In this document: positions 1 to 64,000 of the stretch, piece after piece
Layout: each line of letters opens with the position of its first letter
How positions within the stretch are numbered: the first letter of the stretch is position 1
Assembly: GCF_900699035.1 (NCBI RefSeq)
Contig: NZ_LR217739.1
Location: 62,001 to 126,000, forward strand
Source: Buchnera aphidicola (Cinara piceae)
GTDB lineage: Bacteria > Pseudomonadota > Gammaproteobacteria > Enterobacterales > Enterobacteriaceae
DNA: 64,000 bases
Direction: 5' to 3'
The notes under the pieces: model-generated
The model's input: the letters and a program-made list of their open reading frames with translations, nothing else
Told to the model about the DNA's origin: nothing
Database searches by the model: none
Program-made: the position numbers and the translations under genes

Positions 1-337
1 AACAGTCATTTATCTAGATTAATAATTACTTATTAATTCATAGCAGTCTACCCGGAGCTTCGTATGCGGGTACATGTCTCCTACTTGACCTTGCTCCTAG
101 TGGAGTTTACCGTGCCAAATTTGTTACCAAATTTTGCGGTGCGCTTTTACCGCACCATTTCACCTTTTCCAAAGGAAAATATTGTTTTGATTCAATATTT
201 TATTTTGGTAGTTTATTTTCTGTTGTACTATTCGTAAGATCTCTCTTCCCAGGTGTTACCTGGCACTATACCCTGTGGAGCCCGGACTTTCCTCTGTTTA
301 ATAAATTAAATTATACAGCGACTGTTCAATCAACTTC
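1..337 (-). ncRNA. rnpB: RNase P RNA (M1 RNA), 3' end cut by window edge
   Basis: Catalytic RNA that trims 5' leaders from pre-tRNAs. The reverse complement shows the family's conserved blocks in order: the 5' segment GAAGTTGATTGAACAGTCGC (near 337), GAGGAAAGTCCGGGCTCC (about 294-277), a block matching E. coli GTGCGGTAAGAGCGCACCG (about 170-137), the CACGGTAAACTCCACT block near 114-97, and the 3' segment ATCTAGATAAATGACTGTT (19-1). The last bases of the 3' strand lie outside the window. G+C is much higher than in the flanks, as expected for a structured RNA. Its 5' end overlaps the last 12 bases of rsmI, so the promoter must lie inside rsmI. The exact 5' end is inferred from alignment with E. 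coli. Confidence 0.95.
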
Positions 338-1191
338 ATTAGATTTTTTATTTATTACATTATTATATAGTATATTTTTATTGAATCCAAATATTTTTGC
401 AGTTATTTTTATAGCTGTACTTTTTTTCGTTTCTTTTTTTAATATATTGAAAGTATTTAATATTTTAGAGGATACAATATTATTTTTGTTTTTTTTTTTT
501 CCACTAATTAGAATTGTTATTTCTCCTTTCGTCCAATTAGTATCATTTTTAATAGTAGAGAGTATTTCTTTTGTTGTTCCTTTTTTTATTTTTTCCCATT
601 TTTTTGTTATTTCTTTCGCAACCGTTATTTTTCTTTTTGAGCCCATTATTTGTTTAATTAATGTAATCGTATTAATTAATCGTTTAGGTGATTCATATAA
701 AATGATTGTACGTAATTCCCGACACAAGGAATATATTTTTTTTTCACATGATTTTTTTTTTTTAGGTAAGAAACCTTCATAACAAAATTGGTTAGTTTTT
801 AAACCTGAAGCGCTTAGCGCAGTGATTGCTGCGCAAGCGCCAGGTAAAGGAACAACTCTAATATTATTAGAATATGCATATTTAACTAGTAAATATCCAG
901 GATCATTAATAACAGGAGTTCCGGCTTTAGAAACAATTGCAATATTTTTACCATTATTTAACATATCAATATATTTATTTTTCTTTTTTTTTTCATTACA
1001 TATATTTAATGATAATAATTTATTTTTAATAGAAAAATATTTCAATAAAATTAATGTGTGTTTTATATTTTCAGAAACAATATAATCAACATTTTTTAAA
1101 ATATTAATAGATCGGTATGTTATATCTAATAAATTACCAATGGGGGTAGGGACAATATATAATAAACCAACATCATTTTTTTTTTATACAT
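326..1191 (-). CDS. rsmI: 16S rRNA 2'-O-ribose C1402 methyltransferase RsmI, frame broken at a poly(A) tract near the start
   Basis: SAM-dependent methyltransferase of 16S rRNA C1402 (YraL family). The open frame 326-1045 carries AGTPVINDPGYLLVKYA, PLPGACAAITALSASGLK and FCYEGFLPKKKK, all strongly RsmI-like. Upstream in the same frame, without an ATG, TTG or GTG, the sequence reads LLYIVPTPIGNLLDITYRS, the family's N-terminal SAM-binding motif, so the gene begins earlier. The only ATG is at 1191-1189, followed by Tyr and a run of ten A. With ten A the ATG is one base out of frame with the rest, and the downstream frame has a TAA in the run's upstream flank. With eleven A it would give a 288-residue protein (E. 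coli 286). A second run of twelve A lies at 500-489. It is either rescued by polymerase slippage or newly inactivated. The family's AEDTRHT motif reads SENIKHT. The 3' end overlaps rnpB. Confidence 0.85.
1176..1185 (-). repeat. Poly(A)10 tract breaking the rsmI frame
   Basis: Ten consecutive T on the plus strand (A on the rsmI coding strand) lie just after ATG TAT. One more A would join the ATG frame to the conserved methyltransferase frame. Poly(A)-tract slippage restoring such genes is established in Buchnera; its action here is inferred. Confidence 0.8.
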
Positions 1192-1508
1192 AATTTTTAA
1201 TTATGACCTATTGTTTATTGTAGATAATTATATTAAATAAAATGTTTTTAAATTTTCATTGTTAATGAAATATTATTTATTATTAATTTTTATATAAAAT
1301 TTATTATATTAATAATTTTTTTATTATATCATATATTCAATAAATAAATTTTATTTTTATATAATTAATAATATTTTTATATTTATAAATATACCATTAT
1401 TTTCATTGAATATAAAAATTTTATTAATAATTTTATTTATATCGATAAAAATTTTATCTAATATTTTTATTTTTAATAAAATATATTATTATTTAAGGAT
1501 AAAACATA
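1192..1508. other. Divergent intergenic region between rsmI and fabB
   Basis: About 317 bases of almost pure A/T separate the divergent starts of rsmI and fabB. It should hold promoters for both directions, but no -35/-10 pair stands out from the background. An AAGGA ribosome-binding site for fabB lies at its right end (about 1494-1498). No gene remnant is recognisable. Confidence 0.6.
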
Positions 1509-2720
1509 TTGAAAAGAACAGTAATTACAGGTTTTGGAATCATGTCTAGTATTGGTTATATAAAAAAAAATATTGTAAATTCATTAAAAAAAGGTATTTC
1601 AGGAATAGTATTTTCTAAAATGATGAAAAAATATGGTTTATACAGTAAAGTATGGGGTGGAATATCTACGAAAAGGTTCAATGAAATACCTAAAAGATTT
1701 TTGCGTTTCATGAATCTTGCATCTATGTACTCATATCTTTCTATGAAAGATGCTATTCAGGATAGTAATTTATTTTCTGATATATATATGAAAAATCCTA
1801 GAGTAGGTATTATAATAGGATCGGGAAGTGGAGCGGCTCAATTTTATAGATCAATTTTTCAAAATAATAATTATCTTAATAAGATTAGTCCATATACTGC
1901 TATTAAAAATATGTCTTCTTCAATTTCAGCTTGTTTAGGTTCTTTCTTTAAAATTTATGGTGTTAATTATTCTGTTAGCTCTGCTTGCGCAACTTCTGCT
2001 AATTGTATTGGAAATGCTTATGAGTTAATTTCTACTGGAAAACAAGATATTATTTTTGCAGGAGGAGGGGAAGAATTGAGTGTAGAATTAGCTGCTCAAT
2101 TTGATGCTATGAGAATTTTATCTATAAATTTTAATAATACACCAGAATTTTCTTCTCGAGCATTTGATCAACATCGTGATGGATTTGTTATTTCAGGCGG
2201 TAGCGGTATAATTGTTTTAGAAGAATTAGATTATGCTTTATCCAGAAATGCTAATATTTATGCTGAAGTTATTGGTTATGGAACAACTTGTGACGGTAAT
2301 AATGTTGTATATCCATCTGGAGAAGGTTTTATACGCTGTATGAATGATGCAATGAAATATGTTAATGGTACTGTTGATTATATTAATGCTCATGGTACAT
2401 CTACTAAAATTGGTGATATTAAAGAATTATATGCTATCAAAAAGGTTTTTAAAAAAAGTATTCCTTATATATCTTCAACAAAATCTATGACTGGTCATTC
2501 TTTAGGGGCAGCAGGAGTGCAGGAAATCATTTATACTATGTTAATGTTAAAGTATAATTTTATTGCTCCAAGTATTAATATAAAAAATTTAGATTGTTTT
2601 GCACGTCATATGAATATTATTCAAAAGCCTATGAATAAAATAATTAATATTGCTATGTCAAATAGTTTTGGTTTTGGTGGAACAAATGTTAGTTTGGTAA
2701 TAAAAAAATATTATTCATAA
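1509..2720 (+). CDS. fabB: Beta-ketoacyl-ACP synthase I
   Basis: Condenses malonyl-ACP with acyl-ACP in fatty acid elongation (cytosolic, type II FAS). The 403-residue protein matches the family length (E. coli 406). The Cys-His-His active site is present: nucleophile Cys about 160 in SSACATSANCIG, His in INAHGTSTKIGD, and His in TKSMTGHSLGAAGVQE; the C-terminal SNSFGFGGTN motif follows. The start appears to be TTG at 1509, since the product then begins MKRTVITGFG as in E. coli MKRAVITGLG, with AAGGA ten bases upstream. It stands alone between divergent rsmI and the dead talA region, so it is probably monocistronic. Confidence 0.96.
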   Translation: MKRTVITGFGIMSSIGYIKKNIVNSLKKGISGIVFSKMMKKYGLYSKVWGGISTKRFNEIPKRFLRFMNLASMYSYLSMKDAIQDSNLFSDIYMKNPRVGIIIGSGSGAAQFYRSIFQNNNYLNKISPYTAIKNMSSSISACLGSFFKIYGVNYSVSSACATSANCIGNAYELISTGKQDIIFAGGGEELSVELAAQFDAMRILSINFNNTPEFSSRAFDQHRDGFVISGGSGIIVLEELDYALSRNANIYAEVIGYGTTCDGNNVVYPSGEGFIRCMNDAMKYVNGTVDYINAHGTSTKIGDIKELYAIKKVFKKSIPYISSTKSMTGHSLGAAGVQEIIYTMLMLKYNFIAPSINIKNLDCFARHMNIIQKPMNKIINIAMSNSFGFGGTNVSLVIKKYYS

Positions 2721-2930
2721 TGAAGAATATTTTTGGACATAATATGTAATATTTTTTTTAGATTCTTTATAATTAGTTAATTTCTATATTATTAACAGTA
2801 TAATTTATTATTATATATGATATTTTTAGTAACATAATAAAAAATTATTTTTTTAAACATGTATTATTATTAGTAATATTTCTATATTAATATTATTTCT
2901 TTATTTTTTTAATATTATATGAGTTTATAG

Positions 2931-3900
2931 ATGAATTAATTAGGTTATTTTTAAAAAAAAGCTATATCTATAGTAGATAGTAGTAATATAAATTATATAA
3001 AAGAGCTATTATTCTCATGTTATAATTGCTTATTCTATATTAATTTTACAAAGTGCTTTGTCTAAAAATGTGAATATATTATTTTCTATTTTTATAGAAA
3101 ATATAAAAAATATTAGCTTTCTAATGAAAGATTATTCCATTTACGTAAATGGTATAGTGATAGTAGATTGTAGTATAAAAATTTTTAAAAATATTTTTTA
3201 AATATATATCTTTTAATATATATAAGTATTGTTAGGAAAATAATAAAGCATATATTCACAAATATATGAAAATAATATAATTATATAAAAATAATAGTAT
3301 TGATTGATTTATAATATTAATGAAATTAGATTTTATTTTAAATATATTTAAGAAAAAAGAATTTAAAAAAAAATAGATATTAAATGTAATTTAGTATTAT
3401 TACGTTTTTATATTAAAATTTATATATTTATAGATTTATATACATGTTTAATTTTTATATTTTTATGTAAATTTATAGCCTGTATTAAAAATATTTTTCT
3501 AGTTTTAAATATTTTTTTAATCTAGATATAGGAGTAATAAAATTAAAAAAATTTTTTTATTATAAATAATATCAGTATAAATTTATTTATATATATTATG
3601 GTAAATTTTAGTATTATTAAATTTAGATTATATAACTATATTTATAAATAAATTAAAACAATTAGATATTTAAAAAGATAATTTTTTAAAAAAATTTAAT
3701 TTTAATGAAAAATTTTTACAGTATTTATTAATCTGATTTCATTCTTTTTTTTAAATTTAAATTTATATTTATATAGAATTTATATTCTAATTCTGTTGAA
3801 AATTATCTGAATATATCTAACAATATAGTTTTAATTTTATAAAATACAAAAAAATTCTTATTAAATAAATTATAATTTTAAAAAATATTATTAAATTTAT
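2931..3900 (+). pseudogene. talA: Decayed transaldolase gene
   Basis: No intact gene lies between fabB and tktB (2721-3953). From ATG at 2931 one frame reads MN*LGYF*KKAISIVDSSNI and then NYIK. This aligns without a gap to the first 24 residues of E. coli TalA (MNELDGIKQFTTVVADSGDI, then ESIR), with Asp16, Ser17, Ile20 and Ile23 identical and two stops in place. The remainder up to about 3900 is too decayed to align by eye, so the right border is approximate. Position supports the call: talA sits directly upstream of tktB in E. coli and, from memory, between fabB and tktB in other Buchnera. The residual size, about 1 kb, matches a transaldolase gene. The flanks 2721-2930 and 3901-3953 hold nothing else visible. 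Confidence 0.8.
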
Positions 3901-3953
3901 AATATAACATATTGTAAATTTTTTAAAAAAGCGATTTTATACGAGGAAAATAT

Positions 3954-5948
3954 ATGTTATCTAGAAAATATTTATCAAATGCAATACGCATTTTAAGTAT
4001 AGATTCTATTCAAAGAGCGCAATCAGGTCACCCGGGAGCACCGATGGGCATGGCAGATATTGCTGAAGTTTTATGGCGTGATTTTTTTAAACATAATCCA
4101 AATAATCCTCTATGGTCTGATCGAGATAGATTTATTTTGTCTAATGGTCATGCTTCAATGTTATTATATAGTGTTTTACACCTTTCGGGATATAAAATAT
4201 CAATAGAAGATTTAAAAAATTTTAGACAATGTTTTTCTAAAACGCCAGGCCATCCTGAAGTTCATTGTACTCCAGGGGTAGAAATTACTACAGGTCCATT
4301 AGGACAAGGTTTAGCATCTGGAGTAGGTATGGCAATTGCTGAAAAATTATTATCACAATATTTTAATAAAAAAAATTTTGATATTGTAGATCACTACACA
4401 TGGGTTTTTTCTGGTGATGGGTGTTTAATGGAAGGAATTTCTCATGAAGTATGTTCTTTAGCTGGAACACTAGAGTTAGGTAAATTAATTGTTTTTTATG
4501 ATAAGAATGGTATTTCTATTGATGGTGAAGTATCTGATTGGTTCACTGATAATACAAAAAAACGTTTTTTGTCATATAATTGGCATGTTATTGAAATTAA
4601 TGGTCATGATTCAGAAGAAATTATTTATGCTATTAAAATAGCTAAAGAAAATATTTTAAAACCATCATTGATTATATGTAATACAGTAATTGGATTTGGT
4701 TCTCCTAATAAATCAGGTAAATCAATTTCTCACGGAGCGCCTTTAGGTGAACTTGAAGTATCTTTAACTCGTAAACAATTAAATTGGCCTCATCCTTCTT
4801 TTCATATTCCTAAAGCTGTTTATTCTGAATGGGATGCTAAAAAAAAGGGAGAAGCAATAGAATTATCTTGGAATAATTTATTTGAAAAATATTCTGTAGA
4901 GTATCCTGAATTATCTAAGGAATATATTCGTCGAATAAAAGAAAATTTACCTGATAATTTACAAAAAACATTATATAATTTTTTATCAGAATTAAATACT
5001 TCATTTATAAATATTTCAACACGTGAGTCTTCAAAAAATACACTAGAGAAATTTGGACAATGCTTACCCGAATTAATTGGTGGATCAGCTGATTTAGCTC
5101 CTAGTAATTTAACTGTTTGGTCTGGATCTAAATCTATTAAAAATTTTATTAAAGGTAATTATATTCATTACGGTGTAAGAGAATTTGGAATGACATCAAT
5201 TGCTAATGGAATTTATCACCATGGAAGTTTTATTCCTTATACTGCTACTTTTTTAGTATTTTCAGATTATGCTCGTAGTGCTATACGTATGGCTGCATTA
5301 ATGAAAACGCGACAAATATTTGTTTATACTCATGATTCCATTGGTTTAGGTGAAGATGGACCTACACATCAACCAATTGAGCATATATCTACTTTACGAT
5401 ATATACCAAATTTAAGTTTATGGAGACCATGTGATTCTACTGAAACTGCTATTTCTTGGTTTTATGGTATTAATAGAAAATCAGGACCTACAGCATTAAT
5501 ATTAACACGTCAAAATGTAAAACAATTTTCAAGAACAAAAGATCAAATTAACAATATTTTTAAAGGTGGCTACATTTTAAGAGAATATGGTCATAATATT
5601 AATTATATTATTATTGCTACTGGATCAGAAGTATCATTAGCAGTAAATGTTGCTAAAAAATTATATAAAATAGGTTGTCATATTCGAGTTGTATCAATGA
5701 TATCTACTGATTGTTTTGATCTTCAAGATAAAAATTATCGTAATCTTGTTTTACCTAAAAAAATTGTAAATAGAATATCTATTGAAGCTGGAAGTAGTGA
5801 ATATTGGTATAAGTATGTTGGTATAAATGGTATTCGAATTGGAATTGATACATTTGGAGAATCAGGTCCTGGAGAAAATTTATTTGAATTTTTTGGTTTT
5901 TCAGTAGATAAAATTGTTACACAAGTTAAGAATCGTTTTTTTCTTTAA
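3954..5948 (+). CDS. tktB: Transketolase
   Basis: Thiamine-diphosphate enzyme moving two-carbon units between pentose phosphates and glycolytic sugars. It yields erythrose 4-phosphate for the shikimate route and ribose 5-phosphate for histidine and nucleotides. At 664 residues it has family length. It shows [18 protein letters not shown] near the N-terminus, the ThDP/Mg motif GDGCLMEG followed by [24 protein letters not shown] in the pyrimidine-binding domain, and the substrate loop [23 protein letters not shown] ribosome site precedes the ATG. The tktB name rests on synteny (talA-tktB); sequence alone cannot separate it from tktA. With talA decayed, it carries the non-oxidative pentose pathway without transaldolase in this neighbourhood. 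Confidence 0.95.
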
Positions 5949-5973
5949 TTTTATTAAAGATATTTTTTTATAT

Positions 5974-7104
5974 ATGTATACTAATGTTTTAAATTTAACT
6001 CGAGAATTAATTAATATACCATCAATTAGCCCGAAAGATTTAGGTTGTCAAGACATTTTAATTAAAAGACTGCAATTATTAGGTTTTAATATAAAAAGAA
6101 TCAATTTTAAAGATACAAATAATTTTTGGGCTTGGAGAGGATATGGTAAAACTATTATGTTTTTAGGACACACGGATGTAGTTCCTGAAGGTAATATTTC
6201 TGCTTGGAAAACTCCACCATTTACATCTACCATATGTGATGGTTTTTTATATGGTAGAGGTGCTGTTGATATGAAAGGATCCATAGCTGCTATGTTGGTA
6301 GCTGTAGAAAATTTTATTAAGAAAAATCCTAATTATATAGGTCGAATATCATTTTTAATTACCTCAGATGAAGAATCTACCGGAAAATATGGAACAAAAA
6401 AAGTAGTTTCAATATTAGAAAAAATGGAAGAAAAAATTAATTATTGTCTTGTTGGAGAACCAACTAGTGAAAATATTTTAGGTGATTGTATAAAAAATGG
6501 TCGTAGAGGTTCACTTTCTGCTGATTTAACAATATATGGTATTCAAGGTCATGTGGCTTATCCTCATTTTGCTACTAATCCGATTCACGCATCATCTCCA
6601 TTTTTAGTTGAGTTATCTACTTTATCTTTAGATGAAGGTAACGATTTTTTTGAACCTACATCGATTCAAATATCAAAAATATATTCAGACAATAAGTGTA
6701 CTATAAATATGATTCCTGGGGAATTAAAAATATTTTTTAATATTCGTTTTAATTCTTTGATAACCGAAAAAATGATTATAAATAGAATTAAACAATTACT
6801 TCAAAAATATTTAATAAAATATTCTATTTCTTGGGTTTGTCATGCTAAACCATTTATTTCCCCTCCTAGTACTTTTTGTAATATTCTTTCTGATTGTATA
6901 TATAATTGTACTAATATTATTCCTAATATTAAAACAAATGGCGGTACGTCAGACGGTAGATTTATTTTTCATTTAGCTAATGAAACAATAGAATTTGGTT
7001 TATTAAATTCTACAATTCATCAAGTTAATGAATGTGTAAATATAAATGATTTATTAAAATTACAAAATATTTATTTTGATGTTTTAAATAAATTATTTTT
7101 ATAA
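5974..7104 (+). CDS. dapE: Succinyl-diaminopimelate desuccinylase
   Basis: Di-zinc hydrolase converting N-succinyl-LL-DAP to LL-DAP, needed for lysine and peptidoglycan. The 376-residue product has family length. Metal and catalytic motifs are present: GHTDVVPEG (His/Asp), GRGAVDMKGSIAAM (bridging Asp), SDEESTGKYG (catalytic Glu), LVGEPTSEN (Glu) and the C-terminal STIHQVNECV (His). An in-frame codon at 5914 would extend it into tktB, but ATG at 5974 aligns with the E. coli start, so I chose it. It begins 25 bases after tktB and is probably co-transcribed. It ends opposite dapA, with a bidirectional hairpin between them. Confidence 0.96.
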   Translation: MYTNVLNLTRELINIPSISPKDLGCQDILIKRLQLLGFNIKRINFKDTNNFWAWRGYGKTIMFLGHTDVVPEGNISAWKTPPFTSTICDGFLYGRGAVDMKGSIAAMLVAVENFIKKNPNYIGRISFLITSDEESTGKYGTKKVVSILEKMEEKINYCLVGEPTSENILGDCIKNGRRGSLSADLTIYGIQGHVAYPHFATNPIHASSPFLVELSTLSLDEGNDFFEPTSIQISKIYSDNKCTINMIPGELKIFFNIRFNSLITEKMIINRIKQLLQKYLIKYSISWVCHAKPFISPPSTFCNILSDCIYNCTNIIPNIKTNGGTSDGRFIFHLANETIEFGLLNSTIHQVNECVNINDLLKLQNIYFDVLNKLFL

Positions 7105-7162
7105 ATTTTATATATCATTATAATTATAATATTTTTGTTATAAAAAAATTTTTATATAGTAT

Positions 7163-7198
7163 TTATGCAATGATAATATGAATTTTATCATTGCATAA
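7163..7198. terminator. Bidirectional terminator hairpin between dapE and dapA
   Basis: A perfect 14-bp inverted repeat, TTATGCAATGATAA (7163-7176) and TTATCATTGCATAA (7185-7198), with an 8-base loop. It sits between the convergent 3' ends of dapE and dapA. No clean U-tract follows on either side, so it may act by RNA 3'-end protection as much as by termination. Confidence 0.75.
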
Positions 7199-7321
7199 GA
7201 TATATATTAATTTAGTGAAATTAATTTAATGAACATAATGGTTATTATAAAATATATACCAATTTTAGATATGTATTTTTTTGCTAAAAAAATAATTTAA
7301 TTTTTTTTTTAAAGAATACAT

Positions 7322-8206
7322 TTAATTTTTATATAATTTTATTAAATTAATTGCTGTTTTAAGATTTTTTTTGTTTTTATTTAATAGTGGTGTCATAGGT
7401 AATCTTAATGTATCAAATTTTATTAAATTAATATATTTAGCTGCCCATTTTATGGGTATAGGATTAGTTTCTTGAAATAAAAGATGATGTAGAATATTTA
7501 ATTTTTTATTTATTATTCTGGCATTAACAAAATCTCCTGCTAAAGCAAGATTACACATTTTTACCATATGATAAGCAGCAATATTAGCTGTAACAGAAAT
7601 AACTCCTGCACCTCCTAATTGAATAAAATCTAAAGCTGTTGTATCATCTCCACTCATTAAAATAAAGTCATTTTTTACAATTTGTTTAATTTGATTGATT
7701 CTAGACAAATTCCCTGAAGCATCTTTTAATCCAATTATATTTTTAAATTGTGATAGTTTAGCAATTGTTTTAGGTAATAAATCACATCCTGTGCGATTGG
7801 GTACGTTATATAGTATTTGCGGTAAATCAGTACTTTCTGCAATAGCTTGAAAATGAAGATATAATCCTTTTTGTGTAGGTCGGTTGTAATAAGGAGTAAC
7901 ATTTAAACACCCGGAAATTCCTGATTTTTCTAGTTTTTTGGTGAGTATAATACTTTCTGAAGTTGCATTTGATCCAGTTCCTGCAATTATAGGTATTTTT
8001 TCATCTGCAAATTCTAATGTATTCATAATAACATTTGTATGTTCATTTTGATTTAATGTTGCTGATTCTCCAGTCGTTCCTACTGAAACTATTGCATTAG
8101 TTTTATTTTTAATATGATAATAAATTAATTTTTTTAAACTTTTTTTGCAAAGGTTCCCTTTATCATCCATAGGTGTAATTAAAGCAACAATACTTCCTTT
8201 AAACAT
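7322..8206 (-). CDS. dapA: 4-hydroxy-tetrahydrodipicolinate synthase
   Basis: First committed step of lysine/DAP synthesis: condenses pyruvate with aspartate semialdehyde through a Schiff base. The 294-residue protein (E. coli 292) keeps the catalytic set: Thr44-Thr45 in [11 protein letters not shown], Tyr133 in [10 protein letters not shown], and the Schiff-base Lys161 in [10 protein letters not shown], at the same numbering as E. coli. The ATG has an AAGGA site about eight bases upstream. Together with dapE and dapB it gives three lysine-pathway genes here, consistent with supplying an essential amino acid to a host. I cannot judge feedback sensitivity to lysine by eye. Confidence 0.97.
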
Positions 8207-8487
8207 GTTAATAGTTCCTTATGAAAAAAAGAATATATTTATTTTACTGAGATTATGATTTATGAATAATTAAAAATATTATTTTTAGATTAATGGATGT
8301 TTTATAAAATATTTTTATTGGATAAATGAATATTTATAATTTTATTTTAATAAAATATTTTTTTCATAAAGATACAATATAATATATCTCATATTTTAAA
8401 AAAATATTATATAGAAAGATAAAACAGAATTCTTACGTTTTTTAACTATAAAAATATAAATTTTGTAATGTTTTATAGAAATACATG

Positions 8488-9549
8488 TTATTTCCCGCAT
8501 TGAGCACGAAAGCGTAATGTATGATCCATTAATGTTATCGCTAACATCGCTTCAGCAATTGGAACTGCACGTATACCTACACAAGGATCATGTCTGCCTT
8601 TTGTAATAATAGAAGATTTTTCCCCGAATTTATTTATTGTTTTTCCAGGTATTTTAATGCTAGAGGTAGGTTTAAATGTTGCTTTTATTACGATTTTATC
8701 CCCATTACTAATCCCCCCTAAAATCCCCCCTGAATGATTACTAGAAAATCCATTTGGTAAAATTTCATCTCGATGTATATCACCAGTTTGTTCTACTACA
8801 TTTACCCCGTCTCCTATTTCAATAGATTTAGCTGCATTAATACTCATAATTGAATGAGCAATTTCCGCATCTAATCGATCAAATACCGGTTCTCCTAAAC
8901 CAATAGGAACATTTTTTGCAATAATTATAATTTTAGCTCCAATAGAATTTCCAGATTTTTTTAATTTTTTCATAAATTGAGTTATTTGATGAATTTTTTC
9001 AGAATTACTACAAAAAAATGGATTATTTTCTACTTCTTTCCAGGATTGAAATGGACAATGAATAGGTCCTATTTGTGACAAATATCCTCTAATAATGATA
9101 TTATATTTTAATTTTAAATATTTTTTTGCAATTGCCCCAGCTGCTACTCGTATAGCTGTTTCTCTAGCAGAAGATCGACCTCCTCCTCTATAGTCTCTAA
9201 TACCATATTTTTTATCATATGTAAAATCTGCGTGATTAGGTCTATATAAATTTTTAATGTCTGAATAATCTTGTGATCGGGTATCTTTATTTTTTATTTT
9301 TATTCCAATACTGGTTCCCGTAGTTATTCCTTGAAAGATACCTGAAAAGATTTCAACTATATCTTCTTCTCTTCTTTGTGTAGTAAACGGAGAAAACCCT
9401 GGTCTTCTTCTATTTAGTTCTTTTTGTATATCACTATTTTTTAGAGAAAATCCAGGAGGTACCCCATCAACAATTCCAGCCAACATAGGCCCGTGTGATT
9501 CACCACATGTTGTAACTTTAAATATTTTTCCTATTGTATTTCCAGACAT
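8488..9549 (-). CDS. aroC: Chorismate synthase
   Basis: Flavin-dependent enzyme producing chorismate from EPSP, the last step of the common aromatic pathway. The sequence shows [65 protein letters not shown] and [20 protein letters not shown] in family order. I start it at the ATG at 9549 (MSGNTIGK, like E. coli MAGNTIGQ). The upstream in-frame GTG at 9555 is part of the GAGGTG ribosome-binding site. That gives 353 residues, a few shorter than E. coli (361) because the C-terminal tail after RAQ is trimmed. It runs towards dapA with 281 A/T-rich bases between them. Confidence 0.96.
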
Positions 9550-9852
9550 ATACACCTCATTATGAAAAATAATTAAGTAGATATTTTAAGATATAATTAT
9601 TTTTTTATTATAATATTTTATTTATTTAAAATAAATAAATAATTAATTATATTAATATACATAAATGTTGATATTTTTTTTATAAATATAAAATTATTTT
9701 TTTATTTTATATAAAATATTACATATTTTTATTATAAATAAATAGATATTTTTTTTAAAAAATTATTTTTTAATAAATATTACTGCTATTTTTATAAATA
9801 TAATATTTAATTAAATAATATTATGAATTTAAACATTTTGGAAAATTTTAGT

Positions 9853-10392
9853 ATGAAAAAAAATAATATGATTAATTTAAAAGAAAAAGAAACATTTTTA
9901 TATTATATGAGAGGAGTTAAAAAAATTATACAAGATAAAATTTGTCATATTAATCTTAAAAATCCTAATAAATATAGATTATATGATAAAGATGTTTTCA
10001 CACAAGAAGCTCATAGTTATTATTTTAGGGATATTGTAAATGAAAATTCATTTTTATTAACAAATAATCCTATTTGTTTTGTTCGAAATATACGTTATAA
10101 TCTTGATTTAAAAAAATTAAAAAGAGGAGAATATATACCAGAAATTACTTTAGATTTACATGGAATGAATTTATATCAAGTTAAAAAAGAATTAGGAAAA
10201 TTAATTGCTATTTGTCATAAAGAGAAATTTTTTTGTGCTAATATTCTTCATGGATATGGTAGGAAAATATTAAAAAAACAAATTCCATTTTGGTTATCAC
10301 AACACCCTGATATAATAGCTTTTCATCAAGCCCCTAAAATATTTGGTCATGATGCAGCTATATTAATTTTTATAAAAAATGATTATATATGA
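9853..10392 (+). CDS. smrB: Smr-domain endonuclease SmrB (ribosome rescue factor)
   Basis: Smr-family nuclease (formerly YfcN). In E. coli, SmrB cleaves mRNA between collided ribosomes. The C-terminal Smr domain is well preserved: ITLDLHGMNLYQVKKELGKL with the DxH motif, then ILHGYGRKILKKQIPFWL (HGxG motif) and AFHQAPKIFGHDAAILIF. The N-terminal half is divergent but keeps the ribosome-facing helix FLYYMRGVKKIIQDKI. ATG at 9853 (MKKNN) fits the E. coli start MKKKTTL and gives 179 residues; an in-frame ATG at 9823 would add ten. It lies alone between divergent aroC and the his operon, as in the E. coli aroC-smrB neighbourhood. Confidence 0.9.
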   Translation: MKKNNMINLKEKETFLYYMRGVKKIIQDKICHINLKNPNKYRLYDKDVFTQEAHSYYFRDIVNENSFLLTNNPICFVRNIRYNLDLKKLKRGEYIPEITLDLHGMNLYQVKKELGKLIAICHKEKFFCANILHGYGRKILKKQIPFWLSQHPDIIAFHQAPKIFGHDAAILIFIKNDYI

Positions 10393-10836
10393 TAATATTA
10401 TATTTTTCTATCTATTAAAAATTAATTATTATAGAATGAATTTATAAAAAATTATTTTTAATATTTTATTGAAATAGATTTTTTTTTTATAGATTAGATT
10501 AATATAAAGAGTATATTATTTATTTTATATAATATTTTTATAAATAAGAAATAATTGTAAATTTATTTACGGTAATAGTTAATAATTTATATTTTTAATA
10601 TTTATATTGAAAATATTTTTTTTTTATTTATATTAAATATATTTGAAATAAATAGATTAAATATAAATTTATTCAGTATTTATTTTATTGAAAAATATAT
10701 ATAAAAAAAAATTAATTAAATTATTAATTATTTAAATATATTTCTAGTTTTAGTAAATTTTTATTATTTTAAATATTTTTTTATATAAAAATATATTTAT
10801 ATTTTTGTTATATTTTATACTGATAAAAATAGGATT
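10393..10836 (+). other. Leader region upstream of the his operon
   Basis: 444 bases of A/T-rich sequence between smrB and hisG. It presumably contains the his promoter. I looked for the enterobacterial his attenuator (a short ORF with a run of His codons followed by a G+C-rich hairpin and U-run) and see none. Confidence 0.6.
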
Positions 10837-11742
10837 ATGCAATTGAATAACAATCGTATACGTTTAGCTATACAGAAATCAGGTCGATTGAGTAACGATT
10901 CACAAAATTTATTAAAAAATTGTGGTCTTAAAATTAATTTACAAAAATCTAGTCTTATTGCATTTGCTGAAAATATGCCAATTGATATAATTTTTGTTAG
11001 AGATGATGATATTCCGGGTTTAATTATGGATGGAGTAGTAGAATTAGGAATTATCGGTTCTAATGTTTTAGAAGAAAAATGTTTAACTAGATTATTAACG
11101 AAAGAGCCGGTTTCATATACTATTTTACAAAATCTGGATTTTGGTATTTGCCGTTTATCATTATCAATTCCCTTAGATATGGAATATTCAGATATATCTT
11201 GTTTAAAAAATTATCGTATTGCCACTTCGTATCCAAATTTATTAAAACGATATTTTGATAAAAAGAATATTCCTTTTAAACCGTTCGTTTTAAATGGTTC
11301 TGTAGAAGTTGCTTATAATTCTGGTTTAGCGGATGTTATATGTGATTTAGTATCTACTGGAGCTACATTAGATGCTAATGGATTAAAAGAAGTAGAAACA
11401 ATTTATGATTCTCGCGCATGTTTGATTTCTCGAAAAGAAACATATATGATTCCTGAAAAAAGAATATTTATTAAAAAATTATTAAATCGCATTCAGGGTG
11501 TTATTAAAGCTAGAGAATCGAAATATATTATGTTACATATTGAAAAAAATAAATTAGGAAAAGTAACTGATTTATTAAAAGGGGTAGAGCAACCAACTAT
11601 TTTAGAATTATTTGGAAATAAAAAGAAAGTAGCTTTACATATGGTTAGCAGTGAAACTATTTTTTGGGAAACTATGGAACAATTAAAATTATTAGGAGCT
11701 AGCTCTATTTTAGTTTTATCGATAGAAAAAATGATGGAATAA
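10837..11742 (+). CDS. hisG: ATP phosphoribosyltransferase (long form)
   Basis: First and normally feedback-inhibited step of histidine synthesis, joining ATP and PRPP. At 301 residues it is the long form (E. coli 299) with a C-terminal regulatory domain. It has [28 protein letters not shown], the PRPP loop [36 protein letters not shown], and the regulatory-domain end [20 protein letters not shown]. It heads the eight-gene operon. The C-terminal domain is kept, so allosteric control by histidine may persist; this is an inference. Confidence 0.97.
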
Positions 11743-11749
11743 AAAGATT

Positions 11750-13084
11750 ATGTTTAATATATATAAAAATATTTTTAATTGGAATACTTTAACTGAAAAA
11801 GAAAAAATTTCTTTATTATTAAGGCCGAAGGTTACTATTGATAAAAAAATTAAAGAATCTATTGAAAAAATTATTAGTACTGTTAAAAAAAATGGAGATA
11901 TTGCTGTACATTCCTATAATTTAACATTTGATAAAATTAAATTAGATTATTTTTATATTCCTCAAGAAAAAATTGATTTATCTGTTAATCTAGTTTCGAA
12001 CTCTTTTAAAAATGCTATATTAATTGCTAAAAATAATATTAGTATCTTTCATACTAAACAAATTTTATCTAATTCAGATATAGAAACATATCCCGGTATA
12101 CATTGTCAACATATAATACAACCTATTAATTCAGTAGGATTATATGTCCCTAAAGGGAAATTACCATTGATTTCTACGGCTTTAATGTTATCTATACCGG
12201 CGAAATTAGCGAAATGTCCCAATATTGTATTATGTTCCCCGCCTCCTGTGAGTAATGAAATATTATATATCGCTAAAATATGCGGGATTAACAAAGTTCT
12301 TCAACTTGGTGGAGCTCATGCTATTGCTGCTCTTGCTTTAGGAACCGAAACTATAGAATCAGTAGATAAAATTTTTGGTCCTGGAAATACTTTTGTTACG
12401 GAAGCTAAATTACAAGTTAGTAATTGTATTCCTGGTGTATCAATAGATATGCCTGCCGGCCCTTCAGAAATGTTAATTATAGCGGATAAAGATTCTAATG
12501 CAGAATTTGTTGCTTCTGATTTATTAGCGCAATCTGAACATGATATAAATGCGCAGGTAATTTTATTAAGTACGAGTTTAGACTTTGTAAAAAAAGTAAT
12601 TGTAGAAATTCAAAAACAATTGTTGCATTTATCTAAAAAAAATATTATCTTATGTTCATTAAGAAATAGTAAAATTATTATTTCCACTTCTTTAATTGAA
12701 TGTTTTGAGATATCTAATTTATATTCCCCTGAACATTTAATCTTACATATAAAAAATTCAAAGAATTTTTTATCATATATTAAAAATGCTGGATCAGTAT
12801 TTTTAGGAAAATGGACACCTGGAGCTGCAGGTGATTATATTACAGGAGCAAATCATGTTTTACCGACATACGGATACTCTACCACTTTTTCTTCTTTACG
12901 TATTTCCGACTTTCAGAAAATAATTACAGTTCAAAAAATGACAAAAAAATCTTTAAAAAATTTATCAAATAGTATTGAAGTGTTATCTTTAACAGAGGGA
13001 ATGGATGCTCATAATCAATCGGTAACAATTAGAATTAATGCATTGAAAGATGCTAAAGTTATGAATGGGTTTAATATAAAATGA
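11750..13084 (+). CDS. hisD: Histidinol dehydrogenase
   Basis: Zinc and NAD-dependent enzyme performing the last two oxidations, from L-histidinol to histidine. At 444 residues it is slightly longer than E. coli (434). Recognisable blocks are GLYVPKGKLPLISTALMLSI, LQLGGAHAIAALALGTETI, KIFGPGNTFVTEAKL, VSIDMPAGPSEMLIIADK, LLAQSEHDINAQVILLS (zinc His/Gln region), NLYSPEHLILHIKN (Glu-His catalytic pair) and GEWTP-like GKWTPGAAGDYITGANHVLP. It begins eight bases after hisG with its ribosome site (GGA) over the hisG end. Its last codons overlap hisC by four bases (ATGA), implying coupled translation. Confidence 0.97.
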   Translation: MFNIYKNIFNWNTLTEKEKISLLLRPKVTIDKKIKESIEKIISTVKKNGDIAVHSYNLTFDKIKLDYFYIPQEKIDLSVNLVSNSFKNAILIAKNNISIFHTKQILSNSDIETYPGIHCQHIIQPINSVGLYVPKGKLPLISTALMLSIPAKLAKCPNIVLCSPPPVSNEILYIAKICGINKVLQLGGAHAIAALALGTETIESVDKIFGPGNTFVTEAKLQVSNCIPGVSIDMPAGPSEMLIIADKDSNAEFVASDLLAQSEHDINAQVILLSTSLDFVKKVIVEIQKQLLHLSKKNIILCSLRNSKIIISTSLIECFEISNLYSPEHLILHIKNSKNFLSYIKNAGSVFLGKWTPGAAGDYITGANHVLPTYGYSTTFSSLRISDFQKIITVQKMTKKSLKNLSNSIEVLSLTEGMDAHNQSVTIRINALKDAKVMNGFNIK

Positions 13085-14145
13085 AAAAATTAATCCCACA
13101 ACATATACATTCCTTGAAGCCATATAAATCAGCACGTAGTATTGGTTTAAATGGTCGTATTTATTTAAATGCAAATGAATCTCCATGGACCAATGCAGTT
13201 AAATATATACATAATAATTTAAATCGATATCCAGAATTTCAATCATTTAAATTATTAAAAAAATATTCTCAATATTCAAATATTTCTAGTAATCAAATTT
13301 TGATTACTAGAGGAGCTGATGAGGGGATTGAATTATTAGTTCGTACTTTTTGCTTGCCAGGTAATGATTGTATAATGTTTTTTACTCCAACATATGATAT
13401 GTATTCTGTAGTGTCGGATATTTTTAATATAAAAAAAATCATAGTACCACTTTTACCTAATTTTCAGTTAGATATAAAAAACATTAGAAAAAAAATTGGT
13501 AATGTTAAATTAATTTATTTATGTAACCCTAATAATCCTACCGGAAATTTATTTTTACAAACAGATATTATTAAGATTCTTTCTATTATTCCAAGCACGA
13601 CTTTATTAATTATTGATGAAGCTTATATTGATTATTCTATTCAATATAGTTTTATTTCTGAATTAAATAGATTTAAAAATTTAGTAATTTTACGAACATT
13701 ATCGAAAGCGTTTGGTTTATCAGGAATTAGATGTGGTTTTATATTATCTACTGTATATATTATTGATATTCTTAAAAAAGTATTAGCTCCATACCCTATT
13801 CCTACGCCAGTATCTGATATTGCTATCAAGTCATTACAATTAAAAAATATTAAAATAGTACAGAAAAATATTTCACAGATTTTAAAAAATAAATTTTTTT
13901 TAATTGAAAAAATAAAATCTTTTTCATGTATAAAAAATATTTTTTCTAGTCAAACTAATTTTATTCTTATAAAATTTTTTCAATCTAAAAAAGTATTCCA
14001 GTATCTGATTTTACATGGAGTGATAGTGCGTGATCAATCGCATAAATTAGGTTTAGAAAATTGTTTAAGAATATCAATAGGTACAATTAATGAATGTAAA
14101 GATTTAATTAATATTTTATCTATGTTTGAAGGAAAAAAAATATAA
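13081..14145 (+). CDS. hisC: Histidinol-phosphate aminotransferase
   Basis: PLP-dependent class I/II aminotransferase converting imidazole-acetol phosphate to histidinol phosphate. At 354 residues it matches E. coli (356). It shows YLNANESPW near the N-terminus, TRGADEGIELLVRTFC, IYLCNPNNPTGNLF (PLP ring region), LIIDEAYIDYS (Asp/Tyr), and the Schiff-base lysine in RTLSKAFGLSGIRCGF. The ATGA overlap with hisD and the single-base gap to hisB keep it tightly inside the operon. Confidence 0.97.
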   Translation: MKKLIPQHIHSLKPYKSARSIGLNGRIYLNANESPWTNAVKYIHNNLNRYPEFQSFKLLKKYSQYSNISSNQILITRGADEGIELLVRTFCLPGNDCIMFFTPTYDMYSVVSDIFNIKKIIVPLLPNFQLDIKNIRKKIGNVKLIYLCNPNNPTGNLFLQTDIIKILSIIPSTTLLIIDEAYIDYSIQYSFISELNRFKNLVILRTLSKAFGLSGIRCGFILSTVYIIDILKKVLAPYPIPTPVSDIAIKSLQLKNIKIVQKNISQILKNKFFLIEKIKSFSCIKNIFSSQTNFILIKFFQSKKVFQYLILHGVIVRDQSHKLGLENCLRISIGTINECKDLINILSMFEGKKI

Positions 14146-14146
14146 G

Positions 14147-15214
14147 ATGAAAAAAAAAATTTTATTTATTGATCGTGATGGTACTTTAATTAAAGAGCCA
14201 AAAAAAACATATCAAATTGATTCTGTTAGTAAATTTTATTTAGAAAAAAATGTAATATCTTCTTTATTAAAAATTATTGATTTAGGTTATGAATTAGTAA
14301 TGATTACTAATCAGGATGGGTTAGGTAGTATATCTTTTCCTATACTAAAATTTAGTCAAATACATAATTTAATGTTAAATATTTTTTCTTCACAAAACAT
14401 TTTTTTTAAAAGTATTTTAATTTGTCCTCATTTTATACATGAAAAATGTACTTGCCGTAAACCAAATACTTCATTGGTTTCGTATTGGATGAATAATATT
14501 AATATTGATAAAAAAAATAGTTATGTAATTGGAGATCGAGATACAGATATTCAATTAGCTAATAATATGGGAATTAAAAGTTTTTTATATCATTCAAAGT
14601 TTTTTTCTTGGAAAAAAATTGTTATACAATTAACATGTCCTAATAGATTATCAGAAATTTCTAGAAATACTTTAGAAACCAAAATATTTATAAAAGTTAG
14701 TTTAGATATTCCAATGAAAAATTATATTAATACTGGTATTAGTTTTTTAGATCATATGTTAGACCAAATTAGAATACATAGTGGTATTTGTATATATATT
14801 GATGTAATAGGTGATCTATATATCGATGATCATCATACAGTAGAAGATATTGGAATAACTTTAGGATCTGCTTTAAAACGCGCTCTAGGAAATAAAATAG
14901 GATTATCAAGATATGGATTTACTTTACCTATGGATGAAAGTATTTGTTCATGTTTACTTGATATATCTGGTCGTTCTTTTTTATCTTTTTATGCTACATT
15001 TAAGAATAAATACGTTGGCGATTTAAGTGTATGTATGATAGAACATTTTTTTTATTCTTTAAGTCAGTCAATGAATATTACTCTTCATTTACATGCTTTC
15101 GGTAAAAATGATCATCATTGTGCTGAAAGTTTATTTAAAGCATTTGGTCGATGTTTAAAACAAGCTATTTATTTAGATGGTCAGAATTTACCGACATCAA
15201 AAGGTTTATTATAA
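14147..15214 (+). CDS. hisB: Bifunctional histidinol-phosphatase / imidazoleglycerol-phosphate dehydratase
   Basis: Two enzymes in one chain. The N-terminal HAD phosphatase (residues about 1-165) has the nucleophile motif FIDRDGTLIKEP, MITNQDGLG, and zinc ligands in CPHFIHEKCTCRKP. The C-terminal dehydratase has GISFLDHMLDQIRIHSG, DLYIDDHHTVEDIG, LPMDESI, GDLSVCMIEHFFYSL and GKNDHHCAESLFKAFGR, which supply the dimanganese His/Glu ligands. From ATG at 14147 the length is 355 residues, identical to E. coli; an earlier in-frame codon at 14126 lies inside hisC and is rejected. The start is followed at once by ten A (14150-14159) in frame, a potential slippage site in this genome type. Confidence 0.97.
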   Translation: MKKKILFIDRDGTLIKEPKKTYQIDSVSKFYLEKNVISSLLKIIDLGYELVMITNQDGLGSISFPILKFSQIHNLMLNIFSSQNIFFKSILICPHFIHEKCTCRKPNTSLVSYWMNNINIDKKNSYVIGDRDTDIQLANNMGIKSFLYHSKFFSWKKIVIQLTCPNRLSEISRNTLETKIFIKVSLDIPMKNYINTGISFLDHMLDQIRIHSGICIYIDVIGDLYIDDHHTVEDIGITLGSALKRALGNKIGLSRYGFTLPMDESICSCLLDISGRSFLSFYATFKNKYVGDLSVCMIEHFFYSLSQSMNITLHLHAFGKNDHHCAESLFKAFGRCLKQAIYLDGQNLPTSKGLL

Positions 15215-15804
15215 TGTCAATTGTAATTATTAACACAGGATGTTCAAATCTTTTCTCTATTCAATGTTCAATACGACGATTAGGATATTCAGTAACTGTG
15301 ACTGATTCAGTGCATGATATTAAACAAGCTAAAAAAATATTTTTACCTGGAATAGGTACTTCTATTTCTGTAATGAATTTTTTAAGAGAAAAAAATTTAT
15401 TATCTTTCTTAAAAGATACAAATCAACCGATTTTAGGAATTTGTTTAGGTATGCAATTATTAGGAAAATATAGTTATGAAGGAAAAAAATGTATTTTATT
15501 AAACAAAGTATCATGTTTAATAAAAAAATTACCTAATATAAATTGTTCGGTACCACATATTGGCTGGAATACTGTACATTATAATGTAAATAATAATATA
15601 TTTAAAAATATTGACAATAATACTCAATTTTATTTTTTACATAGTTTTTATATGAAAGTTAATCAATATACTATTGCTTCTTCTATACACGGTGTTCAAT
15701 TTTGTTCTGCGATGGTAGTAAAAAATTTTTTTGGAGTTCAATTTCATCCAGAAAAATCAGGAAGTCAAGGAGAGCAGTTAATTAAAAATTTTTTAGAGAT
15801 ATAA
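15214..15804 (+). CDS. hisH: Imidazole glycerol phosphate synthase, glutamine amidotransferase subunit
   Basis: Class I glutaminase that makes ammonia for HisF. It has the oxyanion/nucleophile motif PILGICLGMQLLG (Cys) and the His-Glu pair in FGVQFHPEKSGSQG. From ATG at 15214 it has 196 residues, exactly the E. coli length, starting MSIVIINTGCSNLFS. The ATG overlaps the hisB stop (TAATG), so translation is coupled. An in-frame codon at 15151 inside hisB would add 21 non-homologous residues. Confidence 0.97.
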   Translation: MSIVIINTGCSNLFSIQCSIRRLGYSVTVTDSVHDIKQAKKIFLPGIGTSISVMNFLREKNLLSFLKDTNQPILGICLGMQLLGKYSYEGKKCILLNKVSCLIKKLPNINCSVPHIGWNTVHYNVNNNIFKNIDNNTQFYFLHSFYMKVNQYTIASSIHGVQFCSAMVVKNFFGVQFHPEKSGSQGEQLIKNFLEI

Positions 15805-15808
15805 AAAT

Positions 15809-16546
15809 ATGATTATCCCGTCATTGGATTTTATTAGTGGTAAAATTGTACGTTTGTATCAAGGTAATTATAATCATAAAACATATTATGAAATTGATAT
15901 ATTTAAACAAATAGATCATTACATAAAACAGGGCGCAAAACATATACATTTAGTTGATTTAGATAGATGTAAGAATCCAAGTAATAATCAAAAACATATT
16001 CTAAAAATTATTTCTCACTATAATGAAATTACCTTTCAGGTAGGTGGTGGAATTCGGTCACAAAAAGATGTTGAAGATTTGTTTAATGTCGGTGTTTCAA
16101 AAATTGTTATAGGAACATCTGCTATTTTGTATCCAGATGATTTTAAATTATGGTTAGATAAATATGGTTGCAATAATTTTATATTAGCTCTTGATATAAA
16201 GATAAATAGAGATAATGAAAAAAAAATTGCCATTCATGGTTGGAAAAATATTACAAATATTAATTTAGAAAGCGCAATTAATGATTTCCTCCCATATGGT
16301 TTAAAAAATATTTTATGTACAGATATTTCAAGAGATGGAACTTTTTTAGGGCCTAATATAAATTTATATAAAAATTTGAAAAAAAAATTTCCTAACATTA
16401 TATTACAATCTTCAGGTGGAATTAGTTCTCTTGCTGATTTATATCATTTAAAGAAAAATAATATAGAGCATGTTATTATAGGTCGTGCTTTTTTAGAGAA
16501 AAAATTTACTTTTTTGGAGGCTCAAAAATGCTGGCAAAAAGAATAA
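15809..16546 (+). CDS. hisA: ProFAR isomerase
   Basis: (Beta-alpha)8-barrel isomerase opening the ribosyl ring of ProFAR to give PRFAR. At 245 residues it matches E. coli. The catalytic base Asp7 is in [19 protein letters not shown] and the acid Asp in [14 protein letters not shown]. Phosphate-binding strands are [10 protein letters not shown] and [12 protein letters not shown]. It starts four bases after hisH, and its last 19 bases overlap hisF, where the hisF ribosome site (GGAGG, about 16515-16519) sits inside hisA. Confidence 0.97.
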
Positions 16547-17304
16547 TAGCATGTTTAGATGTTAAAAATGGCATGGTTATAAAAGGTATTAAATTTCGTA
16601 ATCATATCATTATTGGAAAAATAATTGAATTAGTAAAATATTATTCTACACAAGGCATTGATGAATTAGTTTTTTATGATATTTCAGCTTCTCCTAAAAA
16701 AAAATTATTAGATATAAAATGGATTGCTAAGATTGCGGAGCTAATTAACATACCATTTTCAGTAGCCGGTGGTATTTCTTCGATAGAAGATGCTAAACAG
16801 ATTTTAGCATTAGGTGCGGATAAAATATCTATTAATTCTCCAGCTTTAGCTAATCCTTTGTTAATTAGTAAATTAGCAGATCGTTTTGGAGTTCAATGTA
16901 TTGTAGTAGGAATAGATTCATGGTACGATCAAATAAATAAAAAATATCAAGTTTTTCAATATACTGGAAATGAAAAAAAATCTCATCTTACGTATTGGAG
17001 TACTTTTGATTGGGTTAAAAAAGTACAAAAATTAGGTGCAGGCGAGATTGTTTTAAATACTATGAATACTGATGGAACTAAATCTGGTTATGATATTAAA
17101 CAACTAAAAAAAATTCGTGATATTTGTTCTATCCCTTTAATTGCTTCAGGTGGGGCAGGTAGTATGAATGATTTTTTAAATGTTTTTGAAATTGCTAAAG
17201 TAGATGGTGCTTTAGCGGCTTCTATATTTCATAATAAATTAATTTCAGTTATAGATTTAAAAAGATTTTTATTTACAAAAGGAGTAATAATTAGACAATG
17301 TTAA
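16528..17304 (+). CDS. hisF: Imidazole glycerol phosphate synthase, cyclase subunit
   Basis: Barrel subunit partnering HisH. It uses ammonia to convert PRFAR to IGP and AICAR. At 258 residues it has family length. The catalytic pair is visible: Asp11 in [11 protein letters not shown] and the Asp in [10 protein letters not shown]. Phosphate sites are FSVAGGISS and [13 protein letters not shown]. It overlaps hisA (19 bases) and hisI (7 bases). The AICAR it releases would feed purine synthesis. Confidence 0.97.
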
Positions 17305-17912
17305 CCTGTAAAAATATAAAATTTTTAAACTGGAAACAATATATGAATATGATTCCAGCTATTGCTCAACATTATATTTCAGGTGAAATATTAATGTTTG
17401 GATATATGAGCCCTGAAGCATTGAATAATACCATTGAAAGAAAATTATTTACTTTGTTTTCTCGTAAAAAAAATAGATTATGGGTAAAAGGGGAAAATTC
17501 TAAAAATTTTTTACATGTTAAAAAAATTATAACTGATTGTGATTATGATGTTATTTTAGTTAAAGTAAAACCATCTGGTAATACATGTCATTTAAATAGA
17601 TTCAGTTGTTTTAAATCTGCAGAACCGATTTATTCTTTTATATTAAAATTACAAAGTATCATTAAATTAAGAAAAAAAGAAAATTCTAAAAAATCTTATA
17701 TTAGTAATTTATTTTCTTTAGGTAATCATAGAATTGCACAGAAAGTAGGAGAAGAATCCATAGAAATTATTATAGCTTTTTTAGAGAAAAATTCTGTTAA
17801 TATTATTAATGAATCATCTGATCTATTATTTCATTTATTAATTTTATTACAATCTGTTAATATAGATTTTGAATCAATTATTTTAAATTTAAAAAACCGT
17901 TCTCATAAATAA
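17298..17912 (+). CDS. hisI: Bifunctional phosphoribosyl-AMP cyclohydrolase / phosphoribosyl-ATP pyrophosphatase
   Basis: Carries out the second and third steps of histidine synthesis. The N-terminal cyclohydrolase has [47 protein letters not shown] and SCF, which together give the metal Asp/Cys ligands. The C-terminal pyrophosphatase has [18 protein letters not shown] and [15 protein letters not shown]. The 204 residues match E. coli (203). It overlaps the hisF 3' end by seven bases and closes the operon; no strong terminator follows, and gnd starts 46 bases downstream. Confidence 0.97.
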
Positions 17913-17958
17913 GATTTTTTTTAAATGTTAATTAATATTTTTTTTAGTAAGGATATTT

Positions 17959-19368
17959 ATGTTAAATAATAATATTGGTGTTATTGGTATGGGCGTGATG
18001 GGAAAAAATTTAGCATTTAATATTGCTAGAAATGGATATTCTGTATCAGTTTTTAATAGATCTTATAATAAAACCATGAAATTTTTATTGAAAAATCCTC
18101 TTGATAGGATATTTCCTTTTCTTTCTATAGAAAAATTCATTAATTCTTTAAATAAACCACGTTGTATTTTATTAATGATTCAATCAGGTTCACCTATTGA
18201 TGAAATGATAAATATTCTTTTACCTTATTTAAATTCTGGTGATTTAATCATTGATGGGGGAAATTCTTTTTATAAAGATACTATGAAGCGCTTTGATTTT
18301 TTACAAAAAAAATCTATTCAATTTCTTGGTGTAGGAATTTCTGGAGGAGAAGATGGAGCTTTATATGGACCTTCCATTATGCCTGGCGGTAATATTGAAT
18401 CTTATAAATTAATTTCTCCTATTTTTAAAAAAATTTCAGCTAAATATAATCAAGAACCTTGTGTAAAATATATTGGTCCAAATGGATCAGGACATTATGT
18501 AAAAATGGTTCACAATGGTATTGAGTATAGTGATATGCAATTAATTGCAGAAACATATTCTTTATTAAAATATTTGGTAGGAATGAATAATATTGATGTA
18601 TCAAATATTTTTAAGAAATGGAATAAAGGAGAATTATGTAGTTATTTAATAGAAATTACTGGTAATATTTTATGTAAAAAAGATATAAATGGTAATTTTA
18701 TAATTGATTCTATTTTAGATGTTGCTTCAGGAAAGGGTACTGGTACTTGGACAGCAAATAGCGCATTAAAATTTCATATGCCTTGCTCTGTTGTTACAGA
18801 ATCTGTTTTTTCACGATACTTATCTGCCTTTAAAGCTAATAGAATGATTGCATCTACAATATTATCTGGTCCAGATTTATCTTTGAGTAGTGATTTTGAT
18901 AAAGAAAAATTTATTGAAGATATTCGAAAGGCTTTATATTTAGGTAAAATTATTTCATACGCACAAGGTTTTTCTTTAATGAAAAAGGCTTCTGAACATT
19001 ATTTATGGAATTTAAAATTTTCTAATATTGCTAAAATCTTTCGTTCTGGATGTATTATTCGGGCAAATTTTTTAAATGATATTGTTACCGCGTATTCAGA
19101 AAATAATAATTTAATTGATTTATTATTTACTCCAATTTTTCAAGATATTATTAATTTATATCATTTTTCTTTACGTCATATTGTGATTACTGCTATAAAT
19201 CATGGAATTTCTGTTCCTGTGTTTTCTAGTATTTTATCATATTACGATGCATATCGTACTGTAAATTCAACAGCTAATTTAATACAAGCGCAAAGAGATT
19301 ATTTTGGATCTCATACTTATCAAAGAATTGATCAATCAGGTTCTTTTCATACTAATTGGTTAGAATAA
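17959..19368 (+). CDS. gnd: 6-phosphogluconate dehydrogenase (decarboxylating)
   Basis: NADP-dependent oxidative pentose phosphate enzyme giving ribulose 5-phosphate and NADPH. At 469 residues it matches E. coli (468). It shows the Rossmann motif IGVIGMGVMGKNLAFNIARN, FLGVGISGGEDGALYGPSIM, GPNGSGHYVKMVHNGIEY (catalytic Lys/Asn) and the C-terminal AQRDYFGSHTYQRID. It lies next to the his operon as in E. coli and supplies the pentose precursor of PRPP. A weak six-base hairpin (19375-19389) follows its stop. Confidence 0.97.
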   Translation: MLNNNIGVIGMGVMGKNLAFNIARNGYSVSVFNRSYNKTMKFLLKNPLDRIFPFLSIEKFINSLNKPRCILLMIQSGSPIDEMINILLPYLNSGDLIIDGGNSFYKDTMKRFDFLQKKSIQFLGVGISGGEDGALYGPSIMPGGNIESYKLISPIFKKISAKYNQEPCVKYIGPNGSGHYVKMVHNGIEYSDMQLIAETYSLLKYLVGMNNIDVSNIFKKWNKGELCSYLIEITGNILCKKDINGNFIIDSILDVASGKGTGTWTANSALKFHMPCSVVTESVFSRYLSAFKANRMIASTILSGPDLSLSSDFDKEKFIEDIRKALYLGKIISYAQGFSLMKKASEHYLWNLKFSNIAKIFRSGCIIRANFLNDIVTAYSENNNLIDLLFTPIFQDIINLYHFSLRHIVITAINHGISVPVFSSILSYYDAYRTVNSTANLIQAQRDYFGSHTYQRIDQSGSFHTNWLE

Positions 19369-19577
19369 TAAATCTGTATTTTTAATACAAAATATATAAT
19401 TTTTAAAATAATTGTATTATTATAGAATATTTTAATAATTTAATATTAAAATTTTCTATTTTTATAAAATATATTTCAAATAAATATTTGTATTTATAGT
19501 AGAGAAATATATTTTTTTTATCAAAATGATAATTAATTAGATTATATTTTTAGTTTTTTTATTTATTTTATTATTTT

Positions 19578-21221
19578 ATGGTTCATTTTATGAAAAAATT
19601 TAACACTATGTTAGTAACATGTGCTTTCCCGTATTCCAATGGTGAGATACATTTAGGGCATTTGTTAGAACAGATTCAAGCAGATATTTGGGTTCGATAT
19701 TACCGTATGCGAGGTCGTTCAGTTATTTTTATTTGTTCAGATGATACGCATGGTACAGCTATTATGTTAAAAGCTAAAAAGATGAAAATTAGTCCTAAAC
19801 AATTAATTCACTGCATGCAAAAAAAACATAAAAATAGTTTTTTACAATTTTCTGTTGTTCATGATCACTATTCATCAACAAATAGTCAAACCAATAAAGA
19901 TATATGTGAACATGTATATCATATAATAAAAAAGAAAAAATTAATTAAAGAAAAAACAATAGATCAGTTGTATGATACAAAAATGCATATGTTTTTATCA
20001 GATAGATTTATAAAAGGTACATGTCCAAGATGTAAATCTATTAATCAATATGGTGATAATTGTGATTTTTGTGGAGCAACTTATAATGCAATAGAATTAT
20101 TAAATCCTATTTCTGTATTATCACATTCATCCCCTGATATTAAAAATTCTAAACATTTATTTTTTAAGTTATCAAAATTTTCAGAATTTTTAAAAAAATG
20201 GATTAATTCTGGCGTTATTCAAACATCTGTATTAAATAAAATAAATGAATGGTTATCTATTGGTTTACATTCTTGGAATATCTCAAGAGATAAACCATAT
20301 TTTGGGTTTCAAATTCCAGGTTATTCCGATAAATTTTTTTATGTTTGGATGGATGCTCCTATTGGTTATATCAGTTGTTTTAAAGAATTATGTGATATTA
20401 AAAAAACTATAAATTTTAATGAGTTTTGGTCTATACAATCAAAACATGAATTATTTCATTTTATTGGAAAAGATATTATTTATTTTCATAGTTTGTTTTG
20501 GCCTGCGATATTAGAAGCATATAATTATAGAAAACCTACTAAAATATTTACTCATGGTTATGTTACTTTTAAAGGATTAAAATTATCTAAATCTCAAGGA
20601 TCTATAATATCAGCTAGTAAATGGTTATCTTATTTTGATTCTGATTCTTTAAGATATTATTTTGCTTCCAGATTATCAAATACGATTGAAGATATAGATA
20701 TAAATTTATATGACTATGCATATAAAATAAATGCAGATATTGTTAATAACATAATTAATTTAGCTTCAAGAAATAGTTCTTTTTTAAAAAAATATTTTTT
20801 TAATATATTATCAAATAATATAAAAAAAGTAGATTTATATCAAAAATTTATTGATGAAACTATACATATTCAAGATTTATTTGAAGAAAGAAAGTTTTCA
20901 TTAGTCATACAGAAAATCAGATATTTATCTGATATTGCAAATAAATATATTAGTAAACAAAAACCTTGGTTATTAATAAAAAATATAGATAATTATGATA
21001 AAGTTCATGATCTTTGTTCTTTAGGAATAAATTTATTTAGAATATTAATGATTTTTTTAAAACCTATTATGCCAAAATTAGTCTATAAATCTGAGTTATT
21101 TTTAAATACATCATTATTATGGAATGAAATTAATCAACCATTATTGAATCATAAGATTAATGATTTTTCATGTTTATACACACGAATTAAAATTTGCTGT
21201 CTTGATAGTTTTTTGATATAA
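19578..21221 (+). CDS. metG: Methionyl-tRNA synthetase, lacking the C-terminal tRNA-binding domain
   Basis: Charges tRNA-Met. The class I signatures are present: HIGH-type IHLGHLLEQIQADIWVRY and KMSKS-type LKLSKSQGS. The zinc knuckle is CPRCKSINQYGDNCDFC. At 547 residues it is about 130 shorter than E. coli MetRS (677). It ends just after the anticodon-binding helical domain (QPLLNHKINDFSCLYTRI), so the appended C-terminal dimerisation/OB-fold module is absent. E. coli MetRS cut at this point is known to be active as a monomer. The start may be ATG 19578 or ATG 19590 (MKKFNTMLVTCAFP). The dcd gene, which I recall preceding metG in Buchnera, is not in the 209-base gap. The 3' end is ten bases from convergent tilS. 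Confidence 0.95.
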   Translation: MVHFMKKFNTMLVTCAFPYSNGEIHLGHLLEQIQADIWVRYYRMRGRSVIFICSDDTHGTAIMLKAKKMKISPKQLIHCMQKKHKNSFLQFSVVHDHYSSTNSQTNKDICEHVYHIIKKKKLIKEKTIDQLYDTKMHMFLSDRFIKGTCPRCKSINQYGDNCDFCGATYNAIELLNPISVLSHSSPDIKNSKHLFFKLSKFSEFLKKWINSGVIQTSVLNKINEWLSIGLHSWNISRDKPYFGFQIPGYSDKFFYVWMDAPIGYISCFKELCDIKKTINFNEFWSIQSKHELFHFIGKDIIYFHSLFWPAILEAYNYRKPTKIFTHGYVTFKGLKLSKSQGSIISASKWLSYFDSDSLRYYFASRLSNTIEDIDINLYDYAYKINADIVNNIINLASRNSSFLKKYFFNILSNNIKKVDLYQKFIDETIHIQDLFEERKFSLVIQKIRYLSDIANKYISKQKPWLLIKNIDNYDKVHDLCSLGINLFRILMIFLKPIMPKLVYKSELFLNTSLLWNEINQPLLNHKINDFSCLYTRIKICCLDSFLI

Positions 21222-21231
21222 ACGCAATATT

Positions 21232-22566
21232 TTAATTGATTTTATTCATCCATGAAATTGTTATATATTTTTTATTTATTTTTTTTATGTAATTTTTAGT
21301 GCTGAATATACCAATACCAGCTATTAATTCTTCATTATAAAATAACAATGGTATTATATTTCTTAACCATGGTGGTATATTATTTTTTTGACATATTTTT
21401 TTTATATTAATTGTTTGGTTTATGTTTTTATTTATATATTTTTTTTTGATATAAAAGCGAATATTAATTAATGTATTTTTTAAAGGGCATGGAATTTTGA
21501 AAATATTTTTATTTTTTTTTTGAAAAAATTTTTTTTTAGATATTAAATATCCTAAATTTTCTGGTAGTTTTAGAGGTTTAAAAATATTATTCCAAGATAT
21601 AATTGTATTTTTAATATTAGAATTTGGGATAATATAGTATATTTGTTTTTTAAATCTTCTAATTTCTCCATTGTGAAAAATTATTTTTTTATTATAATAA
21701 TTATTATTTAAAATAATTTCTTGATATATTCTTTTTAAAACATTATACGTCGGAGTGTATTTACATTTTTTTTTTAACCATTGTTTTAAAATAGAATATT
21801 TTGCTTCTAATTTTAAATTACAGAAATTTATTAATGATAATGATCCATCTAAAAATGTATTTTTTTTTAAAAACATTGAAATTAAACAATTTAATGTTTT
21901 TTGATCATTTGCAAGTATTTTCATACTCATTGTACAATTTTGTAAAAATTTTGGCCACCTGGTATATATTTGTAACAAAATTGTTTTTCTTATAAAGTTT
22001 CTATCATATTTAGTTAATTGATTTGATTTGTCTTCCACCCATTTTATTTTTTTTTTTTTTGCCCATGATATAATTTTTTCTTTTTGTATGGATATAAATG
22101 GACGCACTATCTTTATATCATTTAATGTAGAACTGAATTTTATTCCCGATAATCCATTAATTCCACTTTTTCTTTTTAACATTAGAAAGAAATTTTCGCA
22201 TTGATCATTAAGATTATGTGCTTGTAATAATATTTCATTTGGTAGTAAATATTTTTTAAAAATTTTCAGTCTTTGAATTCTAGCAAAACCTTCTATTCCG
22301 TATTTATTTTTTTTGGGGATATTTATATTTTCAGTGATAATGCTTATATTATAGCTCTTGCAAAGATCTTGACAATGTTTTTGTGCAATTACAGAATGTG
22401 AATATAAATTATGATTTATATGTATTGCTCGAATTCGAAGATTATTTATTTTTTTTTTATATATAAGTAGTTGATGTAATAATACAGTTGAATCAACTCC
22501 ACCGCTTAAAGCTAATAAAAATTTTTTTTGTTTTGGATATTTTAAAAATAATTTTTTTATAAACAT
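21232..22566 (-). CDS. tilS: tRNA(Ile)-lysidine synthetase
   Basis: ATP-dependent ligase that attaches lysine to C34 of tRNA-Ile(CAU), so the tRNA reads AUA. AUA is very common in this A/T-rich genome. The PP-loop motif LLALSGGVDSTVLLHQLL is near the N-terminus, with AIHINHN and LLQAHNLNDQCENFFLML after it. The 444 residues match the family (E. coli 432). I start it at ATG 22566; the longer frame from 22629 runs through a tRNA gene and is not coding. A 14-base A run (22060-22047, coding strand) lies in frame inside the gene. It begins 26 bases after tRNA-Val and is probably on the same transcript. Confidence 0.93.
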   Translation of the reverse strand: MFIKKLFLKYPKQKKFLLALSGGVDSTVLLHQLLIYKKKINNLRIRAIHINHNLYSHSVIAQKHCQDLCKSYNISIITENINIPKKNKYGIEGFARIQRLKIFKKYLLPNEILLQAHNLNDQCENFFLMLKRKSGINGLSGIKFSSTLNDIKIVRPFISIQKEKIISWAKKKKIKWVEDKSNQLTKYDRNFIRKTILLQIYTRWPKFLQNCTMSMKILANDQKTLNCLISMFLKKNTFLDGSLSLINFCNLKLEAKYSILKQWLKKKCKYTPTYNVLKRIYQEIILNNNYYNKKIIFHNGEIRRFKKQIYYIIPNSNIKNTIISWNNIFKPLKLPENLGYLISKKKFFQKKNKNIFKIPCPLKNTLINIRFYIKKKYINKNINQTINIKKICQKNNIPPWLRNIIPLLFYNEELIAGIGIFSTKNYIKKINKKYITISWMNKIN

Positions 22567-22592
22567 AATTAATAAATTATATATTATTGTTT

Positions 22593-22665
22593 TACGTTCG
22601 GGTGGATTTGAACCACCAGCTTCTACCATGTCATAGTAGCACTCTAACCGTTGAGTTACGAACGT
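22593..22665 (-). tRNA. tRNA-Val (anticodon GAC)
   Basis: The reverse complement folds as a cloverleaf: acceptor ACGTTCG / CGAACGT, D-stem CTC / GAG, anticodon stem CTACT / GGTAG with loop ATGACAT giving anticodon GAC, and T-arm GGTGG-TTCAAAT-CCACC. It is clearly related to E. coli valV/valW tRNA-Val(GAC). The discriminator base is A. CCA is not encoded and must be added by CCA transferase. It reads valine codons GUC/GUU. Confidence 0.93.
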
Positions 22666-23124
22666 TTATATTATATATAATATGATATAATGAATAATTT
22701 ATCAATTAAAATTATATTTTATAAGTTCTATAATATTTAAAACAATATTTTTTATTATAAAAATTTATTTTAATAAAAAAATATATTTTTAATATTTTTC
22801 GAATATATATAATATAATTTTTTTTATTTAATATTTAGAATATAATAATATTTTTTAATTATTTTTTAAAAATATAAAAACAAAAATTATATATTTTAAT
22901 ATTAAATATGTTTTAAAAACATTTTTTAATTTGAAATGTAATTCAATATGTTTTATTTTTTATTAATAATAAAAATATATTATATAAATATATTTTAAAT
23001 TTTTTTAATTTTTTATTAATATAAATTGTCATTTATTTTTAAAGTAATTTTTTAAAAATATAGATTATGTTTAGTTATTATAATAGTTATTTTTATTAAT
23101 TTTAAAATTTAATGGGTTATTAGA
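22666..23124. other. Divergent A/T-rich region between tRNA-Val/tilS and tyrS
   Basis: 459 bases, nearly all A/T, with poly(T) and poly(A) runs. It must contain promoters for the tRNA-tilS unit and for tyrS, but none is distinguishable from background. No coding or RNA remnant is recognised. Confidence 0.6.
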
Positions 23125-24414
23125 ATGGTTGATAAAATCAGCATTATGGATTTTTTAGAAAAAAAAAGTTTTTTTTCTCAGGTTTTTAATAAATTAAATT
23201 TATATAAATATTTACAAAATAATAATATTTCTTTATATTGTGGTTTTGATCCTACGGATAGTAGTTTACATATTGGTCATTTATTACCAATTTTTTGTTT
23301 AAAATATTTTCAAGATTTTGGTCATACTCCTATTATTTTGGTAGGTGGAGCAACAAGTATTGTTGGTGATCCTAGTTTTAGGATGTATGAAAGGAGTAAG
23401 AATTCATTAGATTTTTTAAGATTTAATCAAACCTGCTTAGAAAAACAATTATTATTTTTTTTTAATGATAGTCATCATATTAAAAATAAAGCAATCATAC
23501 TAAATAATTATTCTTGGTTTCAAGATATTTCAATTTTATCTTTTTTAAGAAAAATTGGAATATATTTTTCTGTTAATCATATGATTCATAAAAAATCAGT
23601 TAAAAAAAGATTAATAAAAGAAAAAACAGGTATGTCTTTTACTGAATTTTCATATAGCTTGTTACAAGCATATGATTTTTCAATTTTATATAAGAAATAT
23701 GGAGTTAAATTACAGATCGGTGGTTCTGATCAATGGGGTAATATTTTATCTGGTATACATTTAATTAAAAAATTATATCATGATGAAGTATTTGGTGCTA
23801 CTAATTCGTTATTAATAAATTCAAATGGAAAGAAATTCGGTAAAACTGAAAAAGATATTACTATATGGTTAAATCCTAAACGTACTAGTCCTTATAAATT
23901 TTATCAATTTTGGATTAATATATTAGATCAAGATGTTGATAATTTTATTAGATTATTTACTCCTATTAATATAGATATGATAGATATTAAATTTTGTGAC
24001 TCTGATCATAAAAAAAATATTATAAATAAAAAAATTTTTTTAGCAGATTTTTTAACTAAATTTGTACACGGTAAAAATTCTTTAATTTCTGTAAAACGTA
24101 TTATAAATGTTTTATTTAAAGGTGGATCTATAAAAAACGTTAAAGAAGAAGATTTTATTCAATTACTTCAAGATGGAATTCCATCTATTATTTGTAATAA
24201 TTTTATAGATTTAGCAAATTTATTAGTTAAATCATCATTATCTGTTTCTTTAAATCAAGCTAGAAATATGATAATTTCTGGAGCAATCTTTATAAATGGT
24301 AGACCGCAAACTCAAAAAAATTATTTTTTTACTTCATCAGATTTATTACATGATAAATATACGTTATTATGTCGAGGGAAAAAAAATCATGTACTGGTTT
24401 CCTGGAAAATTTAA
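23125..24414 (+). CDS. tyrS: Tyrosyl-tRNA synthetase
   Basis: Charges tRNA-Tyr. The class I HIGH motif reads SLHIGHLLPI, preceded by LYCGFDPTDSS. The KMSKS motif is the TyrRS variant GKKFGKTE. QIGGSDQWGNILSGIHLI supplies tyrosine-binding residues. A C-terminal S4-like RNA-binding domain is kept (QARNMIISGAIFINGRPQ). The 429 residues match E. coli (424). It is monocistronic, with convergent sufA downstream and a hairpin over the junction. Confidence 0.96.
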   Translation: MVDKISIMDFLEKKSFFSQVFNKLNLYKYLQNNNISLYCGFDPTDSSLHIGHLLPIFCLKYFQDFGHTPIILVGGATSIVGDPSFRMYERSKNSLDFLRFNQTCLEKQLLFFFNDSHHIKNKAIILNNYSWFQDISILSFLRKIGIYFSVNHMIHKKSVKKRLIKEKTGMSFTEFSYSLLQAYDFSILYKKYGVKLQIGGSDQWGNILSGIHLIKKLYHDEVFGATNSLLINSNGKKFGKTEKDITIWLNPKRTSPYKFYQFWINILDQDVDNFIRLFTPINIDMIDIKFCDSDHKKNIINKKIFLADFLTKFVHGKNSLISVKRIINVLFKGGSIKNVKEEDFIQLLQDGIPSIICNNFIDLANLLVKSSLSVSLNQARNMIISGAIFINGRPQTQKNYFFTSSDLLHDKYTLLCRGKKNHVLVSWKI

Positions 24415-24445
24415 TTATATATTTTAATTTTTTTAAAGTATAATA

Positions 24446-24473
24446 AGTTTCAATATTTTCATATATTGAAACT
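24446..24473. terminator. Hairpin between convergent tyrS and sufA
   Basis: Inverted repeat AGTTTCAATAT (24446-24456) and ATATTGAAACT (24463-24473) with a 6-base loop. The right arm lies within the last codons of sufA, so the signal doubles as coding sequence. Its position suggests bidirectional termination. Confidence 0.65.
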
Positions 24474-24800
24474 TTCCCCGCAACCACAAATAGAAGTATG
24501 ATTTTGATTTTTAAATGTAAAGGAATAGTTTAATCCTTTTTTAGAAAAATCTATAATTGTTTTGTCTAATTTAGATATTATTTTTTTTGAAATAATAAAT
24601 GTAATATTTTTAATTATAAAAATATCATCAGAATCATGAATATTATATGCTAATTTTAATATATATTTAAATCCAGCGCATCCAGATTTTTTAATTGTTA
24701 TTTTGATTCCTTTGCTTTTTTTTTCTTGATTTAACAAAAATAATATTTGTTTTATTGCTTCTTTAGTTATTTTTATTGGTATTTTTTTTTTTATTTTCAT
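24459..24800 (-). CDS. sufA: A-type iron-sulfur carrier protein (SufA-like)
   Basis: Small A-type scaffold/carrier for Fe-S cluster delivery. The three ligand cysteines are present: one in KKSGCAGFKYILKLA and two in the C-terminal CGCGESFNI. The SGCAGF-Y-L pattern is closer to SufA (TGCAGFGYVL) than to IscA (SGCSGM) or ErpA (GGCSGF). At 113 residues it is near SufA length (122). The other suf genes are not in the window. The name rests on motif resemblance and on the E. coli suf/aroH/thrS neighbourhood; its likely clients include the complex I subunits encoded later in the window. Confidence 0.82.
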   Translation of the reverse strand: MKIKKKIPIKITKEAIKQILFLLNQEKKSKGIKITIKKSGCAGFKYILKLAYNIHDSDDIFIIKNITFIISKKIISKLDKTIIDFSKKGLNYSFTFKNQNHTSICGCGESFNI

Positions 24801-25516
24801 GATTTTTTTTATATTGTTATAAAGATATTGAAAGATTATTAATTATATTTTTTTGATTTAGTTTTTAATTTTATTAAGTCTATGGATTATTAAAATTATT
24901 GGAATTATATTATTTAATATTGTTAAATAAATTTTTAATAATATAAATTTAAAAATAAAAATAAATTAATTTTTATTTCTTTAAGTATATCTTCTTTATA
25001 TAAAAAAATCATTAAATTCTTTATTTTAATAGTGAAATGATATTAATTAATTCATTTATTAGATTTATATATAAAAAAATTTTAATTATATTTTATAAAT
25101 AAAAATTTAATATTTTTATTTTTAAAAATAATTGTGTATTAAAGTAATGATTTTTATGTTATTTTAAATATTTTAATGAATAAATATTTTTATATTTTTA
25201 ATACAATTTTAAAAAAATATTTTTGTATATAAGATATTTAAAAAAAATCTTTTTTTGTTCTATATATAATTAATTTTTTAAAAATAATAATATATAATAT
25301 TCTTTTATTTTATTAAATTTTAATTACAGTATTTGAATATGTTATTATATTTTATGCAAAATAAAAAGATTAAATTGAAATATAAACGATATAAATAAAG
25401 TTTATTGTTTAAATATATATCTAATATAATTTTTTTATATTTATATATATTTAATTTTTATAATTTGTTGTGATACATTTACATTTAAATTTTTATAAAA
25501 TTATATAGAGAATACA
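24801..25516. other. 716-bp non-coding stretch between sufA and aroH
   Basis: The largest gene-free stretch in the window apart from the talA remnant. It is A/T homopolymer-rich, with no open frame of note, no tRNA fold and no G+C island on either strand. It contains the divergent promoters of sufA and aroH. It may be the end state of a lost gene, but I cannot recognise one. Confidence 0.55.
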
Positions 25517-26566
25517 ATGAAAAAAATTGATGAATCAATTAATTTAAAAACTAATAATTTATTAGTAACTCCAAGAATTTTATCTGAGCGTTATAAAATA
25601 ACCCCTGAGGTATATAATTTAATTGAATTGACACGGAATAATATTCAGAGAATTTTATTAGGTCAAGATAAAAGACTGTTAGTAATCATTGGCCCGTGTT
25701 CTATACACGATCCTATAGCAGCTATTGAATATGCAAAGCAAATAAAGATGTTACGTAATAAATATTCTTCTTATTTAGAGATTGTTATGAGGACATACTT
25801 TGAAAAACCACGTACGGTATTAGGTTGGACTGGTTTAATATCTGACCCTTATTTGGATGGCAGTTTTAATGTAAATGATGGTTTAGCAGTAGCAAGAAAA
25901 TTATTATTAAAAATTAATAAATTAGGTGTTCCGACTGCAACAGAATTTTTAGATTCCATAGTAAGTCAATTTATTTTTGATTTAATTAGTTGGGGAGCAA
26001 TTGGTGCTCGTACTACTGAAAGTCAGGTGCATAGAGAATTAGCTTCTTATCTTCCGTGTCCAGTGGGTTTTAAAAATGGAACTGATGGAAACATTTCAAT
26101 TGCAATTGATGCGATTCGTTCTGCCAAAGAAAGTCATTTATTTTTATCTCCAAATAAATGTGGAAAAATTGTAATTCATCGTACACAAGGAAATTGCTGT
26201 TCTCATATTATTATGCGTGGTGGAAAATTACCTAATTATCATAAAGCAGATATTGATTTTGCAGTTCAACAATTAAAAATATTTCATTTATCAGATCATT
26301 TAATAGTTGATTTTAGTCATGCCAATTCATTAAAAGATCATAAACGACAATTAAATGTTGCTAAGTCAGTTTCACATCAAATTTATAATAAATCTACTGC
26401 TATATCAGGAGTAATGATTGAAAGTTTTTTAAAAGAAGGCGCACAAAAAATATGTAGTACTAAAGAATTAGTATACGGACAATCTGTTACTGACCCTTGT
26501 TTAGGATTAGAAGATAGTATTTCTATACTAGAACAATTATCAGAAGCTATCAAAATTCGTTTTTAA
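25517..26566 (+). CDS. aroH: 3-deoxy-7-phosphoheptulonate (DAHP) synthase
   Basis: First step of the shikimate pathway, condensing PEP with erythrose 4-phosphate. The 349 residues match the E. coli class I enzymes. Motifs are LLVIIGPCSIHDPIAA, IVMRTYFEKPRTVLGW, ISWGAIGARTTESQVHRELA, CPVGFKNGTDGN, HIIMRGGKLPNYH and VDFSHANS (metal His). Overall similarity is closest to AroH, and the position beside thrS fits E. coli. It appears to be the DAHP synthase feeding aroC in this symbiont. Whether tryptophan feedback persists cannot be judged here. Confidence 0.93.
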   Translation: MKKIDESINLKTNNLLVTPRILSERYKITPEVYNLIELTRNNIQRILLGQDKRLLVIIGPCSIHDPIAAIEYAKQIKMLRNKYSSYLEIVMRTYFEKPRTVLGWTGLISDPYLDGSFNVNDGLAVARKLLLKINKLGVPTATEFLDSIVSQFIFDLISWGAIGARTTESQVHRELASYLPCPVGFKNGTDGNISIAIDAIRSAKESHLFLSPNKCGKIVIHRTQGNCCSHIIMRGGKLPNYHKADIDFAVQQLKIFHLSDHLIVDFSHANSLKDHKRQLNVAKSVSHQIYNKSTAISGVMIESFLKEGAQKICSTKELVYGQSVTDPCLGLEDSISILEQLSEAIKIRF

Positions 26567-26648
26567 TTTTTTTATGAATATTAATAATGTTTATTATTAT
26601 AAATAGAACATAAATTTTATTTTATATAATTTTTTTTAAGGATTAGAT

Positions 26649-28583
26649 ATGCAGGTTATTACATCATGCGATGGAATTAAAAAGATATATAAAAGTCCTG
26701 TTACTTTAAAAAAAATTTTTAAAGATGTATATCCAAAACATTTATCGCGTTTTATTGCTGGATTTATAGATAATAAATTAGTTGATTTAAATACATTAGT
26801 ATATCATGATTCATCAATTATTATGATTGATGAAAATAATAAAAATTTTTTACAAATGATCAGACGTTCTTGCATGCAATTATTAAATCGTGTATTGAAA
26901 GATATATGGCCTCATGTAAAAATAGCAAGTGGGTGTATAACTGAGTCTGGTTTTTATTGTGATATTGATATGCCATATATTTTAACGAAAAAGGATTTAA
27001 ATAGTATTTCTAAACAAATGTTAAAAAATATTTCTAATTCATATGAAATATATACTAAAACTATTTTGAAAAAAGATTTTTTAGAATTATTAAAAAAAAA
27101 AAATGAGATTTATCAAATTAGTATTGTGAATAAACAATCAGTTAATGAAAATAATATTAATATTTGTTATCATGAAGATTATTATGAATTTTGTATACAA
27201 CCTCAAGTATCTAATATTAAGTTTTGTAAATATTTTTTATTAAAAGACATTTCAGGTGCATACTGGAAGAATAATAAAGAAAATAAAATGTTACAAAGAA
27301 TTCATGTTATTGTTCAAATTTCAAAAAAACGATTAACAGATTTTATTTTAAAAATAAAAGAATTAGAAAAGCGTGATCATCGTAAAATTTCCAATTTACT
27401 AAATTTATATCATATTCAAAAAGAATCCCCAGGTATGATATTTTGGCATGAAAATGGATATATTATTTTTAAGACATTAGAAGATTTTATTCGTAAGAAA
27501 TTAATTAAAAATAATTATATTGAAGTTAAGAGTCCAATTATTTTAGATAAATCTTTATGGAAAAAAAGTGGTCATTGGACATATTATAATTCATCTATTT
27601 TTGTTACTGAATCCGAAAATAGAAAATATTGTATAAAACCCATGAATTGCCCGGCTCATGTCCAAATTTTTAAACATGGTTTAAAATCTTATAAAGATTT
27701 ACCTATACGCATGGCTGAATTCGGAAGTTGTCATAGACAAGAATCTTCAGGTTCTTTACATGGTTTAATGCGTGTACGTGGTTTTACTCAAGATGATGCT
27801 CATATTTTTTGTACTAAAAAACAAATTAAATTAGAATTAAATAATTGTATTAATTTGTTGTTTGATTTATATAGTACATTCGGTTTTAAAAAAATTACTA
27901 TAAAATTTTCAACACGACCAGAAAAAAGAATTGGAGATGATAAAATCTGGGATCAAGCAGAACGAGATTTAGAATCTGTTTTAAAAGAACATAGATTAAT
28001 TTTTGAATATAAAGTTGGTGAAGGGGCATTTTATGGTCCTAAAATTGAAATTGCTTTAGAAGATAGTCTACAAAGAATATGGCAATGTGGAACTATACAA
28101 TTGGATTTTTATTTGTCTAAAAAATTAAATGCATATTATATTAATAAAGATAATATAAAAAAATATCCTATTATTATTCATCGCGCTTTTTTAGGTTCTA
28201 TAGAAAGATTTATAGGTATTTTAATTGAAGAATATAATGGAAATTTACCAATCTGGTTATGTCCTATTCAAGTTGTCATCATAAGTATTTCTAAATCACA
28301 TGTTTATTATGTAGAGAAAATAGTAAAATTATTTTTATCTTATAATATTCGAGTTATTTCAGATATTACTGAAAATAGTATTAGTTTTAAAATTCGTAAT
28401 TATATTAATAAAAAAATACCATATATTTTAATATGTGGGGATAAAGAAATAAAAAATAATAATATAACTGTAAGAAATCGATTTTCTAATAAACCTTATC
28501 AACAGAATATTGATAGTTTTATTAAAAATATTATTAATAATATTACAAATTATAGTATAAAAGATTTTAATATGGAGGATTAG
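26649..28583 (+). CDS. thrS: Threonyl-tRNA synthetase with a defective editing site
   Basis: Charges tRNA-Thr. The class II catalytic core is intact: YCIKPMNCPAHVQIF (zinc Cys), MAEFGSCHRQESSGSLHGL, GFTQDDAHIFC (zinc His), GEGAFYGPKIE and IIHRAFLGSIERFIG (zinc His). The 644 residues match E. coli (642). The N-terminal TGS region (1-62) is retained but diverged. In the editing domain, which aligns without gaps to E. coli numbering, the catalytic histidines are gone: His73 is Arg, His77 is Gln, His186 is Gln; Cys182 remains. Serine mischarged on tRNA-Thr is therefore unlikely to be cleared. The gene contains an A12 run (27092-27103) in frame. Its last codons carry the infC ribosome site. Confidence 0.95.
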   Translation: MQVITSCDGIKKIYKSPVTLKKIFKDVYPKHLSRFIAGFIDNKLVDLNTLVYHDSSIIMIDENNKNFLQMIRRSCMQLLNRVLKDIWPHVKIASGCITESGFYCDIDMPYILTKKDLNSISKQMLKNISNSYEIYTKTILKKDFLELLKKKNEIYQISIVNKQSVNENNINICYHEDYYEFCIQPQVSNIKFCKYFLLKDISGAYWKNNKENKMLQRIHVIVQISKKRLTDFILKIKELEKRDHRKISNLLNLYHIQKESPGMIFWHENGYIIFKTLEDFIRKKLIKNNYIEVKSPIILDKSLWKKSGHWTYYNSSIFVTESENRKYCIKPMNCPAHVQIFKHGLKSYKDLPIRMAEFGSCHRQESSGSLHGLMRVRGFTQDDAHIFCTKKQIKLELNNCINLLFDLYSTFGFKKITIKFSTRPEKRIGDDKIWDQAERDLESVLKEHRLIFEYKVGEGAFYGPKIEIALEDSLQRIWQCGTIQLDFYLSKKLNAYYINKDNIKKYPIIIHRAFLGSIERFIGILIEEYNGNLPIWLCPIQVVIISISKSHVYYVEKIVKLFLSYNIRVISDITENSISFKIRNYINKKIPYILICGDKEIKNNNITVRNRFSNKPYQQNIDSFIKNIINNITNYSIKDFNMED

Positions 28584-28589
28584 AATATA
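28574..28589 (+). promoter_or_regulatory. Strong ribosome-binding site with AUA start codon of infC
   Basis: GGAGG at 28574-28578, inside the last codons of thrS, stands eight bases before ATA at 28587. The spacing is optimal and no AUG, GUG or UUG is nearby in frame. This is the arrangement expected if IF3 represses its own synthesis by discriminating against a non-canonical initiation codon, as with AUU in E. coli infC. Confidence 0.8.
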
Positions 28590-29123
28590 AAAGCCGGAAA
28601 AAAAAACCAATTATCTCGCCCTCATCGTATTAATGAAGAAATTACTTCTAATGAAGTACGATTAATGAATTTAGAAGGTGAACAACTCGGGATTATGAGT
28701 CTTTATAAAGCATTAGAACAAGCAAGAATATATGGATTTGATTTAGTTGAAATTAGCCCAAATTCTGTACCCCCGGTATGTCGTATTATGAATTATGGTA
28801 AATTTTTATATGAAAAGAGTAAAGCTCTTAAAAAACAGAAAAAGAAACAAAAAATAGTTCAAATGAAAGAAATAAAATTTAGACCTAATACAGATAAAGG
28901 AGATTATGAAGTTAAATTAAGAAGTTTAATGCGATTTTTAAAAGATAGTCATAAAGTTAAAATTACACTTAGATTTAGAGGCCGAGAAATGGCTCATCAA
29001 AGTATTGGTGTAAATATGTTAAATCGATTAAAAAATGATTTATCTATTTTAGCGAATGTTGAATCATTTCCAAACAGAATTGAAGGTCGACAAATGGTAA
29101 TGATTTTATCTCCAAAGAAATAA
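28587..29123 (+). CDS. infC: Translation initiation factor IF-3, AUA start
   Basis: Binds the 30S subunit, prevents premature joining of 50S and proofreads the start codon. From ATA at 28587 the product is 178 residues (E. coli 180). It reads [20 protein letters not shown], matching the E. coli [20 protein letters not shown] segment. Conserved blocks follow: [39 protein letters not shown] and [18 protein letters not shown]. The first conventional in-frame start (ATG 28665) would delete 26 conserved residues. It lies three bases after thrS, as in E. coli, in the thrS-infC-rpmI-rplT cluster. Confidence 0.93.
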
Positions 29124-29189
29124 ATTTATTTATATAATTTATTTATTTGATTTTTTAATATAATATATTTTTTTTATTTTGGAATATTT

Positions 29190-29387
29190 ATGCCTAAAAT
29201 TAAAACATTACGCAGTGCTGCCAAAAGATTTAAAAAAACCGCTTCAGGGAAATTTAAACGAAAAAAAGCAAATTTACGTCATATTTTGACAAAAAAAAAT
29301 ACTAGTTATAAACGTCATCTTCGTAGAAAAATTATTCTTTCATCAGCAGATCATATTAGAGTATCTTCTTTTCTTCCTTATGTTTAA
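29190..29387 (+). CDS. rpmI: Ribosomal protein bL35
   Basis: 65-residue basic protein of the 50S subunit, the exact family length. The N-terminus [20 protein letters not shown] and [16 protein letters not shown] are typical. A GGA site precedes the ATG. It sits between infC and rplT as in E. coli, where L20 represses this operon; I did not find the L20 operator structure by eye in the 66-base gap upstream. Confidence 0.96.
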
Positions 29388-29435
29388 TTTTTTAATAAGA
29401 TTTTACATATAAAATATATTTACAGGAGATTTTTA

Positions 29436-29795
29436 ATGGCACGTGTAAAAAGAGGTGTTACAGCACACGCTCGTCATAAAAAAACAATTAAATTAGCAAA
29501 AGGTTATTATGGAGCACGTTCTAGAATATATCGCGTTGCAAATCAAGCCGTTATTAAAGCCGGACAGTATGCTTATAGGGATAGACGTAATAAAAAAAGA
29601 AACTTTAGAAAATTATGGATTGTTAGAATTAACGCAGCTGCTCAAAATTATAATCTGTCGTACAGTCAATTTATACATGGTTTAAAAATATCATCAATTA
29701 ATATTAATCGAAAAATATTAGCAGAAACAGCGGTTTTTGATAAAGAGGCGTTTAGTTTATTAATAGATTATTCGAAAACTGCTTTATGTAATTAA
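29436..29795 (+). CDS. rplT: Ribosomal protein bL20
   Basis: 119-residue 50S assembly protein (E. coli 118). It begins [20 protein letters not shown] and has [19 protein letters not shown] and [20 protein letters not shown], all hallmarks. It is preceded by a good AGGAG site. In E. coli L20 also binds its own mRNA to repress rpmI-rplT. Confidence 0.97.
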
Positions 29796-29828
29796 TAAAT
29801 TAACAAAAATTTTTATAAACTTTATCAA

Positions 29829-29848
29829 AGGGAGTAACCAATCTCCCT
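29829..29848 (+). terminator. Hairpin upstream of pheS (possible remnant of the pheM attenuator)
   Basis: AGGGAG (29829-29834) and CTCCCT (29843-29848) form a six-pair G+C-rich stem with an 8-base loop, conspicuous in an A/T background. E. coli has the pheM leader and attenuator here. No ATG-started leader peptide and no clean U-run follow in 29796-29913, so Phe-dependent attenuation is probably gone. It may still act as a partial terminator or RNA-processing site. Confidence 0.55.
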
Positions 29849-29913
29849 GTCTATATTAAAAAATATTTACTAAAAATATATTTACTTTATAATATTGGTA
29901 TATTGGTATAAAC

Positions 29914-30918
29914 GTGAAAATAAAAAAAGAAATTTATTTATCCTTAAAAAAAATTTTTACATCAGCAGAACGAGAAATACAAGAAGTAAATAATATTACT
30001 GAATTAAATAATTTTCAATCTAAATATTTAGGAAAAAATAGTATTATATCTTTTTATTTTAATAAATTAATTCAGTTAAATATTTCAGAGCGTAAAGAAT
30101 GTAGTATTATTTTAAATGATTTTAAAAAAAATATTAAAAATAAAATTAATAATAAAAAAATAAAATTACAGAAGAGTATATGGAAGAATAAAAAAAATAA
30201 ATCTTTTTTTGATGTCTCTTTACCTGGTAGAAAATTTGAACGCGGTAGTTTACATCCTATTACAATGATTATTAATAAAATTAAAAATATTTTCAATCAT
30301 TTAGGTTTTTTAACATATTATGGTCCAGAATTAGAAAATATATATTATAATTTTGATTCTTTAAATATCCCTAAGCATCATCCATCTAGAAGTATAAATG
30401 ATACCTTTTGGTTTAATTCTAATCATATTTTACGTACTCAAACATCTAGTATGCAAGTTAGAATTTTAGAAAAATATTCATATCCAATACGAGCTATTTT
30501 CCCTGGAAAAGTATATCGTCGTGATTATGATCATACACATACTCCTATGTTTCATCAAATTGAAGGTTTAATTGTTGATAAAGCTATTTCTTTTGCAAAC
30601 TTAAAATGGATTTTAGAGAATTTTATTTTCCAAATTTTAAAAAAAAATGTTAAAGTACGTTTTCGTAGTTCTTATTTTCCCTTTACTTGCCCTTCAGCAG
30701 AAATGGATATTCAAGATAAAAATGGAAATTGGTTAGAAATTTTAGGTTGCGGGATGGTTCATCCTAATGTTTTAAAAAATTGTAATATTAATCATAATAT
30801 TTATTCAGCTTGTGCATTCGGAATCGGAATAGAAAGAATTGCTATGTTAAAATACTCAGTATCTGATATTCGTTGTTTTTTTGAAAACGATATAAGGTTT
30901 TTAAAACAATTTGTTTAA
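29914..30918 (+). CDS. pheS: Phenylalanyl-tRNA synthetase alpha subunit
   Basis: Catalytic subunit of the (alpha-beta)2 PheRS. The N-terminal coiled-coil (about 1-85) is Lys-rich and diverged. The class II core is intact: DVSLPGRKFERGSLHPIT, TFWFNSNHILRTQTSSMQVR, FPGKVYRRDYDHTHTPMFHQ, YFPFTCPSAEMDIQ, LGCGMVHPNVL and AFGIGIERIAMLKY. The 334 residues match E. coli (327). The start is GTG at 29914. pheT follows after 15 bases. Confidence 0.95.
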   Translation: MKIKKEIYLSLKKIFTSAEREIQEVNNITELNNFQSKYLGKNSIISFYFNKLIQLNISERKECSIILNDFKKNIKNKINNKKIKLQKSIWKNKKNKSFFDVSLPGRKFERGSLHPITMIINKIKNIFNHLGFLTYYGPELENIYYNFDSLNIPKHHPSRSINDTFWFNSNHILRTQTSSMQVRILEKYSYPIRAIFPGKVYRRDYDHTHTPMFHQIEGLIVDKAISFANLKWILENFIFQILKKNVKVRFRSSYFPFTCPSAEMDIQDKNGNWLEILGCGMVHPNVLKNCNINHNIYSACAFGIGIERIAMLKYSVSDIRCFFENDIRFLKQFV

Positions 30919-30933
30919 AAGAGAAAAATAGAA

Positions 30934-33327
30934 ATGAAGTTTGGTGAAGAGTGGTTACGAAAATGGATTAATCCGTCTATTTCAGGTAAAAATATATGTA
31001 AACAATTAACAAAATTTGGTTGTGAAGCGGAATATATTAAAGAAAAAAATATTCTTTATTTAAACACGGTTATAGGTCAGATTATTGCGAAAAAAGTATA
31101 TAATATTGATAAAAAATTGATTATATATACAATATGTATATGTCAGAATCAAAATATTCTTATACTACATAAAGAAACCAAGTATTTATTAATTGGGACT
31201 AAAGTACCAGTTATTTTATCTAAATCTTTTTTAAAAAAAACTATTAATACATCATCATTAAATTTAAATTTAAATATTTCACATTGTATGTTAGGTTCTT
31301 ATAATAGATTATATATAGAAAAAGATAATCATGATATTATTGTTCTTGAAGATGATTCTAAAATAGGATTAAATTTTAATGACTATTATCATAAAAATAA
31401 TTATATAATGAGGTTATTTACCCCCTTTAATCGTATAGATTTACGTTCTATTTGGGGTTTATCTAGAGAGATTGCAATATTAAATAATTTACCTTTACCC
31501 CATTTAAAATATAAATCTTTTTTAAATCAGAAAAAACTTTCTTCATTCAATTGTAATATTGATATTCAAACTAATAATATACAATATATTTTTTGTGAAT
31601 TATATTCAATAAAATTTAAATCCATATTACCTTTTTGGATACAAGATCGATTAAGAAGATCTGATATATTAACTAATAATATTATTACTAATATTCTTAA
31701 TTATATATTTATGGAAACAGGACATTTTTTGCATGTATTTGATTTAGATAAATTAAATAAAAATTTATTTATTAAAAGTATAGAAAAAAAGAAAATAATT
31801 AAAACTATATATAATAAGAATTTTTCTTTACCGAAAAATACTATTGTTTTATCAGATAATAAAAATATTTTATCTTTTGAAGATATGCAATATTCTAATT
31901 TTGCAGAAATTAATCACTCTACTAAAAATTTATTTTTAGGATCTATTTGTTTCGATAATCAATTTTTACAGGAAAGAAATATATTTATTCCTATAATACA
32001 TAAAAAAACAGAATGTTTAAAATATAATATATATCCTAATATACAAAAAAATATTTTTCAATATACACAAAAATTAATAATTGATATATGTGGAGGAGTA
32101 TCTTCAAAATTTAAACAATATAATACGAATAATGGTGTTTTTTTTTCTAATTTATTATTATTAGAAATTAGAAAATTAAATAAAATTTCTGGAAGTATTT
32201 TTACTAAAAAAGATGTAATATCTATTTTAGATCATGGTTATTTTTCTTATTATGAAAATAATAATATTTTTTTTGTTACTCCTCCATATTGGCGTTCTGA
32301 TATTATTATTGTTGAAGATTTAATTAGTGAAATTATTCGTATTTATGATTATGAAAATATTAAATCAATGCCACCAAGAGAATATATAAATAATTTTTTA
32401 AATAAACAAGAAAAAATATCATTATCAAGAATTAAATTATTTCTTTCAGATCGCGGATACTGTGAAATTATTTCTTATAGTTTTATAAATCCTATGATAC
32501 AAAAATATTTTGTGTCACAATCTAATATACTTAAAATTCAAAATCCTATTTCTAATGATATGTCTGATATGAGATTATCTTTATGGATTGGTTTAATAAA
32601 CTGCATTTCTTATAATCAAAAACGTCAACAAGAATCTATTCGTATTTTTGAAACTGGACTATGTTTCTTTTTAAAAAAAGAAGATAAGAATAAAATTATT
32701 CAAAATGAATATTTATCTATAGCAATGAGCGGGTTTATTAGTCGCCGTGAGTGGTATTTAAAAAATAGAAAATTTGATTTTTATGATTTAAAAGGTGATG
32801 TTGAATCTATTTTAAATATTTGTGGAAAATTAGAATGTATAGAATTTATTTCAGAAAATTTTATTGGTTTATGTTCTGATAAAAGTGCTGGTATTTATTT
32901 ATCCGGTCAATTAATTGGTCGAATTGGAGTATTAGACATTACTTTTCATCATCTTTTTGATTTAAAGGATCCAGTTATATTATTTGAAATTATGTGGAAA
33001 AAAATTTGTAGTCGAAATTCTATTCATGTAAAATATATATCTATTTTACCAAGCAGTAAAAGAGATATTTCTATAATCGTTTCACAAAATATTTTAACTA
33101 AAGATATTCTTAAGATATGTTATAGTAATATTAGTATAAAAAATACTAATATAAATATATGTGATGTATATATGGGATCAAATATACCTCCTAAAAAAAA
33201 GAGTGTATCTATTTGTTTTATTTTTAATAGTACGAAAAATACACTAAAAGAATTTGATATTAATTTAAATATTCTTCAATGTATTACCGCTTTAAAAAAT
33301 AAATTAGGAGCAACTTTAAGAGAATAA
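30934..33327 (+). CDS. pheT: Phenylalanyl-tRNA synthetase beta subunit with an eroded editing domain
   Basis: Structural and tRNA-binding subunit of PheRS. At 797 residues it keeps full length (E. coli 795). The C-terminal parts are recognisable: [60 protein letters not shown] and the final anticodon-binding [10 protein letters not shown]. The N-terminal OB-fold and the B3/B4 editing domain are badly diverged. [12 protein letters not shown] (near 264-275) aligns with E. coli GQPMHAFDKDRI, but the glycine-rich block (E. coli LAMGGIFGGEHSG) reads [13 protein letters not shown], the editing Glu in VLLECAFF is Gly in LFLGSICF (about 336), and the THTDASHRYERGVDP-type block is unrecognisable. Clearance of mischarged Tyr-tRNA-Phe is probably lost. 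ihfA follows after four bases. Confidence 0.94.
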
Positions 33328-33331
33328 ATTT

Positions 33332-33646
33332 ATGGTATTAACTAAAGCAGAAATTTCAGATTATTTATTTGATAAATTAGAATTAAGCAAACAAGATATA
33401 AAAAATTTAGTAGAAATTTTTTTTGAAGAAGTACGTAAATCATTAGAAATTGGAGAAGAAGTAAAATTATCTGGTTTTGGTAATTTTTATTTAAGAGATA
33501 AAAAACAAAGACCCGGAAGAAACCCTAAAACAGGTGAAAATGTTTCTATCTCAGCTCGAAGGGTGGTCGTTTTTAAGCCTGGTCAGAAATTACGTAATCG
33601 AGTAGAATCATTGAAATATGTAAATATGAAAAATAATATTACGTAA
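33332..33646 (+). CDS. ihfA: Integration host factor alpha subunit
   Basis: HU/IHF-family DNA-bending protein. The 104 residues (E. coli 99) include [18 protein letters not shown], the conserved [20 protein letters not shown] and the beta-arm tip [23 protein letters not shown] alpha normally pairs with IhfB, which is not in this window; whether it acts as heterodimer or homodimer cannot be seen here. It is the last gene of the pheST-ihfA unit, as in E. coli, and is followed at once by a terminator. Confidence 0.95.
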
Positions 33647-33676
33647 ATATCTTTTTAAAAAAGATATATTTTTTTT
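33647..33676 (+). terminator. Rho-independent terminator of the pheST-ihfA operon
   Basis: Inverted repeat ATATCTTTTT / AAAAAGATAT (33647-33667) directly after the ihfA stop, followed by eight T (33669-33676). It is weakly A/T-paired but has a textbook layout for this genome. Confidence 0.75.
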
Positions 33677-34129
33677 AAAATTTATTAAATTTTTATTTGA
33701 TATTAATTTTACTGTTATAATTATATAGATTTTTAATATATAATTATCTATCTACTAAATTGTTAATATTGATTTTAAAAATATATAAAATATTTTATAA
33801 AATAAAAAATAATAATTATACTGTATTTATTGAATAATTTTTTATAAATTAATAAAAATTATTCAGTTTGATTTTTTTTAAAATTATTTATTAAAAAAAA
33901 TTATATAATTATAAAATAAATAAATTAATATATTTATTATAATTAATATAATAAAAATTATTAATACAGTATAATATTTAATTATAGAAATTATAAAAAT
34001 ATCTAGGATAAAATTTTTAAATATATATTTAGTTTTATTTATAAATTTTTTAGTATATAAAATTTTATATTTTTATATTTATTAAAATTTTTTTTTATAT
34101 ATTACTAAATATATTAATAGATTATTAAT
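33677..34129. other. Non-coding stretch between ihfA and glyS ends
   Basis: About 450 A/T-rich bases between two convergent transcription units. I see no tRNA fold, remnant gene or G+C-rich element. No function is proposed. Confidence 0.55.
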
Positions 34130-36211
34130 TTATAAATAAGAAAAATTAGTTATATATAAAAATATTTTTTTTATTTTTTTTAATATAAATATACGATATG
34201 ATCGTATTTTAATGTTTTTATCATATATAAGAGAATTCTTAAAAAAATCTTCTATAAGTGGACATAGTTTTTGAATATTTTGTAATAAAAATAAATAATT
34301 TATTTTATTTTTTTGATCAATTTTTTTTTGAATAAATTGAACAGATTGAATTAGTTTCTTTTCATACTGTGTAAATTTTTCTGTACATTTTAAAGAAAAT
34401 GGATTAACTTTAATTATTTTTAATTTATCTTGTTTTTTAGAAAGAATATTATTAATTCTTTTATATATGTTTAAAATATTTTCTATATCATTATTTTTTT
34501 TGAATTGTATTAATATATTGATGCGTTGATCTATATCTAAAAGATTTACTAATTTAAGAGATAAAACAGAAAGAATGATATTTTTATCATATTTTTTTGC
34601 GTATAATGATATATATTTTGAAAATATAAATTGTAAAATTAATTTTTGTATTGTTTTTTTTTTTTTTATATGATTATATAAATTAATTGATTTTTTAATT
34701 ATTTTTTTTAAATTAATATTTATTTTTTTTTCAATGATGATTCTTATTATTCCTATAGCTGCTCTACGTAATGCAAATGGATCTTTATTATTTGTTGGTA
34801 TTTTCCCAATACTAAAAATTCCAGTTATAGTATCTATTTTATCTGCAATACTTATAACGCATGATATTTTTTTTGTAGGTAAATTTGATTGAGAAAATTT
34901 TGGTAGATAATGCTCTTTAATTGATAATGCTACTTCTTCTTTTTCTTTATTTTGTAATGCATAATACATTCCGATAATACCTTGAAGAGCGGTACATTCT
35001 GTTATTATATTGGTTGTAAGATCACATTTAGATAAAATAGCGGATTTTTTTATTAAAACTAAATTAGAATTGATAATTTTTGAAATATATTTACTAATTT
35101 CTTTTATTCTTAATGTTTTATCGTACATTGATCCAATTTTTTTTTGAAAAGAAATATTTTTTAATAAAACTAATCTGTTAGAAAAGTTTATTTTTTGGTC
35201 TTGTTTGATAAAAAAATCAATGTTATTTAGTTTTGAGTATAAAACTTGTTCATTTTCTTTAATTATTTGTTTTGAATTGATTGTCTCAATATTACTTATT
35301 AAAATAAAGTAATTAGTTATATTATTTGTTTTTATATCATATAATGGAAAATATTTTTGACTATCTTCTATAGTATAGACAAGTATTTCTACCGGAATTT
35401 TTAAATATTTTTTTTTAAATTTTCCTAAATAAGCTGTTGGCCATTCTGTAGATATTGCTATTTCTTTTAATAATTTATTATTAATAGAAATTGATTTATT
35501 AATTTTTTTTGTTAAATTTATTATTTGATTGTATATACTTTTTTTTCTTTCTTCATAACTAATAAGTATATATTTTTTTTTAAATAATTCAATAGTATAT
35601 TGATTTGCATGATTTATCACTATTTCTTTTGGAGACATTAAGAAATGTCCATAAGAAATATTTTTAGAATTAATCCCTGGTATATTTAAATTAATAATTC
35701 TATCATCTAATAAAACTATTATATTATGTATTGGTCTAGAAAATTTAATAGAATTTTTTTTCCATAACATAGATTTTTTTAATGGTATTTTTTTTATTGT
35801 ATTAGGTATTATTTTTTTTAATATATCCTGTAAAGATAAAGATTTATTTTTACTAATATAAGTAAGATATTGTTTTTTATTAATCTGAATTTCTTCTGTT
35901 TGTTTAATAGTAATTTTATTTGATTTTAACCATGATTTTAATATTCTTGTTTTTTTATTATATTTATCAAATGCAATATCTATTAACGGTCCTATTTTTT
36001 TAATATGTTTTGATTTTTTAATATAAGATAAAGAAAAAATTTTTAAAGCTATTTTTTTAGAAGTATAAAACAAAGTAATTGATTTATATTTTATTTGATT
36101 TTTATTTAATTCTTTTTTAAAAGAATAATAGAAATATTTTGCTATATTTTTAAGTTCTTTACTTGGTAAATCTTCTGTTTGTATTTCTATTAATAATATT
36201 TTTTGATTCAT
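34130..36211 (-). CDS. glyS: Glycyl-tRNA synthetase beta subunit
   Basis: Beta chain of the alpha2-beta2 bacterial GlyRS, carrying tRNA-binding and HD-like domains. The 693 residues match E. coli (689). Recognisable blocks are [18 protein letters not shown] at the N-terminus, [72 protein letters not shown] and the [33 protein letters not shown] block. Lysine and isoleucine enrichment is strong. It begins three bases after glyQ, whose end supplies AAGAG as the ribosome site. Confidence 0.95.
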   Translation of the reverse strand: [693 protein letters not shown]

Positions 36212-36214
36212 TAT

Positions 36215-37096
36215 TTACTCTTTTTTATAGTTTAAGGTATATTGTATAGCAATTTTTTTGATTTTTTTTCGTATATTTAAGATATAGTCTGTTCGATCAG
36301 TACTAGATAATATTTTTTTACAATCTAATAAATTAAAATAATGAATTGCATATAACATTTGTTCATATGCTGGAATAGGTAATGGATTTGGTAATTTAAT
36401 TAATCTATTTGCTTCTTGAATATGTAATTTAAATAATTTTAATAAATGATGAATATTAGAAAATTCAAAATTGTAAGATGAATTTTCTTTTTCATTATAT
36501 AAAAATATATCAGAGTATTTTACGTTGTTTATAGTATTACTATCCCATAGTATGTCATATATATTATTTATATTTTGTATATGCATAGCAATTCTTTCTA
36601 GTCCATATGTTATTTCAATTGTAGGTTGATTGCAATTTATCCCTCCCATTTGTTGAAAATATGTGATTTGTGTAATTTCCATTCCATTTAACCATATTTC
36701 CCATCCTAAACCAGATGCTCCTATTGTAGGATTTTCCCAATTATCTTCTATAAATCTAATATCATTATTATGGATATCAATCCCGATATTTTTTAAAGAA
36801 GATAAGTATAATTTTTGTATAGAATCAGGGGATGGTTTAATAATAACTTGAAATTGATAATAATGTTGTAGTCTGTTAGGACTGGCTGTATACCTCCCGT
36901 CAGAAGGTCTTCTAGAAGGTTGTATATAGGCTATGGATACAGGTTCTTTTTTTAGAACATTAAAAAATGTATGATGATGAAATGTTCCTGCGCCAATAGA
37001 AATATCTAATGGTTGTAAAATAGTACATTTTTTTTGATGCCAAAAATTATTTAGTGCTTGGATTATTTCATAAAATGTGTATTTTTTTTTTAACAT
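36215..37096 (-). CDS. glyQ: Glycyl-tRNA synthetase alpha subunit
   Basis: Catalytic alpha chain of tetrameric GlyRS. The 293 residues (E. coli 303) are highly conserved: FWHQKKCTILQPLDISIGAG, PVSIAYIQPSRRPSDGRY, NRLQHYYQFQVIIKPSP, DIHNNDIRFIEDNWENPTIG, GLGWEIWLNGMEITQITYFQ and EITYGLERIAMHIQ. It is first of the glyQ-glyS operon; 289 A/T-rich bases separate it from divergent nfo. Confidence 0.97.
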   Translation of the reverse strand: MLKKKYTFYEIIQALNNFWHQKKCTILQPLDISIGAGTFHHHTFFNVLKKEPVSIAYIQPSRRPSDGRYTASPNRLQHYYQFQVIIKPSPDSIQKLYLSSLKNIGIDIHNNDIRFIEDNWENPTIGASGLGWEIWLNGMEITQITYFQQMGGINCNQPTIEITYGLERIAMHIQNINNIYDILWDSNTINNVKYSDIFLYNEKENSSYNFEFSNIHHLLKLFKLHIQEANRLIKLPNPLPIPAYEQMLYAIHYFNLLDCKKILSSTDRTDYILNIRKKIKKIAIQYTLNYKKE

Positions 37097-37385
37097 GTTT
37101 TTTCTTTTTTAGTAATACTTTTAAAATTTTTTTTCAATATTTTTATATTGTGAAAATTTAGTAAAGTATTTATATTGATAAATAATAAAATTATTTATTT
37201 TTAAATAATTTCATTTTTTTTAAATTTTATAATATTTATTTGAAAAAATTATATTATATAAATAATAGTAAATTTATATTAAAATTATAATTATTTTTTA
37301 ATTTCTTCCAATTATAATCAAAGTAGTATATGTATACTATATTTATTTTTATTTATTATAATAAATGTATTTTTAAAAGGATTAA

Positions 37386-38264
37386 TTGATTTTGATAAAA
37401 TATATAGGAGCGCATGTTAGTATATCCGGGGGATTAGAAAAATCTGTATTCAGAGCTTATCAATTAGAAGCAACAGCTTTCTCATTGTTTATTAATAATC
37501 CTTTAAGATGGAAAAACAAACCTTTAGAAAAAAATGTAGTATATAATTTTCGTAAAGCCTGTAAAATACATTATTATTCTGCTTTACAAATTTTACCGCA
37601 TAGTAGTTATTTAATTAATTTAGGTCACCCTAATAAAGAAATGAGAAAAAAATCATGTCATGCTTTTATTCAAGAGATAAACTCTTGTTATGAATTAGGT
37701 TTATCAATGATTAATATACACCCGGGTAGTTATTTATATAGAATTAAGGAAATGAAATGTTTAGAAAATATTTCTAATTCTATAAATTTTGTTTTAAGTA
37801 AAACTAAGAAAATAATTGTTGTTTTAGAGAATACTGCTGGTCAAGGTAGTAATGTTGGATATTGCTTCGAGCATTTAGCATTTATTATTGATAAAATTGA
37901 AGATAAATCTAGAATTGGCATATGTTTAGATACTTGTCATTTGTTTGTTTCCGGATATCAATTAAATGATATTAATTGTTTTTTATATACATTTAATAAA
38001 TTTAATAATGTAATAGGATTTAAATATTTATTAGGTATTCATATCAATGATTCTAGAGGAAAATTTAATAGTCGAGTAGATCGTCATCATAACTTAGGTT
38101 TTGGTGAGATAGAAAAAAACGTTTTTTCTCGTATTGTTCAAACTATAGAGTTTCAAAATATTCCTATTATTTTAGAAACAAAAGATAGTAATATAAGAAA
38201 AGATGAAATTTTATGGTTAAAAAAAAAATCATTATTACATAATAAAAGTATTTTAAGTATTTAA
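37386..38264 (+). CDS. nfo: Endonuclease IV (AP endonuclease)
   Basis: Tri-zinc apurinic/apyrimidinic endonuclease for base-excision repair. All nine expected metal ligands can be matched by motif: LPHSSYLINLGHP (His), INIHPGSYL (His), VVLENTAGQGSN (Glu), ICLDTCHLF (Asp, His), LGIHINDSRGKF (His), RVDRHHNLGFGE (Asp, His) and PIILETKDS (Glu). Length is about 290 residues (E. coli 285). There is no ATG at the start. AAGG (37377-37380) is followed by TTG at 37386 and 37392, then ATA 37395 at the position of the E. coli Met (KYIGAHVS). I take TTG 37386, but the choice among these is uncertain. Confidence 0.94.
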   Translation: MILIKYIGAHVSISGGLEKSVFRAYQLEATAFSLFINNPLRWKNKPLEKNVVYNFRKACKIHYYSALQILPHSSYLINLGHPNKEMRKKSCHAFIQEINSCYELGLSMINIHPGSYLYRIKEMKCLENISNSINFVLSKTKKIIVVLENTAGQGSNVGYCFEHLAFIIDKIEDKSRIGICLDTCHLFVSGYQLNDINCFLYTFNKFNNVIGFKYLLGIHINDSRGKFNSRVDRHHNLGFGEIEKNVFSRIVQTIEFQNIPIILETKDSNIRKDEILWLKKKSLLHNKSILSI

Positions 38265-38405
38265 AATATTTTTTATATCTATAAAAGATAATTTAATTAA
38301 TGAAATTAATTGCATATATTTTAATTTTTATAAAATTATATATATTTAATGATTTTCTGTGTTTAAGAATGAATTTTTTTATTATTTTTATAAGGCTATA
38401 TAGAT

Positions 38406-38702
38406 ATGATAAAATTTAATGCAATTTATCGTTATAAATGCGGTACAAATAATAGTCGTTATGTACGAAGAATAAATCATCAAATTCCCAGTATCATATA
38501 TGGTAAACAATTCTTGAAAAAAGAATTGCTAATTTTATTAGAACATGATGTAATTTTTAATTTACAAAAAAACAATATTTTTTATTCTAATGAATTATTA
38601 ATTATTTTAGAAAATAAAAATTTTTTTGTTGTTGTTAAAGATGTTCAACGTCATGCATACAAACCAATATTATTACATATAGATTTTTTATGTATTAAGT
38701 AG
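38406..38702 (+). CDS. rplY: Ribosomal protein bL25 (short form)
   Basis: 5S rRNA-binding protein of the 50S subunit. The 98 residues match the E. coli short form (94). Signature segments are IPSIIYGKQFLKKELLILLEHD, read with gaps against E. coli [20 protein letters not shown], and VKDVQRHAYKPILLHIDFLC at the C-terminus. The N-terminal half is strongly diverged. It lies 141 bases after nfo and is followed by a long inverted repeat. Confidence 0.92.
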   Translation: MIKFNAIYRYKCGTNNSRYVRRINHQIPSIIYGKQFLKKELLILLEHDVIFNLQKNNIFYSNELLIILENKNFFVVVKDVQRHAYKPILLHIDFLCIK

Positions 38703-38721
38703 TTATATATTAAATATTTTT

Positions 38722-38786
38722 ATCGGCACATATTTTGTATAAATTTAATTTTAATTATTATTTTTATAAAAATTTTTTGTGCCGGT
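38722..38786 (+). terminator. G+C-rich inverted repeat after rplY
   Basis: ATCGGCACA (38722-38730) pairs with TGTGCCGGT (38778-38786) across a 47-base A/T loop that can fold further (eight Watson-Crick pairs and one G-U). A run of six T lies just inside the right arm. The arms are the only G+C-rich feature between rplY and rsmA. It could be the rplY terminator or a small structured RNA. Confidence 0.5.
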
Positions 38787-38974
38787 CACTTAAAAATAAA
38801 TATAATTATATTATAACAGAAAATTGTTATTTTTACATTTTTGTATTATTTGAGTTATTAATATATAATTTATGAATTGTTTAATAAATATTAGAAAAAA
38901 AATATTTTATTATTTCTTATATGTTGATTTTAATTATTAGATAAATTTTTTTTAAAAAATTATTTGGGAAAAAA

Positions 38975-39790
38975 ATGAATAATCGTATATATAAAGAACA
39001 TGTTTCTATTAAAAAATTTGGACAAAATTTTTTAATCAATGAAATAATAATTACAAGAATTATACAAAACATGAATTTGATTACCAGTAACAATATTATT
39101 GAAATTGGACCGGGGTTTGGCGCGTTAACATTTCCTATTTGTAATTTTATAAATAAAATGACAGTTTTAGAAATAGATGAAAATATTGTGGTATTCTTAA
39201 TGCAAAGTATATATAGTAAAAAAATAAAAGTTCTTTTAACTGATGTTATGAAATTTAATTTCATATATTTTTTTTCTAATAAAAAAAATATTTTATATCG
39301 TTTTATAGGTAATTTACCATATAATATTTCTTCTTGTTTTTTTTTGAGTACAATAAAATATATTCAAAATATTCATGATATGTATTTTATGTTTCAGAAA
39401 GAAGTAGCTAATAGATTGTTAGCGTCTCCCGGGACAAAAGAATATGGTAGATTAAGTGTAATAGCTCAATATTTTTATCATATTAAATTTATTATGTATG
39501 TTGATAAAGTTAATTTTTTTCCTATACCAAAAGTAGATTCTATTTTTTTGCAATTTATTCCATATAAATTATGTTCTCAAAATGAAAGAGAGAAATATTT
39601 TTTTGCTTTAGAATTTATTACTCGCCTTGCTTTTAAGCATAGACGTAAATTTTTAAATAATAATTTATCAAATTTATTTTCTAAAAATGAGTTATTATCT
39701 CTTGGTATTGATCCTTATTCTCGTGCCGAGAATATTAGTGTATCTCAATATTTTTTATTAGCTAAAAAATTTTTAAAAATAAAAATTTAA
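38975..39790 (+). CDS. rsmA: 16S rRNA dimethyladenosine transferase (KsgA)
   Basis: Dimethylates A1518 and A1519 of 16S rRNA, a late 30S assembly checkpoint. The SAM motif IIEIGPGFGALTFPI and catalytic motif IGNLPYNISSCFFL are intact. KKFGQNFLIN at the N-terminus and FKHRRKFLNNNL at the C-terminus are typical. The 271 residues match E. coli (273). It is convergent with carB. The apaG-apaH and folA genes that lie between ksgA and carB in E. coli are absent from this 145-base gap. Confidence 0.96.
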   Translation: MNNRIYKEHVSIKKFGQNFLINEIIITRIIQNMNLITSNNIIEIGPGFGALTFPICNFINKMTVLEIDENIVVFLMQSIYSKKIKVLLTDVMKFNFIYFFSNKKNILYRFIGNLPYNISSCFFLSTIKYIQNIHDMYFMFQKEVANRLLASPGTKEYGRLSVIAQYFYHIKFIMYVDKVNFFPIPKVDSIFLQFIPYKLCSQNEREKYFFALEFITRLAFKHRRKFLNNNLSNLFSKNELLSLGIDPYSRAENISVSQYFLLAKKFLKIKI

Positions 39791-39820
39791 TATATAGTTA
39801 ATGATTTTATTTTTTTATAC

Positions 39821-39838
39821 AGTAAAAATATTTTTACT
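39821..39838. terminator. Perfect palindrome between rsmA and carB ends
   Basis: AGTAAAAATATTTTTACT is a perfect 18-base palindrome between the convergent stops of rsmA and carB. No U-run follows on either strand. It is a plausible weak bidirectional terminator, but such A/T palindromes arise easily in this composition. Confidence 0.4.
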
Positions 39839-39935
39839 ATTCAAATTATATTTTATAATATTTAGTAATTTATATATGTGTTGTATTAACGATATTGTTT
39901 ATAACATCCATGTTAGAATAAGATAAATTGACTAT

Positions 39936-42900
39936 TTATATAATTTTATTTTTATACAAATTTTTTTTGTGTATTTTTTGTAAACATAATATTGGATATT
40001 TTCCAATATGTTGAAATGTAGAAATAGTAGCAAAAGCTCCATTTAAAGTAGAATCATAATGTATTTTATATTTTAATGCATTTTTTCGAATTTCACGAGT
40101 TTCTATGTTTTTATTATCATCTTTTGATGTATTTATTATATAAATATATTTTTTATTTTTAATACAATCTTGTACATTTGGTCTACCTTCATGTATCTTA
40201 TTAACTAATTTAGCATAAATTCCTATAGATTTTAATTTTAAATATGTTCCTATTGTTGCTTCAATATTAAAGTTTAACTTTTTGAGTTGTATGGCAATAT
40301 TACTAATTGAATTTTTGTCTGAATCTTTTACTGATAATAATATTGTTCCTTTTTTTTTGATTTTAATAGATATTCCTAACATAGCTTTATAAAAAGCTAA
40401 TGAAAAGTTTTTACCTATTCCCATGACTTCTCCTGTTGATTTCATTTCGGGGCCTAAAAAAGGATTAGTTTCTGGAAATTTATTAAAAGGTAATACAGCT
40501 TCTTTAATAGAATAATATTTTGGTTTAATTATTTTTGTATATTTTTGCTGTAATAAGTTTTTTTTACAAATTACACGCATAGCTATTTTCGCTAATGGAA
40601 TTCCAATAGCTTTAGAAATAAAAGGAATAGTTCTAGATGCCCTTGGATTTACTTCTAATATAAATATATCATTATTTTTAATAGCAAATTGAATATTAAT
40701 TAATCCCAGTACATGCAAATTAATAGCTAAAATTTTTGTTTGATTTTTAATTTCTTTTTCTATATTAGGATTTATGGTATAAACTGGTAATGCACAAGCA
40801 GAATCTCCTGAATGTATTCCTGCTTGTTCAATATGCTCCATGATTCCACCAATAAAAACTCTTTTTTTATCACATATAGCGTCTACATCTACTTCAATAG
40901 CATTGTCTAAATATTGATCCAATAAAACTGTTTGATTTATTGATTTTTTTTCACGATTTTGGAAATATTTTATTAAATTTTTATCATCATAAATTATTTC
41001 CATTTCTCTTCCACCTAAAACATATGAAGGCCGTACAATAATCGGATATCCAATTAAATTAGATTTTTCTAATGCTTCTGTTATATTTTTTGCGGTATCA
41101 TTTTTAGGTTGTTTTAATTGTAGTTTATGAATTATTTTTTGAAATTTTTTTCTATTTTCAGCTATATCAATATATTTAGGTTGAGTTCCTAATATATGAA
41201 TCCCTTCTTTTTGAAAATATTTAGCTAATTTTAATGGCGTTTGCCCCCCATACTGAATAACAATACCCATTGGTTTTTCTATTCGAACTATTTCTAATAT
41301 TTCTTCTAATGCAATAGGTTCAAAATATAATCTATGAGAAATATCATAATCTGTAGATACAGTTTCAGGATTACAGTTAATCATAATTGTTTCATATTTG
41401 TCTCTATTCAATATTTGAGATGCATGCACACAACAATAATCAAATTCTATCCCTTGCCCTATTCTATTAGGCCCACTACCAAGTATTATAATTTTCTTTT
41501 TGTTTTTAGTAGGTAATGATTCGCATTCGTCTTCCCATGTAGAATACATATAAGCTGTTTCTGTAGAAAATTCAGCTGAACATGTATCTATACGTTTATA
41601 TACTGGATGTAATTTTAAGACATATCTTTTTTTACGTATATCATTTTCTTTAACGTTAATTAATTGAGAAATTCTTAAATCTGAAAATCCTTTTGATTTT
41701 AAAAATTTTAATTCATTATAATTTAAATGAGATATTTTTTTTAATTTAGTCTTTTCTTCAATAATAATTAAATTTTGTATTTGTTTTAAAAACCATTTAT
41801 CTATATGAGTTAATTCATGAACTGTTTTTATAGTCCACTGTAATCGGAATGCTTCACCAATGTACCATAATCTTTCTGAACCAGCTTCTTTTAGTTCATA
41901 TTTTATTTTTTTTTTCTGTAATATATTGTTATTTATATTATTTGGATTCACGTTAATATCAAAACCAGTCGATCCAATTTCTAAACTTCTCATTGCTTTT
42001 TGTAATGATTCTTGAAAAGTTCGACCTATTGCCATAACTTCTCCAATTGATTTCATTTGTGTAGTCAATCGATCATTACATCCATAAAATTTTTTGAAAT
42101 CAAATCTTGGTATTTTAGTGACAACATAATCGATTGAAGGTTCAAACGCTGCTGGTGTATTTTTTCCAGTAATATTATTTTTTAGTTCATCTAATGTGTA
42201 ACCTATTGATAATTTTGTAGAAATTCGTGCAATTGGAAACCCCGTAGCTTTAGAAGCTAATGCGGATGATCGAGAAACTCTTGGATTCATTTCAATGACT
42301 ACCATTTTGCCATTTTTTGGATTTATCGCAAACTGTACATTTGCTCCACCATTATTTACTCCGATTTCTTTGAGAATAATAATCGCGGCATTACGCATAA
42401 TTTGATATTCTTTATCACTTAAGGTTTGAGCTGGAGCAACAGTAATAGAATCTCCTGTGTGTATACCCATCGGGTCTATATTTTCAATAGTACATATTAC
42501 TATAAAGTTTTTAGCTTTATCTTGTATTACTTCTAATTCATATTCTTTCCATCCTATTAATGATTCATCAATTAACAATTCAGATATTGGTGATAATTCT
42601 AAACCATGTATACAAATATTTTGAAATTCTTCATAGTTATATGCAATACCCCCCCCGCTTCCACCCATAGTAAAAGAAGGGCGTACAATGCATGGAAAAC
42701 CAATAGACTTAATAATTAAATTTGCTTCTTTTATATTATGGGCGATACCACATTTTGCTGTTTTTAATTTTATTTTTTTCATAGATTTTTCAAATAAAAA
42801 TCTATTTTCTGCTTTTTGAATGGATTTAATCGTAACTCCTATTAACTCTATTTGATATTTTTTTAAAATACCTTTTTGATGTAATTTTAGAGCACAATTT

Positions 42901-43187
42901 AAAGCAGTCTGTCCACCCATTGTGGGTAATATAGCATTAGGTTTTTCTTTTTTTATAATTTTTTTTATAATATCTATATTAATAGGTTCAATATATGTTA
43001 CGTCAGCTATTTTTGGATCTGTCATAATTGTAGCGGGATTAGAATTGATTAAAATTACTTTATATCCTTCTTCTTTTAATGCGGTACAAGCTTGAACACC
43101 TGAATAATCAAATTCACATGCCTGTCCAATTATAATAGGACCGGATCCTATAATTAGGATAGAGCTTATATCGTTTCTTTTGGGCAT
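39936..43187 (-). CDS. carB: Carbamoyl-phosphate synthase large subunit
   Basis: Makes carbamoyl phosphate from bicarbonate, ATP and ammonia for arginine and pyrimidine synthesis. The 1083 residues (E. coli 1073) contain two homologous ATP-grasp halves. The first begins [20 protein letters not shown] and has [35 protein letters not shown] and [20 protein letters not shown]. The second has [48 protein letters not shown] and [18 protein letters not shown]. The C-terminal MGS-like allosteric domain is retained but diverged. Its first 22 bases overlap the end of carA. It supports arginine supply to the host. Confidence 0.97.
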
Positions 43188-44305
43188 ATAAATTTTTCCT
43201 TATTTTTCATATTATTGATAAAAATATCAAATAGTTTTTGAATATCATGAGTACCCGGATTAGATTCAGGATGCCCTTGAAAACTAAAAGATGGATGATT
43301 TTTTAATGTAATTCCTTGAATAGTTTTATCAAATAAAGATATATGTGTAATTAACATATTTTTTTGTATAGTTTTTGGATCAATAACAAAATTATGATTT
43401 TGGGTTGTAATAAATACACGTTTTGTTTGTATGTTTTGTACGGGATGATTAGATCCATGATGTCCAAATTTCATTTTGATAATTTTTGATCCTAATGATA
43501 ACGCTAAAATTTGATGACCGAGACAAATTCCAAAAATAGGGATTGAAAAATTTAATAATTTTTTTATATTTTTTATAGCTGTATAATATGATCGTGGATC
43601 ACCAGGACCATTTGATAATAAAATTCCAGAGGGTTTAAGTGATAGTATAATATTTATTGGGGTATCGAAAGGTATTAATGTAATTTTACATCCTTTTGCT
43701 TCTAAAATATTAAGTATACTTGTTTTAATACCAAAATCGAATACAATAACATGAAATATTTTTTTTGTATATTTATATTGTGAATTTTCAATATTCCATT
43801 TTTTTATATTTTTTGTTCCTATTGAAATAATTGGATTATTTTTTTTTATATTTTTATTTATTTCAATTTTTTTAAAAGCATTTTGTATATTCATATATTT
43901 TGCAGATTGAATACATCCATATTGTGATCCATATTTTCGTAAAATATGTGTTATTTTTCTTGTATCTACATCTGTTATTGCAATGATATTCTTTTTTTTT
44001 ATATATTGTGATAAATTTTCTGTACTGCGAAAATTGCTATCTTGGTATGAAATAGAGCGAACAATGATTCCATTGGCATAAATTTTATCAGATTCTTCAT
44101 CTATTTTATTTGTTCCAACATTACCAATATGTGGGCACGTAAATGAAATAATTTGCCCAGAATAAGAAGGATCAGTTAAAATTTCTTGGTATCCAGTCAT
44201 TGCTGTATTAAATACTATTTCTCCAACTGTTTCACCTTCTACACCCGCTGTAATACCCTGAAAAATTGTTCCATCTTCTAATACTAAATGTGCTAATTGT
44301 TTCAA
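43166..44305 (-). CDS. carA: Carbamoyl-phosphate synthase small subunit
   Basis: Glutaminase subunit supplying ammonia to CarB through a tunnel. The triad is visible: Cys in [17 protein letters not shown], and His and Glu in [15 protein letters not shown]. The N-terminal domain has [20 protein letters not shown] and [16 protein letters not shown]. The 379 residues match E. coli (382). The start is TTG at 44305 with AGGA seven bases upstream; no ATG fits. The C-terminus runs 22 bases into carB, which differs from the short spacer I recall in E. coli. Confidence 0.96.
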
Positions 44306-44379
44306 AATATTTTCCTTATATTAGTTTTTTATTAGAGATAATATTTTGTTTATTTAGATTAAATTTAATTATATTTTTT

Positions 44380-45213
44380 TTATAAAATTGATTTTTGTTT
44401 TAATAAATTAGACATTTTATATAAACCTTTTTTTTTATCATGTATCCATATTGCTGCTTGAATAGCTCCTTTTGCAAATATAGAGCGATGTGTAGCTTTA
44501 TGGGTAATGGAAATTTTTTCATATTTATTAGAAAATAAAACTCTATGTGTACCAATAGTGTTTCCTTCTCTTATTACTGAGAAACCAATTTCATTTTTTT
44601 TTCTTATTCCTATATTTCCATATCGTGAAAATATAGCTGATTTATCAAAGTTCCAATTCATTGATTTAGATATTATTTTACCTAATTGCAACGCAGTTCC
44701 TGAGGGAGCGTCTATTTTATTTCTATGATGAGATTCGATAATTTCAATATCAGAATTATCACCTAATATTAATGAAATATATTTTATTACTTTATGTATT
44801 ATATTAACCCCTATACTAAAATTAGGTGAATATAATATTGGAATCTTTTTAGAAGCTTTTTTTATTATATTCATTTGAATTGTATTAAACCCAGTTGTTC
44901 CTATAATTATTTTTTTTTGATTTTTGACACAATATTCTATCATTTTTAATGTTGCTATTGGTGTACTGAAATCAATTAATATATCAAATTCTAATTTTTG
45001 TTTTTCTTTTTTTAGATCTTTTAATGTAGTAAAGATTTTTTTTTCATACAATTTATTATTTTTATCTTGGTTTTGAATAGAATTTTTTTCATTATTTTGA
45101 ATTAATAAATGTGTTAATTTAATAAATTTCTTTTTTTTAATTTCTTTTATTAAGATTTTCCCCATTCTACCTAACGCTCCGGATATTGCTATATTAATGA
45201 TTTTTTTTCTCAT
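44380..45213 (-). CDS. dapB: 4-hydroxy-tetrahydrodipicolinate reductase
   Basis: NAD(P)H-dependent second step of the DAP/lysine branch. It has the Rossmann motif INIAISGALGRMGKILIKEI, DILIDFSTPIATLKMIEYC, GTTGFNTIQ, YSPNFSIGVNII, and the catalytic ESHHRNKIDAPSGTA containing the His-His pair and Lys. The 277 residues match E. coli (273); a Lys/Asn-rich insertion follows the first strand. A strong AAGGA site precedes it. carA begins 74 bases downstream, so a dapB-carA-carB transcript is likely. Confidence 0.96.
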   Translation of the reverse strand: MRKKIINIAISGALGRMGKILIKEIKKKKFIKLTHLLIQNNEKNSIQNQDKNNKLYEKKIFTTLKDLKKEKQKLEFDILIDFSTPIATLKMIEYCVKNQKKIIIGTTGFNTIQMNIIKKASKKIPILYSPNFSIGVNIIHKVIKYISLILGDNSDIEIIESHHRNKIDAPSGTALQLGKIISKSMNWNFDKSAIFSRYGNIGIRKKNEIGFSVIREGNTIGTHRVLFSNKYEKISITHKATHRSIFAKGAIQAAIWIHDKKKGLYKMSNLLKQKSIL

Positions 45214-45513
45214 TTCTTTGATCCTTTTATAGAAATTATTTTATAGGATTTATAGTATAAAAAATTATATATAAATAAATATTTAATTTAAAAATATTAT
45301 TTTTTACATATGTAGCTTTTATTTTTATATATTTATTACATAAATAATTGTTTTAATTTATATTTTTAAACTCATAGTAATAAATATTACTATCTACTAT
45401 TATTAGCAAGATTCTGTTAATTATTAATAGATATTTTAATTTATTTTAAAATATATTTTTCTATACAAATTATATATGATATTAAAAATATTAATAAAAT
45501 ATATATTGATTTT
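45214..45513. other. Gap between ileS and dapB where lspA and ispH are missing
   Basis: 300 A/T-rich bases. In E. coli, lspA, fkpB, ispH and rihC lie between ileS and dapB. None is readable here on either strand. An 18-base near-perfect palindrome, TAGTAATAAATATTACTA (45375-45392), may terminate ileS or be chance. Confidence 0.55.
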
Positions 45514-48351
45514 TTACAAAAAAATATGTTTTTTTTCAGTGTTATTTATATTTGCAATACATCTATAACAAATTTGTATATTATTATTGATTAATGTATT
45601 TTTTTTGGAATAATTCCAACATCTCGGACATTTTGTTTTATTACTTTTTTTGATAATAATTTTTAAATGTTTAATATAACAACTATTATAAGCTGATTTA
45701 GGGGCGGTAGAATATCTATGTAATTGGATTTCAGAGACTAAAAAAATGAATTTTAATTCATTATTTAATGATAAAAGTAATTTGAATAATTCTTTATCTA
45801 TATATAATATCAATAATATTTCTAGTGAATTATGTATATATTTATTTTCTTTTTCTTTCTCAATACACTTATTGACTTCATTTCTGATAGAAAATATTTT
45901 TTTCCAAAAGATTAAATTATAAGGAATGTTTTCTGGAAGAGGTTTGATTTTTTTAAACCATTTTTTCATAAAAATAGATGCTTCATTTTTTTCTTTTAAT
46001 TGATTCCAGGCTTCTTCTGCGGTAAAGGATAGTATAGGAGAAATCCATCGTATAAGAGATTGTAATATATAGAATATTGCTGTTTGACTACTACGTCTGT
46101 CAATACTCTTTTTATGCATGGTATATTGTCTATCTTTAATAAGTTCCAGATAACAGGATCCTAATTCTATAGAACAAAAATTAATGATCTTTTGTATAAC
46201 TTTATGAAAATTATAATTAGAATAGTTTTTAATTATTTTTTTTTGATATTTATATGTTACTCCTACTATCCATCGATCTAATAGTAACATTTTTTTATTT
46301 TTTATAATATGTATTTTATTTTTAAAATCAAAAATATTAGAAAATAAAAATCGTATTGTATTTCTAATTCTTCGATAATTATCTGATATTTGTTGTAACA
46401 TATCATTTGATATAGATATATCATTTGTATAATTTGTATATGCTACCCATAATCTTAATATATCTGCCCCCCATTTTTGAATGATATCTTGTGGTTTTAT
46501 ATTATTTTCTAAAGATTTTGACATTTTTTGTCCGTTTTTATTTATAACAAACCCGTGTGTTATAACTGATAAATAAGGAGCTTGTTTTTTTGTAATTGCT
46601 GATATAATCAATGATGACATAAACCAACCTCGATGTTGATCTGATCCCTCTAAATATAAATCAGCTACATAATTAAATTTATTAATTAAATTATATTTAT
46701 ATATTTTTAGTTGATGATTAGATCCAGATTCAAACCATACATCAAGTACATCATTAATTTTATCGTACATATCTGCATTTTTTTTTAACCACTTATGCTT
46801 ATTTGATTCCCACCATATCTGAGATCCGTGTATTTGAATTTTTTTTGCTATTTTGTTCATTATTAAAACAGTATCGGGATGTAATTTTCCTGTTTTTTTA
46901 TGTATAAAAAATGGAATTGGAATTCCCCAAGTTCTTTGTCTTGAAATACACCAATCGGGCCTATTTTTTAACATTGTTTTCATTTTATTTTCACCCCAAT
47001 TTGGTATCCATAAAACTTTCTTGATTTCTTTTAATATATTATTTTTTAATAATTTATCGGATGTTTTAATAAACCATTGTGGTGTAGCTCTAAAAATAAC
47101 TGGCTTATTATGACGCCAACAGTGAGGATAACTATGATTAATAGTTTCAGAAAAAAATATTTTTTTATTATCACGTAATAATTGAAAGATGATATTTTCT
47201 TTGTTAAAGATATGGATTTTATTTAATTTTTTAAAAACTGGAATATTATAAAAACCATATGAATTTACTATTTGCATAGGTTTAATTTTATATTTTTGAC
47301 AAGCTATAAAATCTTCATAACCATGATCTGGTGACATATGTACAGCTCCAGTACCTAACGTATCAGATACATGTTTAGATAATATAATTGGAATATAAAT
47401 ATTAAAAAATGGATGTAAACACTCTAAATTTTCTAATTTTTTTCCTTTTACAGATCCAATTATTTTCCATTTTTGTATATTAGTTTTATTTATTATATTT
47501 TTTGTTAATTTTTTCTCGCAAATGTAATATTTTTTTTTTATTTGTATGATTTGATAATATAAATTTGGATTTATAGCAATTGCTTGGCAGGTTGGTAACG
47601 TCCAAGGAGTAGTAGTAAAAATAATAATTGAAATACTATAAAGAGTTTTTTTTCCTTTTTGTATTTTTTTTTTAAATAATTTTTCAAATAAATTATAATT
47701 TTTTATTTTAAATAAAATATAGACAGAAATTGAATTTTTTATTTTATGTTCTATTTCTGCTTCAGCTAAAGATGATTGGCACTGAAAACACCAGTGAATA
47801 GGTCTTAGATCTCTATATATATATCCTTTTTTTACAATTTTAGCTAAAATATTGATTGTATTAGCTTGATTTTTATATTCTATAGTAAGATTTGCATTCT
47901 CCCAGTCAGCAAGTATTCCTAATCTAATAAAATCTTTTTTTTGTTGTTGAACTTGTTTTAATACATATTTATGACATAGTTCTCTAAATTGGGTTGCATT
48001 GTTTATTGTGATTTTTTGAGCAAATATTTTTTCTACTTTTTGTTCAATAGGTAACCCATGACAGTCCCAACAAGGTACATACGGAGCATAAAAACCAGAC
48101 ATACGTTTAAACTTTAAAATTATATCTTTTAAAATTTTATTAACGGCATGGCCAATATGAATATCACCATTAGCATATGGCGGTCCATCATGTAAAAAAA
48201 AATATTTATTTTTTTTGTTTTTTAAATGTATATTATAATATAATTTATTTTGCTCCCAGTTTTGTAATATTTTAATTTCTTTAGTAGATAAATTGGCTTT
48301 CATGGGAAATGTTGTTTTTGGTAAGTTTAAAGATTTTTTAATATTTTTCAT
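45514..48351 (-). CDS. ileS: Isoleucyl-tRNA synthetase
   Basis: Charges tRNA-Ile and edits valine. The 945 residues match E. coli (938). It has HIGH in HDGPPYANGDIHIGHAVNKI, read in two overlapping motifs, and KMSKS in NGQKMSKSLENN. The CP1 editing domain looks functional: FTTTPWTLPTCQAI and GTGAVHMSPDHGYEDF keep the Thr-rich strand, His and Asp. The C-terminal zinc domain is complete (KCPRCWNYSKK and ICYRCIANI). IleRS is therefore unlike ThrRS and PheRS in this window. The ribF gene that precedes ileS in E. coli is not present. Confidence 0.97.
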   Translation of the reverse strand: MKNIKKSLNLPKTTFPMKANLSTKEIKILQNWEQNKLYYNIHLKNKKNKYFFLHDGPPYANGDIHIGHAVNKILKDIILKFKRMSGFYAPYVPCWDCHGLPIEQKVEKIFAQKITINNATQFRELCHKYVLKQVQQQKKDFIRLGILADWENANLTIEYKNQANTINILAKIVKKGYIYRDLRPIHWCFQCQSSLAEAEIEHKIKNSISVYILFKIKNYNLFEKLFKKKIQKGKKTLYSISIIIFTTTPWTLPTCQAIAINPNLYYQIIQIKKKYYICEKKLTKNIINKTNIQKWKIIGSVKGKKLENLECLHPFFNIYIPIILSKHVSDTLGTGAVHMSPDHGYEDFIACQKYKIKPMQIVNSYGFYNIPVFKKLNKIHIFNKENIIFQLLRDNKKIFFSETINHSYPHCWRHNKPVIFRATPQWFIKTSDKLLKNNILKEIKKVLWIPNWGENKMKTMLKNRPDWCISRQRTWGIPIPFFIHKKTGKLHPDTVLIMNKIAKKIQIHGSQIWWESNKHKWLKKNADMYDKINDVLDVWFESGSNHQLKIYKYNLINKFNYVADLYLEGSDQHRGWFMSSLIISAITKKQAPYLSVITHGFVINKNGQKMSKSLENNIKPQDIIQKWGADILRLWVAYTNYTNDISISNDMLQQISDNYRRIRNTIRFLFSNIFDFKNKIHIIKNKKMLLLDRWIVGVTYKYQKKIIKNYSNYNFHKVIQKIINFCSIELGSCYLELIKDRQYTMHKKSIDRRSSQTAIFYILQSLIRWISPILSFTAEEAWNQLKEKNEASIFMKKWFKKIKPLPENIPYNLIFWKKIFSIRNEVNKCIEKEKENKYIHNSLEILLILYIDKELFKLLLSLNNELKFIFLVSEIQLHRYSTAPKSAYNSCYIKHLKIIIKKSNKTKCPRCWNYSKKNTLINNNIQICYRCIANINNTEKKHIFL

Positions 48352-48748
48352 ATACCGCTCTTAATAAAGGAAAATATGTATTTTATAAAAAATATAGAAA
48401 GATATATATATTATGATCAATTAATATATTCTTTATTTCAGACAATATTTTTATAAAAATTTGTATATATTGGAATTTTAATTTATGATATTTATCAGAT
48501 TATGTAATAATTTTAAATTTATATAATGTATTGAATAAATAAATTATTTTTTATTTTTTTACTATAAAAATATAATATATAGTATATTTTATTTATAATT
48601 ATTGATATTATTCTTTATAATATATATTTTGTAATATTAACATGAATAATCTATTTTTTTATAAAAAAAGTATATTTTATAAGATATTTTAAATAAATTA
48701 AGAAAAATAATTTTTATTTTTATTTTTTATCTGGAGGTTATAATTATT
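48352..48748. other. Divergent region between ileS and rpsT where ribF is missing
   Basis: 397 A/T-rich bases between divergent ileS and rpsT. In E. coli this interval contains ribF (riboflavin kinase/FAD synthetase, about 940 bases). No ribF motif can be read on the minus strand. Promoters for both flanking genes must lie here. Confidence 0.6.
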
Positions 48749-49009
48749 TTGGCAAATATAAAAGCATCTAAAAAAAATTCAATCATGTCTGAAAAACGTA
48801 GAAAATTAAATAATAGTAAACGTTCTACTATTAAAACATTTATTAAAAAAGTATATTTTTTTATTAAAGAAAAAGATAAAGATAAAGCTTATAAAGCATT
48901 TTATATACTTCAATCTTTTATTGATAGATATGCATTAAAAAGGATTGTACATTCCAATAAAGCTGCTAGATATAAATCAATACTAATTAAGAATATTAAA
49001 CGTATGTAA
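48749..49009 (+). CDS. rpsT: Ribosomal protein bS20, UUG start
   Basis: 86-residue basic protein of the 30S subunit (E. coli 87). It reads MANIKASKKNSIMSEKRRKL, then STIKTFIKKVYFFI and RIVHSNKAARYKSILIKNIK, as in the family. Initiation is at TTG 48749 with GGAGG eleven bases upstream. E. coli rpsT also uses UUG, which underlies its translational autocontrol. It is monocistronic and followed by a strong hairpin. Confidence 0.95.
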   Translation: MANIKASKKNSIMSEKRRKLNNSKRSTIKTFIKKVYFFIKEKDKDKAYKAFYILQSFIDRYALKRIVHSNKAARYKSILIKNIKRM

Positions 49010-49039
49010 TACTTTGTATGTAATTTTGATGTTTATCAT

Positions 49040-49086
49040 GTATTGCTTCTATTCTTACCTATAGATAGCAATACCCTCTTTTTTAT
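49040..49086. terminator. Terminator between rpsT and dnaJ
   Basis: GTATTGCTTCTAT (49040-49052) pairs with ATAGA-T-AGCAATAC (49061-49074), a 13-pair stem with one bulged base and an 8-base loop. It is followed on the plus strand by CCTC and six T. It sits between convergent rpsT and dnaJ, and is among the best terminators in the window. Confidence 0.8.
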
Positions 49087-49088
49087 TT

Positions 49089-50228
49089 CTATTGGGTAAG
49101 ATTATCAAAAAATCTTTTAACACTATCAAAAAATCTTTTGGATTTAGGGCTATGATTTTTTCCTTTAAAATCACCAAAACTTTTTCCTAGTTGTATTAAT
49201 AAATTTTTTTGAAATGTATTTAAATTTACAGGCGTTTCTACTATTATTTTACAAAATAAATCGCCTGGATATCCTTTTCTAACTGATTTAACTCCTTTTC
49301 CTCGTATTCTAAATAATTTACCCGATTGTGTTTCAGGAGGTATTTTTAGATTAACTCTTCCTTTTAAAGTTGGTACTTCTATTTCCCCCCCTAAAGCGGC
49401 TATAACAAAATTTATAGGTACTTCACAATGTAAGTTATTTTCTTCTCTTTTAAAAATAGGATGTTTTTTTACTGTAATTTGTATATATAAATCTCCAGAT
49501 TTTGCGCCATTTCTCCCTGCTTCGCCTTCATTATTTAAACGAATACGGTCATTAGTATCTACCCCGGATGGAATTTTAATAGATAAATTTTTAGATTTTT
49601 TTATTCTGCCTTGTCCGTAACATATTTTACATGGGTTATTTATAATAGTTCCTTCTCCATGACAATTAGAACATGTTTGCTGCACGCTAAAAAATCCTTT
49701 TCGCATTTGTATTTGCCCATGTCCATTACAATGAGTACAAATATTTGGTTTAGATCCATATGCAGATCCTTTTCCATAACATGATTTACATTGTTCTAGT
49801 GTTGGAATTCTTATTTTTTTTACTGTTCCTTGTACTGCTTCTTCTAAAGTAAGATTAATATTATATTGTAAATCTGATCCTTGTTCCTGTGTACTTTTGT
49901 TTTGATTTCCAAAAATATCACCAAAAACATCACCAAATATATCATTTAAATCAGATGTTGAGCTTGTGAAGCTACTATGAAAATTATCTGAACCATTATT
50001 TTGTTCGAATGCTGCATGACCATATTGGTCGTATGCAGTTCTTTTTTTTGCGTCACTTAGAACTTCATAAGCTTTTTTAATTTCTTTAAATTTTTCTTCT
50101 GCAAGTTTATTCCCGGGGTTACGGTCTGGATGATACTTCATTGCAAGTTTTTTATACGCTCTTTTTATTTCTCTTTCATTTGCTGTATTAGTGATATTTA
50201 AAGTTGTATAGTAATCTTGTTGCGTCAT
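49089..50228 (-). CDS. dnaJ: Chaperone DnaJ (Hsp40)
   Basis: Co-chaperone that delivers substrates to DnaK and stimulates its ATPase. The J domain (about 1-70) has [20 protein letters not shown] with HPD. The G/F region is short of glycine, being Ser/Asn/Asp-rich, but keeps [15 protein letters not shown]. Four zinc repeats follow: [24 protein letters not shown] and CKICYGQG. The C-terminal substrate domains include [20 protein letters not shown] and [19 protein letters not shown]. The 379 residues match E. coli (376). It lies 118 bases after dnaK with a strong hairpin between. Confidence 0.97.
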
Positions 50229-50260
50229 AATATTTTTTATTCCTTATAAATACATCAAAT

Positions 50261-50286
50261 GGGTGTAGATATAATGTTCTACACCC
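50261..50286 (-). terminator. Intercistronic hairpin between dnaK and dnaJ
   Basis: GGGTGTAGA (50261-50269) and TCTACACCC (50278-50286) form a perfect 9-bp G+C-rich stem with an 8-base loop. No U-run follows in the dnaK-to-dnaJ direction. Likely roles are partial termination or protection of the upstream dnaK mRNA, giving more DnaK than DnaJ. Confidence 0.7.
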
Positions 50287-50346
50287 TTTATTTAAAATTA
50301 GATATAGTGATTAAAATTATTATTTTATTTAATAAATTTTTTTATT

Positions 50347-52263
50347 TTATTTTTTATTTTTTTCTTTAATTTCTTCAAATTCCGCATCTACTACATTTTC
50401 ATTATTTTTTTCTGTATTTTCTTTTTTTTGTGAATTTTTTTCTTCATTATTTTTTTTTAAAAATTCTGTTAATTTTAAATTCAATTGTAGAACTTTTTGT
50501 ATATTTTTATCTATTTCTTCTTTATTTTCTCCTTTTAAAGATAAATCTAATTCTTGTAGAGATTTTTCAATTTCTATTTTAGTGTTATTATCAATTTTTT
50601 CTTTACATTCATTTATTTGTTTTTTTGTATTATGAGAAATTTGATCCCCTTGATTTCGAACTTTTACTAATTCTTCAAATTGTAAATCTTTTTCAGAGTT
50701 TTCTTCAGCTTCAGAAATCATTTTTTTAATTTCATCATCATTTAATCCTGATGAAGATTGTATAGTAATTTTTTGTTCTTTCCCTGTTGTTTTATCTTTT
50801 GCTGAAACATGTAAAATACCATCTGCATCAATATCAAAAGTAACTTCTATTTGTGGAATTCCTCTAGGGGCAGGTTGAATTCCATCTAAGTTAAATTGTC
50901 CAAGTGATTTATTATCAAACGCTCTTTTTCTTTCTCCTTGAAGAACATGTATAGTAACTGCAGATTGATTATCTTCTGCTGTAGAAAAAGTTTGGCTATG
51001 TTTTGTTGGTATTGTTGTATTTTTATTGATTAATGGTGTCATAACCCCGCCCATTGTTTCAATTCCTAATGATAAGGGTGTTACGTCTAATAGTAAGACA
51101 TCTTTAACTGTACCAGATAAAACACCGCCTTGAACTGCAGCTCCGATAGCAACAGCTTCATCAGGATTTACATCTTTCCTTGGTTTTTTTCCAAAAAAAT
51201 CTGCTACTTTTTTTTGTACCAATGGCATACGTGTTTGACCACCTACTAAAATAATATCATTAATATCTGATTTCTTTAATTTAGCATCTTTCAATGCAAT
51301 TTCTAACGGTTGTATAGATCTAATAATCAAATCTTCTACTAATGATTCTAATTTTGCTCGTGTTACTTTAATATTTAAATGTTTAGGTCCTGTAGAATTT
51401 GCTGTAATATAAGGTAAATTTACATCTGTTTGTTGTGCTGACGATAGCTCTATTTTTGCTTTTTCAGCTGCTTCTTTTAATCTTTGCATTGCTAAAGGAT
51501 CTTTTTTTAAATCAATACCTTGTTCTTTTTGAAATTCTGATACTAAAAAATGTATTAATCGATTATCAAAATCTTCTCCACCTAAATGTGTATCCCCATT
51601 TGTTGATAATACTTCAAATGTTTTTTCTTTATCTACATCATCTATTTCAATAATAGAAATATCAAATGTTCCCCCTCCTAAATCATATACGGCTATTGTT
51701 CTATTTCCTCGACCTTTATCTAAACCATAAGCCAAAGCAGCCGCAGTTGGTTCGTTAATAATTCTTTTAACTTGTAACCCTGCTATTTTTCCTGCATCCT
51801 TGGTTGCTTGTCTTTGAGAATCATTAAAATATGCTGGTACAGTAATAACAGCTTCAGTGACTTTTTCACCTAAATAATCTTCAGCTGTTTTTTTCATTTT
51901 TTTAAGAATTTCTGCAGAAATTTGAGGTGGCGCTATGTTTTCTTGTTTTATTTTTAACCAAGCATCTCCATTTTTTGATGGAATAATATCATATGGCATG
52001 ATTTTTATATCACGTTGAACTTCTTCGTCTTGAAATTTTCTCCCCATAAGTCTTTTGATGGCAAATAGTGTATTTTTAGGATTAGTTATAGATTGTCTTT
52101 TTGCGGGCTGACCAACTAAAATTTCATTTTCTTTAGTATAGGCAATAACAGAAGGTGTAGTACGTTCTCCTTCTGTATTTTCTAATACTTTAGCTTTATT
52201 ATTGTCCATAATAGCTACACAGGAATTAGTAGTTCCTAAATCTATTCCGATTATTCTTCCCAT
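50347..52263 (-). CDS. dnaK: Chaperone DnaK (Hsp70)
   Basis: ATP-driven chaperone. The 638 residues are the same length as E. coli. The ATPase domain has [72 protein letters not shown] and [13 protein letters not shown]. The linker [19 protein letters not shown] precedes the substrate-binding domain. The C-terminal tail ends in acidic/Lys-rich residues around [13 protein letters not shown]. Base composition is less A/T-biased than its neighbours, as for conserved, highly expressed genes. It is preceded by AAGGA and transcribed from a sigma-32-like promoter. Confidence 0.98.
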
Positions 52264-52662
52264 TATAATAGTCCTTAAATATATATTGTTAATTAATTTT
52301 ATTTATATGGTTAAATATTTTTTTAAAATATATTAATAATATTTTAAAAATTATTAAAAATTTTATAAAATAGATAATACTAATTAAATGGGGTCAGTTT
52401 ATTCAGCATCAAGGGTAAAAAAAAAATATAATTGTTTTTATTTTAAAAAATTGATTATTTATATTGAAAATATAATAGATTTTTCAATTACTATATGAAT
52501 TGAAGTAAAATTATAACTTTTTTATTTATAAAATGTTATAATTAATTATATTTATCTATATAAAATCTTTATATATGATATTCAATATTATTGATCTAAG
52601 TTGTTTTAAATTAATTACAAATTAATTCGATTACATTAACTTCTTATGAGTTTTAAATTTTT
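52264..52662. other. Divergent regulatory region between dnaK and nuoA
   Basis: 399 bases. It contains the sigma-32-type promoter of dnaK at 52385-52415. The remaining part up to nuoA is A/T-rich and should hold the nuo promoter, which I cannot pinpoint. No gene remnant is seen. Confidence 0.65.
52385..52415 (-). promoter_or_regulatory. Sigma-32 (heat-shock) promoter for dnaK-dnaJ
   Basis: On the minus strand CCCTTGAT (52415-52408) stands 14 bases from CCCCATTTA (52393-52385). This closely matches the RpoH consensus (CCCTTGAA, 13-17 bases, CCCCATNTA). It lies about 120 bases upstream of the dnaK ATG. The C-rich boxes are striking in an almost pure A/T region, which argues for selection. Confidence 0.85.
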
Positions 52663-53034
52663 ATGAATATAGATTATCAAGCTTTATCTTTTTTATTTTT
52701 TATATTTTTTAGTTTTTTTGTGTGTTTTTTTATGTTGATATCTGGTTATATTTTTGGAAGTAAATCATATTTTCAAAATATACCACATCCATTTGAATCT
52801 GGTATTGTTTCTTTAGGTAGCGCTAGATTACAAATACCTATTAAATTTTCATTAATTGCTATTTTGTTTGTTATTTTTGATGTAGAAGCATTATATTTAT
52901 ATATTTGGTCTGTTTGTGTTAGGGAATCTGGTTGGATAGGTTTTTTTGGAATTTGTTTTTTTATCTTTTCTTTATTTATTACATTATATTTTCTATTTAA
53001 AAATAATGTATTAGAATGGATTATATCAAAATAA
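52663..53034 (+). CDS. nuoA: NADH-quinone oxidoreductase subunit A
   Basis: Small membrane subunit of complex I. The 123 residues (E. coli 147; the N-terminal extension is shorter) carry three hydrophobic segments at about 8-32, 63-83 and 93-115. The conserved loop PHPFESGIVSLGSARLQIPI and the acidic motif VIFDVEALYLYIW at the quinone-site junction are intact. It is first gene of the nuo operon and divergent from dnaK. The ATG is preceded by GAG. Confidence 0.95.
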   Translation: MNIDYQALSFLFFIFFSFFVCFFMLISGYIFGSKSYFQNIPHPFESGIVSLGSARLQIPIKFSLIAILFVIFDVEALYLYIWSVCVRESGWIGFFGICFFIFSLFITLYFLFKNNVLEWIISK

Positions 53035-53165
53035 TTAAATTTATATATTCTTATTAATATATTTTATATATAAAAATTTTAAAATATTTTTTTTAAAGTT
53101 TATTTTTAAAAAAAATTGTTAAATAAAATTTAATAATATTTTTAATCATTTAGGGGTTTTCAGAA

Positions 53166-53843
53166 ATGCAATACACTTTAACACGTGTAAATACAAATAA
53201 TGATATTTTTGATAAATATCCATTAAGTACTACTAAATCAGTTTCTGATCCAATTGAAAAACAAGTAGAAAATAATGTTTTTTTTGGGACTATTTCTAAA
53301 TTTATTCATAATATCGTAAATTGGGGTCGAAAAAATTCTTTATGGCCGTATAATTTTGGTTTATCGTGCTGTTATGTTGAAATGGTAACTGCATTTACAT
53401 CAGTTCATGATGTTTCTCGTTTTGGTTCAGAAGTATTACGTGCTTCCCCTAGACAAGCAGATTTTATGGTAATTGCTGGTACACCATTTATTAAGATGGC
53501 ACCTGTAATACAAAGATTATATGATCAAATGTTAGAACCTAAATGGGTTATTTCCATGGGTGCTTGTGCAAATTCTGGCGGAATGTATGATGTTTATTCT
53601 GTAGTACAGGGAGTAGATAAATTTCTCCCGGTAGATATCTATATCCCTGGTTGTCCACCCCGCCCGGAGGCATATATACATGCATTAACATTATTACAAA
53701 AATCTATTTCTAAAGAACGTCGTCCATTATCATGGATAATAGGTGAACAGGGTGTATATAAAGCAAAAATGTTGTCTGAAAAAGAAAAAAAAAATAATCA
53801 AAGAATATCTGTTGTGAATCTTGACTGTGAAGATAATTTTTAG
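53166..53843 (+). CDS. nuoB: NADH-quinone oxidoreductase subunit B
   Basis: Carries the terminal Fe-S cluster N2 next to quinone. Ligand cysteines are visible: the tandem pair in [13 protein letters not shown], one in [18 protein letters not shown], and one in [36 protein letters not shown] is typical. The 225 residues match E. coli (220). It has a strong AGGGG site and lies 131 bases after nuoA, 106 before nuoCD. Confidence 0.97.
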
Positions 53844-53949
53844 TTTTTTATTAAAATTTATCGTTTTTTCTTTCCTATTAATATGTTATTTTTATAAATA
53901 ATTATATTATTATACTTAACATTAACTTATTGAGATTAAATTATGTCAG

Positions 53950-55749
53950 GTGTTTATTTACAAAAAAATTTTTTTTTTAGATGATGAAAATAAAAATTTT
54001 TATGAAAAATATCCTATTGTATATTCTTTATTTAGTTTTTTTGGAAAAAAAAATTTTTTTATACAAAATACTTATTTCAAATGTCCTGTTTTATGGATTG
54101 ATCATTCAATCTTAATAGAAGTAGTTTGTTTTTTAAAAAAAAATAATATCTGTTCATATGAAATGTTATTTGATTTACATGGCGTTGATGAACGTTTACG
54201 AAAACATATTGAAGATATTCCGAATTCTGATTTTACAGTATTTTATCATTTTTTATCAATTACTCAAAATAGTGATCTTATTTTAAAAGTTGCTTTATCA
54301 AAAAAAAATTTACAATTACCTACTATTACTTCAATTTTTTTAAATTCAAATTGGTATGAACGTGAAACTTGGGAAATGTTTGGTATTCGGTTTACTGGTC
54401 ACCCTTGTTTAACTCGACTTTTAATGCCTAAAAATTGGGTAGGATATCCCTTACGAAAAGATTATGCATCTCATGCAACAGAGTTAGATAAATTTTTTTT
54501 TACAAAACAAAGAGAAGATTTAGCAATGGAGTCTTTACGTTTTTGTCCTGAATTATGGGGATTAAAGCATAATAATAATAGTTTAGAGTATATGTTTTTA
54601 AATTTCGGTCCAAACCATCCTTCTTCACATGGTGCTTTTCGTATAATATTACAATTATACGGAGAAAAGATAATAAATTGTGTTCCTGATATTGGTTTTC
54701 ATCATCGTGGTGCTGAAAAAATAGCTGAAAGACAATCTTGGCATAGCTTTATTCCGTATACAGATAGAATAGAATATTTAGGTGGATGTGTTAATGAAAT
54801 GCCTTATATATTAGCTGTTGAAATATTAGCTGGTATATCTGTTTCTGATAGAGTACAAGTAATTAGAATTTTATTATCAGAGTTATTTAGGATTAATAGT
54901 CATTTATTATTTATTTCTACTTTTATTCAAGATGTTGGTAGTATGAGTACAGTCTTTTTAGCGTTTACTGATCGTCAAAAAATTTATGATTTAATTGAAA
55001 GTATTACTGGGGCCCGAATGCATCCAGCTTGGTTTCGTATTGGAGGTTTAGCAAAAGATTTACCTTTAAATTGGCATCATTTATTAAAAGAATTTTTAAA
55101 TTGGATGCCAAAGAGACTAGATTTTTATGTGAAAATAGCATTAAAAAATAGAATTTTAATTTCTCGATCTAAAGGTGTAGCGGCATATAAAAAAGAAGAA
55201 GCTTTATCTTGGGGAGTAACAGGAGCGGGTTTAAGAGCTACAGGTGTAGATTTTGATGTGAGAAAGAAAAGACCATATTCTGGTTATCAAAATTTTGATT
55301 TTGAAGTTCCAGTAGGAAATAACATTAGTGATGCTTATACAAGAGTTTTACTTAAAGTTGAAGAGATTAGACAAAGTTTAAAAATATTGAATCAATGTTT
55401 GTTAAATATGCCGGAAGGTCCATTTAAATCTGATCACCCATTAACTACTCCTTTAAATAAACAGAAATCTTTATTTCATATTGAAAGTTTAATTACACAT
55501 TTTTTACAAATGTCTTGGGGTCCTGTTATTCCGTTTAATGAGAGCTTTCAAATGATTGAAGCAACAAAAGGAATAAATAGTTATTATCTAATTAGTGATG
55601 GTGAACCCACAAGTTATAGAACACGTATTCGTACGCCTAGTTTTGCTCACTTACAGCAAATTCCTTCAGTAATACGTGGTCATTTGATTTCTGACTTAAT
55701 AGTTTATCTTGGTAGTATTGATTTTGTTATGTCTGATGTAGACAGATAA
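53950..55749 (+). CDS. nuoC: NADH-quinone oxidoreductase fused subunit C/D, start uncertain
   Basis: Fused peripheral-arm subunit of complex I, as in E. coli (nuoCD). The C part (about 1-180) has [36 protein letters not shown] and [13 protein letters not shown]. The D part has [55 protein letters not shown] and [20 protein letters not shown]. The 599 residues match E. coli (600). The open frame starts at GTG 53950, which lacks a spaced ribosome site. ATG 53943, with GAG eight bases upstream, is in a different frame that closes at 53982-53984. Between them lie A7 and T10 tracts (53962-53978); losing one base there would join ATG to the gene. Confidence 0.92.
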
Positions 55750-55781
55750 ATATATCTTATAATTCATATTAGGAAAAAAAA

Positions 55782-56252
55782 GTGTTTCATTTAAGTCAGT
55801 CGGAAATTTCTGAAATTTTATTAAAAAAAAAATGTTATATAAATTCTAGGGCAGCATGTATCGAAGCTTTAAAAATTGTACAAAAAAATAGAAGATGGAT
55901 TTGTAAAGATGCTATTATAGCGATTTCAAAAATTTTATCTATCCCGGCGTGTGAGGTAGAAGGAGTTGCAACATTTTATTGTCATATTTTTCGAAAACCC
56001 GTTGGACGTCATGTAATTCGTTATTGTGATAGTGTTGTATGCTTTATTAATGGTTATATTAATATTAAAAATCAATTAATATCTAGTTTAGGTATACGTC
56101 CAGGTCAGACAACTAATAACGGCTGCTTTACATTACTTCCTACTTGTTGCTTAGGTGCGTGTGATAAAGGTCCCGTTATGCTTATTGATGAAAATTTATA
56201 TACTCATTTAACTTCTAAAGTAATAAAAGATTTATTGGATAAATACAAATGA
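55782..56252 (+). CDS. nuoE: NADH-quinone oxidoreductase subunit E
   Basis: Thioredoxin-fold subunit holding the 2Fe-2S cluster N1a. The four ligands are visible in [11 protein letters not shown] (CX4C) and [13 protein letters not shown] (C...C). [19 protein letters not shown] and [20 protein letters not shown] are typical. The 156 residues match E. coli (166). Initiation is at GTG 55782 with AGGA seven bases upstream. The stop overlaps the nuoF start (ATGA). Confidence 0.96.
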
Positions 56253-57565
56253 ACGATATGTTAAAAACATCTGAAACACACCCATTAACTTGGCGTTTAA
56301 ATGATCCTTATGAAACTATTTATATTACTGAATACTGTAATACTCAAGGTTATCAATCTTTGAGAAAATCTTTAAAAAAATTTAGTTCTGAAGATATCAT
56401 CACTATAGTTCAACAATCAGGTCTAAAAGGAAGAGGGGGAGCAGGTTTTCCAACAGGGAATAAATGGAGTTTAATGACAAAAAATAATTTAGAATTAAAT
56501 AGATATTTAATTTGTAATGCAGACGAAATGGAACCAGGTACATATAAAGATAGATTTTTAATAGAATATTTACCTCATCAATTAATTGAAGGTATGATTA
56601 TTAGTGCTTTTGCTTTACAGTCTTCTTGTGGATATATTTTTTTACGTGGTGATTATTATTTATCAGAAAAAATATTAACAAAAGCAATTAATGAAGCATA
56701 TAAATCTGGTTTTTTAGGTAAAAACATATTAAATAGTGGTTTTAATTTTGATTTATTTTTACATACTGGTGCTGGTCGTTATATTTGTGGTGAAGAAACT
56801 GCATTAATTAATTCTTTAGAAGGTAGAAGAGCAAATCCACGATTTAAACCCCCTTTTCCAGCTAATCATGGTTTGTGGGGTAAACCGACATGTGTAAATA
56901 ATGTTGAAACTTTATCTAATATTCCAGCAATTATTTTATATGGATCAGATTGGTATATAGGGTTGTCTAGAGGAATAGATGCTGGTACTAAATTATTAGG
57001 TTTTTCAGGTCGAGTAAAAAAACCAGGTTTATGGGAATTACCATTAGGAACTACTGCAAGAGAAATTTTAGAAGATTATGCTGGCGGAATGCAAAAAAAT
57101 TTAATTTTAAAAGCTTGGCAGCCTGGGGGGGCTGGGACTAATTTTTTATCTAGCCATAATATTGATATAAAAATGGATTTTACTAGTTTACAACAAATAG
57201 GAAGTCGATTGGGAACAGGAATTGCTATGGCTATTGATAATAAAATTAATATTTTATCTTTATTAGTAAATATTGAAACATTTTTTTCACGTGAATCATG
57301 TGGTTTTTGTACCCCGTGTAGAGAAGGATTGCCGTGGATAGTAAAAATATTAAAAAGTTTAGAAAAAAAGAATGGTAATTTTAATGATATTTCATTATTA
57401 GAAGAATTATGTTTTTATCTTGGCCCCGGAAAAACTTTTTGTGCACACGCCCCGGGCGCAATATCACCTTTACAAAGTGCAATAAAGTTATTTCGAACTG
57501 AATTTGAAGAAGGAATAAATAAATATAAAAAAAAAAAAAATAATATTAATGTTATCTCTTTATAA
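56249..57565 (+). CDS. nuoF: NADH-quinone oxidoreductase subunit F
   Basis: NADH-binding subunit with FMN and 4Fe-4S cluster N3. It shows [18 protein letters not shown] (NADH), [36 protein letters not shown] (FMN), and the N3 ligands in [15 protein letters not shown] and [12 protein letters not shown]. The 438 residues match E. coli (445). It starts at ATG 56249, overlapping nuoE. Close to the 3' end lies a run of fourteen A (57527-57540), in frame as written; slippage there would alter only the last nine residues. Confidence 0.97.
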
Positions 57566-57675
57566 AGTTAATAATTGAATGAAATATAATTATATATTAT
57601 TGTAGAATAAGATTAATTTTATTTAAAATTATTTATTTATATTTATAATAAATATTATAAAGTGAGTAATTAACA

Positions 57676-60411
57676 ATGGTTAAAATTTATATTGATAAAA
57701 AAGCTTTTTTTGTTAAAAAATCTAATAATGTATTACAAGCATGTTTATCTGTCGGGATCAGTGTTCCTTTTTTTTGTTGGCACCCTGCTTTAGGAAGTAT
57801 CGGATCATGTCGACAATGTGCAGTAAAAATTTTTTATAATGAAAAAGATGAATTAGGATCTATTGTGATGTCATGTATGACGGGAGTCACGGAAGGAATT
57901 AGAATATCTGTTATAGATCCTGATGTTAAAAAATTTCAAAAAAGCATTATTGAATTAATGATGTTAAATCATCCTCATGATTGTCCAATTTGTTCTGAAG
58001 GAGGTAACTGTCATTTACAAGATATGACTGTATTAAATCAACATCATATACGTCGTTATAGATTTACAAAACGTATTTTTAAAAATCAATATTTAGGTCC
58101 TTTTATATCGCATGTTATGAATAGATGTATTACGTGTTATCGTTGTTTAAGATATTATACTGATTATGCTGGAGGAAGAGATTTAGGAGTGTATAGCTCT
58201 AGTAATAAAATTTATTTTGGTCGATTAGAGGACGGGTTATTAGAAAGTGAATATTCTGGAAATTTGGTTGATGTTTGCCCTACAGGTGTATTTACTGATA
58301 AAAGTAATGTGCAAAATTTTCATCGTAAATGGGATTTACAATATTCTCCAAGTATATGTCACGGTTGTAGTATCGGGTGTAATATCAATTTAGGAGAACG
58401 TTTAGGTAAGTTATGTCGTATTGACAATAGATATAATAAAAAAATAAATAAATATTTTTTATGTGATCTTGGTAGATTTGGCAGTAATTATGTAAATACA
58501 ATTTCTATTTCTAGCCCGTTTGTAAAAAAAAATAATAAAATAAAATTTTTAAATTATTCTGATTCTGTTAAGTGTGTTTCTACTATTTTTCAAAATTCTT
58601 TTAATAAAATATTAGGTATTGGTTCTTCTAGAGCGAGTGTAGAAAGTAATATGGCATTATATCATTTAGTAGGAAAAAAGAATTTTTCTAATGGTATGTT
58701 GCCAGAATTAGACGAATGTATGAAATTAATTGTTGATATTATCAAAAACGGAGGAATACACATTCCTTCTATTACAGAGATTGAAAAATATGATGTAATT
58801 TTAATTATAGGTGAAGATATTACACAAACTGCATCATTAGCCGCATTGTCTGTACGCCAAGCAGTGAGAGGAATTTATTCTCATATTTCAAAAAATAAAA
58901 ATATACCATTATGGCATATTAATGCAATAAAAAATGTTGCACAAGATCAACAAAATTCTTTATTTATTATCAATGGAAGTGAAACAAAATTAGATGAGAT
59001 TAGTAATCTCTGTTACTTTGGTTCTATAGAACAGCAATTACATTTTAGTACATTAATATTAGATAGTCTTAATGATAGTATAAATATTACTAAGAAAGAT
59101 AAAAAAAGTATTTTTGTCAAAATTGATTTTATTACTAAAGCATTATGTAATTCTAAGAAACCATTAATTATTTCAGGTACATCATATAATAATATTGATT
59201 TTATCAAGGTATCATTTAATATTGCACAATCTTTACAAAAAAAAGGTTTACCAGTAGGTTTAGCGTTATTCCCTCCTTCAGTAAATAGTATAGGAGTATC
59301 TTTAATCCCGAGTATTACTTTAGATTGTATGTTAAATATGATTTATTTAGAACGAATAGATATTCTAGTTATTTTAGAAAATGACTTATATAGATTATAT
59401 GAATCTAGTTTTATAGATAATATTTTTAAAAATGTTAATAAAATTATAGTATTAGATCATCAAAATAATAGAACAGTAATGCGTTCTAATATTTTTTTAC
59501 CATGTACAAATTTTTCAGAAAGTTCAGGGAATGTTGTCAATTACGAAGCACGTTTACAGCGTTTTTTTCAAATTAATAATCCAAGTTTATATAGAAAAAA
59601 ATTATGTAAATTAGAAAGTTGGCGTTGGATACATGCTATTAGTAATAAAATTTATTCATTTTCATCGATTATATCTTTTACAATTGATAAAATGATGAAA
59701 TTATGTTCTTTATGGAATCCTATTTTTAAAAAAATACGTGATTCTGCTCCTTCTGCCGATTTTAGAATTAAAGGTCAAAAAATAGCAAGATCACCTATAC
59801 GTTTTAGCGGTCGCGCTGCTATGTTTGCTGAAAAAGATATACATGAACAAAAATCTCCTATAGATTTAGATAGCATGTTTTCTTTTTCTATGGAGGGGAG
59901 TTTACAAACAGAAAAGAATTTTTCTTATTCTCCTTTTTTATGGTCTCCGAATTGGAATTCTAATCAATCATTATATAAATCATCTATAACTGGTAATAAA
60001 TTTAATAAAATATATGAGGGTGTTTTATTATTTGAAAACTATAAAAAAAAAATTTTTTCACATTTTTCTATAAATAAATTTGTTTTAAATGACAAAAGAG
60101 ATTATTCATTTTTTAAAATAATTCCTTATTATAAATTATTAGGTAGTGAAGAAATGAGTCAAAATTATTTTATTAATATTGTAAATATGAATTTTATTCA
60201 TGCTAAGTTAAATTATTTAGATGCAGAGAAAATACAAATTAAAAATGGTGATATATTACAATTTCAAATAAATAATACGTTTTTTAGATTTCCAGTTCAA
60301 TTATCTGAAAAAATTGTTTTATCTCATATTGGTTTGCCATTAGGATGTAATGGACTTCCAATTATTTTTTTAAATAAATTTGCTAGAAATTTAACAAAAT
60401 ATAATAAATAA
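57676..60411 (+). CDS. nuoG: NADH-quinone oxidoreductase subunit G
   Basis: Largest peripheral subunit, carrying several Fe-S clusters. The N-terminal ferredoxin domain has FFCWHPALGSIGSCRQCAVK and a later Cys (N1b). HPHDCPICSEGGNCHLQDM and NRCITCYRCLRYYTDYAGGR with CPTGVF bind N5 and N4. SICHGCSIGCNI plus YFLCDLGRFG gives the N7 ligands found in E. coli-type NuoG. The long molybdopterin-oxidoreductase-like C-terminal part is retained (GIGSSRASVESN, AVRQAVRG, FRIKGQKIARSPIRFSGR). The 911 residues match E. coli (908). Confidence 0.97.
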   Translation: MVKIYIDKKAFFVKKSNNVLQACLSVGISVPFFCWHPALGSIGSCRQCAVKIFYNEKDELGSIVMSCMTGVTEGIRISVIDPDVKKFQKSIIELMMLNHPHDCPICSEGGNCHLQDMTVLNQHHIRRYRFTKRIFKNQYLGPFISHVMNRCITCYRCLRYYTDYAGGRDLGVYSSSNKIYFGRLEDGLLESEYSGNLVDVCPTGVFTDKSNVQNFHRKWDLQYSPSICHGCSIGCNINLGERLGKLCRIDNRYNKKINKYFLCDLGRFGSNYVNTISISSPFVKKNNKIKFLNYSDSVKCVSTIFQNSFNKILGIGSSRASVESNMALYHLVGKKNFSNGMLPELDECMKLIVDIIKNGGIHIPSITEIEKYDVILIIGEDITQTASLAALSVRQAVRGIYSHISKNKNIPLWHINAIKNVAQDQQNSLFIINGSETKLDEISNLCYFGSIEQQLHFSTLILDSLNDSINITKKDKKSIFVKIDFITKALCNSKKPLIISGTSYNNIDFIKVSFNIAQSLQKKGLPVGLALFPPSVNSIGVSLIPSITLDCMLNMIYLERIDILVILENDLYRLYESSFIDNIFKNVNKIIVLDHQNNRTVMRSNIFLPCTNFSESSGNVVNYEARLQRFFQINNPSLYRKKLCKLESWRWIHAISNKIYSFSSIISFTIDKMMKLCSLWNPIFKKIRDSAPSADFRIKGQKIARSPIRFSGRAAMFAEKDIHEQKSPIDLDSMFSFSMEGSLQTEKNFSYSPFLWSPNWNSNQSLYKSSITGNKFNKIYEGVLLFENYKKKIFSHFSINKFVLNDKRDYSFFKIIPYYKLLGSEEMSQNYFINIVNMNFIHAKLNYLDAEKIQIKNGDILQFQINNTFFRFPVQLSEKIVLSHIGLPLGCNGLPIIFLNKFARNLTKYNK

Positions 60412-60438
60412 ATATTTTATTAAATTAGGTATAATATT

Positions 60439-61383
60439 ATGATAAATAAAATTTTTTTTGCTATTTTTTTTGTATTTTTTATTGTTTTTAGTGCGAGCGC
60501 TTTAAGTTTAATAGAAAGAAGAATATTAGGTTTATTACAAAATCGGTATGGACCTAATAGAGTTGGTTGGTTTGGTTGTATGCAATTATGTGCGGATGGT
60601 ATTAAATTATTATTTAAAGAAGATTGGGTTCCTCCTTTTAGTGATAAAGCACTATTTATAATAGCTCCGGTTATTTCTTTTATTTCATTGTTATTAGTTT
60701 TTGCTAGTATCCCTATCACCTCTAATTTTATTATTATTAATTTAAATATTGGTTTATTATATTTTTTAATGATGTCATCTTTATCTGTGTATGGAGTTTT
60801 ATTAGCTGGTTGGTCTAGTAATAATAAATATGCTTTATTAGGATCTATTAGATCAGTAGCGCAAATGTTAAGTTATGAAGTTTTTTTAGGTTTATCGTCT
60901 ATGGGTACAGTAATACAATGTGGTTCTTTTAATTTAATTGATATTATTTACTCGCAAAAAAAAATATGGAATATTGTTCCTCAATTTTTTGGTTTTTTGA
61001 TGTTTTTTATTGCATGTATTGCTGTTTGTCATAGACATCCTTTTGATCAACCGGAATCTGAGCAAGAATTAGCTGATGGATATCATATTGAATATTCTGG
61101 AATGAAGTTTGGAATGTTTTTTATTGGTGAGTATATTTCAATTATGGTTGTTTCTGCTTTAAATGTATGTTTATTTTTCGGGGGGTGGTTTGGTCCATTT
61201 TTTCCTCCTATTATTTGGTTTATATTAAAATTTTTAGTATTTATTTTTTTGTTTATTTTATTACGAGCTTCTTTACCTCGACCAAGATATGATTACGTTA
61301 TGTTATTTGCGTGGAAATTTTGTCTTCCATTATCGTTATTAAATATAATATTTACATCTTTTAAAATGTTATTACAATTATGA
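60439..61383 (+). CDS. nuoH: NADH-quinone oxidoreductase subunit H
   Basis: Membrane subunit forming the quinone-entry chamber of complex I. About eight hydrophobic helices are visible. Conserved loops are [72 protein letters not shown] and [14 protein letters not shown]. The 314 residues match E. coli (325). It lies between nuoG (27 bases) and nuoI (9 bases). Confidence 0.97.
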
Positions 61384-61392
61384 GGTTTTTAT

Positions 61393-61938
61393 ATGGGCAT
61401 AAAAAATATTTTTTTTGGTTTTTTAAGTAACATTCATAGTATTTTAATGATCTTAACTAATATTTTTTCACCAAGAGAAACGCGTTTATATCCAGAAGCA
61501 TCATTAAATTTATCATTTCGATATCGAGGTCGTATTATTTTAACTCGAGATCCCAATGGTGAAGAACGTTGCGTTGCTTGTAATTTATGTTCTGCTGTTT
61601 GTCCTGTTAATTGTATTTCATTAAAAAAATCAGAAAATACAAATGGTCGTTGGTATTCTAAATACTTTCAAATAAATTTTTCACGTTGTATTTTTTGCGG
61701 TTTGTGTGAAGAAGCTTGTCCTACTGCAGCTATTCAATTAATACCAGATGTAGAATTAAGTGATTTTGAAAGAAAAAAATTAATTTATAAAAAGAAAGAT
61801 TTATTAATTTCTGGTCCTGGAAAATTTTCTAAATATAATTTTTATTCTGTTTCTGGCATGCAGGGTAGAAAAGATATGAAGAATATTACTTCAAAAAAAA
61901 TATTAAATTGTGTTGATATAACATCTTTATTACCATAG
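61393..61938 (+). CDS. nuoI: NADH-quinone oxidoreductase subunit I
   Basis: Ferredoxin-like subunit with two 4Fe-4S clusters (N6a, N6b) linking NuoG to NuoB. Both CX2CX2CX3C motifs are intact: [16 protein letters not shown] and [16 protein letters not shown]. The N-terminal [20 protein letters not shown] is typical. The 181 residues match E. coli (180). A GAGG site lies in the short gap after nuoH. Confidence 0.97.
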
Positions 61939-61949
61939 GGATAATTTTT

Positions 61950-62456
61950 ATGGTTATTGTATTTTATTTATTGAGTTGTCTATCTATTTTTTTTTCTTTT
62001 TTAATTATGATAGGTATTAATCCAATTTATTCTTTATTATATTTAATTTTATTAATATTTTCTATTTCTGGCATTTTTTTTACTTTAGGTTCTGTTTTTT
62101 TAGGAACTTTAAAAATTATTATTTATGCTGGTGCAATTATAGTTTTATTTGTTTTTGTTGTAATGTTAATAAGAAATAATATACATAATTCAACAATTTT
62201 ATTAAATAAATCTAATAATTTTTATGATATTTTTTCATATACATGTATAGTTTTTATTTTATTTATTTTATTTATTCAATTTATTAGTGAAAAAAACAAA
62301 ATTTTAATTTTTAAAATTTTTTTAATAAAAAATACTGGTATTTTATTATTTAATAAATATATTTTTTTAGTAGAGTTTATATCTTTATTGCTATTGTCTT
62401 CAGTACTGTTAGTATATTTTTTTATAAAAAAAATAAGATTTATTTTTACTTCTTAA
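61950..62456 (+). CDS. nuoJ: NADH-quinone oxidoreductase subunit J
   Basis: Membrane subunit with five predicted hydrophobic segments. The conserved pi-bulge helix appears as LKIIIYAGAIIVLFVFVVML. NPIYSLLYLILLIFSISGIF is also typical. The 168 residues are slightly short of E. coli (184), with loss in the C-terminal loop and tail. It is flanked by nuoI (11 bases) and nuoK (19 bases), each with an AGGG or AAGGA site. Confidence 0.95.
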   Translation: MVIVFYLLSCLSIFFSFLIMIGINPIYSLLYLILLIFSISGIFFTLGSVFLGTLKIIIYAGAIIVLFVFVVMLIRNNIHNSTILLNKSNNFYDIFSYTCIVFILFILFIQFISEKNKILIFKIFLIKNTGILLFNKYIFLVEFISLLLLSSVLLVYFFIKKIRFIFTS

Positions 62457-62475
62457 TAAGGAAAATATATATACT

Positions 62476-62778
62476 ATGTTGTTATTAAATCATGGAATTT
62501 TAATACCTATTATTTTATTTATAATTGGAATTTTTTCATTATTAAAGCATAAAAATTTAATATTTATATTAATAAGTTTAGAAATATTAACAAATTCAGT
62601 GGCATTTGCAATTATTTTAGTCGGTCATTATTGGAATCAACAAGATAGTCAAATTATATATTTATTAATTATTACTGTTGCAGCTACTGAAGTAAGTATA
62701 ATGTTAGCAATTTTTTTAAAAATATATCAACGGTATAATACGTTAGATATATGTAAATTAAGTGAGATCGATAAATGA
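62476..62778 (+). CDS. nuoK: NADH-quinone oxidoreductase subunit K
   Basis: Small MrpC-like antiporter-type membrane subunit with three helices. The 100 residues equal E. coli. The two essential membrane glutamates are kept: Glu36 in ISLEILTNSVAFA and the second in TVAATEVSIMLAIFL. Its stop overlaps the nuoL start (ATGA at 62775). Confidence 0.97.
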   Translation: MLLLNHGILIPIILFIIGIFSLLKHKNLIFILISLEILTNSVAFAIILVGHYWNQQDSQIIYLLIITVAATEVSIMLAIFLKIYQRYNTLDICKLSEIDK

Positions 62779-64000
62779 ATCTAATTTATTATATTGGAAT
62801 ATTTCCACTACTTAGTTTTTTTTTATTGACTATTTTTCAAAGATTTTTTTTAAAAAAAATTGTTTCAATTATTAGTATCTTTTCTATATTAATGTCTTTT
62901 TTTTTATTTTTATATGTTATATACGATTACATTAAAATGTATAGTACATCAAAAGTTTTTTTTATTCCTTTATTAAACTGGATGTATATAAATAATTATG
63001 GTATTAAATTAAATTTTTTAGTAGATTTTTTTTCTTTATCTATGTTAGGAACAGTAATATTAATTAGTTTATGTATATATTTATATTCATTATGGTATAT
63101 GAAGGATTCTTTAGAATATACTAAATATTTTATATATATGAATTTGTTTGTTTCATTTATGATTTTTTTTGTTTTATCTAGCAATTTAATTATTATGTTT
63201 TGTATTTGGGAGTTAGTAGGAATTTGTTCATATTTATTAATTGGTTTTTATTTTAAACAAGAGAAAAACGGATATTCTGCAATTAAATCTTTTTTAATGA
63301 CTCGATTTAGTGATATATTTTTTTTAATTTCTATATTTTTAATCTTATTACATTTTAATACAACCGATTTTTTTATATTAAAATATTTTACTGAAGAAAT
63401 TGTTTTTTTAAATTATCATACTAATTATTTATTTTGGATTTCTTTTTGTTTAATAGTTGCTTCGATTGGAAAATCAGCACAAATTCCATTACATACCTGG
63501 TTAATAGGTGCTATGGTTGGCCCCACACCTGCATCAGCTTTAATTCATGCAGCTACTATGGTTGCTATGGGTATTTATTTAATTATTCGAGTTCATTTTT
63601 TGTTTTTTTATAATACTAATATAATGTTTATACTTTCTCTAATAGGATGCTTTACTCTTTTAATATCTAGTTTTTCTGCTATTTTTGAAAAAAACATTAA
63701 GCGTATTTTAGCTTTTTCTACGATTAGTCAAATAGGTTATATGTTTTTAGCGTTAGGTTCTAAAAATATTAAAGGTACTTTCCTACATTTGATATGCCAT
63801 GCTTTTTTTAAATCTTTATTATTTTTATCTGCCGGATCGATTATAAAACATACAAATAATGAACAAAATATTTTTAAAATGGGTTGTTTATATAAAAAAT
63901 TACCTTTTATATATATGACGTTTTTAACTGGAATTATTTCTTTAATATCTTTTCCATTTATAACATCTAGTTTTTATAGTAAGGGTGATATTTTATTTAA
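62775..64000 (+). CDS. nuoL: NADH-quinone oxidoreductase subunit L, 3' end cut by window edge
   Basis: Distal proton-pumping, Mrp-antiporter-like subunit of complex I. ATG at 62775 overlaps the nuoK stop. About 408 codons are present out of roughly 610. Key charged residues are visible: the Glu in FCIWELVGICSYLLIGFYF, the Lys in IGKSAQIPLHTWL, and the His in ALIHAATMVAMGIYL. RILAFSTISQIGYMFLALG and HAFFKSLLFLSAGSII are typical. The frame stays open to the window edge. nuoM and nuoN are expected beyond. Confidence 0.96.
   Translation, partial: MNLIYYIGIFPLLSFFLLTIFQRFFLKKIVSIISIFSILMSFFLFLYVIYDYIKMYSTSKVFFIPLLNWMYINNYGIKLNFLVDFFSLSMLGTVILISLCIYLYSLWYMKDSLEYTKYFIYMNLFVSFMIFFVLSSNLIIMFCIWELVGICSYLLIGFYFKQEKNGYSAIKSFLMTRFSDIFFLISIFLILLHFNTTDFFILKYFTEEIVFLNYHTNYLFWISFCLIVASIGKSAQIPLHTWLIGAMVGPTPASALIHAATMVAMGIYLIIRVHFLFFYNTNIMFILSLIGCFTLLISSFSAIFEKNIKRILAFSTISQIGYMFLALGSKNIKGTFLHLICHAFFKSLLFLSAGSIIKHTNNEQNIFKMGCLYKKLPFIYMTFLTGIISLISFPFITSSFYSKGDILF

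Follow-up and report, generated by a model that had tools for sequence, protein, structure and literature searches.

Loss of proofreading by aminoacyl-tRNA synthetases is described, in the available portions of four papers (PMC10057733, PMC7373986, PMC11020763, PMC4014445), for the LeuRS, PheRS and ThrRS of Mycoplasma and for most host-restricted bacteria, with Li et al. 2011 PNAS (Mycoplasma) and Melnikov et al. 2018 PNAS cited as the sources; an earlier note on the DNA studied here had mentioned such loss in mycoplasmas. According to a review (PMC7373986), in a statement that concerns ThrRS, PheRS and LeuRS, no Mycoplasma genome is known to have lost three or more editing activities. For E. 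coli ThrRS, the accessible excerpts of PMC4041444 term H73, H77, C182 and H186 all critical for editing, and give a reduction of the editing kcat of 7000-fold for H73A, 70-fold for H186A and over 500-fold for C182A or C182S. An impaired N-terminal editing domain is likewise present in the Anabaena ThrRS T2 which, in the available text of PMC4787780, retains HxxxH and DxCRGPH; its defect stems from an insertion, and T1 compensates for it in trans.

The gene described here, thrS of Buchnera aphidicola from Cinara piceae, lies in a window of 64,000 nucleotides (i.e., the whole stretch of DNA that was analyzed) from a reduced, host-restricted genome of 443,798 bases in three contigs. As far as the editing-defective synthetases of host-restricted bacteria are described in the sources above, the locus resembles them in combining an intact core with degenerate ThrRS and PheRS editing sites and a reduced genome, but it differs from those earlier cases in that Buchnera is a mutualist, the loss could be traced across genomes, the AlaRS and ValRS sites are kept and the replacement residues are conserved. 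Unlike Anabaena with its T2 enzyme, the Buchnera genus has one ThrRS and no T1-like partner. The E. coli C182A, H73A and H186A mutants affect the same editing positions and, from the excerpts of PMC4041444 and PMC6918089, would predict Ser misacylation at little growth cost; compared to these point mutants, three of the four positions as well as K156 and D180 are changed here and the core of the domain is eroded. As no paper naming Buchnera ThrRS editing was found in the open literature (most subscription papers lie outside it), we consider this locus a new instance of a published type of loss. Coordinates are given in Table 1.

Table 1. Positions in the window of thrS, pheT and the domains and codons discussed in the text
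Feature	Coordinates	Strand	Basis
thrS, threonyl-tRNA synthetase, 644 aa plus stop	26649..28583	+	ORF, alignment, Pfam
ThrRS editing module, residues 63-224, predicted to be inactive	26835..27320	+	Boundaries from E. coli numbering
thrS codon 73, CGT, Arg (E. coli His)	26865..26867	+	Alignment
thrS codon 77, CAA, Gln (E. coli His); Gln in 16/16 genus genomes	26877..26879	+	Alignment
thrS codon 156, Gln (E. coli Lys)	27114..27116	+	Alignment
thrS codon 180, Glu (E. coli Asp)	27186..27188	+	Alignment
thrS codon 182, TGT, Cys, sole retained catalytic residue of four; Cys in 6/16 genus genomes	27192..27194	+	
thrS codon 186, CAA, Gln (E. coli His); Gln in 14/16 genus genomes	27204..27206	+	
ThrRS catalytic domain, residues 243-534; C334, H385 and H511 intact	27375..28250	+	Alignment
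pheT, PheRS beta chain, B3/4 editing site lost	30934..33327	+	Pfam B3_4, 86.1 bits
pheT codon 336, Gly; counterpart of Glu334 in the E. coli beta chain	31939..31941	+	Alignment

The earlier note had claimed a gapless alignment to E. coli ThrRS over the first 186 residues; in a HMMER alignment to 1qf6 the gapless stretch covers residues 1-639. The same alignment bears out the replacement of His73 by Arg and of His77 and His186 by Gln, with Cys182 alone kept among the four editing residues, so that the protein reads R, Q, C, Q where an editing-proficient ThrRS carries H73, H77, C182 and H186. Two further changes at the editing site, K156 to Q and D180 to E, were absent from that note's list. The aminoacylation core and zinc ligands, also said to be intact, indeed are: C334, H385, H511 and 10 further aminoacylation residues of our choice are all identical to E. 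coli, i.e., 13 of the 13 residues checked. With its class II core motif residues, zinc ligands and C-terminal anticodon-binding domain, the protein is a ThrRS of bacterial type, and it shares with the editing-defective ThrRS of host-restricted bacteria the loss of editing residues and the retention of aminoacylation residues. Pfam matches were found for tRNA-synt_2b (180.8 bits), HGTP_anticodon (PF03129, 59.8 bits) and the SAD editing domain (tRNA_SAD, PF07973; 27.8 bits, cut-off 24); the TGS profile PF02824 gave no match to this ThrRS, and residues 1-62 align without gaps to the E. coli protein.

Cis-editing of Ser-tRNA(Thr) would be lost in this enzyme, a prediction strongly supported by the residues themselves, by the relatives and by the published E. 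coli mutants; we judge the site almost certainly dead because the E. coli single mutants H73A and H186A already lose kcat to the extent given above. Against this interpretation, C182 survives in this ThrRS and the conservation of Gln77 and Gln186 exceeds what a plain dead site requires. A free-standing editing protein, for which the earlier note had proposed a search, was not found among proteins of three families. Profile searches recovered PF04073 in none of the 16 genus genomes (12 of 14 controls positive) and PF02580 in none of the 16 (8 of 14 controls positive), and PF07973 matched only two proteins in the source genome, ThrRS and AlaRS (903-aa frame), with no extra copy.

The loss runs through the sampled Buchnera and is not peculiar to this strain. 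H73, H77 and H186 are missing in all 16 genus genomes, as the proposed alignment with other Buchnera brought out (for the residues at positions 77, 182 and 186 see Table 1), and the large-genome relatives read HHKDCH at positions 73, 77, 156, 180, 182 and 186 in 37 of 38 rows, the exception (L278) being HQKDCH. Among 46 further Buchnera-like rows from 14 genus groups (10 of which were assigned by inference from tree and gene position), neither H73 nor H186 occurred, and the module was absent or partial in 7 rows (four of group g88, which a tree of the catalytic domain places outside the Buchnera clade, as well as G134, G396 and G218). On a catalytic-domain tree the Buchnera clade comprised 116 rows, five non-Buchnera symbiont rows having been taken out by hand; in the 113 rows with a module, H73 was found in 2, H77 in 13, C182 in 14 and H186 in none, and Gln was found at position 186 in 101 and at position 77 in 92. 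Parsimony placed three origins of change at position 186, all of them H to Q. These data suggest that the loss of the editing site is old and was probably present already in the Buchnera ancestor; a single ancestral loss is likely but, with deep branches poorly resolved, unproven.

We also examined 94 other reduced-genome rows. The reduced genomes, of roughly 1 Mb at most, were selected by eye out of a list of 392; of 90 further genomes so selected, 80 were searched together, 6 were added by coordinates, and G257, G324, G370 and G382 were left out. G225, G357 and G116 gave matches but contributed no sequence, and G297 (L143), which had no usable frame under table 11, was dropped ahead of the counts. 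The site was intact in 11 rows, lacked H73 only in 8, had lost two residues in 2, three in 21 and four in 30, and the module was absent or partial in the other 22, including the 7 Buchnera-like rows as well as Blochmannia-like and Riesia genomes (L120, L121-L124, L130 and others). All eight single-residue losses in these rows concerned H73 (L105, L079, L075, L151, L090, L096, L077 and L089). A path thus becomes visible, from an intact site through loss of H73 only to a dead site and a deleted module. Outside this count, Serratia symbiotica (L035) and Erwinia haradaeae (P0066) lacked C182 only, and L278/P0089 lacked H77 only.

Changes were concentrated in the editing domain. The reference consisted of 49 ThrRS rows from genomes of at least 1.4 Mb (leaving out L278, a symbiont row, HQKDCH, from a 1.4 Mb genome), across which the six editing columns (73, 77, 156, 180, 182 and 186) are invariant. 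Of the reference-invariant columns, 50 of the 89 that lie in the editing domain are changed in this protein, against 38 of the 202 that lie in the catalytic domain (P = 4.6 × 10-10; Fisher's exact test, columns taken as independent). As the columns concerned are invariant in the reference and erosion is concentrated in the editing domain, the change of the editing residues is not a matter of chance. Other parts of this ThrRS are eroded too: the TGS part has changed at 9 of its 19 such columns, the anticodon domain at 22 of 44. General AT-driven erosion can be rejected as the explanation, since ThrRS of the Wigglesworthia group show equal catalytic divergence and retain the editing domain (12/89 editing and 40/202 catalytic columns changed in L101; 15/89 and 38/202 in Wigglesworthia L105). 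An intermediate case (L068, RHSH) had 29 of 89 editing columns changed.

The module remains under constraint. Among 13 pairs with lost sites, omega of the editing domain ranged from 0.12 to 0.41 (median 0.256; pairs share sequences), by which neutral decay of the module is rejected; the median was 0.166 for the intact-site pairs (9 pairs with a defined value of 11). The median ratio of dN in the editing domain to dN in the catalytic domain was 2.16 for lost pairs as compared to 1.74 for intact pairs (n = 11; L077/L083, with Q73, and L073/L072, KQCQ, were left out as not intact). The rate ratio of editing to catalytic domain, with clade rows chosen from the catalytic-domain tree, was 2.74 in Aphidinae Buchnera, 1.99 in Cinara Buchnera, 1.50 in symbionts whose site is either complete or short of H73 alone (position 73 being changed in 7 of the 25 rows of this set) and 1.52 in large genomes (1.05/0.69). 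Constraint on the module is thus relaxed, not gone.

Constraint was also evident at the replacement residues themselves. The Cinara clade (23 rows) carried Gln77 in 23, Gln156 in 22, Glu180 in 22 and Gln186 in 19 rows, and these positions ranked among the slowest 3%, 15%, 18% and 31% of editing columns, respectively. The Aphidinae clade (48 rows) carried Gln186 in 48, Asp180 in 47, Lys156 in 47, Gln77 in 46 and Asp182 in 45 rows, with ranks of 2%, 23%, 18%, 29% and 37%. The conserved pocket sets thus consist of Gln77 and Gln186 together with K156, D180 and D182 in Aphidinae and with Q156 and E180 in Cinara. Position 73 evolves freely in the Cinara and Aphidinae clades (48% and 78%, respectively), as does position 182 in Cinara (72%).

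Editing sites of the other synthetases were compared across the same 16 genus genomes. AlaRS retained H564, H568, C666 and H670, and ValRS retained T221-T222, K277 and D286, in all 16 genomes. LeuRS carried T252 in 15, D345 in 16 and D342 in 2 genomes, with G331 replaced by Ala in 16, and IleRS carried T241-T243 and D342 in 16, H333 in 14 and N250 in none. In the PheRS beta chain, H265 was present in all 16 genomes, E334 was Gly in all 16, and G318, T354 and A356 were found in none; the decay of PheRS reported for the window is thus real. ProRS had neither K279 nor H369 in any of the 16 genomes, by an alignment that is loose in this region. PF04073 did not recognize the INS domain of ProRS in any of them, including the source genome (L252, L256), and in G009 (L244) the ProRS frame is only 438 aa long. 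Editing loss is therefore selective, since the alanine and valine proofreading sites are retained; the PheRS and ProRS sites are lost and the LeuRS and IleRS sites slightly eroded. The suggestion that translational fidelity is relaxed in this organism is too broad in view of AlaRS and ValRS. By sequence, three editing activities (Thr, Phe and Pro) would have been lost in this genome.

Beyond the genus, PheRS of 20 other Buchnera-like genomes showed E334 in 2, H265 in 12, both in none and G318 in none, so that the site is lost in all 20. The AlaRS site was intact in 29 of 30 additional genomes (26 Buchnera-like and 4 others). It was missing in G137, and no other of the 46 AlaRS examined lacks the editing residues. 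In G137 (L360), AlaRS is confined to a frame of 436 aa that does not include the editing half, and a downstream frame of 123 aa gave a second match, to AlaRS residues 533-628, with a stop inside the match.

We consider it very probable that this gene encodes a housekeeping ThrRS with a dead post-transfer editing site, the loss being old and tolerated and the module retained until deleted in some lineages. Given its intact catalytic and anticodon domains, the enzyme would still activate threonine and load tRNA(Thr). With three of the four editing residues (H73, H77 and H186) lost, Ser-tRNA(Thr) formed at the synthetic site would escape hydrolysis in cis, and some Ser may enter at Thr codons. 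Drift is the presumed cause; such a loss would be tolerated because Ser for Thr is among the least costly replacements and because symbiont populations, being small and subject to bottlenecks, are unable to maintain functions of slight benefit. The low omega, well under 1, and the conserved replacements suggest that the empty module persists for folding or tRNA binding, to be deleted outright later in some lineages.

Published E. coli phenotypes are compatible with such tolerance. In the accessible part of PMC6918089, the ThrRS C182A strain matches the wild type in growth, at 42 C as well, whereas the AlaRS C666A strain does not, and in that of PMC4066437 PheRS editing is dispensable yet protects against m-Tyr. 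The pattern of losses follows what such mutations cost E. coli, whose growth is normal with editing-defective ThrRS or PheRS but not with editing-defective AlaRS. Tolerance has a ceiling, as forced high-level insertion of Ser at Thr codons slows or harms E. coli (PMC6918089, same part). Loss of editing where the competing amino acid is scarce was considered as a lead only. Tyr is not made by the Buchnera of Cinara cedri and Phe is (PMC3213167), which fits; ProRS does not fit, and Buchnera makes threonine, but the table of that paper also credits the C. cedri Buchnera with serine synthesis, although its text has the aphid supplying serine. A favourable Thr:Ser pool is thus unproven.

A dead editing site could leave fidelity untouched if the aminoacylation site discriminated more strongly between Thr and Ser or edited before transfer, which we regard as rather improbable here. 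Such compensation has been suggested for Mycoplasma ThrRS and described for some mitochondrial enzymes. Mycoplasma ThrRSs are excepted from the enzymes that misactivate Ser in the excerpt of PMC7337905, and enzymes compensating by discrimination or pre-transfer editing are mentioned in the accessible text of PMC4787780; the latter text, however, reports no gain in discrimination for the editing-impaired Anabaena T2 (specificity factor 436 vs 314). The identity of all 13 checked aminoacylation residues to E. coli likewise argues against a remodelled synthetic site, and none of the second-shell changes seen in the Cinara clade (for example, Q or K for N at 364 and I for F at 468) points to serine. 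Clearance of Ser-tRNA(Thr) by an outside factor, either a symbiont deacylase of another family or an imported host protein, is very unlikely. Animal tRNA deacylases such as ATD do act on mischarged tRNA(Thr) in the available part of PMC7302879, but the substrate of ATD is Ala-tRNA(Thr), no evidence of import was seen, and the families searched for above yielded no candidate. A sequencing or assembly artefact has a negligible chance of being the cause and was rejected, as the 16 genus genomes agree and the frame is open with no stop.

The conserved glutamines raise the question of whether the pocket has acquired another role. Once the catalytic histidines were lost, the pocket may have taken on a new configuration that purifying selection conserves for a function other than hydrolysis of Ser-tRNA(Thr), for instance gripping the 3' end of the tRNA; we hold this to be unlikely. 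A pocket rebuilt from Gln77, Gln186 and the 156/180 pair into a new functional site (with altered hydrolysis, or binding the CCA end or a ligand) would account for the invariant, slowly evolving Gln77 of Cinara and Gln186 of Aphidinae and for the three H to Q origins at position 186. This proposal is nevertheless quite unlikely, as position 73, the site of the 7000-fold effect in E. coli, is free in both clades and position 182 is free in Cinara, Gln186 is replaced in some rows (by P, L, V, E, M, A or S), and related lineages delete the module; moreover, the same picture would be expected of polar residues that are buried where the fold has to be maintained.

Under the preferred reading of a dead and tolerated site, Buchnera offers a clean natural experiment, in which ThrRS, PheRS and ProRS proofreading would have been lost and AlaRS and ValRS proofreading kept in the same genomes. 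The pattern of loss matches the order of cost of the E. coli mutants where these were tested, i.e., cheap for Thr and Phe and costly for Ala, and a measurable background of Ser at Thr and of Tyr at Phe positions is predicted in an uncultured mutualist.

The nearest protein relatives were those of Buchnera from Cinara cuneomaculata, C. kochiana, C. pseudotaxifoliae, C. pseudotsugae, C. splendens and C. tujafilina. Of the smaller contigs, that of 6,052 bases matches the leucine plasmid of Buchnera aphidicola BCc (Cinara cedri) with 79.4% identity over 96%, and a search with that of 2,749 bases returned no match. Upstream of thrS, the gap to a DAHP-synthase-like ORF is only 82 bases (26567-26648). 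Expression of E. coli ThrRS is under ThrRS operator control; such control may be lost here, as an Rfam search of the window found no leader or operator family. Downstream, infC (IF-3; 28587-29123, + strand) extends beyond its ATG ORF (28665-29123), which falls short at the 5' end; the frame runs upstream to an ATA codon (28587-28589) that sits three bases past the thrS stop and is followed by IF-3-like sequence. This ATA is probably the start codon of infC, which in E. coli begins at AUU.
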